A DNA stretch of 64,000 nucleotides, from the NCBI RefSeq assembly GCF_004792515.1, contig NZ_CP038865.1:1682501-1746500 (forward strand). Direction: 5' to 3'. This document shows, one piece after another, positions 1-64,000 of the stretch. Each line of letters begins with the position of its first letter. Position 1 is the first letter of the stretch. The notes beneath the pieces were generated by a model. The model worked only from the letters and a program-made list of their open reading frames with translations, was not told the origin of the DNA and made no database searches. The translations under genes and the position numbers were made by a program. The stretch is from Vagococcus xieshaowenii. GTDB taxonomy: Bacteria > Bacillota > Bacilli > Lactobacillales > Vagococcaceae.

Positions 1-2
1 CA

Positions 3-272
3 CATGAGAACACTGGGATTGTCTCTAAGAAGTTATCTAAACAGCGCTATCGTTGTTACAATTGCAATACGCACTGGACTTCGCAAATTGATTTAGTTCA
101 ACCTTCCCATAATATTTCAAGGATAATTGAAGCTAAAATCATTGAATTAATAGCTGAAAGAATTTCTCTTAAATTAATTGCGAAATTATGTAGTGTTTCA
201 ATTAGTAAAGTGATTCAGGTATTAAAAGCTTTAGAAACATACGTGATAGAATTTATATTTCGCAAGGATTAA
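3..272 (+). pseudogene. ISL3-family transposase fragment
   Basis: An open frame enters from the left edge and ends with TAA at 270-272, giving 89 residues. It contains a zinc-ribbon half, RYRCYNCNTHW, followed by a helix-turn-helix-like stretch (ISLKLIAKLCSVSISKVIQV). This is the order found in the N-terminal third of ISL3 transposases, which are normally about 400-430 residues. The DDE catalytic part is absent, so this is a truncated remnant. The start is outside the window. Confidence 0.6.
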
Positions 273-290
273 TTTTTCAAAATATCACAT

Positions 291-319
291 AAAAAAGGTG
301 AAGCTTTTACACTTCACCT
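291..319 (-). terminator. Rho-independent terminator of the surface-protein gene
   Basis: An 8-bp perfect stem AGGTGAAG/CTTCACCT with an 8-nt loop is followed on the minus strand by six T residues. It lies about 110 bp downstream of the surface-protein stop codon. Confidence 0.7.
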
Positions 320-428
320 AGTCACTTATTTTAGCAAATTTGAGCCCATCAACACTATTTGAGAAAGAACAGTTAAATTCTCACAATTGTTTATAGTTAA
401 AAAGACTACTACTTCCCATATTCAATTA

Positions 429-2267
429 TTACCTTCTACGCTTAAAGAGTAACATACTACAAATTACTAACATTCCACCTACTGTAAGTAACATCCCCTT
501 TTTTTCTCCCATTTTTGGTAAATATATATAAGTGCTATCTTCACTTGTATCATCTTGTTTAAATTCTGTCGGTTCCGTTGGCTCTGTCGGCTCTGTCGGT
601 TCCGTCGGTTCCGTTGGCTCTGTCGGCTCTGTCGGTTCCGTCGGTTCCGTTGGCTCTGTCGGCTCTGTCGGTTCCGTCGGTTCCGTCGGTTCCGTTGGCT
701 CTGTCGGCTCTGTCGGTTCCGTCGGTTCCGTTGGCTCTGTCGGCTCTGTCGGTTCCGTCGGTTCCGTTGGCTCTGTCGGCTCTGTCGGTTCCGTTGGCTC
801 TGTCGGCTCTGTCGGTTCCGTCGGTTCCGTTGGCTCTGTCGGCTCTGTCGGTTCCGTCGGTTCCGTTGGCTCTGTCGGCTCTGTCGGTTCCGTCGGTTCC
901 GTTGGCTCTGTCGGCTCTGTCGGTTCCGTCGGTTCATAAAAATATATAACTTCTTGAGGTTCTTTAGTAAAGATACCTTCTGAATTTAAAGGGATTTCCA
1001 ATAAGTTCCAACCTTCAAAGTCTTTTTTCTCTGATACATATGGTAAACCTATTTCCCCATTTAAAGTTACTATTTCAAGAATTGTATCTTCATCTTTACT
1101 TTTATAATAAACAGTTACAGGTCCCGCCTGAATTTCGGGCAATAAAATATCAATAGTTGCTTCTATATTATGCTCATCATCACTAGGTGCATCGAATCCT
1201 TTAATATTTGCAACATTTGTAATAACATTAGATTCTACCTTATCAGTTATTAATCCTGGAAGTTTTACTATAATTGAAGTAGAAGATTTAACTAGAGGAA
1301 TATCAATAACTATTCCCTCATTGTCATTTTTAACTATAGTAATACTATCAGAATCTGTAATCTCAACGGACAGCCCATTTTTATTATTTTTTTCGATTAC
1401 TGTTAATTTTTCTGGTTTATAATCAATTCCAAGGGGCATAAAATCTGTAATTCTCACATTTTTTATGTTTGAATTGCTTCCTGTAGTCATTAAATTAGAA
1501 TATGTAATCGTATACTCTATCTCATCATTTATTTTAAAGTCACCCTGATTACTAGATAAATTACTCACTTCCTTAGTACCAATCGCTTGTAAATTTGTAA
1601 TATATCTAGAAGTTACTCCAGATTGATATAAAACATCTCCTTCAGTAATATAATCCGTGGTCATATTAATTGGCAAAACACTGGGTTCAACTATTACTTT
1701 ATGAAATTCTAAAGTAGCTGGAATATAAAAGCTCATCTCTCCTATATAATCTGATGATATACCTAGAAATCCAGAATTAATTTCTATTGTTATAGTATGA
1801 TCTTTTTCATTTACTACAATATTATCCCATTCAATTTCTTTAATCCCCTCTGAAATATTCTTTTGAAATTTTAAACTTTGAGAAAAATCTATTTTAATTT
1901 CAGGAGAATAATTTATTGTAGTGATAATACTAGTAAAGCGGTTATCTTCCGGTGTTGAATACAAAGTATTTACTTTTATCATTGGTACAATAGTTAATTT
2001 GTCACCATCAAAAGCTTCCCACTGAGGAACACTCGTTTCATCAATGCTTTGATTTCCTGATGCAACAGACGTTAAATGTGTATTATTTCCAATTCCTAAA
2101 GTACTAATTATGTGCCTATTATAAGTTTTACCGTTATTATCAGAATTAGCATGATAGTCGGGTAATGGCAAATTATTTATGTTTTCAACACTTGCATCGG
2201 CACTAGTTCTTATTAAAAACATTGCTATAGTCAACAAAAAAAATGATTTAATGATATTTTTCTCCAT
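429..2267 (-). CDS. LPXTG-like cell-wall surface protein with Glu-Pro-Thr repeat stalk
   Basis: A 612-residue predicted surface protein. Residues 1-25 are a signal peptide (basic start, hydrophobic core, Ala-X-Ala-like end). The N-terminal half is beta-rich. Residues of about 235-380 resemble the DUF11/bacterial-repeat type of isopeptide-like domain (EYTITYSN, then ITDFMPLGIDY). Residues of about 385-445 resemble a MucBP module (VTVYYKSKDEDT to GWNLLEIP). Residues 446-566 are about 40 Glu-Pro-Thr triplets, likely a rigid wall-spanning stalk. The C-terminus has LPKMG (583-587), a hydrophobic stretch and KRRR, the layout of a sortase substrate, but with Met where Thr is expected. A strong ribosome site, AAAGGAG, lies about 10 nt before the ATG. 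Probably an adhesin; the ligand is unknown. Confidence 0.85.
   Translation of the reverse strand: MEKNIIKSFFLLTIAMFLIRTSADASVENINNLPLPDYHANSDNNGKTYNRHIISTLGIGNNTHLTSVASGNQSIDETSVPQWEAFDGDKLTIVPMIKVNTLYSTPEDNRFTSIITTINYSPEIKIDFSQSLKFQKNISEGIKEIEWDNIVVNEKDHTITIEINSGFLGISSDYIGEMSFYIPATLEFHKVIVEPSVLPINMTTDYITEGDVLYQSGVTSRYITNLQAIGTKEVSNLSSNQGDFKINDEIEYTITYSNLMTTGSNSNIKNVRITDFMPLGIDYKPEKLTVIEKNNKNGLSVEITDSDSITIVKNDNEGIVIDIPLVKSSTSIIVKLPGLITDKVESNVITNVANIKGFDAPSDDEHNIEATIDILLPEIQAGPVTVYYKSKDEDTILEIVTLNGEIGLPYVSEKKDFEGWNLLEIPLNSEGIFTKEPQEVIYFYEPTEPTEPTEPTEPTEPTEPTEPTEPTEPTEPTEPTEPTEPTEPTEPTEPTEPTEPTEPTEPTEPTEPTEPTEPTEPTEPTEPTEPTEPTEPTEPTEPTEPTEPTEPTEPTEPTEPTEPTEPTEFKQDDTSEDSTYIYLPKMGEKKGMLLTVGGMLVICSMLLFKRRR
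571..930 (-). repeat. Nested 9-bp/36-bp coding repeat (Glu-Pro-Thr array)
   Basis: 360 bp made of exactly forty 9-mers of three types on the plus strand: A ggttccgtt, B ggctctgtc and C ggttccgtc. They are ordered as ten A-B-B-C super-units of 36 bp, with one extra C at 679 and one missing C before 787. Every indel is a multiple of 9 bp, so the reading frame is kept. No stop codons arise on the opposite strand, which explains long antisense open frames there. Confidence 0.95.
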
Positions 2268-2547
2268 AATAAATAAACTCCTTTTATTTTTTATATTTTC
2301 CTTTATTATTTATACGATTATATTGGCCACTACTTAATTAGGTATTATTATAAATAATTTAAACTGCTTTATAACTAGTCTAAAACGAATTATATAAAAT
2401 TCTCTCCAACTAACTTTGTTAACCTTGTAATTTCACATAATAAAATTCATTTTTATAGAACATTACTTTTTTGAAATTTACCATAAGCAACACTATTTTG
2501 TCAAATTCCAGAAAACAGTTTAAGATAGTTCCATTTACAGTAACACC

Positions 2548-3152
2548 TTATATTTTTCCTTTAAATAAAGCTTTGGTGGTATAATCAGGAAAATAACTAT
2601 CCTCGCCCAAATCAATAGCTTGTTTAATTTCTTCTTCAGATTTTAAGGTCCTTTTGTTAAAAAATCATCTATATTAATAACTTTCCTCAAATTACTGTGT
2701 GGCATCATTTTTTCAAAAGATACAACCTTAAAGTATTTATACGTTAATAGATTTATCCAAATTTTCTTCAGTACAAACACGATACAATTTTTTTGATTTA
2801 GGAATTTATTTTGAAATTTGTTCAATTACATTGATGTTGAAAGATTGACCAATAACTTTATACGTTAAATAGTTTTTATTTAGGAATCTAACAAATTCCT
2901 TAACTTGATTTTCTCGCTGTTTCAATTCTATATCATAATTAATATTATCTTTATACCTATCAAAACATCTTGTAATTTTAAAAAGATGATCCCTTATATA
3001 ATTAATTGGACCAAGTTTATTTTAATGCTTACAAATTCTGAAAAGCAAATACTGTTCTTTCTTTTAAAATACTAAATCTTCTTGTATAAATTTAGATCCA
3101 TAATTTAGCACTTAATCATATAATGAAAAAGTGTGTTCAATTTATCCTTCAT
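2548..3152 (-). pseudogene. Multiply frameshifted hypothetical gene
   Basis: Coding-like pieces in different minus-strand frames line up end to end. A GGTGGAG ribosome site and ATG at 3152 begin MKDKLNTLFHYMIK, then a stop. NYGSKFIQEDLVF follows in another frame, then LKERTVFAFQN. A longer piece runs from KLGPINYIRDHLFKITRCF to NINVIEQISK, then a stop. IPKSKKLYRVCTEENL comes next, then KYFKVVSFEKMMPHSNLRK to DDFLTKG, and finally TLKSEEEIKQAIDLG to ALFKGKI with a stop at 2548. At least four lesions are needed to rebuild about 200 residues. I do not recognise the family. The rest of 2268-3295 is AT-rich with no other gene seen. Confidence 0.55.
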
Positions 3153-3295
3153 ACTCCACCTATATGTGAATATACATGTTCTGCCTTCTTATTATCTTTT
3201 CATATTTCTCTAAAAAATTTCACATTAATTATTAACTAATGAATTATTAATAGTTCTAATAATTATTTTAATATATTATTCTCTTAAAACTTATA

Positions 3296-3367
3296 CGTCC
3301 CCTGTAGGAATCGAACCTACAACTAAACCTTAGGAGGGTTTTGTTATATCCATTTAACTAAGAGGAC
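3296..3367 (-). tRNA. tRNA-Arg (anticodon CCU)
   Basis: On the minus strand a 72-nt cloverleaf can be drawn. The acceptor GTCCTCT pairs with AGGGGAC (one G-T). The D arm has loop AAATGGATATA. The anticodon stem AAACC/GGTTT has loop CTCCTAA, giving anticodon CCT. The T arm is TGTAG-GTTCGATT-CTACA. The 3' CCA is not encoded. The 3' end faces the accessory region at lower coordinates, the usual orientation for tRNA-targeted integration. Confidence 0.93.
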
Positions 3368-3418
3368 TCAACGTCTTTATTTTCCCACTTTTACATTGCT
3401 CTGTCTAGACAGATAAGC

Positions 3419-3468
3419 AAAAAATCTATCCTAACACCCGGTAAGTCGTGTTAAGATAGATTTTTTTA
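3419..3468 (-). terminator. Terminator after the first PTS operon
   Basis: A 15-bp stem, AATCTATCCTAACAC paired with GTGTTAAGATAGATT (one mismatch), is flanked by A-runs on the left and T-runs on the right. It could stop transcription from either side. It overlaps the stop codon of the DUF3284 gene. Confidence 0.85.
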
Positions 3469-3879
3469 ATACGCGGCTTCCATAGATGCTAACATTTTTA
3501 TTAGTTGTTTTTTCTTGAATGGTGCTAAAAACATGCCAAACATCATGTCATTCGCTTTTTGAAGTACACCGTGTGAGATCATTTCTTCTGTATACGTGAC
3601 TTCACATTGTTTATCTGAAAGTGCTTTGATCGCATAACTAACCGTAAAATCATTGCGAACCGTTGAGGTATTAAAACGATAAAGTTCATTTTTTTGTGCT
3701 GCCTCAATGCTAATTTTTGCCCGACTATTTTTTGAAAATTCTTTAACGTAAGAGTAGTTCGTTAACTGATGTTCTTTAACCGTTTCACCGGTACTTTTAC
3801 GAATATCAAATAGGACGGAATTAATCACTTGCTGGTAAAAAAATTCTGCTGGCACATTTAAGGTCTTAACGATTTTCAT
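3466..3879 (-). CDS. DUF3284 family protein (copy 1)
   Basis: A 137-residue soluble protein resembling the DUF3284 family, which recurs beside PTS genes in lactic acid bacteria; its biochemical role is unknown to me. It starts MKIVKTLNVPAEFFYQQV and has a mixed alpha/beta composition with no signal peptide. It overlaps the preceding 64-residue membrane-protein gene by 14 bp, so the two are probably translationally coupled. It is the last gene of the operon before a strong terminator. A second copy at 8475-8888 differs at only three residues (Arg68 to Cys and two near the C-terminus). Confidence 0.75.
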   Translation of the reverse strand: MKIVKTLNVPAEFFYQQVINSVLFDIRKSTGETVKEHQLTNYSYVKEFSKNSRAKISIEAAQKNELYRFNTSTVRNDFTVSYAIKALSDKQCEVTYTEEMISHGVLQKANDMMFGMFLAPFKKKQLIKMLASMEAAY

Positions 3880-4060
3880 TTGATTTCACCTCGGTTTGTT
3901 TTGCTTTTTTGTTGGCTCTAAATGAGAGAATACCACCTACAATGATTAAGGTAACAGCTGTCGTCATTAGCAAGAAATCATACTCTAACGTCACTCGATT
4001 CACGCAAAACATAAACATTATCAATCCTATACTAATTAAAAACAAGCCATTCTTCATCAT
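3866..4060 (-). CDS. Small two-helix membrane protein (copy 1)
   Basis: 64 residues with two predicted transmembrane helices (about 4-22 and 29-48), separated by a short loop and followed by a basic hydrophilic tail (RANKKAKQTEVKSNENR). It overlaps the DUF3284 gene and follows the 72-residue gene in the same order as in the second operon, where the protein is identical in sequence. No known family recognised. The constant linkage to the PTS suggests a role at the membrane connected with sugar uptake, but this is only context. Confidence 0.65.
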   Translation of the reverse strand: MMKNGLFLISIGLIMFMFCVNRVTLEYDFLLMTTAVTLIIVGGILSFRANKKAKQTEVKSNENR

Positions 4061-4090
4061 TATCTTTCTCTCCTTTAATTCATCTGTTGA

Positions 4091-4309
4091 CTACGCTGGT
4101 GTACATTGGAAGAACAAAACACTTCCCCAAGGTTGTGCTTTGATACTTTCTTTAGCTACTTTAACTGCCTCTTCAGCGCTTGCTCCTTTTACTTCAAATA
4201 ATAATTTGATACCTTTTTTCTCTTTATAAGTAAACGTCACATTTTCCGTTAAACTTTCTAATAATTCAATCACTTTATCTTGTTGCATCGCCACATTTAC
4301 TGCAATCAT
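4091..4309 (-). CDS. Conserved 72-residue PTS-linked protein (copy 1)
   Basis: Starts MIAVNVAMQQDKVIELLESL. A GGAGGAAG ribosome site lies directly upstream of this ATG, so longer upstream frames are not used. It is a compact alpha/beta protein ending GSVLFFQCTPA, without signal or membrane segments. It is first of the three small genes after the IIC gene. Just upstream on the minus strand is a hairpin (GGGG..GCAGT/ACTGC..CCCC, about 4334-4364) that may mark an RNA processing or attenuation point. The copy at 9100-9318 differs at two residues. No family name known to me. Confidence 0.65.
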   Translation of the reverse strand: MIAVNVAMQQDKVIELLESLTENVTFTYKEKKGIKLLFEVKGASAEEAVKVAKESIKAQPWGSVLFFQCTPA

Positions 4310-4440
4310 GGTTCTTCCTCCTATAATAATAACAGGGGTCGCAGTAAAAAGCACTGCTTCCCCTTGATTTTTATTAACCAATTCTTTTATTTTCTAATGA
4401 CCTTTTTGATGAAGAATGGATCTTAAAGTACTTTACTTAA

Positions 4441-4700
4441 ACGCTCACTCAAGCACTTTTTAATCTGGCATTCGCGAGCATCCCTTCGAACATAATGTCT
4501 ACCCTTTCAAAAACATGAGAAGCTGTTTTTGAATGGTTTTCATTATTTTTCGGGGATAAACGCTCACTCAAGCACTTTATGTAATCCGGCTTTTGAGTGC
4601 AGTCCTTCGGAAATATCTCTTAACAGTTTAAAAATTTGAGAAACAATTTTTAACTGTCCTTCGATATTTCTCAGGCCTACCCGCACTCGCAAGCACTTTA
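4441..4700 (-). repeat. Tandem pair of structured 3'-end repeats, locus 1
   Basis: Read on the minus strand, boxes of the form AAAGTGCTTGmGnGnGCG lie at about 4681-4700, 4561-4579 and 4442-4461. They delimit two units of about 140 bp. Each unit contains an inverted-repeat core followed by a GCCGGAT- or GCCAGAT-like box. The first box begins with the TAA stop of the IIC gene. The unit next to the gene pairs GAAATATC with GATATTTC and ACAGTT with AACTGT. The far unit pairs TTCAAAAAC with GTTTTTGAA. Confidence 0.85.
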
Positions 4701-6131
4701 TTGTTCTTCCATTTTGTTTGCTGCGATAACGAATGGTGCGTAGATAATGAATGAGACAACCATACAGATTAATGTTACGATTGGTGCTCTCCAGTCTGCT
4801 CCTGTTGCTAAGAATGATAATAATAGTGGTGGTGTTACCCATACTACTTGTTGAGAAACAGGGTTAACTAAGTCCATTGTTGTTGCAAAGTAACCAATTG
4901 CTGTTGTTACTAATGGTGCTAATAAGAATGGAACAAACATGATTGGGTTTAATACGATTGGTAATCCAAACATAACAGGCTCGTTGATGTTGAAGATACC
5001 AGGTCCTAATGATAATTTACCGATTGTTTTGTAATCTGCACGTTTAGAGAAGATTAAAATGGCAATAATTAAAACGATTGTACCACCTGAACCACCAAAC
5101 ATTGTGTAAGCGTCAAATGAACCACGTACCCATTTGTATCCTTCAGCTTTAACTAACTCAACGCCACCTTCGTTAAACAAGTTAACGTTTTTAATTTGGG
5201 CAACTCCCCAAATTCCTTCTAAAACTGGCGCTAAAACGTTCATTCCATGAATTCCGAAGAACCAGAATAATTGAATAAAAATTGTTACTAACACAACTGC
5301 TCCAAAACCTTGAGATAATCCTAATAATGGTTCAGCGATTGTTTTTTGTACCCAATCGATGAATAACATACCAGTACCTTTAGTAAAGAAGTAATTGAAA
5401 ATACCAACTACATATAATGCTACTAATGCTGGAATAATCGCTGCGAACGCTTTACTTACAGCAGGAGGTACTTGTTCTGGCATTTTGATTGTAATATTTT
5501 TATTCATTAATTTAGAAAAAATAACTACTGCTACAAATCCTAAAATCATTGCAGTAAAGAACGCATTACCATTTAAGTGATCAAGTTTCAACCAACCCCA
5601 AGCATTATTAGTTACTTGGTCAAATACTGTGACAGCTCCTGTTGCTGCATCTTTTACTTCGACTGTTTCTACTGCTGATCCTACTGCTTTTAAGGCATCA
5701 ATTGCTTTAGTGCCTAATTCTCCTTGTGGCACTTGAACGGCAGCTGGTGCTGAGAACGCAATTCCTTGAATCAACGCCCCTACAGAAACTAATCCACCGG
5801 CTAAGTCATTGACACCGTATGCTCGAGCAATGTTATACCCTAGTGAGAAAGCAAACATCAAACCGGCAATTGCTAATGTCCCATTCCATACATAACCATT
5901 AATTCCAATAATTTCTTTAAACACTGGAATAGTATTAGCATCATAACCGTCAATAAACTGTGTTGGTAAATCACGAATGATTGCATTAATTAATACCGCC
6001 ATTGATCCTGCCATTGTTACTGGCATCGTACCGATGAAAGCATCTCTTAAAGCAACCAAATGTTTTTGATTACCAATTTTTCCTGCGACTGGAAGAATAT
6101 ATCTTTCCAACCAAGTTGTTAAAGCATTCAT
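4698..6131 (-). CDS. PTS lactose/cellobiose-family transporter subunit IIC (operon A)
   Basis: A 477-residue integral membrane permease that would translocate and help phosphorylate a beta-linked disaccharide or oligosaccharide. About ten hydrophobic segments are visible. The IIC-specific stretches are PVAGKIGNQKHLVALRDAF near the start, FGIHGMNVLAPVLEG in the middle, and GPGIFNINEPVMFGLPIV, the substrate-site loop. It is third in its operon after IIB and IIA. A 30-bp element before it, containing AATAATC..GATTATT, is shared with the second operon. The paralogue at 9741-11174 is mostly identical but differs in a periplasmic/loop region around residues 130-170. Substrate not determinable; cellobiose or chitobiose are reasonable. 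Confidence 0.9.
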   Translation of the reverse strand: MNALTTWLERYILPVAGKIGNQKHLVALRDAFIGTMPVTMAGSMAVLINAIIRDLPTQFIDGYDANTIPVFKEIIGINGYVWNGTLAIAGLMFAFSLGYNIARAYGVNDLAGGLVSVGALIQGIAFSAPAAVQVPQGELGTKAIDALKAVGSAVETVEVKDAATGAVTVFDQVTNNAWGWLKLDHLNGNAFFTAMILGFVAVVIFSKLMNKNITIKMPEQVPPAVSKAFAAIIPALVALYVVGIFNYFFTKGTGMLFIDWVQKTIAEPLLGLSQGFGAVVLVTIFIQLFWFFGIHGMNVLAPVLEGIWGVAQIKNVNLFNEGGVELVKAEGYKWVRGSFDAYTMFGGSGGTIVLIIAILIFSKRADYKTIGKLSLGPGIFNINEPVMFGLPIVLNPIMFVPFLLAPLVTTAIGYFATTMDLVNPVSQQVVWVTPPLLLSFLATGADWRAPIVTLICMVVSFIIYAPFVIAANKMEEQ

Positions 6132-6230
6132 GCTTTTCCCTCCAAAACTTTTTTATATTTTAATAATCTTTCGATTGATTATTAACACAATTAATTAAAA
6201 ACCTACCAACAAACTTTTTTATCCTTTTAT

Positions 6231-6545
6231 TTATGCTGAAATTTTGCGATGAACATCAATAATTTCTTTTGCTAAATCCGTAAAAGCAATCGATGTCATT
6301 AAGTGATCTTGACTGTGAACTGTCAATAACGTAATGTCTAATTTCTCACCTTGTGCTTCTTTTGTTAATAATCCCGTTTGTGAATGATGTGCTTGTACTA
6401 AAGCTTCTTCAGCCGCTTTGATTTTAGCATCAGCTTCGTCAAAGTTTCCTGTTTTGGCTGCATAAATTGCTTCCATTGCATCACTCTTGGCATTTCCTGA
6501 GTTAATGATTAAGCCCATCACTGCTTCTAAATATTCTTGATCCAT
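6231..6545 (-). CDS. PTS lactose/cellobiose-family IIA component (operon A)
   Basis: A 104-residue cytoplasmic phosphocarrier of the lac family. The family forms a three-helix-bundle trimer that takes phosphate from HPr on a histidine and passes it to IIB. The active motif VHSQDHLMTS is present: His77 is the likely phosphorylated residue and Asp80 the likely metal ligand. The earlier QAHHSQT motif (51-57) is also typical. Ribosome site GGTGG lies upstream. It lies between IIB and IIC in the sigma54-dependent operon. Confidence 0.93.
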   Translation of the reverse strand: MDQEYLEAVMGLIINSGNAKSDAMEAIYAAKTGNFDEADAKIKAAEEALVQAHHSQTGLLTKEAQGEKLDITLLTVHSQDHLMTSIAFTDLAKEIIDVHRKISA

Positions 6546-6684
6546 TTAATTTCCACCTTTTACTTTTTCAATTGCTACAAATTTCTTGACGTTTCACCTC
6601 ATCAAGATAGAGAAATGAATAATAGTACTTTCGTGCCTTCACATCGTATGACTTGAAGCTAAACGTACTCTCAATCTCTTTGCT

Positions 6685-7005
6685 TTATCCTTCGATTAGT
6701 TTTAAAGCTTGTGCTAGGACATTTTCACCATTCATCATGCCGTAATCTTTCATATCAATCACTTCTAGTGGAATGCCTTTGCCTGCTAATTTTGATTCGA
6801 ATTGACCTTTCATGAAGCGAACTTGTGGGCCTAATAATAAAACATTAACATCTTTAGCCGCTAAGCTGTTGTCCGCATCTGATGCTGATACTGCGAAGAT
6901 ATCCGTATCAATCCCTTGAGCTTCTGCTGCTTTTTGCATTTTTGTTACTAACATTGAGGTGCTCATCCCTGCTGAACATACTAACATGATTGTTTTTGTT
7001 GCCAT
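6685..7005 (-). CDS. PTS lactose/cellobiose-family IIB component (operon A)
   Basis: A 106-residue cytoplasmic phosphotransferase of the low-molecular-weight phosphatase fold. It carries the P-loop CSAGMSTSML with the phospho-accepting Cys10, which takes phosphate from IIA and donates it to sugar bound in IIC. First gene of operon A, with an AGGAGG site directly before the ATG and a sigma54 promoter about 50 bp upstream. Two close paralogues occur in the second operon (11316-11636 and 12087-12407). Confidence 0.93.
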   Translation of the reverse strand: MATKTIMLVCSAGMSTSMLVTKMQKAAEAQGIDTDIFAVSASDADNSLAAKDVNVLLLGPQVRFMKGQFESKLAGKGIPLEVIDMKDYGMMNGENVLAQALKLIEG

Positions 7006-7055
7006 TATATTTTCCTCCTAATAGATAATTAATATTTTTCTTTTCACTCTTATAT

Positions 7056-7073
7056 AAGCAAGTTGCGTGCCAA
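7056..7073 (-). promoter_or_regulatory. Sigma54 (-24/-12) promoter of PTS operon A
   Basis: The minus strand reads TTGGCACGCAACTTGCTT, matching the RpoN consensus TGGCAC-N5-TTGC with the essential GG and GC dinucleotides. The same 18 bases precede the second PTS operon. Transcription should start near 7046. Confidence 0.92.
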
Positions 7074-7080
7074 CTTACAT

Positions 7081-7120
7081 TTATATTGAAAACGTTATTA
7101 TAACGGTGTTTTCAATATAA
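7081..7120 (-). promoter_or_regulatory. 40-bp interrupted palindrome upstream of the sigma54 promoter
   Basis: Perfect 13-bp arms (TTATATTGAAAAC / GTTTTCAATATAA) enclose a second palindrome (CGTTAT-T-ATAACG). It ends 7 bp upstream of the -24 element, so it is a candidate enhancer for the LevR-type activator or an operator for another regulator. No equivalent sits in front of the second operon. Confidence 0.5.
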
Positions 7121-7145
7121 ATGCGCTTACACTATCAACGTAAAC

Positions 7146-7179
7146 AAAAAGTACACACAGTTATTTGTGTGTACTTTTT
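7146..7179. terminator. Bidirectional terminator-like hairpin between operons
   Basis: A perfect 14-bp stem AAAAAGTACACACA/TGTGTGTACTTTTT with a 6-nt loop; A- and T-runs are built into the stem. It lies upstream of the operon A control region and would insulate it from transcripts of the gene at 7404-8327. Confidence 0.75.
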
Positions 7180-7342
7180 GTTATTTAATATACATTTATT
7201 ACAAATAACCTTCACCAAAACAACGATAAATAAAGTAAAAAACCAATAACATTGTTATTAAACGTTCGTTTAATTTCTTGTTTATTGTTTTCATTATTAA
7301 AATAAGAAATATTAAAATAACATGAAAATAGAAATAATACGT

Positions 7343-7387
7343 AAAAAAAACTATCAAGCTTCGATAAAGATCGAAAATTGATAGTTT
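7343..7387 (-). terminator. Terminator after the TIM-barrel-like gene
   Basis: Outer stem AAACTATCAA/TTGATAGTTT plus inner stem TTCGAT/ATCGAA, followed on the minus strand by a run of seven or more T. It lies 17 bp downstream of the stop at 7404. Confidence 0.88.
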
Positions 7388-7403
7388 GATAGGTATCTTT
7401 TGA

Positions 7404-8327
7404 TTAACGATTCACTGATCTCGCAAAACGTGAAACAGTATGGCGTTCTCCGCGAATAGCATCTGATAGTTCTTTAATATTTTTAATTCCTACTAATCCC
7501 ATATTGGCATCTCCAATATGCTGTATATCAACGCCTAAAATTTTATTTTTTAATGCAATTTGGCGAATCGTTTCTGGATGAGAACTTTCTTGAGACGTTC
7601 CTATCGCACTCATCACTAACTTATCTTGCTGATGACAATAACTTACTACCTCACCTACCATCTCCTCGGTAATCCCCCAGACACTTCCTACTGCAGGTAC
7701 CAAGACAATATCAGCTCCCGCCTCTATAAATTGCTTAGCCGATTCAATACTCACCACTGGCTCATCTACACCCGCACTATGCATTTTCCCTGCTATAATG
7801 ACACCGTCAAAATGTTCTTTAGCAATTTTTATATTTTCAGCAATTCTTTGATTTGTAACTCCTGTACCTGGATTTCCTGTTAACAAGATAAAATCTAAGC
7901 CAATTTCATTAGCACGTTTAAATGTTTCAACAGATGCTGTACGACCTTTTGAAATCTCAATAATATCAGATGTCATATCAGCGTTAGGATCAACAGGCTC
8001 TAAGTTAGCTCCAATAGGTAGCCCCACTAATTTTTTTAAGTCACGAATAGCATTATCGTTGGGTTTAGCGTTCCATGCAGCATATTGCCCTTCGTATAAA
8101 CTTAAAATAATTGGTTCAAACGCATCAAAACCATTTAATAAAATCATATCAGCACCATAAGCTCGTGCTAACTCACTTGACGTAATATCTCCTACTATCG
8201 GTTCATGCATAACGACATTTTCACTTAATACGACACGCCCTTCACTGGCTTTAATACTTTGAATTAAGTCTTCCTTTGAAAACCCAGCAATTTCACTTGC
8301 ATTAGCACTAATTAATCTTTTTACCAT
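7404..8327 (-). CDS. PTS-associated TIM-barrel-like protein (DUF7916-type)
   Basis: 307 residues, cytoplasmic. I recall relatives beside PTS genes in Firmicutes, named DUF7916 or, doubtfully, haloacid-dehalogenase-like; no reaction is known to me. Barrel-like strands and phosphate-site-like loops are visible: ADMILLNGFD, FILLTGNPGTGVTN, GVIIAGKMHSAG, ADIVLVPAVGSVWG, MSAIGTSQESS and GVDIQHIGDA. I chose the ATG at 8327 because AAAGGTGG lies 8 nt upstream; an in-frame GTG four codons earlier is inside that site. It follows the second PTS operon after a hairpin. A paralogue (63149-64000) precedes another IIC gene, supporting a role in processing the imported sugar phosphate. Confidence 0.75.
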   Translation of the reverse strand: MVKRLISANASEIAGFSKEDLIQSIKASEGRVVLSENVVMHEPIVGDITSSELARAYGADMILLNGFDAFEPIILSLYEGQYAAWNAKPNDNAIRDLKKLVGLPIGANLEPVDPNADMTSDIIEISKGRTASVETFKRANEIGLDFILLTGNPGTGVTNQRIAENIKIAKEHFDGVIIAGKMHSAGVDEPVVSIESAKQFIEAGADIVLVPAVGSVWGITEEMVGEVVSYCHQQDKLVMSAIGTSQESSHPETIRQIALKNKILGVDIQHIGDANMGLVGIKNIKELSDAIRGERHTVSRFARSVNR

Positions 8328-8397
8328 TTTATTATCCACCTTTAGTTATATTATCGTTAATATCGGCTATTTTGGGAACACTTTTTTTGGAAAATAA

Positions 8398-8424
8398 GAG
8401 CTGTGACAAAGACTGTCACAGCTC
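8398..8424 (-). terminator. Terminator of TGTGACA family, after PTS operon B
   Basis: An 11-bp perfect stem GAGCTGTGACA/TGTCACAGCTC with a 5-nt loop, followed on the minus strand by a modest T-rich tail. It is one of six terminators in the window with the same stem core. Confidence 0.75.
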
Positions 8425-8474
8425 CTTTCCCTTTAATCAGCCTTACTGTCCTAAACATATAAGAGCCTTCTTAA

Positions 8475-8888
8475 TTAATACGAAGCTTCCATAGATACCA
8501 ACATTTTTATTAGTTGTTTTTTCTTGAATGGTGCTAAAAACATGCCAAACATCATGTCATTCGCTTTTTGAAGTACACCGTGTGAGATCATTTCTTCTGT
8601 ATACGTGACTTCACATTGTTTATCTGAAAGTGCTTTGATCGCATAACTAACCGTAAAATCATTGCGAACCGTTGAGGTATTAAAACAATAAAGTTCATTT
8701 TTTTGTGCTGCCTCAATGCTAATTTTTGCCCGACTATTTTTTGAAAATTCTTTAACGTAAGAGTAGTTCGTTAACTGATGTTCTTTAACCGTTTCACCGG
8801 TACTTTTACGAATATCAAATAGGACGGAATTAATCACTTGCTGGTAAAAAAATTCTGCTGGCACATTTAAGGTCTTAACGATTTTCAT
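8475..8888 (-). CDS. DUF3284 family protein (copy 2)
   Basis: 137 residues, nearly identical to the protein at 3466-3879; the three differences are Arg68 to Cys and two small changes in the last seven residues. It is the last gene of the second PTS operon, overlaps the small membrane-protein gene by 14 bp, and is followed by a hairpin terminator. Function unknown; the family is repeatedly linked to PTS operons in Lactobacillales. Confidence 0.75.
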   Translation of the reverse strand: MKIVKTLNVPAEFFYQQVINSVLFDIRKSTGETVKEHQLTNYSYVKEFSKNSRAKISIEAAQKNELYCFNTSTVRNDFTVSYAIKALSDKQCEVTYTEEMISHGVLQKANDMMFGMFLAPFKKKQLIKMLVSMEASY

Positions 8889-9069
8889 TTGATTTCACCT
8901 CGGTTTGTTTTGCTTTTTTGTTGGCTCTAAATGAGAGAATACCACCTACAATGATTAAGGTAACAGCTGTCGTCATTAGCAAGAAATCATACTCTAACGT
9001 CACTCGATTCACGCAAAACATAAACATTATCAATCCTATACTAATTAAAAACAAGCCATTCTTCATCAT
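8875..9069 (-). CDS. Small two-helix membrane protein (copy 2)
   Basis: 64 residues, identical to the protein at 3866-4060, with two hydrophobic helices and a basic C-terminal tail. It lies between the 72-residue gene and the DUF3284 gene of the second PTS operon and overlaps the latter. Unknown function; exact conservation next to diverging permeases suggests homogenisation by recombination. Confidence 0.65.
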   Translation of the reverse strand: MMKNGLFLISIGLIMFMFCVNRVTLEYDFLLMTTAVTLIIVGGILSFRANKKAKQTEVKSNENR

Positions 9070-9099
9070 TATCTTTCTCTCCTTTAATTCATCTGTTGA

Positions 9100-9318
9100 C
9101 TACGCTGGTGTACATTGGAAGAACAAAACACTTCCCCAAGGTTGTGCTTTGATACTTTCTTTAGCTACTTTAACTGCCTCTTCAGCGCTTGCTCCTTTTA
9201 CTTCAAATAATAATTTGATACCTTTTTTCTCTTTATAAGTAAACGTCACATTTTCCGTTAAATTTTCCAATAATGCAATTACTTTATCTTGTTGCATCGC
9301 CACATTTACTGCAATCAT
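9100..9318 (-). CDS. Conserved 72-residue PTS-linked protein (copy 2)
   Basis: Starts MIAVNVAMQQDKVIALLENL with a GGAGGAAG ribosome site; differs from copy 1 at two residues (Glu to Ala, Ser to Asn). The upstream minus-strand sequence again contains a GC-rich hairpin (AACGGGGT..ACCCTGTT), though with different bases. First of the small genes after the operon B permease. No family recognised. Confidence 0.65.
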   Translation of the reverse strand: MIAVNVAMQQDKVIALLENLTENVTFTYKEKKGIKLLFEVKGASAEEAVKVAKESIKAQPWGSVLFFQCTPA

Positions 9319-9484
9319 GGTTCTTCCTCCTTATAATGAAAATAACAGGGTCTGTGATAATTACTACCACTCACCCCGTTATCATCATATTTTTCCCTAA
9401 TTGGGGGTTTTTGTTGCTTATGCTCTTTTATTGCTTAGTGTTACTCATATCTTCGTCATTCTGCTCATATTACTCAGAAGTTAA

Positions 9485-9743
9485 CCGCGTTCTCAAGCAC
9501 TTTTTTTATCCGGCTTTCGGACGCAACTTCTTCGGTAATATGTCAGAACTCTCAAAAATTGTTACACAATTTTCGTCATTCTGCTCATATTACTCAGAAG
9601 TTAACCGCGTTCTCAAGCACTTTTTTATCCGGCTTTCGCGAGCATCCCTTCGAACATAATGTCTACCCTTTCAAAAACATGAGAAGCTGTTTTTGAATAG
9701 TTTTCATTATTTTTCGGGGATAAACGCTCACTCAAGCACTTTA
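9485..9743 (-). repeat. Tandem pair of structured 3'-end repeats, locus 2
   Basis: Conserved boxes start at 9485, 9605 and 9725, spaced exactly 120 bp. The first on the minus strand begins with the TAA of the operon B IIC gene. The unit next to the gene has the TTCAAAAAC/GTTTTTGAA core, almost identical to the far unit of locus 1. The far unit pairs AAAATTGT with ACAATTTT and GGTAATATG with CATATTAC. A segment of about 50 bp (from cgtcattctgctcat to the box) is directly repeated around 9450 and 9570. Confidence 0.85.
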
Positions 9744-11174
9744 TTGTTCTTCCATTTTGTTTGCTGCGATAACGAATGGCGCATAAATGATGAAGGCTAC
9801 GATCATACAGATTAATGATACGACCGGTGCTCTCCAGTCTGCTCCTGTTGCTAAGAATGATAGTAATAGTGGTGGTGTTACCCATACTACTTGTTGAGAT
9901 ACTGGGTCAACCCATCCATTAATTGTTGCGAAGTAACCAATAGCTGTTGTTACGATTGGTGCTAACAAGAATGGAACGAACATGATTGGGTTTAATACGA
10001 TTGGTAAACCAAACATAACAGGTTCGTTGATATTAAAGATACCAGGTCCTAATGATAATTTACCGATTGTCTTGTAATCTGCACGTTTAGAGAAGATTAA
10101 GATGGCAATAATTAAAACAATTGTACCACCTGAACCACCAAACATTGAGAACGCATCAAATGAACCACGTACCCATAGATAACCGTGTTCTTTAACCATC
10201 TCAACGCCACCTTCGTTAAACAAGTTAACGTTTTTAATTTGGGCAACTCCCCAAATCCCTTCTAAAGCTGGTGCTAAAACGTTCATTCCATGAATTCCGA
10301 AGAACCAGAATAATTGAATGAAAACAGTGATAATCATTACTGCACCAAAACCTTGAGATAACTCTAGTAATGGATCAGCGATTGTTTTTTGTACCCAGTC
10401 GATAAATAATACATCTGTAAAACGTGTGAAGAAGTAATTAAACATTCCCACAGCATATAATGCAACTAATGCTGGAATAATCGCTGCGAATGCTTTACTT
10501 ACAGCAGGAGGTACTTGTTCTGGCATTTTAATTGTAATGTTTCTGTTCATTAATTTAGCAAAAATAATAACTGCTACAAATCCTAAAATCATTGCTGTGA
10601 AGAAGGCATTACCATTTAAATGATCAAGTTTCAACCAACCCCATGCGTTATTGGTTACTTGTTCAACTAATTTCATGTTCCCTGTAGCAGTATCTAAAAC
10701 TTCTGTTTGTGAAATAACAGAACCGGCATTTGTTAATAATTCAGTTGCTTTTTCTCCTAATTGACCAGGCTCTAAGTTGACAGTTGCTGGTGCTGAGAAC
10801 GCAATCCCTTGAATCAATGCCCCTACAGAAACTAATCCACCGGCTAAGTCATTGACACCGTATGCACGGGCAATGTTATACCCTAGTGAGAAAGCAAACA
10901 TCAAACCGGCAATTGCTAATGTCCCATTCCATACATAACCATTAATTCCAATAATTTCTTTAAATACTGGAATGGTATTAGCGTCGTAACCATCAATAAA
11001 CTGTGTTGGTAAATCACGAATAATCGCGTTTAATAATACCGCCATTGATCCTGCCATTGTTACTGGCATCGTACCGATAAAAGCATCCCTAAGTGCGACT
11101 AAGTGTTTCTGGTTTCCAATTTTCCCTGCGATTGGCAGAAGAAACTTCTCCAACCAAGCTGTCAATGCGTGCAT
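9741..11174 (-). CDS. PTS lactose/cellobiose-family transporter subunit IIC (operon B)
   Basis: A 477-residue membrane permease paralogous to the operon A permease, with the same length and the same conserved stretches (FGIHGMNVLAPALEG and GPGIFNINEPVMFGLPIV). Differences cluster in the first 15 residues, around residues 130-170 and in loops near 245-260 and 330-345, which could change substrate choice. It ends MEEQ, and the stop codon forms the first bases of a structured repeat. The upstream 140 bp contain the AATAATC..GATTATT hairpin shared with operon A. Fourth gene of the operon after IIB, IIA and a second IIB. Confidence 0.9.
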   Translation of the reverse strand: MHALTAWLEKFLLPIAGKIGNQKHLVALRDAFIGTMPVTMAGSMAVLLNAIIRDLPTQFIDGYDANTIPVFKEIIGINGYVWNGTLAIAGLMFAFSLGYNIARAYGVNDLAGGLVSVGALIQGIAFSAPATVNLEPGQLGEKATELLTNAGSVISQTEVLDTATGNMKLVEQVTNNAWGWLKLDHLNGNAFFTAMILGFVAVIIFAKLMNRNITIKMPEQVPPAVSKAFAAIIPALVALYAVGMFNYFFTRFTDVLFIDWVQKTIADPLLELSQGFGAVMIITVFIQLFWFFGIHGMNVLAPALEGIWGVAQIKNVNLFNEGGVEMVKEHGYLWVRGSFDAFSMFGGSGGTIVLIIAILIFSKRADYKTIGKLSLGPGIFNINEPVMFGLPIVLNPIMFVPFLLAPIVTTAIGYFATINGWVDPVSQQVVWVTPPLLLSFLATGADWRAPVVSLICMIVAFIIYAPFVIAANKMEEQ

Positions 11175-11315
11175 GCATCATCCCTCCATTAATATACTTA
11201 TTTTTTCAATAATCTTTCGATTGATTATTAACGCAATAATCTACAACAACAAACATTTTTCTTTTTTAAAACGCATCAAGTACTACAGACATAATAGTTA
11301 AGTACTTCCCAGTAT

Positions 11316-11636
11316 TTATTCACCAATTAATTTCATTGCTTGTGCTAGGACATTTTCACCGTTCATCATACCGTAATCTTTCATATCGATGACTTCTAAC
11401 GGAATGCCTTTGTCTGCTAATTTAGCTTCGAATTGGCCTTTCATGAAGCGAACTTGTGGGCCTAATAATAAAACGTTGACGTCTTTAGAAGCTAAACTGT
11501 TGTCTGCATCTGATGCTGATACTGCAAAGATATCTGTATCAATTCCTTGAGCATCTGCTGCCTTTTGCATTTTTGTTACTAGCATTGAGGTGCTCATCCC
11601 TGCTGAACATACTAACATGATTGTTTTTGTTGCCAT
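11316..11636 (-). CDS. PTS IIB component, second copy in operon B
   Basis: 106 residues with the CSAGMSTSML P-loop and Cys10. It is nearly the same as the first-gene IIB of the same operon (12087-12407), so operon B encodes two IIB proteins for one IIA and one IIC. The ribosome site AGGAGG is preserved. Upstream (about 11690-11740) is an intercistronic hairpin with arms TTTATATAGA/TCTATATAAA, a possible RNA processing site separating IIB-IIA from IIB-IIC. Two active IIBs could serve different permeases, or one could be redundant. Confidence 0.92.
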   Translation of the reverse strand: MATKTIMLVCSAGMSTSMLVTKMQKAADAQGIDTDIFAVSASDADNSLASKDVNVLLLGPQVRFMKGQFEAKLADKGIPLEVIDMKDYGMMNGENVLAQAMKLIGE

Positions 11637-11687
11637 TATATTTTCCTCCTAATAATAGTGTTATTCTTAAATAGTACACGCTTTCAT

Positions 11688-11741
11688 CTATCTTTATATA
11701 GAAGAAAACGAATATTTTTGCTTTCCTCTATATAAAATGAA
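11688..11741 (-). other. Intercistronic hairpin between IIA and second IIB
   Basis: Ten-bp arms TTTATATAGA and TCTATATAAA, with GAAA/TTTC continuing inside, separate the two halves of operon B. There is no T tail, so RNA processing or stabilisation is more likely than termination. This is inference. Confidence 0.4.
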
Positions 11742-11749
11742 AAGTTAAA

Positions 11750-12061
11750 TTAAGCAATTTTACGATGTAAGTCAATAATTTCTTTAGCTAAGTCTGTAAA
11801 TGTAATAGACGTCATTAAGTGATCTTGACTATGAACCGTTAATAATGTGATTTCTAATTTTTCACCTTGGGCTTCTTTTGTTAACAAACCTGTTTGTGAA
11901 TGATGGGCTTGTACCAGTGCTTCTTCTGCAGATTTTATTTTAGCATCTGCTTCTTCAAAGTTTCCGGCTTTCGCTGCATAAATCGCTTCCATTGCGTCGC
12001 TTTTTGCATTTCCTGAATTAATGATTAGCCCCATCACTGCTTCTAAATATTCTTGATCCAT
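11750..12061 (-). CDS. PTS lactose/cellobiose-family IIA component (operon B)
   Basis: 103 residues starting MDQEYLEAV. The GGTGGAG site 6 nt before this ATG sets the start; a longer frame 12 codons upstream has no such site. His77 in VHSQDHLMTS is the predicted phosphorylation site. It is about 90 percent identical by eye to the operon A IIA. It lies 25 nt after the first IIB gene. Confidence 0.92.
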   Translation of the reverse strand: MDQEYLEAVMGLIINSGNAKSDAMEAIYAAKAGNFEEADAKIKSAEEALVQAHHSQTGLLTKEAQGEKLEITLLTVHSQDHLMTSITFTDLAKEIIDLHRKIA

Positions 12062-12086
12062 ATGATTCTCCACCTTTTTACTTTTA

Positions 12087-12407
12087 TTATTCTCCAATTA
12101 ATTTCAATGCTTGTGCTAGGACATTTTCACCATTCATCATGCCGTAATCTTTCATATCGATGACTTCTAACGGAATGCCTTTATCTGCTAATTTAGCTTC
12201 GAATTGGCCTTTCATGAAACGAACTTGTGGGCCTAATAATAAAACATTGACGTCTTTAGAGGCTAAACTATTATCTGCATCTGATGCTGATACTGCAAAG
12301 ATATCCGTATCAATTCCTTGATCATCTGCTGCTTTTTGCATTTTTGTTACTAACATTGAGGTGCTCATCCCTGCTGAACATACTAACATGATTGTTTTTG
12401 TTGCCAT
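12087..12407 (-). CDS. PTS lactose/cellobiose-family IIB component (operon B, first gene)
   Basis: 106 residues, P-loop CSAGMSTSML with Cys10 as phospho-acceptor. First gene of operon B, 50 bp downstream of a sigma54 promoter and just downstream of the LevR-type regulator gene, which is the probable activator. Very close to the two other IIB copies in the window. Confidence 0.93.
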   Translation of the reverse strand: MATKTIMLVCSAGMSTSMLVTKMQKAADDQGIDTDIFAVSASDADNSLASKDVNVLLLGPQVRFMKGQFEAKLADKGIPLEVIDMKDYGMMNGENVLAQALKLIGE

Positions 12408-12457
12408 TATAAATTCCCCCTTAGATTTATCCTAACATCACTCTCTTGCTTTAATAC

Positions 12458-12475
12458 AAGCAAGTTGCGTGCCAA
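12458..12475 (-). promoter_or_regulatory. Sigma54 (-24/-12) promoter of PTS operon B
   Basis: The minus strand again reads TTGGCACGCAACTTGCTT, identical over all 18 bases to the operon A promoter. Transcription should start near 12448. Confidence 0.92.
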
Positions 12476-12487
12476 CTTTCATTTTTA

Positions 12488-12501
12488 AGGAAACGCTATC
12501 A
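12488..12501 (-). promoter_or_regulatory. cre-like site (CcpA) upstream of operon B
   Basis: AGGAAACGCTATCA matches the catabolite-responsive consensus TGNAANCGNTNNCA at all but the first base. It lies 13 bp upstream of the -24 element, a plausible place for carbon catabolite repression. Weaker two-mismatch candidates exist at 7118-7131 and 11673-11686. Confidence 0.45.
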
Positions 12502-12531
12502 CACCAAGGCTTATACCATTATTTTAGTTTA

Positions 12532-12588
12532 CACTAAAAAAGGTTCGTAAAATACACAGTAACGATCAGTGTGTATTTTACGAACCTT
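12532..12588 (-). terminator. Terminator after the LevR-type regulator gene
   Basis: A 19-bp perfect stem (AAGGTTCGTAAAATACACA and its complement) with an 11-nt loop, followed on the minus strand by a T-rich tail. It isolates the regulator from PTS operon B. Confidence 0.92.
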
Positions 12589-12599
12589 AAAAAAATATT

Positions 12600-15263
12600 T
12601 TATAAAGCATTTTCGATAAACATTTGTGTAATATACGCAATTTCATCTTCTGAAATAGCAATCTCATAACGCTTTTCTAATTGCATCATTTTGGTCTTCA
12701 CGCCATTAAATTCCATTCTATGTTGTGTTTTATAAGTATCTAGGTCTTCAAATACTCTTAAACGTTCTTCTGATTTTAAACCATCGATCAAAAAGGCAAT
12801 ATGAATCATTATCGCTGATTCAATGCCCGGCTCTAGAATTAACTTCAAATCACGTTGAATATGTTCCACAATACTTTGTAATAAATGAAGTAAATCTGAT
12901 ACTGAGTCTACATGGGTTAAACTACTTTTTAATGAATAAATCATTTGATCAATTTCAACTTCATCAGAGGCAATTCGTTTTAGATCGCTCAATCCTTGAT
13001 TATTAAAGATATCAAACGCCGAGAAAAACGGAATATTTTGATATTCCACATCAACAGTCCCTACAATACCTTTAATATCATAGTGTTCAAGTAATTCATC
13101 AATACGTGAGCGGAAGGATTCTTTTTCTAAATATTGCAATTGAAATACTTTTATTTCCTCAGTTAAAATTGGTTTAATCCGTTCAGACAAACGAGCTGCC
13201 ACTCCTTCACCCGTAAAGCAGGTCACAATAACTGCTTTAGGTAATTCTTTGATTGGCTTAAATTGGTTACGAACAATAGATTGGAAGGATACTTGAATAT
13301 TTTGATAAATATCTTCTAGGCTTCTTCCAGTCCCTACCATTCTGACTGCTTCTAACACAATGATTGTACTTACCATTGAGATAGCACGTGTTTTGACACC
13401 TGTTTCTTCATAAATCATGTTACCAAATGTGTTTAAAGAACCCATATCGGTTAACAGTAACATGCCACTCTTCATTTCATCTTTATGAGTCAAAACGTAA
13501 TCTTTCACTTGTTCATACATAGTCTGAACTTCCATTGTTAACGGCATGTTAAAGGCAACACCTGCTGTTGTCCCTAATAACTCTTGTACTGCTTCTAGCA
13601 TACTTGACGCCGTGGATTTACCATGCATGAGTAAAACAACTTGAACTTCATTCAATTGAACTTTCGCTTCCTCGGTCAAATCGATTGATAAGAACATTGT
13701 AATAAAACCAATTTCATCAAATGGTATTTGTAAATTCATTTCTTGTTCAATCATTGCGGATAAATCTAACGCGACTTGAAACTCTTCACGGTAATTAATG
13801 CGTACGTCATTTAAATTAGGATGTACGATTAATCGTTTGTCACGAATACGTTCCAATGTTCCTTGTAAATGAAGCGCGAACGCAAAACGAGATTTCTCAT
13901 TATACACACGCCCTAATTTTTCCTCAGCAACATCATATAGATGATTCGTTAATTTCCACACATTATCAGGAATTAAGTCGCGATGAATCGTTGAACTAGC
14001 CAATTCATCCATATATGCGGCAAAAAATTGATCGACATCGGCTTCAATTAATTTTTCTAAATCAATTTCTTCAATATCTTGTTGCTTAAGATCACTCACA
14101 CGATCTTCAATCGTTTGATAGACGCCCATATCTCGTGCTGGATCCTGTTGCCAAACTACTTCTTTAGCGCCTGGTTTAAAGGTTAAGTGCTGTTTACTCT
14201 TATCGATTGCTCGGTCAAAACGCTCTGGTATATCTTTCACACGTAATAAGCCTTTTTGGACATTTAACGGCAAGTCTTTTTGTTTAATCGTTAAATAGTC
14301 TTCATCATGCGTACGATAATGTAGAAATGCTTTAGCACAAACTAATTTCAAGTCACGTTTGACTTGTCCAATATTTCCTTCTGCATCGTATAACATGAAA
14401 CCTAACAGTACGTCGCGCTCTATCACAATTTTTTGATTTAAACGATCTGCTTCTTGATTAATAAAAAGTGTGACCACTTCATAACGTTCATCTAGAGAGC
14501 GTTCACGAAGTGCGGGTAAGGTAATTGACATTGGAATACGTCGATTGAAGGTTGATAAGAAGACTTCCGAACTTTCAGTTGTCGCTCCAATAATTTGAAC
14601 TGACGCATGGTGAAGTTCTGTGCTCTCACCTAACGGACGAAATTCCCCTTTATCAATAAAGGTAAATAACATCTCTTGACCTTCAGGAGGCAAACGATGA
14701 ATTTCATCTAGGAACAAAATCCCACCATCAGCTTGTGCTAACAAACCTGGACGATCCACATCCGCACCAGTATAGGCACCTTTTTTCACCCCAAAAATGT
14801 GTGAGAATAGCAACTGAGGATTTTGCGCATAATCTGCACAATTAAATGAAATAAACGGTGCATCACCACTCAAACTTTTGGAACTAACGGCAAATTGATA
14901 CATACACTCAGCAAATAACGATTTCCCGGTCCCTGTTTCACCAAAAATAATCGTATGTAAGCCTCTTGGTGGATATAAAATAGCCGCTTTTGCCTGTTGG
15001 ATACTCACTTTAAGAGAGCTATTAGCCCCAACTAAGTCATCGAACGATACTGTGTATTTATCTGGTTCTTGTTTGGCTACATTAACACTATATACAACTG
15101 GGCGTCCTGCACTTTTAAACACTCGTTTCTCTTTATATAATTCTGTTAAATAGCGACTAACATTGCTTCTTTCCAACTCCATTTGGCTGGCAATTTCATT
15201 AGCTGTTAATCCACTAACATGCATACTTAAAAATTGATAAATTTGTTCTTTTCGACTTCTCAT
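12600..15263 (-). CDS. Sigma54-dependent transcriptional activator of LevR/CelR type
   Basis: 887 residues. Order: winged HTH (about 1-60); AAA+ sigma54-activation domain (about 75-330) with Walker A GETGTGKS (108-115), the sigma54-contact loop GAYTGA (162-167, a GAFTGA variant) and Walker B LFLDEI; first PRD (about 430-545, with LHLQGTLERIRD); EIIA(Man)-like domain with VVLLMHGKSTASS; EIIB-like stretch with VTCFTGEG; second PRD at the C-terminus with MIHIAFLIDG. Such proteins sense PTS phosphorylation through PRD and EII histidines and bind upstream of -24/-12 promoters. Two such promoters lie in front of the adjacent PTS operons, so it very likely controls both. RpoN itself is not in this window. 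Confidence 0.92.
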   Translation of the reverse strand: MRSRKEQIYQFLSMHVSGLTANEIASQMELERSNVSRYLTELYKEKRVFKSAGRPVVYSVNVAKQEPDKYTVSFDDLVGANSSLKVSIQQAKAAILYPPRGLHTIIFGETGTGKSLFAECMYQFAVSSKSLSGDAPFISFNCADYAQNPQLLFSHIFGVKKGAYTGADVDRPGLLAQADGGILFLDEIHRLPPEGQEMLFTFIDKGEFRPLGESTELHHASVQIIGATTESSEVFLSTFNRRIPMSITLPALRERSLDERYEVVTLFINQEADRLNQKIVIERDVLLGFMLYDAEGNIGQVKRDLKLVCAKAFLHYRTHDEDYLTIKQKDLPLNVQKGLLRVKDIPERFDRAIDKSKQHLTFKPGAKEVVWQQDPARDMGVYQTIEDRVSDLKQQDIEEIDLEKLIEADVDQFFAAYMDELASSTIHRDLIPDNVWKLTNHLYDVAEEKLGRVYNEKSRFAFALHLQGTLERIRDKRLIVHPNLNDVRINYREEFQVALDLSAMIEQEMNLQIPFDEIGFITMFLSIDLTEEAKVQLNEVQVVLLMHGKSTASSMLEAVQELLGTTAGVAFNMPLTMEVQTMYEQVKDYVLTHKDEMKSGMLLLTDMGSLNTFGNMIYEETGVKTRAISMVSTIIVLEAVRMVGTGRSLEDIYQNIQVSFQSIVRNQFKPIKELPKAVIVTCFTGEGVAARLSERIKPILTEEIKVFQLQYLEKESFRSRIDELLEHYDIKGIVGTVDVEYQNIPFFSAFDIFNNQGLSDLKRIASDEVEIDQMIYSLKSSLTHVDSVSDLLHLLQSIVEHIQRDLKLILEPGIESAIMIHIAFLIDGLKSEERLRVFEDLDTYKTQHRMEFNGVKTKMMQLEKRYEIAISEDEIAYITQMFIENAL

Positions 15264-15300
15264 GCGATTCCTCCAATTACAACAAAACGTATACTGCTAC

Positions 15301-16536
15301 TTATTTTTTCTTGGCTCTAGAAGGTTTCGCCTTTTTCTTATTAGCAGATGATTTTTTCGATTTGCTCTCTTTTTTATCTTTTTTCGGCTTTGTTTTTGGT
15401 TCTGCCGTTTTGGTTGGTGCAGTTAATGATAATCTGCCACCATATAAGAAAACTTCATGTAAGTCAGCACTTGCTTTTTGACTAACATTTTTCAAGTCTT
15501 TCATTTGATGATCGCTTAACAAGGTCAAGACATTTCCTTCACGGTTCATACGTCCCGTACGTCCACTTCTGTGAATATAACTTTCGGCACCATAAGGCAC
15601 ATCATAATGAATCACATAATCGACTTCCTGGAAGTCAAGTCCACGCGCACCTAAATCGGTTGTTAATAAGAATGGAACTTTCTTCTCATGGAAAGCTTGA
15701 ATGGCACGTTGACGTGCAAATTTATTTTGATCCGACGCTAATGAGGCATTTGCAACACCTTCGTACGTTAATTTATCTGAGACTGATCCCATATCTTGTA
15801 CTTCATTAAAGAAGACAATCGCACGCATTCCCTCTACGTGTGCTAAGCTCTTCAATACACTACCTCGTTTGCGTAGTGGGGTACGAATATAACCATGCAA
15901 AACGTCTGCTGCTTGTTCCCCTTGATCATTGGTCACATCAATTAGTTTAAAGTCACGTCGCACTAAGTCTCTAAAGCCCGCTTCCACGGTTTGACCAGTC
16001 GCTGAAATTCCTACTAATTGTGTTTGTTGTTGCAATCGTTTCAAAATATTTTGCGCTGCATTCAACTCTGAATGAGCGATTAATTGATCCACTTCATCCA
16101 GTACAATCGTTGTTAATAAATGCGCTTTGATTTTTTTCTGTTGGACTAATTCATACACACGTCCTGGTGTTCCAACAAGTACTTCTGGTTTGTCTTTTAA
16201 TTTTTCGATTTGACGTTTGATATTGGCTTGTCCAATAATCGGTTGTACTGAACACCCAACATCCCCTATCCATTCACGAATAACATCTGTCACCTGAATT
16301 GCTAACTCTTGTGTTGGTAATAACACTAATAACTGGTTACCTGCGTTAGGATCTAACCTTTCTAATAAAGGCAAGACATAGGCAATCGTTTTACCTGTTC
16401 CTGTTGGTGAAACACCTAGAATATGTTCGCCTTCTTTCAACGGTTCATAAAGTTTTTGTTGAATAGCGGTAGGATCTTGAAAGTTTTTTGCTTGCCATTT
16501 TTCTTGCCAAGCCTGTGATAATTGATTGATTTCCAT
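15301..16536 (-). CDS. DEAD-box RNA helicase, YfmL/CshB-like
   Basis: 411 residues with both RecA-like helicase domains. Q-region then motif I SPTGTGKT, Ia PTQEL, Ib TPGR, motif II DEVD in place of DEAD, III SAT, IV IVFFNE, V ARGLDF and VI HRSGRTGR. The C-terminus is a lysine-rich tail of about 45 residues (KKDKKESKSKKSS) suited to RNA binding. Probably helps ribosome assembly or RNA turnover, as in the short Bacillus helicases. The DEVD variant keeps both acidic residues. Separate from the regulator upstream. Confidence 0.85.
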   Translation of the reverse strand: MEINQLSQAWQEKWQAKNFQDPTAIQQKLYEPLKEGEHILGVSPTGTGKTIAYVLPLLERLDPNAGNQLLVLLPTQELAIQVTDVIREWIGDVGCSVQPIIGQANIKRQIEKLKDKPEVLVGTPGRVYELVQQKKIKAHLLTTIVLDEVDQLIAHSELNAAQNILKRLQQQTQLVGISATGQTVEAGFRDLVRRDFKLIDVTNDQGEQAADVLHGYIRTPLRKRGSVLKSLAHVEGMRAIVFFNEVQDMGSVSDKLTYEGVANASLASDQNKFARQRAIQAFHEKKVPFLLTTDLGARGLDFQEVDYVIHYDVPYGAESYIHRSGRTGRMNREGNVLTLLSDHQMKDLKNVSQKASADLHEVFLYGGRLSLTAPTKTAEPKTKPKKDKKESKSKKSSANKKKAKPSRAKKK

Positions 16537-16552
16537 ATAGTTAGTTTATCCT

Positions 16553-17551
16553 TTATTGTTTAATGTCTGCTGCAAATGTAATACCTTCTTGCATTCTTAA
16601 TTGTTCCATCACGTCATGCACGGTATGCATAATACTTAATAACTGACGATACTGTGCATCTTGTAAATCATTCTTTTTAATATATGTGGCAAAAGCTTTC
16701 GCTTCTTCAACCATCGGATTTTCCTCTTTACTAATAGGAATAGCCGTTGTTTCACCTGTTGTGTGGTCATACAAACTTACCTTTTCAATACTGTTAGTCG
16801 CATTCATACTAATAGTTTGTGTGTGCCCAATAATCTCAGATGGCAAGAAGCTGGTACTTGCTTTTCCGGTCATCATGTTAACATCAAAATCTTCGTAACG
16901 GAAAATCATGTGTCCGACTCCATCCACACCTGTTGGCAATTTTCTTGCAAAATAATGAACTTCTCGTGGTTTACCAAACCAAGCAACTGCTGAATAGACG
17001 AGGTACACACCTAAATCCATCAACGCACCACCAGAAAATTTTGGTGAAAAAATATTAGGCTCTTCACCTGCAACCACCTGATCATAACGTGAAGAATACT
17101 TCATAAAACTAAAATTAGCCGCTACAATCGGTTCAAGCGCCGGAATCATTTCAGCAACTTGTTTGAAGTTCGCTTCATGGATATTACGTGCAGCTTCAAA
17201 ATAAAACACACCCTGCGTATCTGCTAATTGATGTAGTTCTTCTAATTCACTTAAACGAGAAACAGCTGGTTTCTCAGTAATAACATGCTTACCTGCTAAT
17301 ATCGCTTGCTTAGCTTGTTCATAATGCAAACTATTTGGGGACGCAATATAAACAACCTCAAGTTCGCTATCATTAAAAAATTCCCCTAAATTCGTGTACA
17401 CATTAGTTTGTTCAAACGGTTCACCAAATGTCACTCCTGAATCAATCGAACGAGAATAAATACTGTGTAATTCAAATTCTTTTGTTGTAATAGCCGCGTC
17501 AACAAATTGATGGGTAATCCAGTTTGTTCCGATAATACCTAATTTTAACAT
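16553..17551 (-). CDS. Gfo/Idh/MocA family NAD(P)-dependent oxidoreductase
   Basis: 332 residues. The Rossmann start LKLGIIGTNWITHQFV, then VYIASPNSLHYEQAK and the EKPAVS motif with the conserved lysine, mark the family. The C-terminal half is the alpha/beta substrate domain (GGALMDLGVYLVYSAVAWFG). The ATG at 17551 has GAGGAG 8 nt upstream; the in-frame GTG three codons earlier touches that site and is unlikely. Substrate unknown: sugars, inositols or related polyols are typical for the family. Confidence 0.88.
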   Translation of the reverse strand: MLKLGIIGTNWITHQFVDAAITTKEFELHSIYSRSIDSGVTFGEPFEQTNVYTNLGEFFNDSELEVVYIASPNSLHYEQAKQAILAGKHVITEKPAVSRLSELEELHQLADTQGVFYFEAARNIHEANFKQVAEMIPALEPIVAANFSFMKYSSRYDQVVAGEEPNIFSPKFSGGALMDLGVYLVYSAVAWFGKPREVHYFARKLPTGVDGVGHMIFRYEDFDVNMMTGKASTSFLPSEIIGHTQTISMNATNSIEKVSLYDHTTGETTAIPISKEENPMVEEAKAFATYIKKNDLQDAQYRQLLSIMHTVHDVMEQLRMQEGITFAADIKQ

Positions 17552-17705
17552 AATGCACACTCCTCAAATTCTTATTCTCTTTATTATACACTAATTTAGA
17601 GACGAATAAAAAAGATAATCCAATCGTTAACAGTAAACAAAAACACCATCATTTATAATAAAACTAACTTAGCAAAATGATGTATTAGCACGTAATTCTT
17701 GATAC

Positions 17706-17750
17706 AAAAATACCGACTAACCAAGTAGAATGATCATTTGGTCAGTCGGT
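17706..17750 (-). terminator. Terminator after glnQ
   Basis: A 13-bp stem ACCGACTAACCAA/TTGGTCAGTCGGT (one G-T-type mismatch) with T-runs on both sides, immediately downstream of the glnQ stop. 17561-17705 shows nothing else recognisable. Confidence 0.8.
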
Positions 17751-17755
17751 GTTTT

Positions 17756-18487
17756 TTATAAGACTTTATCTAAGAAATTTTTCGTTCTTTCATTTTGTGG
17801 ATTTGTGAAGATTTGTTCTGGTGTAGTATCTTCTAAAATTTGACCTTCGTCAATAAAAATCACACGGTCAGCTACTTCTCTTGCGAACCCCATTTCATGG
17901 GTAACAATAACCATCGTCATTCCCTTATGTGCTAATTTCTTCATAACGTTCAACACATCTCCTACCATCTCCGGATCTAAAGCAGACGTAGGTTCGTCAA
18001 ACAACATAATATCTGGATTCATTGCTAAAGCTCTCGCGATAGCCACACGTTGTTTTTGTCCACCTGAAAGTGATTTTGGATATGCCTCACTTTTGTCAGA
18101 CAAACCAACTGTGTCTAACAAGTCGATGGCTTTTTTTTGCGCCTCTTCTTTGGTCAGTTTACCAAGGTCTACAGGAGCTAGTGTAATATTTTCGATAACT
18201 GATAGATGTGGGAATAAATTAAAATGTTGGAAAACCATCCCGATATGCTGACGAACTAAATTAATATCGGTGCTATCATCGGCAATATTAACACCATCAA
18301 TAATGACTTCTCCCTTATCAATTTTTTCTAGTCGATTTAAACAACGTAAAAATGTTGATTTACCTGAGCCTGATGGTCCAATAACGCAAACCACTTCTCC
18401 TTCATTAATTGACAAGTTAATACCTTTTAAGACTTCATTGTCATGGAATTGTTTTCGTAAGTTTTCTACTAAAATTTTCTCAGCCAA
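17756..18487 (-). CDS. glnQ: Glutamine/glutamate ABC transporter ATP-binding protein GlnQ
   Basis: 243 residues, the cytoplasmic ATPase of a polar amino-acid importer. Walker [11 protein letters not shown]-loop [10 protein letters not shown], signature [14 protein letters not shown], Walker [13 protein letters not shown] and H-loop VTHEMGFA are all intact. The start codon is TTG, lying directly beside the TAA of glnP, with GAAGGTGA 6 nt upstream. It is co-transcribed with and translationally coupled to the fused permease/binding protein. Confidence 0.93.
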
Positions 18488-20653
18488 TTAATTCACCTTC
18501 TTTTCTAAACGTTTAGCAAATTTGGTTAACGCTGTAATAACGATAAAGTACAGTAACGCAATTAGGAAATACACCGTTGTTGCTTGTAAGTTACGGGCAA
18601 CGATGATTTTTCCTGCTTGTAATAATTCGATTAAACCAATCGCTGAAAGGATCGTCGTATCTTTTAAGGAAATAACAAATTGGTTAACAAATGATGGAAT
18701 CATCACTCTAAAGGCTTGAGGTAAGATTACTCGTTTCATTGTCTTACCATAAGATAATCCTAGACTTCGTGCAGCCTCCATTTGACCTTTATCCACGGCA
18801 TTAATCCCGCCACGAACAATTTCAGATATATAAGCACTAGCGTTTAAGGTCAACGTAATAATCCCTGCAACAAATACTGGAATTTTAGCACCTATTAATC
18901 CTGGTAAACCGAAGTAAATAAAGAATGCTAATACCATTAGTGGAATACCACGTACAATATCAACGAAAATCATTGAAATCCCTCTTAAAACAGCACTTGG
19001 TGATACGCTAAACAGTCCTAAGATTACACCTAATACTAACGCTAAAACAAATGAAATTAAGGTTAATAATAAGGTCATCCCTAAACCTTTTAATAAACGT
19101 TGCCAGTTATTTTTAACTACGCCCATAAAAGTACTCTCATCTACCTTATCTGCTTTTTGTTCGTCGTCTTCTTTTCCAAGGTAGGCACCTACAATTTGGT
19201 CATACTCACCCGTACGTTTTAATTCAGCTAATCCTTCGTTAAACATCGCGATTAATTCAGGATTCTTACCTTTTTTAACAGCAAAGCCATAAGAACCGCC
19301 TTCTTCGCGAGCAACCGGTGTTTTAAGTAATTTCCCTTGGTTGATACCATAATCAGTAATTGGATAATCGTCCATGAATGCTTCTACAGCACCTACTTCT
19401 AGTGCTGAATGCATCGCATCTGTTGTGTCTAGATACTTAATTTTGTAACCATATTTAGCTTCATTCTTTTCTAAGAAATCCGCACTTTCAGTTCCTATTT
19501 TGGCTGCGATTGTTTTGCCTTTTAAGTCTTCATAAGATGTAATATCCTTATTATCTTGTGCAATCGCTAATTGGATACCACTTTGGAAATAAGGTTCTGA
19601 AAAATCAAACTTCTTCTCACGCTCATCCGTCATCGTCATTCCAGCAATCACACCATCTACTTGATCGGATTCAACCGCTTGAATCGCCGAACTAAAACCA
19701 ATATAGTTCATTTCAATGTTAAACCCTTGCATATCTGCAATACGATTGATTAAATCAACATCAATCCCTACATACTCACCGTCAGCATTTTGGAATTCAA
19801 ATGGTGCAAACGTTGAATCACTCGCAATAACATATTTGTCTTTTTTCGGTGTGATTTTTTTCATTTTAGTTGTTGCTGATGCATCATCTGCACCGCTTGC
19901 GATATATTTAGCTAAAATTTTGTCATACGTTCCATTTTCTTTTACTTCTTTTAAACCTTCATTGAATAACTTCAATAGCTCTTTATTTTCACCTTTTTTA
20001 ACAGCGAATCCATATGAACTACCTGTCACTTTATCTCCTACAAATTGTAAGGCTTGTCCTTGACTAATGGCATAACCTAAAACAGGATAGTCATCATAAA
20101 TAGCATCTGCTTCGCCATTCTTTAACGCTTGATAAAGACCAGTTGCATCGTCAAAGTTCTTCACTTTGTATCCATATTTTTTTTGGTTTTCCTCAACATA
20201 TGTAGCACTTTCTGTTCCAACTTTAGTGGCTACTGTCTTTCCTTTTAAATCTTCCAATCCTTTAATCTTGTCATTCCCTTTTTTTACCGCCATTTGAATA
20301 CCACTATCAAAATACGGATCTGAAAAGTCAAATGATTTCTTACGTTCGTCGGTAATACTCATCCCAGCGATCATAGCATCAATTTGTTTTGATTGGACTG
20401 CTTGAATAGAACTATCAAATCCTAAAGGTTTTAACTCCACATCAAAGCCTTTACTTTTGGCAATCGTATTTAATAAATCAATATCGATGCCCTCATACTC
20501 GCCTTTATCATTTTGAAATTCAAATGGTGCGAATGTAATGTCAGTTCCAATATCATACGTCTTTGCCTGAGTCTGAGAGGGATACCCCACTATAATTGCT
20601 GCAAACGTGATAAGTATACTGTAAAATGTGAGAATTTTTTTATTAAATTCCAT
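18488..20653 (-). CDS. glnP: Glutamine ABC transporter GlnP, two binding domains fused to permease
   Basis: 721 residues. A signal sequence (1-30) is followed by two tandem SBP_bac_3 domains (about 31-255 and 270-495). Each has the family motifs FAPFEFQN, GIDIDL or GIDVDL, DAMIAGMS or DGVIAGMT and FDFSDPYF or FDFSEPYF. A type-I permease domain follows (about 510-721), with the EAA-type loop EAARSLGLSYGKTMKRVILPQA. This layout is that of Lactococcus GlnP, which uptakes glutamine, glutamate and asparagine with differing affinities at the two sites. The ATG at 20653 fits AGGGGGA 8 nt upstream better than upstream in-frame starts. Confidence 0.93.
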   Translation of the reverse strand: MEFNKKILTFYSILITFAAIIVGYPSQTQAKTYDIGTDITFAPFEFQNDKGEYEGIDIDLLNTIAKSKGFDVELKPLGFDSSIQAVQSKQIDAMIAGMSITDERKKSFDFSDPYFDSGIQMAVKKGNDKIKGLEDLKGKTVATKVGTESATYVEENQKKYGYKVKNFDDATGLYQALKNGEADAIYDDYPVLGYAISQGQALQFVGDKVTGSSYGFAVKKGENKELLKLFNEGLKEVKENGTYDKILAKYIASGADDASATTKMKKITPKKDKYVIASDSTFAPFEFQNADGEYVGIDVDLINRIADMQGFNIEMNYIGFSSAIQAVESDQVDGVIAGMTMTDEREKKFDFSEPYFQSGIQLAIAQDNKDITSYEDLKGKTIAAKIGTESADFLEKNEAKYGYKIKYLDTTDAMHSALEVGAVEAFMDDYPITDYGINQGKLLKTPVAREEGGSYGFAVKKGKNPELIAMFNEGLAELKRTGEYDQIVGAYLGKEDDEQKADKVDESTFMGVVKNNWQRLLKGLGMTLLLTLISFVLALVLGVILGLFSVSPSAVLRGISMIFVDIVRGIPLMVLAFFIYFGLPGLIGAKIPVFVAGIITLTLNASAYISEIVRGGINAVDKGQMEAARSLGLSYGKTMKRVILPQAFRVMIPSFVNQFVISLKDTTILSAIGLIELLQAGKIIVARNLQATTVYFLIALLYFIVITALTKFAKRLEKKVN

Positions 20654-21003
20654 GTACATATTCCCCCTGTGTTTTTCTTTTTTTCTAATCAATGTCTAAT
20701 TATATAATAAATAAATTCAGGTTAGCAAGTCTAACCAATCATTATATACCAACACTTACTTTTTTTTACAAAAAAAGAAAGAAAATGAACAATGTTTTTT
20801 CCTATTTATTTTCTAATAATATAACCTTATATTTTTTCATATTCCACTTATAAAACAACATAGTAAACGCTTTTCCAAGAACATACAATTTAATTTTCTT
20901 TTTTAAAATCACGTGTTATTGAAAAAGAAAAAATATAACTATACCATTTCTAATTTTTTTTAATATTTAACTAGTCTAAGCACGAATCTTCTAATCTAAA
21001 CAA

Positions 21004-21037
21004 AAAGAAGCTGTGACAAATAATCTGTCACAGCTCC
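21004..21037 (-). terminator. Terminator of TGTGACA family, after the ABC exporter
   Basis: Stem AGCTGTGACA/TGTCACAGCT with a short loop and an A-run to the left (T-tail on the minus strand). It lies about 90 bp downstream of the exporter stop codon. The remainder of 20693-21003 is AT-rich upstream sequence of glnP, with one small hairpin (GGTTAG/CTAACC) and no recognised operator. Confidence 0.82.
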
Positions 21038-21128
21038 TCTTCTCTAATAACATTATTACAAAAATCGCTTCTTCTTAAATCTAGAAAATAAATACTTTTA
21101 TCACAATTTCCAATACAACTTTTTGATA

Positions 21129-22889
21129 CTATTCTTTTCCATCAGCAAATTGACTATTATATAATTTTTTATAAAAACCATTTTGCGCTAGCAATTGATC
21201 ATGTGTGCCTTTTTCGATAATGGTTCCTTGATCCATCACAAGAATCAAATCAGCTTCTTTAATAGTTGATAGACGATGGGCAATCACAAAGCTTGTTCGC
21301 CCTTGCATGACTTTTTGCATGGCTTTTTGAATTAATAATTCTAATCGCGTGTCAACCGAACTTGTCGCTTCATCAAGAATAAGAATTTTAGGATCTGATA
21401 GCAAGGCACGTGCAATCGTTAATAATTGCTTTTGTCCTAGCGATACATTATCAGCTTCTTCATCAATTTTCATTTTGTATCCTTCTGGCATTGTACGAAT
21501 AAAATGATCGACATTTGCTGCTTTTGCTGCATCAACCACTTCATAATCCGTTGCATCTAGCTTACCAAAACGAATATTTTCCATAATAGTATCGTGATAC
21601 AGCCAAGCATCTTGTAAAACCATACCAAATAATGAACGGACATCTTCTCGCTTCATGTCTTTGGTATCTACCCCATCAATTTTGATAGCACCTCCTGTCA
21701 CATCATAAAAACGCATCAAGAGATTAATCAACGTCGTTTTCCCCGCACCTGTTGGGCCAACAATCGCTACCATCTGACCAGGTGTCACATCAAAATTCAA
21801 GTTCTCAATTAACGGCTTGTTCGGCTCATAACTAAAGCTGACATTTTCAAAAGAAACTGCCCCTTGAATATTATCCGCTAGAGCAGAAACATCACTTAGT
21901 TCCTGTTCTTCTGATTCATCTAATACTTCAAAAATACGTTTAGTTGAAGCTGTTGCTCCTTGAATAACCGCTGACAACTGTGTCACTTGTCCCATTGGCT
22001 GATTTAATTGCCATACATATTGAATAAAGGCCTGTAAATTACCTAATGTAATCGTTTTGCTGATTACTAAGAAACCGCCTAGAACCGCTACAACAATATA
22101 AACCAAATACGCTGTTAATTGGACTAACGGCATCATTAAGCCTGAAATAAACGATGACTTAAAGCCATATTCTGATAATTTATGACTCGTTACTTTAAAC
22201 TTCTCATAATTATCTTTTTCACGACCAAATAATTTCAAGACGGCAAATCCGGTCATATTCTCTTGCACATAACTATTCAAGTCACCTAAAGCCGCTTGTT
22301 GCGCTTTAAAGTATTGTTGCGATTTATTAACAATCACTTTTGAAATAATAATCGAAGCTGGGATCATTAACATCGCTAACCAGGCTAACTTGGGATTAAT
22401 CTTAAACATCATAAAGATTGCTGATACCATCCCAATTGCTGCTGAGATAATACGTAATAGACTTTGTTGTAGTGCGTTGGTTAAAGAATCGACATCATTT
22501 GTCATTCTAGATAAAATATCCCCACGCTGATGTGTATCAAAATAAGCAACTGGCAAACGATTAATTTTATGTGAAATATCTCGTCGTAAGTCACGCATTG
22601 ACCGTTGAACGACCCTTGACATTAACGCATTTGACCCGAAATAACAAACATTACAAATAAACGACATAAAGGTAATAACCAATAATATTTTAACGATATA
22701 ATCAAAATCAATGGCTTGTTTTTGTGCAATATTTTGCGCAATTCTTGTAGTTGGTAATCCTACCACAACAGGAAACAGTGCATTGATGATGGTTGCTGTC
22801 ACCTCGCATAGGATAGCCAAGAAGAAGCCGACTTTATACAACCGAAGATAGGACCATAATCGTTTTAATGAATTCAATGTATTAGCCAT
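21129..22889 (-). CDS. Heterodimeric ABC exporter subunit (EfrB/LmrD-like)
   Basis: 586 residues: an N-terminal six-helix exporter domain (about 1-320), then a nucleotide-binding domain with Walker A GPTGAGKTTLI, signature VSLGQKQ (degenerate, usually SGGQ), Walker B ILILDEATSSVD with the catalytic Glu, and IAHRLSTI. It overlaps its partner gene by 8 bp. Together with the partner, which lacks the catalytic Glu, this gives the one-canonical/one-degenerate site pattern of heterodimeric multidrug exporters such as EfrAB, LmrCD and BmrCD. Substrate unknown; drugs or peptides are possible. Confidence 0.88.
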   Translation of the reverse strand: MANTLNSLKRLWSYLRLYKVGFFLAILCEVTATIINALFPVVVGLPTTRIAQNIAQKQAIDFDYIVKILLVITFMSFICNVCYFGSNALMSRVVQRSMRDLRRDISHKINRLPVAYFDTHQRGDILSRMTNDVDSLTNALQQSLLRIISAAIGMVSAIFMMFKINPKLAWLAMLMIPASIIISKVIVNKSQQYFKAQQAALGDLNSYVQENMTGFAVLKLFGREKDNYEKFKVTSHKLSEYGFKSSFISGLMMPLVQLTAYLVYIVVAVLGGFLVISKTITLGNLQAFIQYVWQLNQPMGQVTQLSAVIQGATASTKRIFEVLDESEEQELSDVSALADNIQGAVSFENVSFSYEPNKPLIENLNFDVTPGQMVAIVGPTGAGKTTLINLLMRFYDVTGGAIKIDGVDTKDMKREDVRSLFGMVLQDAWLYHDTIMENIRFGKLDATDYEVVDAAKAANVDHFIRTMPEGYKMKIDEEADNVSLGQKQLLTIARALLSDPKILILDEATSSVDTRLELLIQKAMQKVMQGRTSFVIAHRLSTIKEADLILVMDQGTIIEKGTHDQLLAQNGFYKKLYNSQFADGKE

Positions 22890-24615
22890 TTAGCAACTCC
22901 TCCTGACTTAATTGTGAAGAAGCAATATCATAATATATATCATTACTTTCTAGTAGCTCACGGTGTGTGCCTTGACCGACTACTTCCCCTTCGTTTAATA
23001 CGATGATCTTATCGGCATCCATTATGGTACTTACGCGTTGCGCGACAATCAAGACAGTACTATTTGTGACTTCTGCTTTTAATTGCTGACGTAACTGTGC
23101 ATCTGTTGCATAGTCAAGTGCTGAAAAACTGTCATCAAACACATAGATAGCTGGCTTTCTAATAAGCGCTCTGGCGATGGCTAACCGTTGCTTTTGACCA
23201 CCTGAGAAATTACTTCCCCCTTCAGAAACGACTTCATCTAAACCCTTCTCTTTTTTAGACACAAAGTCTGTTGCTTGAGCGATAGCCAATGCTTCTGCTA
23301 ATTCTTCTTCCGTAGCATCAGGTTTCCCAAACAATAAATTATCTCGAATCGTTCCACTAAACAACAAGGCTTTTTGCGGAATGTAGCCAATTTTCTCACG
23401 CAAGCTCGGTAAATAGTAATCTTTGACGTTGACACCATCGATTAATATTTCACCTTTGGTTACATCATAGAAACGTGGTAACAGCTGGATTAACGTTGAT
23501 TTCCCACTTCCTGTACTTCCAATAAAAGCGACCGTTTCTCCTGGTTTTGCTTCAAAGCTGACATTTCGGATGACGGGACTTTCCGTCTCTTCGTATGCAA
23601 AGCTAACGTTATGAAAGGCAATGACACCTTGTGTTTTAGTTTCCTTGATACCTTCTTCATTAATTAAAATATCAGATTTTGCATCTAATACTTCTTGAAT
23701 ACGATTAGCAGAAACTTCCGCACGTGGAAACATCATAAAGACTGACGCAAACATCATGAATGAAAATAGTGCATGAAATATATACTCAATAAAGGCCACT
23801 AATGACCCCACTTGTAAACTACCTGCCTCAATTTGTTTAGCGCCTACCCAAATTAAAACGACCATTACGATATTAAATACTAAGAAAAACGCTGGTTGAG
23901 ACGTAGACATTAAGGTATACAAATTAATAGAATTCTTTGTATATTTTTCGTTAACTTTCTTAAAACGTGACTCTTGAAACTTTTCATTAACAAATGCTCG
24001 CACTACTCGTAAGCCTGTTAAATTTTCGCGTACAATACGATTAATTTTGTCCAAACTACTTTGTTGTCGTTTAGATAATGGTTCTGAAAACTTGGCTATG
24101 ACATACACACCTAAAATCAGTATAGGTAAACACATTAAAACATACTTTGCTAAGGACGCATTCTGACTAACAATCATCACCATACTACCAATAAACATCA
24201 TTGGGGTCATAAATCCGGTTCTAAGAACCATACCTAAAAAGAGCATCACTTGATAAGCATCATTTGTGATTCGTGTAATCAGTGAAGAGACACCTAATTG
24301 TTCGTATTCATGATGACTAAAGGTTTGAACATTACGGTACATATCATCACGAATATCCATGACAATTAAGGTCGTTAAACGTGAACCCACGTATGTTAAC
24401 CCCAAATGCAAGACCATCCCAACTGCTGTTACCAACAACATTAGTAGACCAATTTTTTTGACATAGTTGGTATCATTTTCAAGTATCCCTTTGTCTATCA
24501 TAGATGCTAATAGTGTGGGCAACCCCAGCTCAATCATGATAAAACCAAACACACACAAGAAATTTAAGAATAATAATTTCTTATGTTTTAATGTATAACG
24601 CAACATTAATTTCAT
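22882..24615 (-). CDS. Heterodimeric ABC exporter subunit (EfrA/LmrC-like)
   Basis: 577 residues: six-helix exporter domain, then nucleotide-binding domain with Walker A GSTGSGKSTLI, intact signature FSGGQKQRLAIARA, but Walker B IYVFDDSFSALD, where Asp replaces the catalytic Glu. This asymmetry, complementary to the partner at 21129-22889, is the mark of a heterodimer. GGGAGTG ribosome site upstream. It is the first gene of the pair. Confidence 0.88.
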   Translation of the reverse strand: MKLMLRYTLKHKKLLFLNFLCVFGFIMIELGLPTLLASMIDKGILENDTNYVKKIGLLMLLVTAVGMVLHLGLTYVGSRLTTLIVMDIRDDMYRNVQTFSHHEYEQLGVSSLITRITNDAYQVMLFLGMVLRTGFMTPMMFIGSMVMIVSQNASLAKYVLMCLPILILGVYVIAKFSEPLSKRQQSSLDKINRIVRENLTGLRVVRAFVNEKFQESRFKKVNEKYTKNSINLYTLMSTSQPAFFLVFNIVMVVLIWVGAKQIEAGSLQVGSLVAFIEYIFHALFSFMMFASVFMMFPRAEVSANRIQEVLDAKSDILINEEGIKETKTQGVIAFHNVSFAYEETESPVIRNVSFEAKPGETVAFIGSTGSGKSTLIQLLPRFYDVTKGEILIDGVNVKDYYLPSLREKIGYIPQKALLFSGTIRDNLLFGKPDATEEELAEALAIAQATDFVSKKEKGLDEVVSEGGSNFSGGQKQRLAIARALIRKPAIYVFDDSFSALDYATDAQLRQQLKAEVTNSTVLIVAQRVSTIMDADKIIVLNEGEVVGQGTHRELLESNDIYYDIASSQLSQEELLNG

Positions 24616-24775
24616 TTCGTCACTCCCTTTCCTTATTCACTGCTTCTCTTCCATCTTATCACATCAAACGGGGTCTTCTCATCTTTTTATAATAATGATT
24701 TATTAGCGACTTAGCGTCCTTTCTATACTTATTTGGTCAAATATGATAAAATGACTATGACTTTCGTGAACAAGA

Positions 24776-24824
24776 AGTCGTTATTAGACGGTATTTAAGT
24801 GAACTAACGACTGTTTTATTTTTT
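24776..24824 (+). terminator. First terminator-like hairpin in the rpoY-rnjA leader
   Basis: Stem AGTCGTTA/TAACGACT with a 21-nt loop, followed by GTTTTATTTTTT. It lies about 60 bp upstream of rpoY and downstream of an AT-rich region that should hold the promoter. Possible attenuator. Confidence 0.55.
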
Positions 24825-24831
24825 ACAACTT

Positions 24832-24855
24832 AATAGGTAATCAGACCTATTTTTT
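24832..24855 (+). terminator. Second terminator-like hairpin in the rpoY-rnjA leader
   Basis: Stem AATAGGT/ACCTATT with a 6-nt loop and six T at 24850-24855, only 10 bp before the rpoY ribosome site. With the preceding hairpin it forms a tandem attenuator-like arrangement. Confidence 0.55.
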
Positions 24856-24883
24856 AATATTATAGAAGGAGTGTGGACATTAC

Positions 24884-25099
24884 ATGATCTACAAAGTTTA
24901 TTATCAAGAATTAAAAACACAAAACCCTAAAAGAGAGCAAACAAAATCTCTTTATTTAGAAGCTGAAAACGAGCGTGCAGCCCGTCAATTGGTTGAAGAC
25001 AACACAGCATTTAATATTGAATTCGTTCAATTATTAGACGACAATCATTTGGCATACGAAAAGGAAAACGCTGAGTTTACATTAATGGAGTTTAACTAA
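24884..25099 (+). CDS. rpoY: RNA polymerase epsilon subunit RpoY
   Basis: 71 residues, starting [18 protein letters not shown] and matching the small DUF1447/YkzG family now known as RpoY, a Firmicute-specific RNA polymerase subunit that binds near the secondary-channel jaw. It sits directly before rnjA (1 nt gap), the standard Firmicute order. AAGGAG lies upstream at slightly long spacing (12 nt). Confidence 0.93.
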
Positions 25100-25100
25100 T

Positions 25101-26777
25101 ATGAAAGTTAACTTAAAAAACAATGAAACTGGGGTCTTTGGTATTGGTGGCCTTGGTGAAATTGGTAAAAACACTTATGGGATTCAGTTTCAAGATGAGA
25201 TTATCATTGTCGACGCTGGGATCAAATTCCCAGAAGATGACTTACTAGGCATCGACTATGTTATTCCAGATTATAGTTACATTGTTCAAAATTTAAACAA
25301 AGTAAAAGCACTGGTCATTACCCATGGACACGAAGACCATATTGGTGGAATTCCATTTCTATTAAAGCAAGCAAATATTCCTATTTACGCTGGTCCATTA
25401 GCGTTAGCTTTAATCCGTAATAAACTTGACGAACATGGTTTACTACGCGATGCAACGTTAAATGAAATTAACGAAGATACCGTCATTAAATTTAGAAAAA
25501 CGACTATTTCTTTCTTTAGAACAACTCACAGTATCCCAGATGCTTTAGGTGTTGTCGTTAAAACACCGTCTGGAAATATCGTCTGTACGGGAGATTTCAA
25601 GTTTGACTTCACCCCAGTTGGCGAACCACCAAACTTACAAAAAATGGCGAAAATCGGCAGTGAAGGCGTACTATGTATGCTTTCTGACAGTACAAATGCT
25701 GAAGTACCAGGTTTTACAAAATCGGAAAAAGTTATTGGTGAATCGATTGAGCGTATTTTTGAAAAAATCGAAGGGCGTATTATTTTTGCAACCTTTGCCT
25801 CTAATATCTTCCGTCTACAACAAACCGCACAAGCTGCTTTAGCGACTGGGCGAAAAATCGCCGTCTTTGGTCGTAGTATGGAAAATGCGATTGTTAATGG
25901 TCAAGAATTAGGCTATATCAATGTACCAAAAGATACTTTTGTCGATGCAAATTCAATTAATGAATATCCGGCAAATGAAATGTTGATTTTATGTACCGGT
26001 TCACAGGGAGAACCCATGGCAGCACTTAGTCGTATTGCTAACGGTACTCACCGTCACATTTCAATCCAACCGGGTGATACGGTAATTTTCTCAAGTTCAC
26101 CTATTCCTGGAAACACAACAAGCGTGAATCGTGTGATTAACCTATTATCCGAAGCTGGTGCAGAAGTTATCCACGGAAAAGTGAACAACATTCATACATC
26201 TGGTCATGGTGGACAAGAAGAGCAAAAATTAATGTTGAGCTTGATGAAGCCTAAATATTTCATGCCCGTTCATGGTGAATACCGTATGTTAAAAATCCAT
26301 ACTGAATTAGCACAATCTGTCGGTGTTGAAGCTGACAATTGTTATATTATGGAAAACGGTGATGTCTTAGCTTTAACAGCTGATAGCGCGCGTCGTGCAG
26401 GAAGTTTCCAAGCAGGCGACGTTTATGTGGATGGAAATGGTATCGGCGACATTGGAAACATTGTCTTACGTGATCGTCGTATTCTTTCTGAAGAAGGACT
26501 TGTTTTGGCCGTTGTAACAGTTAATTACGAGAAGAAAACCATTATGGCTGGACCTGATATCTTATCACGTGGCTTCATTTATATGCGTGAATCAGGAGAC
26601 TTGATCGTTCACTGTCAAAAATTATTGAATCGTGCGATTGAACAAGCCCTAAAAGAAGAAAATTGTAGCGAAAACATGATTCGTCAAAGAATTTTAGAAA
26701 CACTACAACCTTACTTAGCAGAAAAAACACAACGTAATCCAATGATTCTATCGATGATTTTGGAAGCAAATGACTAG
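25101..26777 (+). CDS. rnjA: Ribonuclease J1
   Basis: 558 residues, metallo-beta-lactamase/beta-CASP RNase with 5'-to-3' exonuclease and endonuclease activity in mRNA decay and rRNA maturation. Zinc motif HGHEDH (75-80), GDFKFD, SDSTNAE, the beta-CASP signature TGSQGEP and the IHTSGHG loop are all present, and the C-terminal dimerisation domain is full length. Co-transcribed with rpoY. Expression may be attenuated by the two leader hairpins. Confidence 0.95.
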
Positions 26778-26792
26778 CATAAGGTCAACTAT

Positions 26793-26845
26793 AAAAAACG
26801 TTAGTCCCTCAAAGGTTTATCCTAAAAAGGGCTAACGTTTTTTTT
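26793..26845 (+). terminator. Terminator after rnjA
   Basis: Stem AAAAAACGTTAG/CTAACGTTTTTT extended by CCC/GGG with small offsets, ending in eight T. Confidence 0.88.
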
Positions 26846-26950
26846 GCTATTTAAACTTTGGCATAAATTATCTCATGTCTTTTATCGATTTCTCACTAGT
26901 ATGTTACAATTGATTTAAAGAGCGTTAAAAAGACAACGAGGTGAAAGTGA

Positions 26951-27727
26951 ATGAATAAAAACAAAGAACTATACCAACAACAAGTGATTAAAGTTTGTGC
27001 CCAAGTTGGTAAAATACTGGTCGCAAGTGGTGCTGAAATACCTCGAGTCGAGCAAACCGTTGAATATATTGGAAAATCTGCCAACGTCGATATTTCTTGC
27101 TATGTGACGTTAAGTGCTGTTTTTATTGATTCTGGTGACGGTATGGCTTCTCACTTTGTAAAAGTACAATTAAAAGGCTTTAATTTACAAAAAGTGGATG
27201 AAATTAACCACTTATCTAGAAGTTTCCAAGAAGGATCGATTACTTTTACTCAATTGGCTAAACAAGTAGAAATAATTTCAGAACAAGTGATTGATTTTCC
27301 AAAGCGCTATAAAGTCTTAGGAGCCGGTCTAGTATCGGTTACCCCAATGATGGTTTTTACGGCGACTTGGGTAGATTTAGCCTTGGCCTTTTTTATTGGC
27401 ATGATTGGCTACAGTACCTTACATACAATTGAACGCCGAACAACTGTCCCTTATATCAAAGAAGCACTTAGTAGTTTTATTATCGCGACGCTCGCTTCAA
27501 TTGTGACACTAGTTGGTCTTGGTCAAAGTTCTAGCAGCATTATTTTGTGTGCCTTAATGCCCTTGGTTCCTGGATTATCCATTACAAACTCTTTAAGAGA
27601 AATTATCAGCCGTCATACCATTTCAGGAATGATGCGGGCCGTCGATGCCGTACTAACGGCGGGAGCTATTGGCTCGGGCGTTATTCTTGCAACCTCATTG
27701 ACTAACCAATTATTAGGAGGTGTCTAA
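26951..27727 (+). CDS. Threonine/serine exporter, ThrE N-terminal-type subunit
   Basis: 258 residues, DUF1212/ThrE family. A soluble N-terminal part of about 110 residues (QQVIKVCAQVGKILVASGAE, IPRVEQTV) is followed by about five transmembrane helices, with LVPGLSITNSLREIISRH, a family hallmark. GAGGTGA ribosome site before the ATG. It is followed 2 bp later by the small membrane partner, together reconstituting a full ThrE. Role in efflux of threonine/serine is inferred from family. Confidence 0.88.
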   Translation: MNKNKELYQQQVIKVCAQVGKILVASGAEIPRVEQTVEYIGKSANVDISCYVTLSAVFIDSGDGMASHFVKVQLKGFNLQKVDEINHLSRSFQEGSITFTQLAKQVEIISEQVIDFPKRYKVLGAGLVSVTPMMVFTATWVDLALAFFIGMIGYSTLHTIERRTTVPYIKEALSSFIIATLASIVTLVGLGQSSSSIILCALMPLVPGLSITNSLREIISRHTISGMMRAVDAVLTAGAIGSGVILATSLTNQLLGGV

Positions 27728-27729
27728 TC

Positions 27730-28191
27730 GTGAATTTTTTTCATTTAATCGTTGAATTCATCGTCGCCTTTCTATCCACCTTAGGATTTGGTTTAATTAG
27801 CAATGTGCCTAGGCGAACTATTCCTTATGCTTGCCTAACTGGTGCAACCGCTTGGATTGTCTACACTCTGCTAGAAGGTGACGGACACGATGTTATTTTA
27901 TCAAACTTTTTTGCCGCTTTAACGATTGGTTTACTAGGAAATTTCTTTGCTATTAAAATAAAAGTTCCGGTTAATATGATCTATTTACCTAGTTTAATTT
28001 CACTCGTGCCCGGTAGTATCATTTACCTTGGGATGAAAAACTTTACAAGTGGAAACACCCTTATTGCATCAACTGACTTATTCAAAGTCATCCAAATCGC
28101 TCTTGCTTTAGCAGTTGGTTTCGTATTTGCCGAGGTATTGTTTACCTATTTGAGAAAAGTGTACCAAAAAGCATTAACTATTAAGAAATAA
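27730..28191 (+). CDS. Threonine/serine exporter, ThrE C-terminal-type subunit (DUF3815)
   Basis: 153 residues with about five hydrophobic helices; resembles the C-terminal half of ThrE (FGLISNVPRRTIPYACLTGA, LPSLISLVPGSIIYLG). The AGGAGG ribosome site lies in the last codons of the preceding gene (LLGGV), so translation is coupled. It converges on the SEDS-protein gene with 11 bp between the stops and no obvious terminator in between. Confidence 0.87.
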   Translation: MNFFHLIVEFIVAFLSTLGFGLISNVPRRTIPYACLTGATAWIVYTLLEGDGHDVILSNFFAALTIGLLGNFFAIKIKVPVNMIYLPSLISLVPGSIIYLGMKNFTSGNTLIASTDLFKVIQIALALAVGFVFAEVLFTYLRKVYQKALTIKK

Positions 28192-28202
28192 TAAAATCAC
28201 CT

Positions 28203-29369
28203 CTAGCTAAACGCTCTTTTTCCCCTGCTTTTTATATAATCAATCTGATCATGTCGTCTACTTGCTATATTCAACACTACCCCCACAGCCACAGAGTTTA
28301 TCAAAAAGTTAGTCCCACCATAACTAATAAAAGGCAGTGGGATTCCTGTCATCGGAATCAATCCTGAAATACTTGAAATATTAACGGTGATTTGAATAAA
28401 GAACAATAGCCCAATACCTGTTAAAAGTAAGCCTTCTTGATGATTATCCCATTTATAAGATAAATAAAAAATTCTTGCACATAGTCCTAATAACAGCGCC
28501 AATACTACCATGCTAAATAACAGTCCCCATTCTTCTACAATGATAGAAAAAATAAAATCTGTCTCAGCTACGGGTAAATATCCCTGTTTTGTCATACTAT
28601 TTCCTAACCCTAATCCAAATAGCCCGCCATTATAAATGGCAATAAATGATTGACTCATTTGATAACCTGAGCCAAAATACTCATCAAATGGATTAGAAAC
28701 ACTTATGATACGTTCGTATACATGATGAAATAGTCCTGGTAATAAATGATGATTCCCCAAAAATACGATGATTCCTGCTACTACTAATAAACTACCTAAA
28801 CCTGCGGCTATTAACATACCTATGTACTTGATTGGAACAGAATTTATCATAATCATTGCTAGCACGATAAATAACACCATCAAAGCTCCCGTCACTTTAG
28901 GTTGCGTTAAAATTAACGAGGCTAACAACCCACTAATAATAAGCGGATAATTCCACGTCTTCATTTTTTTATCTACCTGACGATAATAGTGTGCTAAATA
29001 AAATACTAAGGCTAACATCGCAAAATCTGCTGGTTGAAATTGAATACCCACAATAGATAACCATCTTTTAGCACCGTTAATATTAACTCCTAGCCCTGGT
29101 ATTTTAACCATAAACAAAAAAATTAACGAACTGACAACTAAAAATATCGTCACTCTAGAATGTAAAATAACCGATAATCTAATACAAAAAATTGATCCCA
29201 CTATGAGAAAACCTACCGCTACAAACAATCCTTGTTTCATAAACAAATCAATCGTTGCATCTCCTTGACTCCATAATCGGTACGAACTGGCGCTATAAAC
29301 CATTAACATACCAAATAAACTCACTAACACATAACTTCCTAATATCATCCCATCAACTCGCTTATGCAC
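28203..29369 (-). CDS. FtsW/RodA/SpoVE family SEDS peptidoglycan polymerase
   Basis: About 388 residues, ten membrane helices. Family landmarks: MVYSASSYRLW, INGAKRWLSIVGIQFQPAD, the large extracellular loop around NPFDEYFGSGYQMSQSFIAI, the catalytic region VAETDFIFSIIVEE, and IPLPFISYGGTNFL. SEDS proteins polymerise lipid II strands with a partner class B PBP. The motif order resembles FtsW more than RodA, but no division genes adjoin it, so I do not assign a symbol. The start is uncertain: the GTG at 29369 has AGGTGG 5 nt upstream; a GTG at 29378 and later starts are possible. Confidence 0.85.
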   Translation of the reverse strand: MHKRVDGMILGSYVLVSLFGMLMVYSASSYRLWSQGDATIDLFMKQGLFVAVGFLIVGSIFCIRLSVILHSRVTIFLVVSSLIFLFMVKIPGLGVNINGAKRWLSIVGIQFQPADFAMLALVFYLAHYYRQVDKKMKTWNYPLIISGLLASLILTQPKVTGALMVLFIVLAMIMINSVPIKYIGMLIAAGLGSLLVVAGIIVFLGNHHLLPGLFHHVYERIISVSNPFDEYFGSGYQMSQSFIAIYNGGLFGLGLGNSMTKQGYLPVAETDFIFSIIVEEWGLLFSMVVLALLLGLCARIFYLSYKWDNHQEGLLLTGIGLLFFIQITVNISSISGLIPMTGIPLPFISYGGTNFLINSVAVGVVLNIASRRHDQIDYIKSRGKRAFS

Positions 29370-29522
29370 GTCTACCACCTCATTAATAAAAACAACATCT
29401 GATGATTAACTATTGTTCTCTTTTTTTCTTCTCATTATAGTAAACATTAGATGTTTCACAACCCGTTTTTAGCTAATTGGAAAAGATTAAGGAAAAACTT
29501 AATTTATCACATATGTTCTAAA

Positions 29523-29562
29523 AAAGAGGCTCTATGACAAAATTCTGTCACAGAGCCTCTTT
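29523..29562 (-). terminator. Terminator of TGTGACA family, after the repeat array
   Basis: A 17-bp stem AAAGAGGCTCTATGACA/TGTCACAGAGCCTCTTT (one mismatch), loop aaattc, A-run to the left. It ends the methionine gamma-lyase-like gene transcript after the structured repeats. Confidence 0.88.
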
Positions 29563-29582
29563 ACAAAATAAACAGTACTCCA

Positions 29583-29853
29583 AAAGCAACCCACACCTTC
29601 AAGCACTTTACCCAATCCGGCTTTCAGGTACTGCTTTTTCGGCAATATGTTGTAACTCTCAAAAATTGTTGCACAATTTTCATTGTCACACGCATATTGC
29701 TCAAAAGCAACCCACACCTTCAAGCACTTTACCCAATCCGGCTTTTGAGTGCAGTCCTTCGGAAGTTTCTCTTAACCGTTTAAAAATTTAAAAACAATTT
29801 TTAGCCGTTCTTCGATATTTCTAAGGCCTAAACGCACTCGCAAGCACTTTTAA
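29583..29853 (-). repeat. Tandem pair of structured 3'-end repeats, locus 3
   Basis: Conserved boxes (minus strand AAAGTGCTTG...) lie at about 29590-29611, 29710-29731 and 29833-29853. The last overlaps the TAA stop of the gene at 29850. The unit next to the gene resembles that of locus 1 (GAAGTTTC..GATATTTC-type core, TTTTTAGC loops). The far unit resembles that of locus 2 (AAAATTGT-tgc-ACAATTTT core). The segment caaaagcaacccacacc is directly repeated 120 bp apart. Two short open frames here are chance products. Confidence 0.85.
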
Positions 29854-31103
29854 TTATAAAAAATTTCTTGTACGGCATGGCTTACGGCGATTTTAACATG
29901 TTCATACGTTAATCCGCCTTGAACATATAAGCGATATGGTGGGCGAATAGGGCCATCTGATGTTAATTCTAAGCTAGCACCTTGAATAAAGGTTCCAGCT
30001 GCCATGATTACATCGTCTTCATATCCAGGCATATAAGCTGGAACTGGCGAGACATGAGCATCTACAGGAGAAAATGTTTGAATGGCTTGCGCAAATTTAA
30101 TCATTTTTTCTTTTTCTTCCAATTCAACCATTTGAATAAGATCCGTTCTTGGTTCATCCCATTTAGGAGTCGAAACGACATCAAATTCTTCTAACAAAGC
30201 CGATGTAAAAATTGCGCCTTGAATCGCTTGGCTCACAGCATGTGGTGCCAAGAAGAATCCTTGAAACATTTCATGAACCGTATCTAGCATTGCCCCAGCT
30301 TCTTTTCCGATTCCTGGCGTCGTCAATCGATAGGCACATTTTTCAATTAAGTCTTTATTCCCCACAATATAGCCACCAATTTTCGCTAAGCCACCACCTG
30401 GGTTTTTAATTAAAGAGCCAGCCATTAAATCTGCGCCAACTTGTGTCGGTTCCAACGTTTCAGCAAATTCACCATAACAATTATCCACAAAAACAATCGC
30501 TTCAGGATAATGTTCTTTAACAAAACGAATCATCTCTTCGATTTTTTCAATCGTAAAGGATGGACGTTGGTCATACCCGCGTGAACGTTGAATCGCGAAG
30601 ACTTTTGTTTTAGCCGTTGCTTTTTCTTTCACACCTTCAAAATCAACACTACCATCAGCTAATAACTCAACATGGTCATAACCGATATTATATTCCTTGA
30701 ACGAACCAATACCGTTACCTGTCACACCCACGACTTCTAATAAAGTATCATATGGTGTGCCAGTAATATACAATAAATCATCTCCTGGACGTAACACACC
30801 AAACAACGCAGTCGAAATCGCGTGCGTCCCTGAGATTAATTGTGGACGAACGATACAATCTTCAGCCCCGAAAACTTCAGCGTATACTGCTTCTAATGCT
30901 TCACGCCCCATATCGTCATAACCATAGCCTGTTGACTTATTAAAATGACTTTCTGATACTTTATGTTTTCTAAACGCTGCTAACACTTTTGCCTGGTTAT
31001 TTAACGCCACTTCTTGCATTTCTAAACGACGTGTACCAATTTTTTTATCGACCGTCTTGATTTTTTCTAATAATTCTGTTGATAACCCTTCATTCCAACT
31101 CAT
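29850..31103 (-). CDS. Methionine gamma-lyase/aluminium resistance family protein (YnbB-like)
   Basis: 417 residues, PLP-dependent fold-type I enzyme (Met_gamma_lyase family). VRPQLISGTHAISTALFGV, FVDNCYGEF and LIKNPGGGLAKIGGYIVG, which contains the probable PLP lysine, are visible. The ATG at 31103 follows GAGGAGG; a longer frame into hflX lacks a site. It starts 1 nt after the hflX stop, the same order as hflX-ynbB in Bacillus. True substrate is not known for the family despite its name. Its stop codon is fused to a structured repeat array. Confidence 0.87.
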   Translation of the reverse strand: MSWNEGLSTELLEKIKTVDKKIGTRRLEMQEVALNNQAKVLAAFRKHKVSESHFNKSTGYGYDDMGREALEAVYAEVFGAEDCIVRPQLISGTHAISTALFGVLRPGDDLLYITGTPYDTLLEVVGVTGNGIGSFKEYNIGYDHVELLADGSVDFEGVKEKATAKTKVFAIQRSRGYDQRPSFTIEKIEEMIRFVKEHYPEAIVFVDNCYGEFAETLEPTQVGADLMAGSLIKNPGGGLAKIGGYIVGNKDLIEKCAYRLTTPGIGKEAGAMLDTVHEMFQGFFLAPHAVSQAIQGAIFTSALLEEFDVVSTPKWDEPRTDLIQMVELEEKEKMIKFAQAIQTFSPVDAHVSPVPAYMPGYEDDVIMAAGTFIQGASLELTSDGPIRPPYRLYVQGGLTYEHVKIAVSHAVQEIFYN

Positions 31104-31104
31104 C

Positions 31105-32337
31105 TTATGCCTCCTCTTTCTTTCCCCATTTTGATTCTTTTGATGCATAGCCCGTTACAAGATAATTGCCTGTCGTTTCATCGTATTCTTGTGAAAGCAT
31201 TAAGGTTTGTTGTGCTAACTCCATCAATTCTTTCCCTTGAGCCGGCGTTAATTCTAATCGGTAAGGTTCAAAAATTTGTTTCAGCTGTTCAATGATGGCT
31301 TGTTCAATGATGGCGATACTGTCTGGATCATTGGCTGAAATTTGACAGCTTGGAAACAGCGTAGGTGCAAACAAATGATCTTCAACTAAGTCCATTTTGT
31401 TATAAACAGTTAACACAGGAATCCCATCCATCTCCAAATCTTTCATTAGCTCCATTACTGTTTGTTCTTGTAAATGACGATCTTCAGAACTTGCATCTAC
31501 TACGTGTAACAACAAGTCCATCCCACGACTTTCTTCAAGTGTCGACTGGAAAGCTTCAATTAATTGTGTCGGTAAGTCTTGAATGAATCCTACCGTGTCT
31601 GTCACAGTAACGCCCATGGAATCATTTAATTTCCATTTTTTTGTTAACGGATCTAGTGTGGCAAACAATTCATCTTTAGAATATGTCCCCGCATTCGTTA
31701 AGAGATTTAGCAATGTTGATTTTCCAGCATTGGTATAACCAATTAAACCAATTTGAAAGACATTAGAGTTTTTACGTTTTTGACGATTACGTTCACGATG
31801 AGCCGCAACTTCCTTTAATTCACGTCGAATATTGGCAATCGTATCACGAATATGACGACGGTCTGTTTCTAATTTTGTTTCACCAGGTCCACGTGTCCCA
31901 ATGCCTCCTCCAAGACGAGACAATTCTGCATTACTCCCAACTAAACGTGGAAGCATATAACTCATTTGAGCTAGCTCTACTTGCAATTGTCCCTCTTTTG
32001 AACGGGCACGTAAGGCAAAAATATCTAAAATCAATTGCACACGGTCTAATACACGAACGCCCACTTCAGCTTCAATATTTCGGCCTTGACGTGGTGTCAA
32101 TTCATGATTAAAAATTACTAAATCAATTTCATGTGCCTCAACTAACTGTTGAATTTCTTCTAACTTTCCTTTACCAACAATCGTCTGACGATTAATCGCC
32201 TGTAATTTTTGTGTGACTTCTAATACTACTTCACCATGAGCCGTCTTTACTAAATTTTTTAATTCGATCATCGATTCTTCAAAATGTCTAAAATTTTCTG
32301 GGTTTTCAACCCCTACTAGTAGAACGCGTTCAGTCAT
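31105..32337 (-). CDS. hflX: GTPase HflX
   Basis: 410 residues. An N-terminal ribosome-binding domain (with ELTPRQGRNIE and LARMSY-like LAQMSYMLPRL, then GGGIGTRGPGETKLE) is followed by a G domain with GYTNAGKSTLLN, the switch region DPLTKKW, DTVGFIQDLPTQLIEAFQST and NKMD. HflX rescues or splits stalled 70S ribosomes after stress. It overlaps miaA by 8 bp and precedes the YnbB-like gene. Confidence 0.95.
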   Translation of the reverse strand: MTERVLLVGVENPENFRHFEESMIELKNLVKTAHGEVVLEVTQKLQAINRQTIVGKGKLEEIQQLVEAHEIDLVIFNHELTPRQGRNIEAEVGVRVLDRVQLILDIFALRARSKEGQLQVELAQMSYMLPRLVGSNAELSRLGGGIGTRGPGETKLETDRRHIRDTIANIRRELKEVAAHRERNRQKRKNSNVFQIGLIGYTNAGKSTLLNLLTNAGTYSKDELFATLDPLTKKWKLNDSMGVTVTDTVGFIQDLPTQLIEAFQSTLEESRGMDLLLHVVDASSEDRHLQEQTVMELMKDLEMDGIPVLTVYNKMDLVEDHLFAPTLFPSCQISANDPDSIAIIEQAIIEQLKQIFEPYRLELTPAQGKELMELAQQTLMLSQEYDETTGNYLVTGYASKESKWGKKEEA

Positions 32338-33295
32338 GCGTCCCTCCTTCCGAAGCTAGCCATTTACTAATGGCTGCTTCTAATTCAGTTTGTTTCTCTG
32401 GATACTGTACTAAATCCCACCATTCAACAGGCATGCGATTTCTAAACCATGTTAATTGACGTTTCGCATAGCGACGTGAATTTTGTTTAACTTGCTCAAT
32501 AGCTTCTTCTAATGACATACGACCATCTAAATAAGGAAAAAATTCTTTGTACCCAATTCCTTGGGCACCTTGAACGTGTCGCTTATCCGCTAATAGCTGG
32601 ACTTCTTCCATTAACCCTTGTGTCATCATCATATCCACACGTTGATTGATGCGCTCATATAGCAGTTCACGATCTGTGGTTAACCCAATAAGCTTAACAT
32701 CATACAAGGCATTTTCTAAGTTAGAAAAATCTACTTGTTGATCGGTTATACTACATCCAAACAACTCTTTTAATTCTATTGCACGAATAACACGACGTGT
32801 GTTATTTTCATGAATAATTGCAGCTGCCTCAGGATCAATTTGTTGAAGATACTGCCACGGTTTATTACGTCCTTCTGTCAACATGATTGTCTCCCATTTA
32901 TCGCGAAAAGCTTGTTTTTCATCTTCGGTAACAGTTCCTTCATTGGCGCCTAATTCAAAATCAAACAGTAACGATTGAATATATAAACCTGTACCGCCCA
33001 CGATTATTGGCGTTTTACCACGTGAAATAATCTCTTCAATATATCGACGTGCTCCTTGTTGAAAATCACTGGCAGAATAACTACCTTCAAGAGGAATTTC
33101 ATCTAATAAATAATGTGGAATCCCTGCTTGTTCTTCTTTGGTTGCTTTGGCTGTCCCAATATCAAGTTGTTGATAGACTTGTAAGGAATCTCCACTAATA
33201 ATTTCACCATTAAATGTTTGTGCTAAAGAAACACTAAGGGCGGTCTTACCTACAGCAGTTGGCCCTACAATTACCATTAATTTAGGTTTTGTCAT
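32330..33295 (-). CDS. miaA: tRNA dimethylallyltransferase MiaA
   Basis: About 321 residues; adds the isopentenyl group to A37 of tRNAs reading UNN codons. P-loop GPTAVGKTALS, SGDSLQVYQQLDIGTAK, GGTGLYIQSLL and the C-terminal GAQGIGYKEFF plus KRQLTWFRNR are conserved. I place the start at MTKPKLMV, just after the stop of the preceding gene; an ATG six codons upstream overlaps that gene. Part of the miaA-hflX-ynbB run. Confidence 0.94.
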   Translation of the reverse strand: MTKPKLMVIVGPTAVGKTALSVSLAQTFNGEIISGDSLQVYQQLDIGTAKATKEEQAGIPHYLLDEIPLEGSYSASDFQQGARRYIEEIISRGKTPIIVGGTGLYIQSLLFDFELGANEGTVTEDEKQAFRDKWETIMLTEGRNKPWQYLQQIDPEAAAIIHENNTRRVIRAIELKELFGCSITDQQVDFSNLENALYDVKLIGLTTDRELLYERINQRVDMMMTQGLMEEVQLLADKRHVQGAQGIGYKEFFPYLDGRMSLEEAIEQVKQNSRRYAKRQLTWFRNRMPVEWWDLVQYPEKQTELEAAISKWLASEGGTHD

Positions 33296-33296
33296 A

Positions 33297-34034
33297 CTAT
33301 TTTTGCCACTCATTTCTTAACGCTACTGCTGTTCTAGGATAGTCCGTCATAATACCTGATACACCATACTTGAAACAGAATAACATTTGATCTTTTTTAT
33401 TTACTGTCCATGGTCGTAATGCTTTTGAAAATGTTGAAACCTGTTCAGGATGCTCTTCCAGCCAAGTGATTTTAGGATGTATGCCGGTAATATTTCTAGT
33501 CAACAAACCATAATCAATCATTTCTTGATCTGCAAATGTAATTAACGCGTTAGGCACTTCTGGTGCTATTTTTTCAAGAATAACCAATGTGCCTACATTA
33601 AAACTCGAATACATAAAACTAAACGGCCATATATCAGATATCATCCACTCATGAATACGTGTTTCAATCTCAGGATAGTGGATTTTATCTGTTTTAATCT
33701 CTATATTTAAGATGCCTTTAAAATTCAATTGCTTCAAAAAGTAAGTCACTTCTTCTAACGTCGGAACAATCGTTTCGTCATATTCTTCTGAAAACCAGCT
33801 ACCTGCATTAAACGATTGTATCTCTTTCTTCGTCAAGTCCATCACGCGACCTGTTCCCGTTGTCGTCCGATCAATCGTTTCATCATGAATCACCATTAAG
33901 TGGCCGTCTTTAGAAACATGAACATCTAGTTCAATCCCGTCCGCATCAGCCAACACAGCTTCTTCAAAAGCAGGCAAGGTGTTTTCTGGATGTGTACCTT
34001 TACTTCCACGATGTGCAAAAACTTTCGTCAACAT
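33297..34034 (-). CDS. Glycerophosphodiester phosphodiesterase
   Basis: 245 residues, GDPD family TIM barrel. Catalytic motifs FAHRGSKGTHPENTLPAF, GIELDVHVSKDG and VIHDETIDRTT carry the two histidines and the metal-binding Glu-X-Asp. No signal peptide, so it is a cytoplasmic enzyme that releases glycerol-3-phosphate from glycerophosphodiesters. It overlaps or abuts miaA, suggesting one transcript. Confidence 0.92.
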   Translation of the reverse strand: MLTKVFAHRGSKGTHPENTLPAFEEAVLADADGIELDVHVSKDGHLMVIHDETIDRTTTGTGRVMDLTKKEIQSFNAGSWFSEEYDETIVPTLEEVTYFLKQLNFKGILNIEIKTDKIHYPEIETRIHEWMISDIWPFSFMYSSFNVGTLVILEKIAPEVPNALITFADQEMIDYGLLTRNITGIHPKITWLEEHPEQVSTFSKALRPWTVNKKDQMLFCFKYGVSGIMTDYPRTAVALRNEWQK

Positions 34035-34047
34035 CTTCCCACCTCAT

Positions 34048-34545
34048 TTACTCATTATTATCCAGCGATTCTTCTTGTTGGTTCAACCACGTTTCGTACT
34101 CTTCATATCGTTGATCGATTAATTTTTTTACGATTTGATAATTCTCTTCAGAATAGATGACCCCTTGATAAAATGTTTCAAAACCTTCTAAGTGTTTCAA
34201 TGAAGGCATTAAGGCTTCATAGTCTTCTAGGTAATTGCCATAATCTCGTGAATATAATTCTTTTTCTAAATAATAAGCATTTGCAAACCTTGCACCTGTT
34301 TCATTAAAATCTTCTGCCATAATAGTGCCGTCAAAAAACGTCATTAATATATCAAAGGCATCTAACATCGTTAGTTTCAATTTCATTTGTATTGCTGGAT
34401 ATTCCTCATTTAATTCTGAGCCCGAAAAGCCGTTTTCAGCCATCCAGCGAAAAAAGAAAGCAATATGAACGCCACCCTGTTCATTAGGTAATTCTTTAGG
34501 ATAGTCTGGTACTTCATAATGCCAAATTGCTTTATCAATTGCCAT
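34048..34545 (-). CDS. Hypothetical protein, DUF7832-like
   Basis: 165 residues, acidic and soluble. It starts AIDKAIWHYEVPDYPKELP, followed by HIAFFFRWMAENGFSGSEL, a pattern I associate from memory with DUF7832 proteins of unknown function. Aromatic and acidic residues are frequent and no catalytic motif is obvious. AAGGAG site upstream; 13 bp before the phosphodiesterase gene, so probably first gene of that operon. Confidence 0.7.
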   Translation of the reverse strand: MAIDKAIWHYEVPDYPKELPNEQGGVHIAFFFRWMAENGFSGSELNEEYPAIQMKLKLTMLDAFDILMTFFDGTIMAEDFNETGARFANAYYLEKELYSRDYGNYLEDYEALMPSLKHLEGFETFYQGVIYSEENYQIVKKLIDQRYEEYETWLNQQEESLDNNE

Positions 34546-34740
34546 GATTGTTCTCCTTATTATAATTATTAGTTACAATGATGCCCTCACCACATAATTC
34601 TTCACACTCTATTATATGATGAAACGTCAGAAAATACATCATTGACTATCTCAAAACTTCAATTTATGCATTAAAATCAGTCTATCATCTGTTTTTACAA
34701 GTTAATGAGAAAAAAGATGATAACAAACACTATTATTCGT

Positions 34741-34777
34741 AAAAAAGGAGCTATGACAAAAATTGTCACAGCTCCTT
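34741..34777 (-). terminator. Terminator of TGTGACA family, after recA
   Basis: Stem AAGGAGCTATGACAA/TTGTCACAGCTCCTT with one mismatch and a 3-nt loop; the A-run to the left gives a T-tail on the minus strand. Confidence 0.88.
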
Positions 34778-34793
34778 AATAACGCTATTAAGC

Positions 34794-35837
34794 TTATATT
34801 TCTAAATCTAAACCTTCTTCAACTTCTTCGGTTACCGTTACTGCGCCATTACCAATTCCATACGCACTACGAACAGCATTATAAATTTCATCCATAATTT
34901 CTGTATTATCTAATAAGAATTGTTTAGCATTTTCACGTCCTTGTCCCATACGTTCTTCTTTATATGAGTACCACGCACCACTTTTATCGACAATATCGAT
35001 ATCCGCTGCCATATCTAATAACTCACCAACCATTGAAATCCCTTGACCGTACATAATGTCTACTTCAACTTGTTTAAATGGTGGGGCTACTTTATTCTTC
35101 ACTACTTTAATACGTGTACGGTTACCAATAATATCTGTACCGTTTTTAATTTGTTCTGCACGACGAACTTCTAAACGAATCGTTGAATAGAACTTCAATG
35201 CACGACCACCTGGTGTTGTTTCTGGGTTACCAAACATTACACCAATTTTCTCACGAATTTGGTTAATGAAAATAGCAATAGTTTTTGTTTTATTAATCGT
35301 TCCTGATAACTTACGTAGTGCTTGAGACATTAAACGGGCTTGTAGACCCATATGAGAATCACCCATCTCACCATCGATTTCAGCACGAGGAACTAACGCT
35401 GCCACAGAGTCAATAATAATAATATCAATCGCACCACTTGTTACTAAAGCTTCAGCAATCTCTAATCCTTGCTCCCCTGTATCTGGTTGAGAAAGTAATA
35501 ATTCGTCAATATTAACACCTAATTTAGCTGCGTATGCTGGATCTAACGCATGCTCGGCATCGATAAACGCTGCAGTTCCACCTTGTTTTTGCACTTCAGC
35601 AATAGCATGTAGTGCCACAGTCGTCTTACCAGAACTTTCTGGACCGTATACTTCAATGATACGTCCACGAGGATAGCCACCTACACCTAACGCAACGTCT
35701 AACGCAATAGAGCCACTTGAAACGGTTGAAATTTGTGTATCAACTTTTTCACCTAGCTTCATAATTGAACCTTTACCAAAGTTTTTCTCTATCTTCTTTA
35801 ACGCCGCATCTAGAGCGACTTTACGATCATCTGCCAA
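34794..35837 (-). CDS. recA: Recombinase RecA
   Basis: 347 residues. Walker [20 protein letters not shown], Walker [11 protein letters not shown], the L1/L2 DNA-binding loops ([15 protein letters not shown] and [16 protein letters not shown]) and GGRALKFY are intact. Central to homologous recombination and SOS induction. It lies downstream of cinA, the usual Firmicute order and one linked with competence expression. I did not identify a clear LexA/DinR box upstream. Confidence 0.97.
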
Positions 35838-35926
35838 TATATGATCCTCCTTCTAATTCACGATTATAATATAATGATACGTTTTTCTATTCAAAAAAGC
35901 AAGTAAAAAAGCGAACAAACATTCGA

Positions 35927-37174
35927 TTATTTTTTATTTAGCAATTCTATTCGTAAACTATTCAACCCATTCATCATCGCACTATGCTGAATATACGTAC
36001 GGTCACGAGTAAAACGATACGCTTGTGTTTGAACGGTTCCATCAGGTTTTGCTAAAGCAATCCAGGTTGTCCCTACAGCTTTGCCTTCCACCTCACTAGG
36101 ACCGGCTACACCCGTTAGCGATAAAGCATAATCTGCCCCAGTCAAACGACGCGTGTTGACTGCCATCTCTTTTGCGCACTCACGACTCACTGCACCATGT
36201 TTAGCTAATGTCGCCTCTTCCACCCCTAATAACTGTTGTTTCATCTCATTTGAGTATGTCACAAAGCCTCCGACAAACACTTCGGAAACACCAGGCAACT
36301 GCCCCAACGTACTTTGGACAAGGCCAGCTGTTAAACTTTCCGCCACAGCGAGTGTTGCATGGGAATCTTTTAATGCTTGTACGGTTTCTTTCACTAAACT
36401 ATTTTCTTCACCATAACCATAAAAATAATCACCGACTAACGCCATAATACGCTTTTCTAATGAATCTAATAATTGATTGGCTGCCAAATTATTTCTTGCT
36501 TGTGCCGTCAATCGTAAACGCACTTCATTTGGGGCTGCATAAGGCGCAATAGTTGGATTTGTTTGTCCGCTGATTTCATCAGCTAATACAGTGACTAATT
36601 GTGATTCTCCGATACCAAAGAAGCGCATAACACGTGAAAACAACTGATTATTTTGTGGCAATCTATCTTGTAATAATGGCACCGCTTCTTGAAGAAACAT
36701 AGGTTTCATTTCACTTGGCGGTCCTGGTAATAATAAATAAGCGTTCGACGGTGTCTGATAAAAATCCCCCACAGCTAAACCTGTTGGATTAGTTAATGTT
36801 TGGCCGCCAACAAGAGATAAGGCCTGTTTACGGTTATTATCCGTTAATTCACGTCCCTGAATGGTAAAATGTTGGATGATCTTTTCCAATCCAGCCTGAT
36901 CAATCGCTAATTCAGCATCCAAAAAATGAGCTAATGTTTCTCGGGTTAAGTCATCTTCTGTAGGACCTAGTCCACCTGTAAGGACAATCAAATCACTACG
37001 TTCAGTTGCTAATGATAGACAGTCATTTAGACGTTCCCTATTATCTCCCACAACTGTTTGAAAGTATATCTGATACCCTAATCCGGTTAATTGCTCTGAC
37101 AAGAATGTCGCGTTTGTGTTAACAACTTGTCCCATCAATAGCTCTGTTCCCACTGCAATAATTTCTGCTCGCAT
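35927..37174 (-). CDS. cinA: Competence/damage-inducible protein CinA
   Basis: 415 residues: an N-terminal MoCF-like domain (AEIIAVGTELLMGQVVNTNA, LTGGLGPTEDDLT) and a C-terminal nicotinamide-nucleotide amidase-type domain (LAVAESLTAGLVQSTLGQLP, SLTGVAGPSE). Full length for the family. Precedes recA. In streptococci the pair is competence-induced; here the comE operon is also present in the window. Confidence 0.95.
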   Translation of the reverse strand: MRAEIIAVGTELLMGQVVNTNATFLSEQLTGLGYQIYFQTVVGDNRERLNDCLSLATERSDLIVLTGGLGPTEDDLTRETLAHFLDAELAIDQAGLEKIIQHFTIQGRELTDNNRKQALSLVGGQTLTNPTGLAVGDFYQTPSNAYLLLPGPPSEMKPMFLQEAVPLLQDRLPQNNQLFSRVMRFFGIGESQLVTVLADEISGQTNPTIAPYAAPNEVRLRLTAQARNNLAANQLLDSLEKRIMALVGDYFYGYGEENSLVKETVQALKDSHATLAVAESLTAGLVQSTLGQLPGVSEVFVGGFVTYSNEMKQQLLGVEEATLAKHGAVSRECAKEMAVNTRRLTGADYALSLTGVAGPSEVEGKAVGTTWIALAKPDGTVQTQAYRFTRDRTYIQHSAMMNGLNSLRIELLNKK

Positions 37175-37321
37175 GTTAGCACCTCTTCACTAATAATTAC
37201 GGTAATTAATCCTCAATCTATTTATTTACTTTATTTTATCCTATTTCACTCAATATAAGGACTAAATTGCCCAAAATTTCTTTGTCCTTATTAAAACTGG
37301 CATCTATAACACCAAACTTAC

Positions 37322-37362
37322 AGACCTCCAAAAGTTCCCAATATCCGTTAACTTTTGAAGGT
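37322..37362 (-). other. Hairpin downstream of a small hypothetical gene
   Basis: Stem GACCTCCAAAAGTT/AACTTTTGAAGGTC with one mismatch and a loop of about 13 nt. T-tails on either side are weak, so a terminator is possible but not convincing. Nothing else is seen in 37175-37401. Confidence 0.4.
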
Positions 37363-37401
37363 CTATTATACTTTTATTCAAACAATCCAAGCCTAACTTT
37401 T

Positions 37402-37674
37402 TCACGGTTTATCATTGTTTTTAGCCAAATTCTTCTGTTCTTCAGCAATAACATTATATGTTCCTTCTGGATCACCAAACATGTCAACCTGTCCACGACT
37501 AATGTTATTCATTCCACCAATTCCTGTATCTACCATCTTATTCCATCCCTTAGTTGGCTCTTTTCCTTGTTGACGTAATAAACGATTTTTCTCACGTAAC
37601 TTCTCACTTTTGGCTATTGCTTTTTTACGACGCTTGTCTTCCTTGTAATCAGCTATTTTATCAAAAACTGACAT
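37402..37674 (-). CDS. Small highly charged hypothetical protein
   Basis: 90 residues starting MSVFDKIADYKEDKRRKKAI. GAGGAGAG upstream of this ATG decides the start over an earlier in-frame one. The N-terminal half is a strongly basic, probably coiled-coil helix (EKLREKNRLLRQQGKEP). The C-terminal half contains GWNKMVDTGIGGMNNISRG and ends acidic. No signal peptide or membrane segment; family not recognised. It stands alone between cinA and ilvE. Confidence 0.65.
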   Translation of the reverse strand: MSVFDKIADYKEDKRRKKAIAKSEKLREKNRLLRQQGKEPTKGWNKMVDTGIGGMNNISRGQVDMFGDPEGTYNVIAEEQKNLAKNNDKP

Positions 37675-37755
37675 AATAATCTCTCCTCTCAAAAAGATCA
37701 CAACTGACAATCACCTTCATATGTTCATTATACCATGTTTATTAAATAACAAACT

Positions 37756-37793
37756 AAAAAGCGGAGTTGTGACAAAAATTTGTCACAACTCCT
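37756..37793 (-). terminator. Terminator of TGTGACA family, after ilvE
   Basis: Stem GGAGTTGTGACAAA/TTTGTCACAACTCC with a very short loop and an A-run to the left. Confidence 0.86.
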
Positions 37794-37857
37794 TCATTTC
37801 TTGAATCTAAACTTTTTGCTCAGAACCCTGTTTAACTTAATGCTTCAAGATAGTTTA

Positions 37858-38895
37858 TTATAAAACTTTCGTTATCCACCCTTCAGGCGCTTCTTTGTCG
37901 CCAAACTGAATAGCTGTCAATAAATCATATAATTTTCTTGTCACAGGTCCTACTTCTGTTTCTGAATAAAACACATGATAGTTATCTCCATGCTGAATAC
38001 CTGCAATCGGTGAAATAACTGCTGCCGTACCACACGCACCTGCTTCTTCATACAAATCTAATTGTGAGACATAAATATCTTCTTGTGCAACAGGCATTCC
38101 TAATGCATGTTCAGCTAGATATAATAATGAATATTTCGTAATACTTGGCAAAATAGACGGTGAATCTGGTGTCACAAAACGACCATCTTTGGTAATTGCA
38201 AAAAAGTTCGCTGCGCCAACCTCTTCTATTTTAGTATGAGTTGCTGGGTCAAGATAAATACAATCGCTAAATGATCGTTGTTTTGCTTCTTTACCGGGCA
38301 ATAAACTACTTGCATAATTGCCACCGACCTTAACCCCGCCTGTTCCTTGAGAGGCTGCACGGTCATATTCTGAAATAATAAAACTAGTTGGCGTCAGCCC
38401 ACCTTTAAAATAAGCACCTACCGGGATGGCAAACACACCAAAAATATATTCATTAGCAGGAGCAACACCAATACTATCACCCACACCCATCACATAAGGA
38501 CGCAAATAAAGTGTACCTCCAGTTCCATATGGCGGAATAAAACGTTCATTTGCTTTTACTACTTCTTTAACCGCTGATAAAAACTGCTCTTCCGACACTT
38601 CTGGCATCAATAAACGACGACAGCTTCTTTGCATACGCTTAGCATTTTCTTCTGGCCTAAATAGTTGCACCTCACCTGACTTCGTACGATAAGCTTTTAA
38701 CCCTTCAAAGCATGATTGACCGTAGTGAATAACTGGTGACCCTTCACTGATACTTATTTGGTTATCTTCTGTCAGAATTCCCTCATCCCACTTACCATCT
38801 TTCCATGTAGCAACATATCTAATGTCTGTCTTAATATAAGAAAACCCTAAATTCTCCCAATCTAATTGAACGGCTTCTTTTTTTTCCAATGTCAT
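37858..38895 (-). CDS. ilvE: Branched-chain amino acid aminotransferase
   Basis: About 345 residues, PLP fold-type [48 protein letters not shown] (the lysine before GGNYA is the likely PLP ligand) and [15 protein letters not shown] are typical of BCAT group II. Interconverts Leu, Ile, Val and their keto acids. The ribosome site AAAAAGGAG nearly touches the ATG at 38895; a TTG three codons later has better spacing, so the start is uncertain by a few residues. Confidence 0.93.
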
Positions 38896-38943
38896 CACTC
38901 CTTTTTAATTTATCATTAACTATTTTTTAATCATACCAGTTTT

Positions 38944-38996
38944 AAAAAAAATAACCAGAATAATTACCAAAAACAATGGGTAATTACTCTGATTAT
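38944..38996 (-). terminator. Terminator after the phosphate-transport operon
   Basis: Stem ATAACCAGAATAATTACC/GGTAATTACTCTGATTAT with mismatches and a 10-nt loop; A-run at 38944-38950 gives T-tail on the minus strand. Confidence 0.75.
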
Positions 38997-38998
38997 CA

Positions 38999-39622
38999 TT
39001 AAGTATTTTTAATAACTAAGCCATAAAGAATATCAGCAGATTTCTCTGTATTATTTACAGCTACTTCAAAGCCTTCATAAATGTTTTTCCACTTGATAAC
39101 GTTCATCACGTTATCTTCTTTTGTAATCAACTCTTTAATTAAAGAGCGATATAATGTATCTGTTTTTTCTTCAATTTCATTGACCAAATCAATTTTTGAT
39201 TTCAAAATTTTTGATTGTTTAAATTTTGCAAATTCTTTTGTCGCTACGACTACAGCATGTGTGGCTTCCACAACATAACTTGCAATTTTATCTGTATCTG
39301 CGCGTAACTCAGTTACCGCATAAGTATCGAATAAATAAGTTAATGAATTAATTGCATCACAAATATTATCTAACTCTTCTGTAATTGAAACAATATCTTC
39401 ACGATCAATCGGTGTCACAAATGAATGATTTAATTCATTCAAGATGTTATGAGAGATTTGATCTGCTTCACGTTCAATTTCATGTACTTCGTGTGTATAG
39501 GTTGCTACTTTATCTTCTGAGAAGTTATTGATTAACTCTTGCATTTTTTTAGCTGCTTGCTCACTCTTTTCAGCTAATTTTGTTAAATTTTCAAAGTAAT
39601 TGAATTCTTTCCTTCTTGCCAT
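38999..39622 (-). CDS. DUF47/PhoU-like phosphate transport accessory protein
   Basis: 207 residues, all helical, with the DUF47 pattern (YTHEVHEIEREADQISHNIL, TPIDREDIVSITEELD). Members pair with PiT transporters and are thought to regulate them. It follows the PiT gene by 17 bp, with AGGAGA upstream of its ATG; the two form one operon. Confidence 0.9.
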   Translation of the reverse strand: MARRKEFNYFENLTKLAEKSEQAAKKMQELINNFSEDKVATYTHEVHEIEREADQISHNILNELNHSFVTPIDREDIVSITEELDNICDAINSLTYLFDTYAVTELRADTDKIASYVVEATHAVVVATKEFAKFKQSKILKSKIDLVNEIEEKTDTLYRSLIKELITKEDNVMNVIKWKNIYEGFEVAVNNTEKSADILYGLVIKNT

Positions 39623-39639
39623 TTCTCTATTCTCCTAGT

Positions 39640-40692
39640 CTAAAATATCTTCAAGAAAACCTTAGCCATCACATAAGCAATTAATCCTGCTCCTGGGAAA
39701 GTTAAGACCCATGCCAAAACCATACCTCGTACTACTGACCAATTCACACTCGACATACGTCTTGCGGCACCAACACCCATAATAGCTGTTGTTTTAGTAT
39801 GAGTAGTTGAAACAGGAATACCTGTCCAAGAACAAATAAATAAGGTGATAACGGCACTTAAATCAGCTGAAAAACCTTGATAAGTTTCTAATTTTACCAT
39901 GTCCATTCCGACAGACTTGATAATTTTCATGCCCCCTACTGATGTTCCAAATCCCATAATCAGTGAACAAATAACCATTACTTCAATTGGAATCGTGTAA
40001 CCACCTGAACCATTTTCAACAAAGCCATTGTAAGAAAGACCTAACATAAACACACCCATAAATTTTTGACCATCTTGGGCACCATGTAAAAAGGCATTTC
40101 CTGCAGCAGCTAATGCTTGCCCTACGTTAAAGAATTTATTCGTTTTGCGTCGATCTGCGTTTCTGCATAAGAAAGTGATAATCGACACAACAAGATAACC
40201 GCCGATAAATCCTGAACTCGTAGAGAAAAGTAAACCAAAAATAACTTTTTTCCATTCATCCATATTAACAGCGTGAATACCTGAAAGAGCCATAGCAGCC
40301 CCAGTTAATCCCGCAATTAACGCATGACTTTCACTCGTTGGCATCGCATAATACCACGAAAGAACCGCCCACACCACGATGGCAAATAGCGCTGCGGCCA
40401 ATGCTACCTGTGCGTTATGCTGATTCGTTCCAAAGTCGGCAATGTTGCTAATTGTCTCAGCTACCGTCGCGTTTAAGAACGTCATGACCACTACACCTAA
40501 AAAGTTCATGACAACTGCCATACCAATTGCCACATTTGGTTTCAACACGCGCGTTGAAATAGCTGTTGCAATTGCATTTGGAGCATCTGTCCAACCGTTA
40601 ACAAAAATCGAGCCCATAACAAGAATAACTGTTATGATTAACGCAAGATTGACTGTCCCGGCTGAAAAATCAATACTACCCAAAACTCCCAC
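39640..40692 (-). CDS. Inorganic phosphate transporter, PiT family
   Basis: About 350 residues with around ten membrane helices and both PiT signatures: GWTDAPNAIATAISTRVL near the N-terminus, and the repeat AAAGNAFLHGAQDGQKFMG followed by TGIPVSTTHTKTTAIMGVG. Couples phosphate uptake to cation or proton. The start is uncertain: no ATG; GTG at 40692 or a TTG three codons later near AGGTGGGAG. Confidence 0.92.
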   Translation of the reverse strand: MGVLGSIDFSAGTVNLALIITVILVMGSIFVNGWTDAPNAIATAISTRVLKPNVAIGMAVVMNFLGVVVMTFLNATVAETISNIADFGTNQHNAQVALAAALFAIVVWAVLSWYYAMPTSESHALIAGLTGAAMALSGIHAVNMDEWKKVIFGLLFSTSSGFIGGYLVVSIITFLCRNADRRKTNKFFNVGQALAAAGNAFLHGAQDGQKFMGVFMLGLSYNGFVENGSGGYTIPIEVMVICSLIMGFGTSVGGMKIIKSVGMDMVKLETYQGFSADLSAVITLFICSWTGIPVSTTHTKTTAIMGVGAARRMSSVNWSVVRGMVLAWVLTFPGAGLIAYVMAKVFLKIF

Positions 40693-40859
40693 CTACCTAT
40701 TTAATTTTATTAACGTCATTATTCATATTTTTCTACTATAATAGTGTTCCATACAAACATTTCCATTATAGTTGTTTTTTAGTTATATTTCCATAAATAT
40801 TTTTCAATATCTTTTTTTGTTACAAGCGTTACAAATTCACTTTATACAGCAAAATATTA

Positions 40860-40888
40860 TTGCAAATCGAAAACTAATTAGGTATAAT
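40860..40888 (+). promoter_or_regulatory. SigmaA promoter of rpsT
   Basis: TTGCAA, 17-bp spacer, TATAAT: a near-consensus promoter about 65 bp before the rpsT start. Confidence 0.88.
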
Positions 40889-40953
40889 GAAGAATGTTGA
40901 ATTGTGTCTGTTTTCAGTACAATTAGAACTTAGAATAATTGGAGGTGAAATAC

Positions 40954-41214
40954 ATGCCAAATATCGAATCTGCAATCAAACGCGTACGTACTGCTAATAA
41001 ATCTAACGGTTTAAACGCTTCTCAAAAAAGCGCAATGCGTACTGCTATCAAAAACTTTGATCAAGCTGTAGAAGCTGGTGCTGATAACGTAGCTGAATTA
41101 CAAAATGCAGCTAACAAAGCTATCGACATGGCTGCATCTAAAGGATTAATCCACAAAAACAAAGCTAGTCGTGATAAAGCTCGTCTACATGCGAAAATGA
41201 CTAAAGCTAACTAA
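40954..41214 (+). CDS. rpsT: 30S ribosomal protein S20
   Basis: 86 residues, highly basic: [18 protein letters not shown], then [15 protein letters not shown], ending [17 protein letters not shown] sits 7 nt before the chosen ATG; an upstream in-frame ATG would include that site in coding sequence. Binds 16S rRNA early in 30S assembly. Monocistronic with its own promoter and terminator. Confidence 0.96.
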
Positions 41215-41225
41215 TGACTAAAGAT

Positions 41226-41253
41226 AAGAGAAGATTGTCTTCTCTTTTTTTTA
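41226..41253 (+). terminator. Terminator after rpsT
   Basis: Stem AAGAGAAGA/TCTTCTCTT, 3-nt loop, followed by eight T. Downstream to 41459 I see no gene, only AT-rich sequence. Confidence 0.93.
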
Positions 41254-41459
41254 TGCTTTTTTTCACAAAAATGCCTAGCCGTTCGATGAGGATTGAATCG
41301 TTATTATTTACTACATAAGTAAATAATTAAATATTTTGTTAGGGTTGTTGTTTGGCGTGTTCATATACTAATCCTTAGTTGTACATTTTTGTGACAAAAT
41401 GTTAAAGGTATTAAGAATATTTTATTTGTTTTTCTTGAACGTTCTTTCACATAAACGAA

Positions 41460-41488
41460 TTGAGTAATATTTTTTTATATGTTAGGAT
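41460..41488 (+). promoter_or_regulatory. Putative sigmaA promoter of the deacetylase-like gene
   Basis: TTGAGT, 17-bp spacer, TAGGAT, about 30 bp before the ATG at 41521. Both hexamers deviate at two bases. Confidence 0.5.
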
Positions 41489-41520
41489 GAATAAAAAGGA
41501 TTTTCTGGAGGTATGGCTAC

Positions 41521-42417
41521 ATGCGAAAAAAAATAATTACTGTTTTATTAGCAATTATTTTTATTGAACTAATTATTTTATCAGTTACGATGCTAACTAA
41601 AAATAACCATAATCAAAAAAGTCACCCACAACTTCATAAAAATGAAGTATTAGTTGACTCTAGTCAATTAAATGTTAACAAAATTGATGAATCAGAAATT
41701 ATCAAACGTAATAAACAAACACCTGATACCTCCTCTTGGATAAAAAGCGAAGACCCAATTGAATTTCCCATCATTGCTTATTCTCATGTAGAAAATCATG
41801 AAATGGAAAACAGTCTCCACATCGACTATTTCAAACAACAGCTTGAATGGTTAGAAAAAAATAATTATTATACTCTTACTCCTCAAGAAGCGATGGAAGT
41901 TTTCACTTCAAATAAGAAACCTGCTGAAAAAATTGTCTGGTTAACATTTGATGACGGCTATTATTCACAATATAAACTTGTTTATCCGTTACTACAACAA
42001 CTTAACATGCAGGCAACGATTAATTATTTACCCAATATATCTGGCAGTATCGCTTTTTTAAATATATACGACATCCAAGAAATGATGACTAATGGTGAAA
42101 TATCCATCGGAAGTGGCACCTTAAATGGCAATAGTTTACTTGATTTAGATGTTACAACAAGAACAAGAGAATTGAAGGATTCTAAACAGACATTGGATCA
42201 GTTACTTCATCAAGACACCACTGTCGTTGCCTATCCCAATAATGACTACAACGATGAGATCTTAGCTCTTGCAAAAGATGTTGGATACACAATAGGATTA
42301 ACTACTAACGCGGGACTTGCATCAAAAAGCGATGGTCTCCTAACATTAGATCGTATCCAAATAAATGAGAATATTTCAACTGATAAATTCGCAAAATTAA
42401 TTGAAGAAACTTATTAA
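41521..42417 (+). CDS. Membrane-anchored polysaccharide deacetylase-like protein, metal histidines missing
   Basis: 298 residues. Residues 6-25 form an uncleaved signal anchor; the rest is extracellular. The NodB fold is recognisable: catalytic LTFDDGYYSQY (Asp144, Asp145), VAYPNNDYND (motif 3), GYTIGLTTNAG and LDRIQINEN. The second motif, normally His-Thr-X-X-His, reads Gly-Thr-Leu-Asn-Gly (199-203), so both metal-binding histidines are gone. Active peptidoglycan or poly-GlcNAc deacetylases need them, so this is probably a non-catalytic binding or regulatory relative. Possible promoter at 41460; followed 11 bp later by a hypothetical gene. Confidence 0.82.
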   Translation: MRKKIITVLLAIIFIELIILSVTMLTKNNHNQKSHPQLHKNEVLVDSSQLNVNKIDESEIIKRNKQTPDTSSWIKSEDPIEFPIIAYSHVENHEMENSLHIDYFKQQLEWLEKNNYYTLTPQEAMEVFTSNKKPAEKIVWLTFDDGYYSQYKLVYPLLQQLNMQATINYLPNISGSIAFLNIYDIQEMMTNGEISIGSGTLNGNSLLDLDVTTRTRELKDSKQTLDQLLHQDTTVVAYPNNDYNDEILALAKDVGYTIGLTTNAGLASKSDGLLTLDRIQINENISTDKFAKLIEETY

Positions 42418-42428
42418 GGGATGAGATT

Positions 42429-42824
42429 ATGATAACAAAAAAAGCAAAACTAATCATTGACTATGAAATGACCGATGGCGGTTGTAACGCATGTGTGCCT
42501 TTCAAAGCTGAAATAGCTAAATTAATAATTGGTGATCAAACTATTATGGTAGGGGAATTAACACCCGAAGCTCTGATTATGACCATTGCTATCAAAGAAG
42601 GCTTCCGGCAAGAAATGAAATATGACGTACTAGATGACTATATTTTATTCACTTCTAATCAGTCAAATATTAAACAAACTGAAGATTTTATTCATCTACA
42701 TTATCACAATTTGAACGGTTCAAACTATTCTATCAAAAAATTTTACCAAGAAAAAAATGACTTATTAGCACATGTTAACCATGTATTAGTCGAGGTATTT
42801 GATTTATATCCTATCGATTTTTAA
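42429..42824 (+). CDS. Hypothetical protein linked to the deacetylase-like gene
   Basis: 131 residues, predicted cytoplasmic and alpha/beta. It starts MITKKAKLIIDYEMTDGG and contains one Cys-X-X-Cys (CNAC, about residues 19-22). No known domain recognised. It follows the deacetylase-like gene by 11 bp, with a GGGATGAG-like ribosome site, and is followed by a terminator, so the two form an operon. Confidence 0.65.
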   Translation: MITKKAKLIIDYEMTDGGCNACVPFKAEIAKLIIGDQTIMVGELTPEALIMTIAIKEGFRQEMKYDVLDDYILFTSNQSNIKQTEDFIHLHYHNLNGSNYSIKKFYQEKNDLLAHVNHVLVEVFDLYPIDF

Positions 42825-42832
42825 TATTAATT

Positions 42833-42872
42833 ACCCATTTTTTAGACTTTTATCTAAAAATGGGTTTTTTTA
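42833..42872 (+). terminator. Terminator of the deacetylase-like operon
   Basis: Stem ACCCATTTTTTAGA/TCTAAAAATGGGT with a 6-nt loop and a T-run. Confidence 0.88.
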
Positions 42873-42929
42873 AGAAAAAAGAGACACTTTCTTCTTGATT
42901 TTATCTTAGTATTATGAGAATATAATTAG

Positions 42930-43032
42930 TAAGATTAGAAAACAATTAGATTGTTTCTTCTAATCTTCTTTCTTCAAGAGTTTCCCCTATAAGTGAGTAG
43001 CAGAGTTTCATCGTCTCTGTCTACTCTTTTTT
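42930..43032 (+). ncRNA. Candidate small RNA ending in a terminator
   Basis: TATAAT at 42921-42926 could be a -10 element, although the best -35 (TTGATT) is 20 bp away. It is followed by a perfect 10-bp hairpin AAGATTAGAA/TTCTAATCTT (42931-42967), a short single-stranded stretch, and a strong terminator (42995-43032). No open frame is present. The arrangement fits a small RNA of about 100 nt, but no family is recognised and the promoter is weak. Confidence 0.35.
42995..43032 (+). terminator. Orphan Rho-independent terminator 1
   Basis: GAGTAG-CAGAG pairs with CTCTG-T-CTACTC (one bulge), followed by six T. There is no coding gene between it and the previous terminator at 42833-42872. Confidence 0.85.
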
Positions 43033-43051
43033 GGGCTTTAAAACACTAACT

Positions 43052-43101
43052 AAACAGACATTAACCCAAAAACAGGAGGGGCTAATGTCTGTTTCTTTTT
43101 T
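43052..43101 (+). terminator. Orphan Rho-independent terminator 2
   Basis: A 12-bp perfect stem AAACAGACATTA/TAATGTCTGTTT (extended by CCC/GGG with offsets), then CTTTTTT. It is the second terminator in a gene-free stretch, 20 bp after the first. Confidence 0.8.
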
Positions 43102-43217
43102 CTGTTTCCCCCAGCAACTTAATGATGAGATAAAAATCAGTCCTAAGCACCATTATCATTCCATCATAGCTTGTTATAATTAATGTAATAAAACAACAAT
43201 ATAAGGAGTGACGTTCA

Positions 43218-43409
43218 ATGAATCGTTACGGAATTAATAGTATTATAAGACTAATTGTCTTACTATTCGCTCTATCAATTGGCTTAATATTGGTCGGTAA
43301 ATTAATTGGGTTTACCTTAAAAATTTTACTACCCTTTGTTATCATCTACATCATCGTCAAACTATTAGAAAATTGGAGAATGCAGCGCCGTTATAAAAAC
43401 CCACACTAG
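43218..43409 (+). CDS. Small membrane protein of unknown function
   Basis: 63 residues with two hydrophobic segments (about 9-28 and 33-49) and a basic end (WRMQRRYKNPH). AAGGAGTGA ribosome site 8 nt before the ATG. A TATAAT-like -10 lies about 45 bp upstream. Monocistronic: followed by a hairpin terminator. Short frame, so coding status rests mainly on the ribosome site and hydrophobic pattern. Confidence 0.6.
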   Translation: MNRYGINSIIRLIVLLFALSIGLILVGKLIGFTLKILLPFVIIYIIVKLLENWRMQRRYKNPH

Positions 43410-43427
43410 CCAACTAGTGTGGGGTTT
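43397..43427. terminator. Bidirectional terminator between convergent genes
   Basis: Stem AACCCACACTAG/CTAGTGTGGGGTT with a 4-nt loop. It lies just before the stop of the ZIP gene on the other strand, so it can serve both. Confidence 0.8.
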
Positions 43428-43446
43428 ACTTTTATCTTCAGTTCAT

Positions 43447-44265
43447 CTAACCTAATGCGACATCTAAAATCATCATAATCACAAAACCTGTCATAACACC
43501 AAATACGCCATAATGTGCGCCTTTAGTTGTCGTTTGTTGTGCTTCAGGAATTAATTCTTCTACCACAACATAAATCATCGCGCCTGCTGCAAACGCCAAC
43601 GCATACGGTAATATCGATGTCATATGTGCAACTAATAACGCACCGGCAATCCCAGCCATAGGTTCTACTAATCCTGACGCTTGACCGTATAAAAATGATT
43701 TCCAACGACTCAAGCCTTCTTGTCTAAGAGGGATTGAAACTGCTGCTCCTTCAGGAAAGTTTTGAATCCCAATTCCAATTGCAACTGCCATCGCACCTAA
43801 CACAGCTTGTGCAGGATTATCAGCTGAAGCCGCAGCACCAAACGCTACCCCAACAGCTAGCCCTTCCGGTATGTTATGTAACGTAATCGAAAAAACTAAC
43901 AATACCGTTCTCTTCAAATGACTTGGCATTCCTTCTTGTTCTTGATTATCACCAAAGTGCATATGAGGAATCACTCTATCGGCTAAATATAAAAATAAGC
44001 CTCCTAAAATAAAGCCAATCCCCACGACTAACCAAGGAATATCTCCATTTTCACGCGCACGTTCAATCGCTGGATCAAGTAACGACCAAAAACTAGCCGC
44101 AATCATCACACCTGAAGCAAAACCTAACATCAAATTAAGCACATCTTTTTTTATTTCTTTAAAGAAAAACACTAACGCAGCACCTAACGCTGTCATACCA
44201 TAAGTAAATGCCGTACCAGCCAACGCCTGTTGCCATGGTGCTAAATTAACAAACCATTCTGTCAT
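43447..44265 (-). CDS. ZIP family metal transporter
   Basis: 272 residues with about eight helices. The two ZIP metal-site helices are clear: TLHNIPEGLAVGVAFG and GIGIQNFPEGAAVSIPLRQEG, with His/Asn and Glu ligands. A histidine-containing loop (PHMHFGDN) sits between helices 3 and 4. Probably imports zinc or other divalent metals in the manner of ZupT/GufA. No metal-responsive operator recognised upstream. Confidence 0.9.
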   Translation of the reverse strand: MTEWFVNLAPWQQALAGTAFTYGMTALGAALVFFFKEIKKDVLNLMLGFASGVMIAASFWSLLDPAIERARENGDIPWLVVGIGFILGGLFLYLADRVIPHMHFGDNQEQEGMPSHLKRTVLLVFSITLHNIPEGLAVGVAFGAAASADNPAQAVLGAMAVAIGIGIQNFPEGAAVSIPLRQEGLSRWKSFLYGQASGLVEPMAGIAGALLVAHMTSILPYALAFAAGAMIYVVVEELIPEAQQTTTKGAHYGVFGVMTGFVIMMILDVALG

Positions 44266-44342
44266 CCTGACACACCCCTTCTCATCATCTCCACTTAATC
44301 ATATCATAAGCGTTTAATTTAGGGATAGTTTTTAACTAAACA

Positions 44343-44909
44343 TTAGTTGTTAAAGAATAAACGAGGTGACATCTTATATAACCAAGTAAGCATAATAGCA
44401 GTGACTACCGCTGTTGCTAGTCCACTTCCTCCATTCATCACAAGTGAAAATAGAATCGGTGACATCCCCCAAAGCGCATATTGCCCCCAGAACACAACCC
44501 CTGCTACAAAATGCCAGAAAAATCTTGCGAATGTGCCAATAAACACACCTGCTACTAACCATTTCAATGAATCTTTTGTCTCCTTACTAGCTAAAAATCG
44601 TTTAGACACTAAACCTGCCATGCCTGCCATTGGAAAGGCGATAATATATTCAATTAACACCTGACTCACTGATAAATAGGTAATTTGTCCAGTTGCAAAA
44701 TGAAGAAATCCCCAAACTAATCCGGATAATAACCCTGGTAAGAGACCACGTTTTAAAGAGTAAATAGTTAGTGGAATCATTCCTAACGAAATAGTAAAAC
44801 TTGATCCAATGGTGGTTGGAATAAAGGATAATATCATTGCCAAAGCGGCAATAATTGCTCCTTCTACACCTATTAAGATCTTACTTGATGATGTTGCTGA
44901 TTGTTTCAT
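44343..44909 (-). CDS. thiT: Thiamine ECF transporter S component ThiT
   Basis: 188 residues with six membrane helices. EGAIIAALAMILSFIPT, SLGMIPLTIYSLKRG, WGFLHFATGQ and FFWHFVAGVVFWGQYA, with tryptophan, histidine and tyrosine residues of the type lining the thiamine pocket, fit ThiT. It works with a shared energising module (EcfAA'T) encoded elsewhere. The ATG at 44909 follows AAGGAGGA; the longer frame runs into the riboswitch and is not real. Controlled by the TPP riboswitch directly upstream. Confidence 0.93.
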   Translation of the reverse strand: MKQSATSSSKILIGVEGAIIAALAMILSFIPTTIGSSFTISLGMIPLTIYSLKRGLLPGLLSGLVWGFLHFATGQITYLSVSQVLIEYIIAFPMAGMAGLVSKRFLASKETKDSLKWLVAGVFIGTFARFFWHFVAGVVFWGQYALWGMSPILFSLVMNGGSGLATAVVTAIMLTWLYKMSPRLFFNN

Positions 44910-44916
44910 AAAAAAA

Positions 44917-44958
44917 TCCTCCTTAATTGTATAGACGATACCATACAACAAAGGAGGA
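44917..44958 (-). promoter_or_regulatory. Ribosome-site-sequestering hairpin of thiT
   Basis: The minus strand reads TCCTCCTT-TG-TTGTAT-loop-ATACAA-TT-AAGGAGGA: an 8-bp stem including the whole ribosome-binding site plus a 6-bp inner stem. A competing hairpin (GGAGTAT/ATACTCC, 44955-44982) would use the same TCC bases and share two G residues with riboswitch helix P1. This predicts translational control. Confidence 0.7.
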
Positions 44959-44980
44959 GTATAACGTTCACGTTGATACT

Positions 44981-45059
44981 CCATCACAATTCCTACGCGT
45001 GTCTTAACACTACAGGTTCAAGGGTATGATCTCAGCCAGTTGGCACCCCTTTGTGATGG
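44981..45059 (-). ncRNA. TPP riboswitch (THI element)
   Basis: On the minus strand the closing stem CCATCACAA/TTGTGATGG encloses the conserved cores GGGGTGCC, GGCTGAGAT, ACCCTTGAACCTG and CGTAGGAA. These are the landmarks of the thiamine pyrophosphate aptamer. It lies directly upstream of thiT. Confidence 0.96.
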
Positions 45060-45115
45060 TCGTTCTATTAAAATGTACCTTAATTATGATACAAGCATCT
45101 GAAAAAGTCAACAAC

Positions 45116-46138
45116 TTAAGAGGCACTGTATCTCAAAATAAATAACTCAAATAGCAATTCTTTATCCATTTGTCCGGTCTTTGTTAGCCAGTCATTTTCA
45201 GCTAGCGTATCATAAAGTTGTCCTAATACTTTCAAGTCATACGCACGGACTTGCTGCATGGCTAATTGCACACGATATGGATGAACTTTTAACACATCCG
45301 CCATGTTACTCTTTTGATAGCCCATTCCTAACATAATTTTCACTTGAATTAATAAGCGAATATGTTGTAATAGAATCGCCGATATTTTGATAGTATCTTC
45401 TCCTTGAAGCAATAATTCTTGATGCAAACGTAAACTTTTTTCAGGTTGTTTTTTCATGACATAATCAACCATCTCAAAAATATTCTGCTCTAACGATTTC
45501 GCGACTAAGCTTTCAACAATAGGCTTGGTGATTTTTTTGCTCTCAAGAGAGAACAACATGATTTTATCCAACTCTGACATTACGCGAGATAATTGCATTT
45601 GGCACAGATATATTAAACTATCTAACGCTTCAGGTGTTATCTCATAATCACGTCCTTCGACGCTTTGACGAACATATTGTCGAAGTTCCTGTTCTTTCAA
45701 AGGCTCTACCGATATAACTGTCGCTTGTTTTTTTAGTTCTTTAACAATTTTTTTTCGACTGTCTAATTTATCATACGTCGCACATACCACTAAAATAGTC
45801 GAGTCCATTGGGGTAAGAATATAATCAAGCAACAGATCCGTATTATGCTCGATACTTACTTTGTGACGTTCGCCTGTTAAGAAATATGGATTGTCTAATT
45901 GAACCACTCGTTGATCACCAAAAAAAGGAATGGTATTGGCTTCTTCTATCGCAAGTGATAGAGGTAACTGCTCCATATCAAAACGGATAAAATTCATGTC
46001 ATCATCTACTTCGGTCAGCACTGCCTGCTTTAATGTCGTCATAAATAAATCTGCTAAATATTGCTCTGAACCGACCAACAAGTAAACAGGTGCGAACTGA
46101 CCTTTGCTTATTTTAGTTAATTCTTGTTGTAACGTCAT
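45116..46138 (-). CDS. holA: DNA polymerase III subunit delta
   Basis: 340 residues, clamp-loader family: PVYLLVGSEQYLADLF at the start, then DMNFIRFDME, VVQLDNPYFL and LVVCATYDKLDSRKKIVKELKK. The helical collar domain follows from about residue 210. Opens the sliding clamp together with tau and delta-prime. It lies downstream of the comE-recQ group, as holA follows comEC in Bacillus, here separated by recQ. Confidence 0.92.
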   Translation of the reverse strand: MTLQQELTKISKGQFAPVYLLVGSEQYLADLFMTTLKQAVLTEVDDDMNFIRFDMEQLPLSLAIEEANTIPFFGDQRVVQLDNPYFLTGERHKVSIEHNTDLLLDYILTPMDSTILVVCATYDKLDSRKKIVKELKKQATVISVEPLKEQELRQYVRQSVEGRDYEITPEALDSLIYLCQMQLSRVMSELDKIMLFSLESKKITKPIVESLVAKSLEQNIFEMVDYVMKKQPEKSLRLHQELLLQGEDTIKISAILLQHIRLLIQVKIMLGMGYQKSNMADVLKVHPYRVQLAMQQVRAYDLKVLGQLYDTLAENDWLTKTGQMDKELLFELFILRYSAS

Positions 46139-46237
46139 GATTATCTTCCTTACTATTATTTTTCAATTATTATAACATAAACATACTAAGAGACTGACTA
46201 GAGGCGTGTAGTTATCTTACGATTTAACTCCCTAAGC

Positions 46238-48070
46238 TCACTCCTGTAGATAGTCACGAATAAGTGTCATAAAGACTTCTCCATAAGAATCATACTTTGC
46301 TTCTCCAACGCCTTTAATCGCTAGAAACGCTTCTTTTGATTTTGGACGGTAAGTCGCCATTTCTACTAAACTTTTATTATTAAAAATCACATAGGCTGGT
46401 AGTTGTTGTTCTTTGGCTAACGTTTTACGTAACAAAATTAACTCGTTATATAAGGATTCATTATCCTTCGTTACGACTAACTCTGTTGGCGGACTCTCTT
46501 TTGTCCCTGCCTTTACTTTAGCAGACTGATACGCTGTTTTTTTGCGCAACGGCATCCTTAATGTCGCACCATTTCCCAGCCAATCCATCCCTTTATCTGT
46601 CACGCTTAAGACATAGTAATTCAAGATATCCATCTCGATAAACGAATGATCTAATAAGTAATCAATTACCTCTGTTACCTCTGTTTTTGTATTATCCGCT
46701 AGACTCCCTAACCAATCAGAAGCAATCGGTGACGTCTCATTATCAACGGTTATTAATGACTGAATCACACGCTCTTTCCCAACCAGTCGGTGAGCTTGTT
46801 GCAACTCTGCTATATAACTGCACACTGCGTCCGCTTCTTTAGTAATATCTTTCTCATCGAAATCCGTTTGGCAATTCAAGCAATGCTGGCAATCTTCAGT
46901 TAATGTTTCATTAAAATAATTTAACATCACACGACGTAAACAACTGGTCGTCGTCGCATATTGAATCATCGCATCCAAAGATTTATTTTTATACAATCGT
47001 TGTTCATCACTTGTTTCATATAAATCAGAACTTGACACCAACATCTTACGATTCATCACGATATCTGCTCGTGAAAAAAGTAAAATACACGTTGCCGGTT
47101 CGCCATCTCGTCCGCCACGACCAGCCTCTTGATAATAGCTTTCTAGATCTTTAGGCATATTATAATGGATCACATGACGAACATCTGGCTTATTAATTCC
47201 CATACCAAATGCATTAGTGGCCACAATTACGTCTACTTCGCTAAAAATAAAAGCATCCTGATGACGGGTACGTTCTTCCCTTGTTAATCCCGCATGATAG
47301 TAGGTCGTTTTAACCCCTAAATCTGATAAAAAACCAGCGACTCTTTCGACTTCTTTTCTCGTGGATGCATAAATAATGATGCTTTCTCCTTCATGACGTT
47401 GCACATAATACTCAACAAACTTACGACGATTAGCCACAACTTCTACAGAAAAATAAAGATTCGGACGATCGTAACTATTCTTAATCACAAGAGGTTGGTT
47501 TAAACCTAAATACGCCAAAATATCGTGTTGCGTTTTGATATTAGCCGTTGCGGTGAACGCTGCAATGGTCGGTCGTTTATCAAATAGTTCAATGAATTCA
47601 GGGATAGCTAAGTAACTACTACGAAAATCATGCCCCCATTGAGAAAGACAATGTGCTTCATCGACCGCGATCATACTAATAGTCACTTCTTTGACGGCTT
47701 CTAAAAATTTAGGTGTCATCAAACGCTCCGGTGCGACATAGACAATTTTGTACATACCTTGACTCATATTGAATAATGCTTTGTTTATTTGATTGTCCGT
47801 TAGCGATGAATTAATATAGGCCCCACGAATACCTGCAGCAAGTAGTTCCCTGACTTGATCCTTCATTAAAGAAACCAATGGCGAAACAACTATACAAACA
47901 CCTTCTGTCATTAATGCTGGTAGTTGATAGCAAATTGATTTTCCTGAACCTGTTGGCATGATGGCTAAAACATCTTGCTGCTTTGTAATAGCTTCAATCA
48001 CTTCTAATTGCCCCGGTCTAAATGTTTCATATCCATAAATATTTGCCAATAGTTGTTCTGCTTGCTTCAT
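46238..48070 (-). CDS. recQ: ATP-dependent DNA helicase RecQ
   Basis: 610 residues: helicase core with MPTGSGKSICYQLPAL, DEAHCLSQWGHDFR, TATAN, ATNAFGMGINKPDVR and QEAGRGGRDG, the zinc site (CLRR and CQHCLNC), a winged-helix RQC region and a C-terminal HRDC domain (AYVIFNNKSLVEMA, then FLAIKGVGEAK). Unwinds DNA 3' to 5' in recombination repair. The ATG at 48070 with GAGGTG 6 nt upstream is preferred. Full length for a HRDC-bearing RecQ. Confidence 0.93.
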   Translation of the reverse strand: MKQAEQLLANIYGYETFRPGQLEVIEAITKQQDVLAIMPTGSGKSICYQLPALMTEGVCIVVSPLVSLMKDQVRELLAAGIRGAYINSSLTDNQINKALFNMSQGMYKIVYVAPERLMTPKFLEAVKEVTISMIAVDEAHCLSQWGHDFRSSYLAIPEFIELFDKRPTIAAFTATANIKTQHDILAYLGLNQPLVIKNSYDRPNLYFSVEVVANRRKFVEYYVQRHEGESIIIYASTRKEVERVAGFLSDLGVKTTYYHAGLTREERTRHQDAFIFSEVDVIVATNAFGMGINKPDVRHVIHYNMPKDLESYYQEAGRGGRDGEPATCILLFSRADIVMNRKMLVSSSDLYETSDEQRLYKNKSLDAMIQYATTTSCLRRVMLNYFNETLTEDCQHCLNCQTDFDEKDITKEADAVCSYIAELQQAHRLVGKERVIQSLITVDNETSPIASDWLGSLADNTKTEVTEVIDYLLDHSFIEMDILNYYVLSVTDKGMDWLGNGATLRMPLRKKTAYQSAKVKAGTKESPPTELVVTKDNESLYNELILLRKTLAKEQQLPAYVIFNNKSLVEMATYRPKSKEAFLAIKGVGEAKYDSYGEVFMTLIRDYLQE

Positions 48071-48130
48071 GCCGTACACCTCTACTTTTTTATCATTCCT
48101 CCATTATACCTCAATTAAATATAAATACGA

Positions 48131-50470
48131 CTAGTTAACCGCTAATCCCTTAAACTTAGATAATTTACCACTCAGTCCTGACCATTTACTATAAATCATT
48201 CCTTCTTGATCTAAACGGTGTGTCTCTACGGTATTCGTTAAAAGTGTTTGTAATACATCTGGATGAGGATGTCCAAAACGATTGTTTTCTCCACATGAAA
48301 TAATCGCTAAATCTGGTTGAAGTTGTTTGACAAATGGCAGAGTTGTTGATGTTTTACTTCCATGATGGCCCACCTTTAACACATCAACCGTCAAGTCAGG
48401 ATATTGATTTAACAATGCTTGTTCCCCTGGTGCTTCTAAATCTCCTGTAAATAAAAAGGATTGACCACCGATACTACTATATAATACCAAGGAATCATCA
48501 TTACCCCCATCTGTCACTTGTTTAGGAGACAGTACCTTATACGTCATCTTCCCTACCTTAAATACATCCCCGTCTAATACTTTTTTACACACGATTGGCT
48601 GTCGACATGACCGAAGCTTCTTATAAAATGAAGCATTTGTTTCTAGTCCTTTTGGAAAAACAAGTTGCCTAACATTAACCGCCTCTACAACAGCAACTAA
48701 ATCCCCCACATGATCATCATCTGCATGTGTACAACATAACGCATCAATTTGTGTGATTCCCCGACTTTTTAAGAACGGTAGTAACGTATAATGCACACCA
48801 GCAACAGTAGTAGATTGTTGCCACTCTTCTTTTTCAAAAGCCATCCTCCCACCTACATCAATAACCATTACTTTCCCATGAAAGGGCTCTTGAATAACTA
48901 GGCAATCGCCCTGACCCACATTGACAAATGCCACTATCCCTTGATAATTCAACCACTTATAGCTACAACAACTCACTAACATTATCCCTACTAAAGCCAA
49001 ACTCTTCCGCCAATTAGTAGCTAATAAAATCAAGGATAGGACTAGACAACCAACACTTAGTAGTAATACCATTAGAGGGATTTTCCCTGTCACTATATGT
49101 AAGATTGGCAAATTGCCTAACCCTCTAAAGAGTAAATGAATTCCTTGAAATATCCCCTCCACAGATGTCGTAGCAAACGGCAGTAACAAGGTAGCGACAA
49201 TAAGCGGTAACACTACCTGACACATAATAGGCAACAAGAAAAAACTAAAACAAAATGATAATAAGCGATTCTCATAAAAAAAATAACTGTTTAAAGGAAA
49301 TGATAAACAAGCTAGTCCCAAACTCATAGCTAACGATTGTCGCCAGCCACTCTTCCAATATTGTTTAATCGCTGAATGTAAATAAATCAAACCAAACGTT
49401 AGATAAAATGAATAAATACCACCTATTGAAAAGACGGCTGTAGGTTTCAACAAAAAACTAACCAATAAACTTAACGACCAACAATCTAACGAGGAAAAAC
49501 CTAGTCGATAATGGCGATTACGCGTGACTATGACATAGGCTAATAAGGCTCTAAGTACCGCAATACTTTCGCCAAATAAGACATATAATGCAAATAAATA
49601 ACCCAATTCTAGTAGGTCTATCCACTCTAAAGCCAGTGGCGTACGTCTCAATATTTTCTTCCACATACCTGCAAAAAAAGACACATGCATGCCTGATAAA
49701 CTAAATAGGTACATAATGCCTAATTTTTCAAATGCTTCTCGTTCATTACTGAATTCTTCCCCTTTATATCCTAACAATAAGCTTTTAACATACAAACGAG
49801 TATAATAGCCGAATGTATGATCAACATAATGAAGAAGCTGACTTCTTATATGACGAAAAAAAGCTAGCGGTGACCAACTTTTCTTTAGACCTATCACCTG
49901 AAGTTCATCGATATCTACTAATCGATAAATTCCTTGTTCAGACAAATAACGACGTGTATCAAAACCGTTCAGATTTTGTGGTCCTTTAGGCAAACTGAAC
50001 ACACCTGTTATACGAACGATTGTCTGTTGCGTTACCTGTTGGTACTTTTCTTTTTCTTCTTTAGATTTCAGTTGATAACGATAACGACTTTCCCCAGGTA
50101 GCCTAGGTGTTTTCCCATTAAACTGTAAATAGTCCCCTTTAATCGTTAATGTTTCAGGTTGAATCACTGTTTGCCATGTTTGAGGCGTAGCGACCAACTG
50201 TTCAACTTCATGGTCAGTCAATACAAAAAAACACGCGCTAAATGCGACGCCTACCAAGCTACTGATAATCAGCTTATGTTGGCGCGTCGTTATAACACGT
50301 GTTATCATTATTCCTAATAATACCCAAACAATGACTACTTGAAAATAACAAGCTGCGTATGCCATTATGACACTCATTGTCGGAAAAAATACGTACTGCC
50401 GTAACGAATGAATTTGTCTAAAATAATTATGGTAACGTATCGCTAGCTTTTGTTGTCTATTCTTCTCCAT
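48131..50470 (-). CDS. comEC: DNA uptake channel protein ComEC/Rec2
   Basis: About 779 residues: a DUF4131 region, the competence-domain membrane channel with many helices (GLNGFDTRRYLSEQGIY-type loop, LGYKGEEFSNEREAFEKLG, LSGMHVSFFAG), and a C-terminal metallo-beta-lactamase-like domain (NVGQGDCLVIQEPF, THADDDHVGD, GHHGSKTS). It carries incoming single strands across the membrane. Its start overlaps comEB by about 14 bp, so translation is coupled; ATG at 50470 or TTG at 50476 are both possible. Full length suggests a working uptake machine. Confidence 0.93.
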   Translation of the reverse strand: MEKNRQQKLAIRYHNYFRQIHSLRQYVFFPTMSVIMAYAACYFQVVIVWVLLGIMITRVITTRQHKLIISSLVGVAFSACFFVLTDHEVEQLVATPQTWQTVIQPETLTIKGDYLQFNGKTPRLPGESRYRYQLKSKEEKEKYQQVTQQTIVRITGVFSLPKGPQNLNGFDTRRYLSEQGIYRLVDIDELQVIGLKKSWSPLAFFRHIRSQLLHYVDHTFGYYTRLYVKSLLLGYKGEEFSNEREAFEKLGIMYLFSLSGMHVSFFAGMWKKILRRTPLALEWIDLLELGYLFALYVLFGESIAVLRALLAYVIVTRNRHYRLGFSSLDCWSLSLLVSFLLKPTAVFSIGGIYSFYLTFGLIYLHSAIKQYWKSGWRQSLAMSLGLACLSFPLNSYFFYENRLLSFCFSFFLLPIMCQVVLPLIVATLLLPFATTSVEGIFQGIHLLFRGLGNLPILHIVTGKIPLMVLLLSVGCLVLSLILLATNWRKSLALVGIMLVSCCSYKWLNYQGIVAFVNVGQGDCLVIQEPFHGKVMVIDVGGRMAFEKEEWQQSTTVAGVHYTLLPFLKSRGITQIDALCCTHADDDHVGDLVAVVEAVNVRQLVFPKGLETNASFYKKLRSCRQPIVCKKVLDGDVFKVGKMTYKVLSPKQVTDGGNDDSLVLYSSIGGQSFLFTGDLEAPGEQALLNQYPDLTVDVLKVGHHGSKTSTTLPFVKQLQPDLAIISCGENNRFGHPHPDVLQTLLTNTVETHRLDQEGMIYSKWSGLSGKLSKFKGLAVN

Positions 50471-50933
50471 CTCCAAACTGTAATTCAGCGAAAAACTTTT
50501 TATCTAGTTCTACTTGATGAACTTCTGTTTGTGTTTGCTTTAATAACTGCAACGCATATTCGTCATTGCGATAGTTTTCTAAATAATGAATTTTTTTAAT
50601 GCCTGCTTGAATAATCATCTTTGTACATTGTAGACAAGGAAAATGGGTCACATAAATTTCAGCACCATCAGTTGGTACCCCAAATTTTGCACATTGTAAG
50701 ATGGCATTCATCTCTGCATGAATCGTGCGTACGCAATGATTATCTACGATATAGCAACCTTCATCAATACAATGAACATCACCACTCACTGATCCATTAT
50801 AACCTCCCGCAATCACGCGTGAATCTCTTACAATTGTTGCACCAACGGCTAAACGTGTACACGTACTTCTCATTGCCAGCAATACACTTTGAGCCATGAA
50901 ATATTGATTCCAAGGAATTCTTTCAAACGTCAT
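50457..50933 (-). CDS. comEB: ComEB, dCMP deaminase family protein
   Basis: 158 residues, cytidine/deoxycytidylate deaminase fold with zinc motifs HAEMN (72-76, His and Glu) and PCLQC (99-103, both Cys). RLAVGATIVRDSRVIAGGYNG is the usual N-terminal segment. It converts dCMP to dUMP; in Bacillus it is in the competence operon but not needed for DNA uptake. Lies between comEA and comEC with the usual order. Confidence 0.93.
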   Translation of the reverse strand: MTFERIPWNQYFMAQSVLLAMRSTCTRLAVGATIVRDSRVIAGGYNGSVSGDVHCIDEGCYIVDNHCVRTIHAEMNAILQCAKFGVPTDGAEIYVTHFPCLQCTKMIIQAGIKKIHYLENYRNDEYALQLLKQTQTEVHQVELDKKFFAELQFGDGEE

Positions 50934-50957
50934 TACTACTACCTCCTCAATTACCTT

Positions 50958-51623
50958 TTAATCAATTGTAATCGATTCTTTCAAACTATCAAAGGTTTTT
51001 TCGCCGACTCCTTTCACATTTTTTAATTCCTCAATTGACTGAAACGCACCATTCGTTTCTCGATAATCAAGCATGGCTTGTGCTTTCACTAATCCGACAC
51101 CATTTAAACGTTGAAGATCCTCTAACGTAGCGGTGTTGATATTGACTTTTGCTTGATTAGAAGGCTCATCACCTACTTGATTAGTCGTTAGCTCGTTTAG
51201 CGATTCAGCTTGAACTAATGCAGGGGTTTCTTCACCTTGTTCTGGTACATACACCACCATTTGATCAGTCACCCGTTGAGCTAAGTTGACTTGATGACTG
51301 TCCGCATTCTCTGTAAAGCCGCCAGCTAATGAGATTACCTCAGATACTCGCATGTTTGGCGTGATTTGGTAAATTCCTGGCGAAGTGACCGCCCCTTTGA
51401 TATCTACATATGCCACTAGGCTTTCTGACCTCATTTCTTGCTGATTAACTGCTCCACTTGTTGTTTCACTTGTGGAATCAATACGTTCAATTGCTGAACT
51501 TTCTAAAAATACGTCATTTGATGCTGCTGTTTGATTTCTAAACCAAACGAACAAAATAGTAGTTACTATTAATATCCCGCCACCGACTAACCAACGCTTA
51601 TCTATCATCTGCCACTTATCCAA
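50958..51623 (-). CDS. comEA: DNA receptor ComEA
   Basis: About 221 residues: a short cytoplasmic start, one membrane anchor (WLVGGGILIVTTILFVWF), a linker, an SLBB domain (YVDIKGAVTSPGIYQI, VSEVISLAGGF) and a C-terminal helix-hairpin-helix pair (VNINTATLEDLQRLNGVG, LKNVKGVGEKTFDSLK) that binds DNA. A TTG at 51623 has AAAGGAGG 8 nt upstream and is my choice; an ATG five codons later lacks a site. First gene of comEA-comEB-comEC. Confidence 0.92.
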   Translation of the reverse strand: MDKWQMIDKRWLVGGGILIVTTILFVWFRNQTAASNDVFLESSAIERIDSTSETTSGAVNQQEMRSESLVAYVDIKGAVTSPGIYQITPNMRVSEVISLAGGFTENADSHQVNLAQRVTDQMVVYVPEQGEETPALVQAESLNELTTNQVGDEPSNQAKVNINTATLEDLQRLNGVGLVKAQAMLDYRETNGAFQSIEELKNVKGVGEKTFDSLKESITID

Positions 51624-51736
51624 TCCTTCTCCCTCCTTTACTACAATAAAATACGCAAGATAATACGTTTCCACGCCGGCATCCATCGAATTTATGATAC
51701 AATTATCCTAGATTAATATTACGAGGAGGGACTCTT

Positions 51737-52432
51737 ATGAAGCCAAACGAAATACCCGAAATCATGACACCTTTACGCCAAGATATCATCAAGCTACCAG
51801 AAGTCATTCGTCAATGTAGTGGGATAAAAATTTTTGGAAAAAAAATAAAATCGATTATTTATACGACAGACATTGCGATTATTCGTAACACAGATGCCGA
51901 TGCAGTAATAGCGGTCTATCCGTTTACGCCTCATCCTACTATTACGCGAAGCATTACCGAAGCAGCAGATATTCCTGTTTTTTGTGGTGTAGGAGGCGGC
52001 ACAACACAGGGTCCCCGTTCAGCTCAAATGAGTTTGTTTGCAGAATCCCAAGGTGCAATCGGTGTAGTTGTTAATGCTCCGACGCCTCGTGAAACCATTG
52101 AAGCCATTAACGAAACGATTGATATTCCTATTGTCGCAACAGTGACATCTATTTACACCGATATTGAAGAAAAATTAAACGCTGGTGCAATGATTCTTAA
52201 CGTTAGTGGTGGTAAAGATACCGCAGATGTTGTACGCACCATACGTGAGCGTTACCCTAATGTGCCTATTATTGCCACTGGTGGACCGACAGAAGAAGGC
52301 ATTCTTAAAACTATTGAAGCTGGAGCCAATGCTATCACCTACACCCCACCTTCAAATGGTGAATTATTCAGTAAAAAAATGGATAAATACCGTCTAATTG
52401 AAAAAGAAGCCGCCGAAGTAAACGACAAATAA
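51737..52432 (+). CDS. TIM-barrel protein related to NanE/ThiG-type phosphate-binding barrels
   Basis: 231 residues, predicted cytoplasmic. Barrel strands DAVIAVYPFTP, IPVFCGVGGGTTQG, AIGVVVNAPTP, IPIVATVTSIY, AMILNVSGG, VPIIATGGPTEEGIL and ANAITYTPPS. The last two resemble a standard phosphate-binding site. I recognise no specific enzyme; it could be an epimerase-like or hydrolase-annotated protein common in enterococci. GAGGAGG site upstream; it is transcribed opposite comEA and shares a short intergenic region with it. Confidence 0.72.
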   Translation: MKPNEIPEIMTPLRQDIIKLPEVIRQCSGIKIFGKKIKSIIYTTDIAIIRNTDADAVIAVYPFTPHPTITRSITEAADIPVFCGVGGGTTQGPRSAQMSLFAESQGAIGVVVNAPTPRETIEAINETIDIPIVATVTSIYTDIEEKLNAGAMILNVSGGKDTADVVRTIRERYPNVPIIATGGPTEEGILKTIEAGANAITYTPPSNGELFSKKMDKYRLIEKEAAEVNDK

Positions 52433-52468
52433 AGCAGGAAAAAGGAATTTCCTTTTCCTGCTTTATTT
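52427..52468. terminator. Bidirectional terminator between convergent genes
   Basis: A 16-bp stem AAATAAAGCAGGAAAA/TTTTCCTGCTTTATTT with a 10-nt loop. It overlaps the stop codon end of the TIM-barrel gene and abuts the LPMO stop at 52470. Confidence 0.93.
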
Positions 52469-52469
52469 A

Positions 52470-53972
52470 TTATTTAAGCATCCAGTTAGTTGATTCTCCT
52501 GGAATATTACCTTTGGTCCAGAATTTTGCTTCATATGATTGACCATTGTATTGAACTACCGATTTTGCTTGGTAAGCTTTTTTACTTGACCATTCCTCTG
52601 TTCCATCGATTAATGTCCATACATCTGACTCGTCAGGGATATCATTTACCGTGTACCAAGCTGCTTTGTATGTACCTGTTTTGTACGTTACAACTTCTCC
52701 ACCCGTATAAATACTTGTTTTATCCCATGTACCATCAACTTCTGATGTTTCTTGTTCTTTTGTTGTCACATTCAAAATATTACTCATTTCTGATACTTGA
52801 CCATTCACAGCAACAGCTCGTACTGTATAACGATAACTTGTCGCGCTTGATAAACCATTATCAGTGAATTGTGTTTTTTCTGATTTAGCAATCATGATGC
52901 CGTCACGATAGATTTCGTAATGAGAAATGCCTGTTTCATGAATCGCTGCTCCCCACATTAAATCTACAGACGTTTCGCTAACTCCCATACTATGTAAATA
53001 CCCAGGGACAGTTGGCGCTGCTTGTTCACTTTCTTCTTCTGATAAAGTCTTAGCTACAAGAGCTTGGCTATGTTCAGATTTTTTCCCGTCTTTATTTATC
53101 GCTACTACTGTATAGCTATAAGAAGTATCCGCTGTTAATTTTTCATCAATAAATTCGGTTGTTTTGCTAGTCCCAACTAATTGATTATTTCTATATACTT
53201 CAAATTCCTTAATATCTTGATTAGTATTTTCCCATTGAATACCTAAACGATTACTTTCGCTAAACTTGACTGTAAGATTTTTTGGCTTAGCTACTTCTGT
53301 TTGAACGCTATCATTATCTACATTCACATCTAACGTTTGATAAAAGGCCATCCCTGTATCCGCTACATCCCACGCACTAACAATAACATGATACCCTTTG
53401 CGATCTTCTGGCACCTTAATCGTGTGTGTTAAGTAAGTGTTAGCTTGTGAACCGTCATATTGAACATCGTTGATTAATTCTAAATCATCTCGTGTAATAG
53501 TTTTATTCGGATTCCAGTTTTGTTTAGTTATATAGTAACTCCAACGACTTGTAGGATGTGTTGCAGTATAATGCCACGTAACGTCCAAGTCACCCGTGTT
53601 AATAGTCGTTGATTTCCAATAATTTTCTTTTTGAACAGCCATTTGAGAACCTAAGATATCATTAGCAGATGTAATCTTGCCATCTTCTGGACCAAAACCT
53701 GTCCCTGCTGGTTGAACGATATCTGACGGTAACAATGACAAGCCAAAGTTACGACCAAATCCCTTACCTGTTTCTAAACCTTGTGGATTATCCGCTGCTG
53801 CCCCATATTTTTGTTGCGCGGCTGTCCAACCAATAGCATTTTTTTCTAACGATCCTTGATACGCTCTTGATGGTGGATTCGCAATATAACCATGTGCTGA
53901 CACAACATCTGTTGATGCCCAAATCATCCCCCCAAGAACTGCTGTACTAACCAATAATTTTGATAACTTCAT
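52470..53972 (-). CDS. Secreted AA10 lytic polysaccharide monooxygenase with FnIII and chitin-binding modules
   Basis: 500 residues. Signal peptide 1-26, cleaved to expose His27 (AHGYIANPPSRAYQG), the first ligand of the copper histidine brace; the second is in WHYTATHPTSRWSYYI. The AA10 domain (about 27-210) is followed by two fibronectin type III domains and two C-terminal CBM5/12-type modules, each with the aromatic pattern (YTGGEVVTYKTGTYKAAWYT; SVVQYNGQSYEAKFWTKG). Expected to cleave chitin, possibly cellulose, oxidatively. GGGAGATGG site before ATG at 53972. An AraC-type regulator gene lies just upstream in the same orientation and may control it. Confidence 0.93.
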   Translation of the reverse strand: MKLSKLLVSTAVLGGMIWASTDVVSAHGYIANPPSRAYQGSLEKNAIGWTAAQQKYGAAADNPQGLETGKGFGRNFGLSLLPSDIVQPAGTGFGPEDGKITSANDILGSQMAVQKENYWKSTTINTGDLDVTWHYTATHPTSRWSYYITKQNWNPNKTITRDDLELINDVQYDGSQANTYLTHTIKVPEDRKGYHVIVSAWDVADTGMAFYQTLDVNVDNDSVQTEVAKPKNLTVKFSESNRLGIQWENTNQDIKEFEVYRNNQLVGTSKTTEFIDEKLTADTSYSYTVVAINKDGKKSEHSQALVAKTLSEEESEQAAPTVPGYLHSMGVSETSVDLMWGAAIHETGISHYEIYRDGIMIAKSEKTQFTDNGLSSATSYRYTVRAVAVNGQVSEMSNILNVTTKEQETSEVDGTWDKTSIYTGGEVVTYKTGTYKAAWYTVNDIPDESDVWTLIDGTEEWSSKKAYQAKSVVQYNGQSYEAKFWTKGNIPGESTNWMLK

Positions 53973-54037
53973 TTTTCCATCTCCCTTTAATATATTATAA
54001 TCAAGCATTAATTTCTAAAAACACTTGAGTATTCCCA

Positions 54038-54904
54038 CTAAAAATTGCGATGTAGCATTTTAATCGATTCTAAATATTTCTTTGGTGAAAGTCCTTCGTT
54101 TTTTTTAAAAACAGTGGAGAAATGCGACACACTTTTATAACCCACCATTTTTGATACTTGGGCGACACTATAGCGATTTTCACGAATCAAAAACTTTGCT
54201 CTTTCCATTCTGAGTAACATTAAATAATTCATTACTGTATAAGATGTTTGTTGCTTAAACATACTTTTTAAATAAGATTTACTTAAATAAAATTCTTTAC
54301 AAATCACCTCTAAATTTATGTGCGACGAAAGATTATCTTCCATAAATAAGATAATGGCGTTCACCCTGTCATCTAAAAAATCTCGTTTCAAAAATAAATT
54401 ATCCACCTGAAAACTATCCAATTTTTTTCGATACAATTCTATTAACAATTGTGTAAAACATAAATGAAGCATTTGCTCTGAAGCAAAATGAGCCTTTAAT
54501 TTACTACTAAAGACCATTCTCGCTTCAATCGCTAACTTTCTAAATAACTCTCTTAATTCCATATCATCACAAATATTAATCGAGTAATTTTTGAAATTAA
54601 CCATAGCACTCGACTGACAGATAAAAGAAACAAATAGTAAACTTGACAATGGTTGTTCATTTCTAGACAAGTTGATGCTTCTATTTGGTTCTAAGAAAAC
54701 AACATCTCCCTTAGATAAAATAACAACATCTTCCCCATTATTTATTTTCATTTCTCCATGATCAACATAAATCATTTGCCAGTAGTTTTTGCGTTCTCCA
54801 CTAAAACTATCATCTTTTAGTAAATCTAAATAATGCATGCTTTCAATTCGTTCTACATCAATGGTCACCGATAATTCTTTTGAACCAACATATTTAACTA
54901 TCAT
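54038..54904 (-). CDS. AraC family transcriptional regulator
   Basis: 288 residues. The N-terminal part is cupin-like (QMIYVDHGEMKINNGED, LSKGDVVFLEPN), probably the sensing domain. The C-terminal 100 residues form the double helix-turn-helix (INLEVICKEFYLSKSYLKSM, YSVAQVSKMVGYKSVSHFST, ending GLSPKKYLES). Such regulators often control nearby polysaccharide-use genes. It lies 65 bp upstream of the LPMO gene in the same direction. Effector unknown. Confidence 0.9.
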   Translation of the reverse strand: MIVKYVGSKELSVTIDVERIESMHYLDLLKDDSFSGERKNYWQMIYVDHGEMKINNGEDVVILSKGDVVFLEPNRSINLSRNEQPLSSLLFVSFICQSSAMVNFKNYSINICDDMELRELFRKLAIEARMVFSSKLKAHFASEQMLHLCFTQLLIELYRKKLDSFQVDNLFLKRDFLDDRVNAIILFMEDNLSSHINLEVICKEFYLSKSYLKSMFKQQTSYTVMNYLMLLRMERAKFLIRENRYSVAQVSKMVGYKSVSHFSTVFKKNEGLSPKKYLESIKMLHRNF

Positions 54905-55045
54905 CCAAATTCACCTCTAACAACGCTACACATTAAGTGTATCACATCAATTTATTATTTTTTTCTAATCGTCACAATAATAGCCTATAACAAAAAAAAT
55001 GAAGCTTTTTTTAAAAAATAACAAAATATATCCTATTAATTCCAT

Positions 55046-55087
55046 TAAAAAAAACTAAAAACAGAAAGTTCTGCTTTTAGTTTTTTT
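55046..55087 (-). terminator. Terminator after the DUF1846 gene
   Basis: Stem AAAACTAAAA-A-CAGAA paired with TTCTG-CTTTTAGTTTT, with A- and T-runs on both sides. It overlaps the gene end at 55089 closely. Confidence 0.88.
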
Positions 55088-55088
55088 C

Positions 55089-56609
55089 TTACATATAAAA
55101 CAAATTTTTAGATGAAAACTCAGGTTCGCACGTAAATTCAATTCCTAAACTACGTAATACTTGTTCATCATCTTTATTTAACATTACGGTTGAATGGGCT
55201 TGTGCCCCTTTTAATGCCGTTAACTTACTATACGCAAGTTGCGCCACCGGGTTAGTCACAGCACTAATTGACAAAGCAATTAAAATTTCGTTAGCATTCA
55301 ATCCAATTAAACGGCCTGATAATTCATTAGCTTTTAAATTTTGGATAGGCTCTAAAATATTTGGTGATAATAATAAAATATCATCGCCAATATTTGCTAA
55401 TGATTTAATCGCATTTAGTATAGCTGACGCACTTGCTTCCATCAAGTCTGATGTTTTACCTGAAATAATCGTACCATCAACTAATTCTAATGACATAACT
55501 GCTGGCGTATAATCTGGATTCGACGCATGTTCAATTTTTAATCGTTCGGCATATTCTCTTGCTGGTGTTACAGCCGGACGGTCTTCTGGTTTCAATGATA
55601 CTTCTTCCATGATTATTTTTGCGCGGTTCAATGTGTCTAAGTCAATTAGGCCTTTTTTGTAATCACATTCCGAAGCAAAATAACGACGAATAATTTCTTG
55701 TTTTGAAGCTTGCTTAACCACTTCATCGTCTATAATACCAAAACCAACACGATTAACGCCCATATCCGTTGGTGAATTAAATTCACAGGCACGACCTGTA
55801 ATACGTTCAATCGTACGTTTGATAATCGGGAATGTTTCAATATCACGATTATAATTAATCGCAATTTCACCATAATGATCAAAATGGAACGAATCGATCA
55901 TATTAACGTCTTTTAAATCGACCGTCGCCGCTTCATAAGCAATATTTAATGGGTGTTTCAATGGGACATTCCAAACAGGGAACGTTTCAAATTTTGAATA
56001 CCCTGCTTCTCTTCCTTGTCGACTTTCATGATAAAGTTGTGTTAAACAAGTCGCTAATTTTCCACTTCCAGCACCAGGTCCTGTAACAACAACGATTGGT
56101 TTAGTCGTTGGAATAAACGTGTTCATCCCAAATCCTTCGTCACTTACAATTTTATCAACATTAACCGGATAGCCTTCGATAATACCGTGCGTGTATACTT
56201 TAATACCACGTTGTTCCAATTTATTAATAAAAATTTTCGTTGCGGGTTGACCACTAAATCGTGTGATCACCACACTATTTACTTTTAATTCATACTCTGC
56301 TAATTCATCGATTTGGCGCATAATATCCATATCATACGTAATGCCATAATCGCCTCGAATCTTATTACGTTCGATATCACCTGCGAAAACACAAATAATA
56401 ATTTCTGTTTGATCTTTTAACTTATGTAGTAATTTGATTTTTGCATCTTGGTCAAATCCCGGTAAAACACGTTTTGCATGCATGTCACCAATTAATTTAC
56501 CACCAAACTCTAAATATAATTTATCGTAGTTGTTTACACGTTCTAAAATATACTTAGATTGTTCTTCAATATACTTTTGTGGATCAAAACCTACTTTATT
56601 CAATTGCAT
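55089..56609 (-). CDS. DUF1846 domain protein (UPF0371 family)
   Basis: 506 residues, cytoplasmic, full length for the family. Start [20 protein letters not shown] and the loop [20 protein letters not shown] (P-loop-like, glycine rich) are typical. Later motifs are [17 protein letters not shown] and [18 protein letters not shown]. Structures are known for the family but the reaction is not clear to me. The GGGGTA ribosome site is close to the ATG. Monocistronic, with its own terminator. Confidence 0.9.
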
Positions 56610-56720
56610 TACCCCTTAATGTGATTTTCTAAAAAATATAGTATCTATCTTATAAAAGATTCTCCCAATAAACAAGGGAGTTTTACAAAATTTAACCTAA
56701 ATGATATATTTATCTCTTTT

Positions 56721-56758
56721 AAAAAAAGAGTTGTGACCAAAAAAGTCACAACTTCTTT
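56721..56758 (-). terminator. Terminator of TGTGACA family, after galE
   Basis: Stem AAGAGTTGTGAC/GTCACAACTTCTTT with a 7-nt loop; A-run to the left gives the minus-strand T-tail. Confidence 0.86.
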
Positions 56759-56764
56759 CATTTA

Positions 56765-57754
56765 CTATCCTTGATAACCATTAGGATGGCTGACATGCCA
56801 TTCCCAAGCTGTTTCGATAATTTTATCAACCGTTGTATATTGTGGTTGCCAACCTAATACGTCGTAGGCTTTTTGTGGTGAGGCGATTAATACCGCTGGA
56901 TCTCCAGCACGACGTTCACCGATTTTAGCTGGAATTTCTTTTCCTGTCACACGACGAGCTGCTTCGACCATTTCTTTTACCGAGAAGCCTTCACTACTTC
57001 CTAAATTAAAGACACTACTTTCATTACCTGCTTTTAAGTAGTTAAGTGCTAAAATATGGGCCTCACATAAATCTACCACATGGACATAATCACGAATACA
57101 TGTGCCATCTTCTGTTGGATAATCGTCACCAAAAATTGTAATAGCCTCACGTTGGCCTAAGGCCGTTTGTAAGATAATTGGGACTAGATGTGTTTCTGGA
57201 TCGTGATCTTCACCAATTTTTGTTTCTAAATCAGCTCCTGCTACATTAAAGTAACGCAATGCGACATATTTGATACCGTATGCTTCATCGCACCAATGCA
57301 TCATTTTTTCCATCATCAACTTACTTTCACCATAAGGATTTTTAGGATTAGTTGCGGTTGTTTCTTTGATAGGTACTTCTTCTGGCTCACCATATGTTGC
57401 AGCTGTTGAAGAAAATACAATGTTTTTAACACCAAATTCCTGCATCACTTCTAAAGTAATTTGAGTTCCATAAACATTGTTATTAAAGTATTTTAAAGGT
57501 TTTCCTACAGATTCTCCAACTAATGAACTCGCTGCAAAATGAATGACACCTTCAATTTTTTCTTTTGAAAAAACCGAACGCATAAATTCTTTATCGCGAA
57601 TATCCCCTTGATAAAAACGTGCCTTGCTATCAATCGCCTCTTGATGCCCTGTTAATAAATTATCAATCACCACTACATCAAAACCTTGGCTTACTAGTTG
57701 CTTTACTGCATGAGAACCGATATAGCCAGCTCCCCCTAATACTGCAATTGTCAT
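56765..57754 (-). CDS. galE: UDP-glucose 4-epimerase
   Basis: 329 residues, short-chain dehydrogenase fold. NAD site [22 protein letters not shown], catalytic FSSTAATYG and NPYGESK (Tyr-X-X-X-Lys), [19 protein letters not shown] and [10 protein letters not shown]. Interconverts UDP-glucose and UDP-galactose for wall polymers or galactose use. AAGGAGTG site. A small membrane-protein gene lies 27 bp upstream in the same direction. Confidence 0.95.
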
Positions 57755-57780
57755 GTTGTCACTCCTTATTTAATAATTTT

Positions 57781-57993
57781 CTAAGTGAACAGATCGCTGT
57801 TCAACAAAAATAATACTGTATACGCTAACACTATAATACCATAAACCAAAGTACCTATGCCTAAAGAATAAAGAATATTCGTTAATAATTCATACGTTTC
57901 ACCAGTCTGCTCTTTCTTTTTGTAATTTAACATTATCGTAATCACAATCCCTAAAATAACAGAACAAGCTAGCAACAATAAGATCATTATCAT
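57781..57993 (-). CDS. Small membrane protein of unknown function
   Basis: 70 residues with two long hydrophobic helices (about 2-22 and 41-66) around a short polar linker (NYKKKEQTGETYE). AGGAGG ribosome site 10 nt before the ATG. It precedes galE by 27 bp and may be co-transcribed with it. No family recognised. Confidence 0.6.
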   Translation of the reverse strand: MIMILLLLACSVILGIVITIMLNYKKKEQTGETYELLTNILYSLGIGTLVYGIIVLAYTVLFLLNSDLFT

Positions 57994-58222
57994 CTTACAT
58001 GTGCCTCCTTATCATTTTCTCTTTATCATTATACACTCTTTTAAGTAAATACGACAAAGTAAACTACCTCATAACGATAAATATACACAAATCAAAACCT
58101 CCAGTGTGAACTGGAGGTTTGCTCTGCGGCTGAAAGCCTCTTTTACCGGCCTGGGCCTAAAAGGCCTACCGATTGGTCTCCCTTTTGCACCACACTTACT
58201 CACTGATTCTTAAAGAATCACT

Positions 58223-58696
58223 TTATTTTCTCTTATTTTTTTGTCCTGTAAACGGATCGTATTCTTCGAATAAGGTTAATTGATCCGCTACATAATCTTC
58301 CGTTATTTGATTTCTAATATATTCTTCTATCTGTTTTTTATTTCGACCTACCGTATCTACATAATATCCTCTACACCAAAATTTTCTATTCCCATAACGA
58401 TATTTCAACTCGGCATGTCTATCGAATATCATTAAACTACTTTTTCCTTTTAAATATCCTATAAATTCCGAGACACTCGTTTTTGGTGGAATACTTACCA
58501 ACATATGGATATGATCTTTACATGCGTTAGCTTCAATAATTTCTACACCTTTTCTGTCACATAATGCTCTTAATATTTCTCCGATACTTTTTTTATACTT
58601 TCCATATATGATTTGGCGTCGATATTTCGGTGCAAATACTATATGATACTTACATTTCCAGGTTGTATGTGATAAACTTTGATTGTCTTTTCTCAT
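58223..58696 (-). CDS. tnpA: IS200-family transposase TnpA
   Basis: 157 residues, complete. HUH motif HIH (62-64, in DHIHMLVSIPP) and catalytic Tyr126 (in IEEYIRNQ) are both present. WKCKYHIVFAPKYRR and KFWCRGYYVDTVG are family signatures. The ATG at 58696 has AGGAGG 8 nt upstream; an earlier in-frame start overlaps that site. The ribosome site is buried in a long hairpin (58706-58763), the known way IS200 limits its own expression. It appears intact and potentially mobile. Confidence 0.93.
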   Translation of the reverse strand: MRKDNQSLSHTTWKCKYHIVFAPKYRRQIIYGKYKKSIGEILRALCDRKGVEIIEANACKDHIHMLVSIPPKTSVSEFIGYLKGKSSLMIFDRHAELKYRYGNRKFWCRGYYVDTVGRNKKQIEEYIRNQITEDYVADQLTLFEEYDPFTGQKNKRK

Positions 58697-58704
58697 AAAA
58701 GACA

Positions 58705-58763
58705 CCTCCTAAATGATTTGATGTTGTGGTCGGGAAACCAACTTTATCTTATCATTTTAGGAG
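58705..58763 (-). promoter_or_regulatory. Hairpin hiding the tnpA ribosome site and blocking read-in
   Basis: CTCCTAAATGAT (58706-58717) pairs with ATCATTTTAGGAG (58751-58763), one bulge. On the minus strand the second arm contains the AGGAGG of tnpA. On the plus strand the hairpin is followed by eight T, so it is also a terminator against antisense transcription. Confidence 0.8.
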
Positions 58764-58834
58764 TTTTTTTTGTTACCACGCTGGAAGCTCCCTGAACCAC
58801 CCGCATAGCAGGTGGTTTTCAAAACATATAATAA

Positions 58835-58866
58835 AATAACTCCCACATCTAAATGTAGGAGTTATT
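58835..58866 (-). terminator. Terminator after the DUF975 gene
   Basis: Stem AATAACTCC(c)ACAT/ATGT(a)GGAGTTATT, with an AT-rich tail on the minus strand. Confidence 0.75.
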
Positions 58867-58868
58867 CA

Positions 58869-59570
58869 TTAACTATTTTCAATTAAATCTTGATAAAATG
58901 CTGCTTTGGTTGCATTGATATAAGGCGTCAACCACAAATATCCAATTCCTAATGTCAACATCGCAAGAAGATGCCAACCAACAAAAGATAAATCAAGCGC
59001 AAACAAGCGTCCTTTATGACCATCCATTAGTTGGCGACTATCCGTAATTAACTCCATTACTTGAACAGATTCCTCATTTTCTAGGCGATCATGAAACAAA
59101 TAATTCACTTGTGAATACGAATAACTCTTCACAATACCAGGGATAACAAATAATAAACTCCATAATGCTGTCAAAAGAATGACCATAATATTAATAAAAA
59201 AGTTATTACCAATCACTCCTGATTTAAATCCTTTCAAGTTATCTTCTAATGGCATAATTTTGGTTGAACGATCACGAACCAATGATAAATGTGTCCAACT
59301 TATCCCCATAAAAAATAACGAAGAAATAAGACTTGAGCTTCGATCCCAAAAATCAGAACCATTTGCTATTTTGGTATTGAAGTCAAATGAATCTGTCGAA
59401 ATATTAAAATTTTTAGAAAGAAATAACCAACCAATAACCGCTAACATAAATGGAATAATCATTAGTATGACATTCAGTAATACCGGCACTAAATTAAGTG
59501 CAATTGCTGATACCCATTTCCCTTCTAAACTGCTCTTAGCAATTCGTTTTAATTCTCCTGATGTTTTCAT
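58869..59570 (-). CDS. DUF975 family membrane protein
   Basis: 233 residues with about five membrane segments. It starts MKTSGELKRIAKSSLEGKW, the typical DUF975 opening, and has FVIPGIVKSYSYSQVNYLFH and the MDGHKGRLFALDLSFVGWHL stretch conserved in the family. Function unknown, perhaps membrane homeostasis. AGGAGG site before the ATG. Lies between the IS and groEL, separated by terminators on both sides. Confidence 0.88.
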   Translation of the reverse strand: MKTSGELKRIAKSSLEGKWVSAIALNLVPVLLNVILMIIPFMLAVIGWLFLSKNFNISTDSFDFNTKIANGSDFWDRSSSLISSLFFMGISWTHLSLVRDRSTKIMPLEDNLKGFKSGVIGNNFFINIMVILLTALWSLLFVIPGIVKSYSYSQVNYLFHDRLENEESVQVMELITDSRQLMDGHKGRLFALDLSFVGWHLLAMLTLGIGYLWLTPYINATKAAFYQDLIENS

Positions 59571-59636
59571 AATTTTTCCTCCTAAGCTATTAACAACTCC
59601 TATTATTGTACATTATACTCGGTTTTTTTGTAATAT

Positions 59637-59677
59637 CAAAAAAAATTGGATGACCGAAGATAGTCCTTCAGTCATCC
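59637..59677 (-). terminator. Terminator after groEL
   Basis: Stem GGATGAC(c)GAAG paired with CCTTC(a)GTCATCC, loop of about 5 nt, followed on the minus strand by AATTTTTTTT. Confidence 0.9.
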
Positions 59678-59703
59678 AAGACAACACTACTAACAGTTTT
59701 TTA

Positions 59704-61335
<1,632 letters not shown>

Positions 61336-61349
61336 TCATCCTCTACTTT

Positions 61350-61634
61350 CTATTCTACAATTGCGATAATATCTTTTTCATGAACAATCAAATAATCTTT
61401 ACCAGCATGATTCACTTCTGAACCTGCATATTTTTCAAATACTACTTGGTCACCAACTTTAACGGTTAACGGTAATGTTTCACCATTTTCAAATGTACGA
61501 CCCGGACCCACTGCTAGGATGGTTCCTACTTGTGGTTTTTCTTTAGAGGCTGAAGTTAATACCAGCCCTCCTGATGTGACTTCTTCTTGCTCAGCCACTT
61601 CAATAATGACACGATCTCTTAATGGTTTTAACAA
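61350..61634 (-). CDS. groES: 10 kDa co-chaperonin GroES
   Basis: 94 residues, LKPLRDRVIIEVAEQEEV at the start, the mobile loop TSGGLVLTSASKEKPQ, and VGDQVVFEKYAGSEV. The start is TTG at 61634: GGAGGG lies 7 nt upstream, and upstream ATG codons overlap that site. Caps GroEL. First gene of the operon. Confidence 0.96.
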   Translation of the reverse strand: MLKPLRDRVIIEVAEQEEVTSGGLVLTSASKEKPQVGTILAVGPGRTFENGETLPLTVKVGDQVVFEKYAGSEVNHAGKDYLIVHEKDIIAIVE

Positions 61635-61663
61635 CTTAAATCCCTCCATTTGCTTTATTAAGA

Positions 61664-61690
61664 TTAGCACTTAAAACTCAAGAGTGCTAA
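61664..61690 (-). promoter_or_regulatory. CIRCE operator (HrcA)
   Basis: TTAGCACTT-N9-GAGTGCTAA, matching the CIRCE consensus with one base changed in one arm. Sits between promoter and groES. Confidence 0.95.
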
Positions 61691-61701
61691 CCACACTTAT
61701 A

Positions 61702-61730
61702 ATAATACTCATTAATCATTCGTTTTGCAA
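61702..61730 (-). promoter_or_regulatory. SigmaA promoter of groESL
   Basis: The minus strand reads TTGCAA (61725-61730), 17-bp spacer, TATTAT (61702-61707). CIRCE begins 12 bp downstream of the -10, as expected. Confidence 0.85.
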
Positions 61731-61787
61731 GTGTTTTAATTTAAATTAGCTACTTGGCTCCATTCTCTTACCTCTCGCATTTTCAAA

Positions 61788-61814
61788 TAAAAAAGGAGCA
61801 GAATTTCTGCCCCT
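61788..61814 (-). terminator. Terminator after the PTS IIC gene
   Basis: Stem AGGAGCAGA/TCTGCCCCT with a short loop, and an A-run to the left (T-tail on the minus strand). It separates the PTS gene from groESL. Confidence 0.82.
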
Positions 61815-61850
61815 AATTATTACCTTTTCAATAAGGTAAATTCTATATAA

Positions 61851-63125
61851 CTAAATTGTTTCTTCCTCTTTGAATTTCTTCTCAAGTGCCAAGAAAAACG
61901 GCAGATATAACAAGATATCTAAAATAATCAAGACAATTTGTAAAGCTGAACCTCTAAAACTTCCCGTTGTTAAGAAACCACTAATAATTGGAGGCATTGT
62001 CCAAGTTGCAATCGTTCTCGTTAAAGGTACTAAACCTGAAGCCATTGCTAAGTACGCAACTACTACATTGACAATCGGTGCTAAAACAAATGGTACTAAT
62101 AACATCACATTCAAAACAACAGGCATCCCAAACATAGTAGGCTCATTAATATTAAACAAACCGGGCACAACCGTAATTGGTGCTAAAACTTTCGTACGTT
62201 GACTTGTTTTCTTCTTACGCGCTAAGTAACCTAAAACTAAAACTAAACCAATAGTCGCTCCACCACCACCGATGTAAACAAAGTTGTCCATGAACGCCAC
62301 GGTAAAAATATTAGGTAACGTTTGACCTGCTTGATAAGCTTCGCGGTTCGCATCTAAATTTGCAATCCAAATCGGTTGCATTACAGAATTCACAACGTTC
62401 CCACCATGAATCCCCACAAACCAGAATAAACTATTTAATGCAACGATAATAATTGAACCAAACACGTTACTTCCTACTAATCCTAAAGGTTTCCCTAATA
62501 TTACTTGTGCAATATCATGGATATTTGGCAAGTTCAATGAGTCTAATATACCGAATACAAATAACCAAAACGTGATTAAAACCGCACCTGGAATAATTGC
62601 GCTAAAACTTTTAGCTACCGCTGATGGCACTGTATCAGGTAGTTTAATTTGAATATTTTTGCTAATAAATAATTGATAAACATAGCCGTTAACTAACCCT
62701 AAAATAATTGCTACGAACAAGCCTTTAGCTGCCATATAACCTGTTGGCATACCCGCACCAGCATCAGATGAAATAAATGGGGTTACCGTAATAAACGTTG
62801 ATAATGAAATGATACCTGAAGAAACCCCATCGACACCATACTGTTTTGTTAAGCTATACGCTATCCCAAAACTGGCAACTAAACCGATCAAACCAAAACT
62901 ACTATCGACACCTTTCCATAAATAACCTGAAACACCAATTTTCCCTAACCAATCTTCCCATCCTGGTATCGGGAAACTAGCAATTACCATAAACAGAGAA
63001 CCCACAATAATGAGCGGCATCGCCAGAGTGATACCATCACGAATCGCGATTAAAAATTTATTGGCGCTTAATTTCCCAGCAACGGGCAACATTTTTTCCT
63101 CTAAAAAGGAATTGATTTTGTTCAT
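61851..63125 (-). CDS. PTS cellobiose/lactose-family transporter subunit IIC (third permease)
   Basis: 424 residues starting MNKINSFLEEKMLPVAGKLS. GGGAGG before this ATG is the better site than an upstream in-frame start. Around ten membrane helices, FVGIHGGNVVNSVMQPIW and VPGLFNINEPTMFGMPVV mark the IIC family. It is clearly more distant from the two permeases at 4.7-11.2 kb than they are from each other. It follows a DUF7916-type gene by 23 bp; no IIA or IIB lies nearby within the window, so it may use those of another operon. Confidence 0.9.
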   Translation of the reverse strand: MNKINSFLEEKMLPVAGKLSANKFLIAIRDGITLAMPLIIVGSLFMVIASFPIPGWEDWLGKIGVSGYLWKGVDSSFGLIGLVASFGIAYSLTKQYGVDGVSSGIISLSTFITVTPFISSDAGAGMPTGYMAAKGLFVAIILGLVNGYVYQLFISKNIQIKLPDTVPSAVAKSFSAIIPGAVLITFWLFVFGILDSLNLPNIHDIAQVILGKPLGLVGSNVFGSIIIVALNSLFWFVGIHGGNVVNSVMQPIWIANLDANREAYQAGQTLPNIFTVAFMDNFVYIGGGGATIGLVLVLGYLARKKKTSQRTKVLAPITVVPGLFNINEPTMFGMPVVLNVMLLVPFVLAPIVNVVVAYLAMASGLVPLTRTIATWTMPPIISGFLTTGSFRGSALQIVLIILDILLYLPFFLALEKKFKEEETI

Positions 63126-63148
63126 CTTTTTTCCTCCCAAATAATTAA

Positions 63149-64000
63149 TTATCTATTGATTGAACGTGCTATCATTGAAGCAGTGTGTCTCATCCCTCTA
63201 ATTGCTTTACTGATTGCAAAAATATTTTCAACAGGTGCTACACCAGCATAACCGGCATCACCAATATGTTGAATGTCCACGCCACAAATTTTATTTTGAA
63301 TAGCAATTTGTTTAATAGTATCAGGGTCCGAACTTTCTTGACTAGTACCAATCGCACTTAAAACTAAGGTGTTTTTTGCATGGGCACATTTAACAATCGG
63401 CTTTAAATCTTCCATATCAAAACCTGGAACTGTTCCAACAGCTGGAACTAAGATAATATCTGCTCCTGCTTCAATAAACGCTTTTACTGTTTCTTCATCA
63501 ATAATTTTTTCAGTAGCTCCTGCGCCGTGCATCTTGCCGGCAATAATTAGACCAGAAAAGTTCTCTCTCGCTAATTTAATCGTTTTCAAAATTTCTTTGT
63601 TACTCACTCCTGTCCCGGGATTCCCCGTGAAACAAACAAAATCTAATTTTATTTTTTCAATCTCTTGAATAGTTCGAAGGCTCGCTTTTCTTCCTTCAAC
63701 AATCTCTAAACGTGTTTCTGCCATTTCAGTAGTTTCATCTACTGGTTCTAAGTTAACTCCAATTGGTCGCCCTACTAAATGATGTAAACTTTCAACGAAT
63801 GTTTGATCTGCCGCTGATAATCCATTGATAACTGGATTTAAAACATCAATCCCGTTTAATAAAATCATATCAGCACCAAAGGCACGTGCTAACTCTGCGT
63901 TAGTAATATCGTCTACAAAAGCTTCTCTAAATACAACATTTTCGGACATAATAACACGTCCTTCACTGGCACTAATACTTTGTTTCAATTCTTGTGCGCT
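63149..64000 (-). CDS. PTS-associated TIM-barrel-like protein (DUF7916-type), 5' end outside window
   Basis: The frame stays open to the right edge; 284 residues are visible and compared with the paralogue at 7404-8327 about 20 N-terminal residues are missing. Shared loops: ADMILLNGID, FVCFTGNPGTGVSN, GLIIAGKMHGAGA, ADIILVPAVGTVPG, LSAIGTSQESS and VDIQHIGDAGYAG. Immediately upstream of a IIC gene, 23 bp apart, so co-transcribed. The repeated pairing of this family with cellobiose-type PTS supports a metabolic link; reaction unknown. Confidence 0.78.
   Translation of the reverse strand, partial: SAQELKQSISASEGRVIMSENVVFREAFVDDITNAELARAFGADMILLNGIDVLNPVINGLSAADQTFVESLHHLVGRPIGVNLEPVDETTEMAETRLEIVEGRKASLRTIQEIEKIKLDFVCFTGNPGTGVSNKEILKTIKLARENFSGLIIAGKMHGAGATEKIIDEETVKAFIEAGADIILVPAVGTVPGFDMEDLKPIVKCAHAKNTLVLSAIGTSQESSDPDTIKQIAIQNKICGVDIQHIGDAGYAGVAPVENIFAISKAIRGMRHTASMIARSINR

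Follow-up and report, generated by a model that had tools for sequence, protein, structure and literature searches.

A covarying hairpin repeat, very likely of the EFAR superfamily, forms tandem arrays mostly right behind stop codons in Vagococcus

The 64-kb window, by which we mean the whole stretch of DNA analysed here, contains six full hairpin units of 119-121 nt as well as three 3'-truncated copies. Every one of them lies on the minus strand, and they are distributed over three arrays, each composed of two full units followed by one 3'-truncated unit. Array 1 begins with the TAA stop codon (4698-4700) of a PTS EIIC gene (PF02378, 4698-6131, minus strand). Its unit 1 (4579-4699; 114.2 bits with the covariance model described below, fold z -5.10) has a core of the GGCC...GAAATATC type and its unit 2 (4460-4578; 91.2 bits, fold z -5.19) a core of the ATCCCC...TTCAAAAAC type; the 3'-truncated unit (4438-4459), recognised by sequence, has the same 5' arm as unit 2. 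Array 2 begins with the TAA stop codon (9741-9743) of a second PTS EIIC gene (9741-11174, minus strand). Unit 1 of this array (9624-9742; recognised by the covariance model, fold z -5.58) is 97% identical to unit 2 of array 1, unit 2 (9504-9623; 118.1 bits, fold z -5.86) has the core type GTAATATG / AAAATTGT, and the 3'-truncated unit (9452-9503, by sequence) repeats the 5' arm of unit 2. Array 3 begins with the TAA stop codon (29850-29852) of a gene for a PLP enzyme of the Met_gamma_lyase family (PF06838, 29850-31148, minus strand). Here the upper stem of unit 1 (29731-29850; 103.3 bits, fold z only -0.38) has decayed; it is followed by unit 2 (29610-29730; 116.8 bits, fold z -3.87), by a 3'-truncated unit with the 5' arm of unit 2 (29580-29609, by sequence) and by an intrinsic-terminator-like hairpin read by eye on the same strand (GTGAC...GTCAT and a T-run, 29518-29560). 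The box AAGTGCTTG, carried by the six full and the three 3'-truncated units, occurs 9 times in the window compared to 0.70 expected by shuffling.

A first-pass annotation of this DNA had described six tandem-paired units of 120-140 bp at three loci. The six units are real but measure 119-121 nt, and the three 3'-truncated copies had been missed. The upstream genes were correctly described as two PTS permeases and an unrelated PLP enzyme, the three core inverted repeats quoted were found again by eye, and the placing of the first box at the stop codon of the preceding gene holds for all three arrays, where the stop codon overlaps or touches the first unit. The number of loci has to be read with care: the PTS loci of arrays 1 and 2 are two copies of an operon of about 5 kb, in which 300-nt stretches are 79-98% identical, and the window thus shows two, not three, independent sites. 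The duplicated operon spans window positions 3466-12407 and includes the EIIC gene, a DUF3284 gene and others; a 106-aa gene is present three times in the same interval (6685, 11316 and 12087). Elsewhere in the window, a 612-aa ORF at 429-2267 contains repeats with a 9-nt period, from 484 to at least 933; both strands of this region have long open frames.

The distribution of the units was analysed with a covariance model, R1, built from 23 units of the genome of the window (G000) and of its sister species (G003). At E<=0.01, R1 gave 25 matches in G000 and 46 in G003, counts that include fragments and two weak matches on the reverse strand. G001 and G002, the two other species of the genus, gave none. 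Further copies in the genome, which the first-pass annotation had called for, are therefore present, and the absence of matches from two of the four species of the genus indicates that the element is not essential. At the level of the family, 11 of 29 genomes and 6 of 8 genera matched R1 at E<=0.001; at the level of the order, R1 matched 60 of the 295 genomes sampled, which fall in 20 of 74 genera, at E<=1e-4, copy numbers in this last set being lower bounds because 12 candidates were scored per genome. The exact junction pattern of the boxes was found in two of 118 genomes, G000 and G003. An Rfam search of the window returned a tRNA and a TPP riboswitch as the only hits above the gathering cut-off, and over 4400-4720 nothing came near a gathering score. 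A search of a limited literature collection returned nothing on the family in Vagococcus and nothing on an RNA role of EFAR.

Folding of the individual units was compared with that of shuffled sequences. Five of the six window units fold far better than their shuffles (z -3.87 to -5.86); the remaining one (29731-29849) reaches z -0.38 and is equalled or bettered by 67 of 200 shuffles. RNAalifold predicts 22 pairs in an alignment of 86 units (A4, 85 distinct rows counted). Compensatory change on both sides was found at 22 of 22 scored pairs and 97.0% of 1854 cells are paired (85 distinct rows); these counts are to be read with two biases, since A4 was fitted to R1 and leans to its structure, and kinship among the rows inflates covariation. 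The covariation score is 0.724 compared to 0.220 in shuffled alignments, none of 500 shuffles reaching the observed value, and it falls to at most 0.129 when the partners are slid along the alignment. The terminal box covaries as well, as in GTGCTT/AAGCC and GTGATT/AATCC. Unpaired features recur by eye, namely a bulged U near the base, a bulge of 4-5 nt (GTTTA) and GA/CGA internal loops. Combined, these results show that one long rod-like hairpin is common to the units and that its paired letters covary. Significant covariation in the cores, on which the first-pass annotation had staked its reading, is strong, and the view that the fold is under selection while the sequence changes is supported by the 22 compensatory pairs.

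The same annotation had proposed that the fold matters as RNA. That the fold is kept was borne out; RNA over DNA was favoured on moderate evidence, the asymmetry between the two kinds of mismatched pair. Paired columns contain 55 G-U and 18 A-C combinations, and 25 and 6, respectively, after thinning to less than 80% identity (35 sequences). The background ratios themselves depart from 1, being 206:170 when the letters are shuffled and 11481:7329 for unpaired columns picked at random, and the priors of the covariance model favour G-U over A-C. As strand-symmetric mutation would equalise the two, RNA of the sense strand is likelier to be the folded molecule.

The position of the arrays was analysed relative to coding sequences. 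In G000 and G003, 31 of 37 arrays begin no more than 12 nt from the stop codon of a gene in sense orientation with 90 or more codons, and 14 of these 31 start precisely at position +2 (T|AA or T|AG). In none of the 37 does a gene on the opposite strand end 12 nt or less from the last full unit. Among the six remaining arrays, two follow 61-codon sense ORFs at +11 and +12, for two (L086 and L093) the only ORFs are short ones at -38 and -35, and for two (L073 and L075) there are none. L075 and L093 look orthologous by their flanks and unit, and neither begins at a stop codon. The tie to stop codons predicted by the first-pass annotation is thus found well beyond the window. Outside the genus, the same distance limit of 12 nt holds for 26 of 39 arrays sampled from the family's other genera and for 13 of 53 from the order's other families; both samples are listed high-scoring matches rather than random draws, and the latter includes a few weak reverse-strand matches.

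Arrays were further sorted by their terminal boxes with a simple script, which left 13 arrays unassigned and placed 3 in a third type. Of 41 arrays with end-type i (A[AG]AGTG...CCGGA), 33 abut a stop codon (-4 to +7) and 27 are tandem; this type also abuts stop codons in G025, from another genus of the family. End-type ii (mostly GAGGTTGTGAC...CCGTTTA, EFAR-like) abuts a stop codon in 14 of 66 arrays and is tandem in 9. A terminator-like hairpin lies downstream in 38 of 41 type i and 59 of 66 type ii arrays, numbers that are descriptive as they come from a lenient finder with no background control. The third end-type, GAAAAGCT...AAGCTAGACA, was seen in longer tandem arrays (L162 and L169, in G038 and G133, with six and four model matches, respectively), which hold at least one further core type. 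In conclusion, the arrays of the genus lie mostly in sense orientation right behind a stop codon, often with a terminator-like hairpin downstream. Among the upstream genes are some that, from their translated ends, we take by eye to be leuS, alaS, thrS, polA, nrnA and mnmG.

To see where the stop codon comes from, loci can be compared with and without units. The leuS-like gene was matched in 29 genomes and read at 26 loci, all of which end at the same codon, 23 of them with VNIVAN*. Units lie behind it in G000 and G003 only, and in G001 and G002 a terminator-like hairpin directly follows the stop codon in their place. Because all 26 loci end alike, the stop codon there is native, and a stop codon supplied by the element, with a shortened gene, was ruled out at this gene. 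In the five relatives of the PTS EIIC gene that were read, the protein is 1-6 residues longer at its end and no unit is present at that stop codon (two weak matches lie elsewhere, E about 0.01); a small loss of the PTS gene end is possible from this comparison.

Linkers of about 4 nt separate type i units. Adjacent linkers within an array are identical in 9 of 21 pairs compared to 0.94 expected, and identical linkers occur despite different core types in L075 (ACAC three times), L071, L098 and window array 3. The end of the gene also matches the first linker, with P 0.00095 in G000 and G003 (n=22) and P 0.00005 in G025 (n=11), values obtained by shuffling within genomes with orthologous arrays included. 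When the three letters before A-R-A were compared alone with the linker, P was 0.048 and 0.023, respectively, and positions -9 to -6 gave no significant excess; linkers and flanks mismatch in many arrays. Duplication-like flanks are clearest in L204, bounded on each side by ACTAACC, and in L208, bounded on each side by AAAATAG with the stop codon within it; in these two arrays the match may be partly chance because part of it is the conserved 3' end of the element itself (CTA). A duplication-like repeat was also seen at a non-stop site, L197.

Comparison of the same site between species gives an indication of the order of events. The PTS array of G003 and window array 2 both have the composition [type 2][type 3][truncated 3], and window array 1 is [type 1][type 2][truncated 2]. 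The PTS gene of G003 is nearer to the gene of array 1 than to that of array 2 (97.5% vs 85.4% of residues). It looks as if a type 1 unit had entered array 1 later, adjoining the stop codon. Unit content at one site also differs between the species behind the potD-like and nrnA-like genes. Several core types exist and mixed arrays occur, and units 97% identical to each other lie behind unrelated genes in G003. Behind the mnmG-like gene, the unit is identical at 119 of 119 positions between species (L070 1979-2101, L100 1583-1705), beside a gene with 80-96% identity per 100 nt over 1400 nt, about 88%; this is a single case. Taken with the linkers, these comparisons suggest that units have inserted repeatedly next to the stop codon, each time duplicating a short target, and that the truncated copy at the end of an array is its oldest.

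The sum of the data is in our opinion best explained, with somewhat better than even confidence, by a mobile structured repeat whose RNA fold is selected, whose arrays grow on the side of the stop codon and whose rods tune the 3' end of the mRNA. The units would be transcribed as the tail of the mRNA and selection would act on the fold of this RNA. The element would spread as a miniature insertion element, a new unit entering between the stop codon and the resident unit and duplicating a short stretch of the gene end; arrays would grow on the stop-codon side, and the 3'-most, truncated copy would be the oldest. The most likely role, to judge from position and fold, would be that the rods shield or tune the mRNA 3' end and leave the protein unchanged. 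A more demanding version, in which insertion is addressed to stop codons, duplicates the stop region each time and leaves arrays ordered in time, the most recent unit lying next to the stop codon, appears rather doubtful to us. If true, it would describe a polarised, self-addressed array with a geometry like that of CRISPR or integron arrays, but made of RNA rods in mRNA tails.

Several other explanations were weighed against this reading. The units might be purely selfish DNA, the hairpin mattering only as folded single-stranded DNA during transposition and the tails of genes being places that tolerate insertion. The patchy presence across genomes of the genus and family, the copies common to unrelated loci and the duplication-like flanks all fit, and PMC3733652 names EFAR among the MITEs of enterococci. 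A palindromic DNA element indifferent to transcription would, however, be expected neither to favour G-U over A-C nor to lie in sense orientation at stop codons, and the carriers G003, G022, G024, G025 and G027 have no match to a Y1 transposase; we consider this account rather improbable. Much the same weight is given to the opposite view, that the element is a domesticated regulatory RNA, kept by the host behind housekeeping genes as a 3'-UTR stabiliser of mRNA or an element coupled to termination. Several sites are filled in both G000 and G003, and the fold is kept, with one unit, behind the mnmG-like gene, more conserved than the gene itself. Against it, the unit content of the PTS, potD-like and nrnA-like sites varies by species and G001 and G002 have no units at all.

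A somewhat stronger competitor, yet still one we would not bet on, is growth of the arrays by unequal crossing-over or slippage, with gene conversion of the cores, in place of repeated insertion. Identical or near-identical neighbours in L089, L072 and L107 speak for it, as does the last truncated copy, which repeats the 5' arm of the preceding unit in all three window arrays; truncated last copies could indeed come from unequal exchange and decay. It does not account for the same linker between neighbours of different core types, nor for the resemblance of the linker to the gene end. Mobilisation as REP/BIME elements by a REP-associated tyrosine transposase is the least credible of all. REPs are also found near stop codons and GTAG REPs often supply a TAG stop (PMC3733652), and Y1_Tnp genes are present in the carriers G000, G008 and G010; the length of the units and the five other carriers speak against it.

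The search for a mobilising enzyme covered two profiles. Y1_Tnp has matches in 15 of the 29 genomes of the family and none in the five carriers named above, and mobilisation by an IS200/RAYT enzyme was rejected on this ground. Reverse transcriptase was likewise discarded, RVT_1 being found in 11 of 29 genomes and in none of the carriers G003, G024 and G008. A MITE has terminal inverted repeats, a target-site duplication and a mobilising transposase; of these, duplication-like flanks were seen, and the Y1_Tnp and RVT_1 searches gave no mobilising enzyme. An IS200-like Y1 transposase gene is located in the window at 58223-58705; G000 has six Y1_Tnp matches in total and G003, with more hairpin units, has none.

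Mobile replicons were also searched. Array 1 in the window's own form has no match among plasmid and phage sequences. A relative from another genome matches 88 plasmid records (77 Enterococcus, 6 Lactiplantibacillus), with copies located for example behind groL and aspT. When empty sites between strains were sought with the flanks of two such plasmid-borne relatives, 7 and 1 records were recovered, all with the element. Contigs labelled 'Listeria phage LM 4-14-1' and 'LM 4-11-1' carry hairpin elements and may be mislabelled.

These results bear on a wider group of repeats. The E. faecalis repeat appears to be part of a structured family that is present in at least 60 of 295 genomes of the order, covaries and has no Rfam entry. 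One branch of it is placed with single-nucleotide precision after stop codons, and the genes concerned apparently include many with housekeeping roles. Two questions thereby become testable, whether the RNA fold affects mRNA 3' ends or translation termination, and how insertion could be directed to stop codons with no visible transposase; the covariance model can be used for annotating enterococcal 3' ends.

Of the known systems, EFAR/Efa-1 of Enterococcus faecalis comes closest. R1, which draws on units of the window's genus alone, matches contigs labelled with E. faecalis as host six times at E<1e-6, over a total of 294 kb; these are six stretches from four unannotated records deposited as 'Enterococcus phage Efs 1-1-1' (records OR8465xx-OR8494xx), and as the records were picked for BLAST hits the density of matches is biased upward. 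The contigs encode relatives of bacterial housekeeping proteins and are therefore bacterial. Copies in the E. faecalis contigs consist of a 122-nt hairpin followed, in five of six, by a second hairpin of about 45 nt, about 170 bp together; three of the five second hairpins have a clear T-run, and the sixth copy has a weaker hairpin only. EFAR is reportedly a repeat of about 170 bp with 16 sequence types, said to be assembled modularly from these types and to integrate into stem-loop targets, most of the target being lost. The several core types and mixed arrays found here match this modular assembly. Efa-1 is described in PMC2267715 as a 163-bp intergenic repeat with 65 (18) copies and two adjacent stem-loops. 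By size, copy number and the double hairpin, the copies in the E. faecalis contigs would correspond to EFAR/Efa-1. The window units very likely form a branch of the EFAR superfamily, and the guess of an EFAR-type element in the first-pass annotation fits. The two differ in arrangement: in the window's genus, units abut the stop codon and are strung together in tandem, 1-3 full units to an array, with linkers between them and often a truncated copy at the end. The next hairpin is often set apart from the last unit by a truncated unit and additional sequence. Their end boxes are mostly AAAGTGC/GCCGGATT, compared to GAGGTTGTGAC or GAGGTCGGGAC/CCGTTTA in E. faecalis.

Other structured repeats are more distant, as judged from their descriptions. 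BOX of Streptococcus pneumoniae (PMC3049150) is also short and modular, its tandem modules vary in number and its RNA is predicted to fold; there, one boxA-boxB(n)-boxC composite makes up the element, whereas here each unit is a complete hairpin. SPRITE, from the same species (PMC3049150), is structured, enriched at gene 3' ends and terminator-like, but is a single 18-bp duplex with a U-rich tail, unlike the window units. REP/BIME elements are palindromic, lie near coding regions and may supply a stop codon (PMC3733652); they are 20-40 bp long, carry a GTAG or CGTC tag and are often linked to a RAYT, unlike the units in the five carriers with no Y1_Tnp. The window units very likely belong to the known EFAR/Efa-1 superfamily; what is new is a branch that abuts stop codons and forms tandem arrays with array-specific linkers resembling the gene end.
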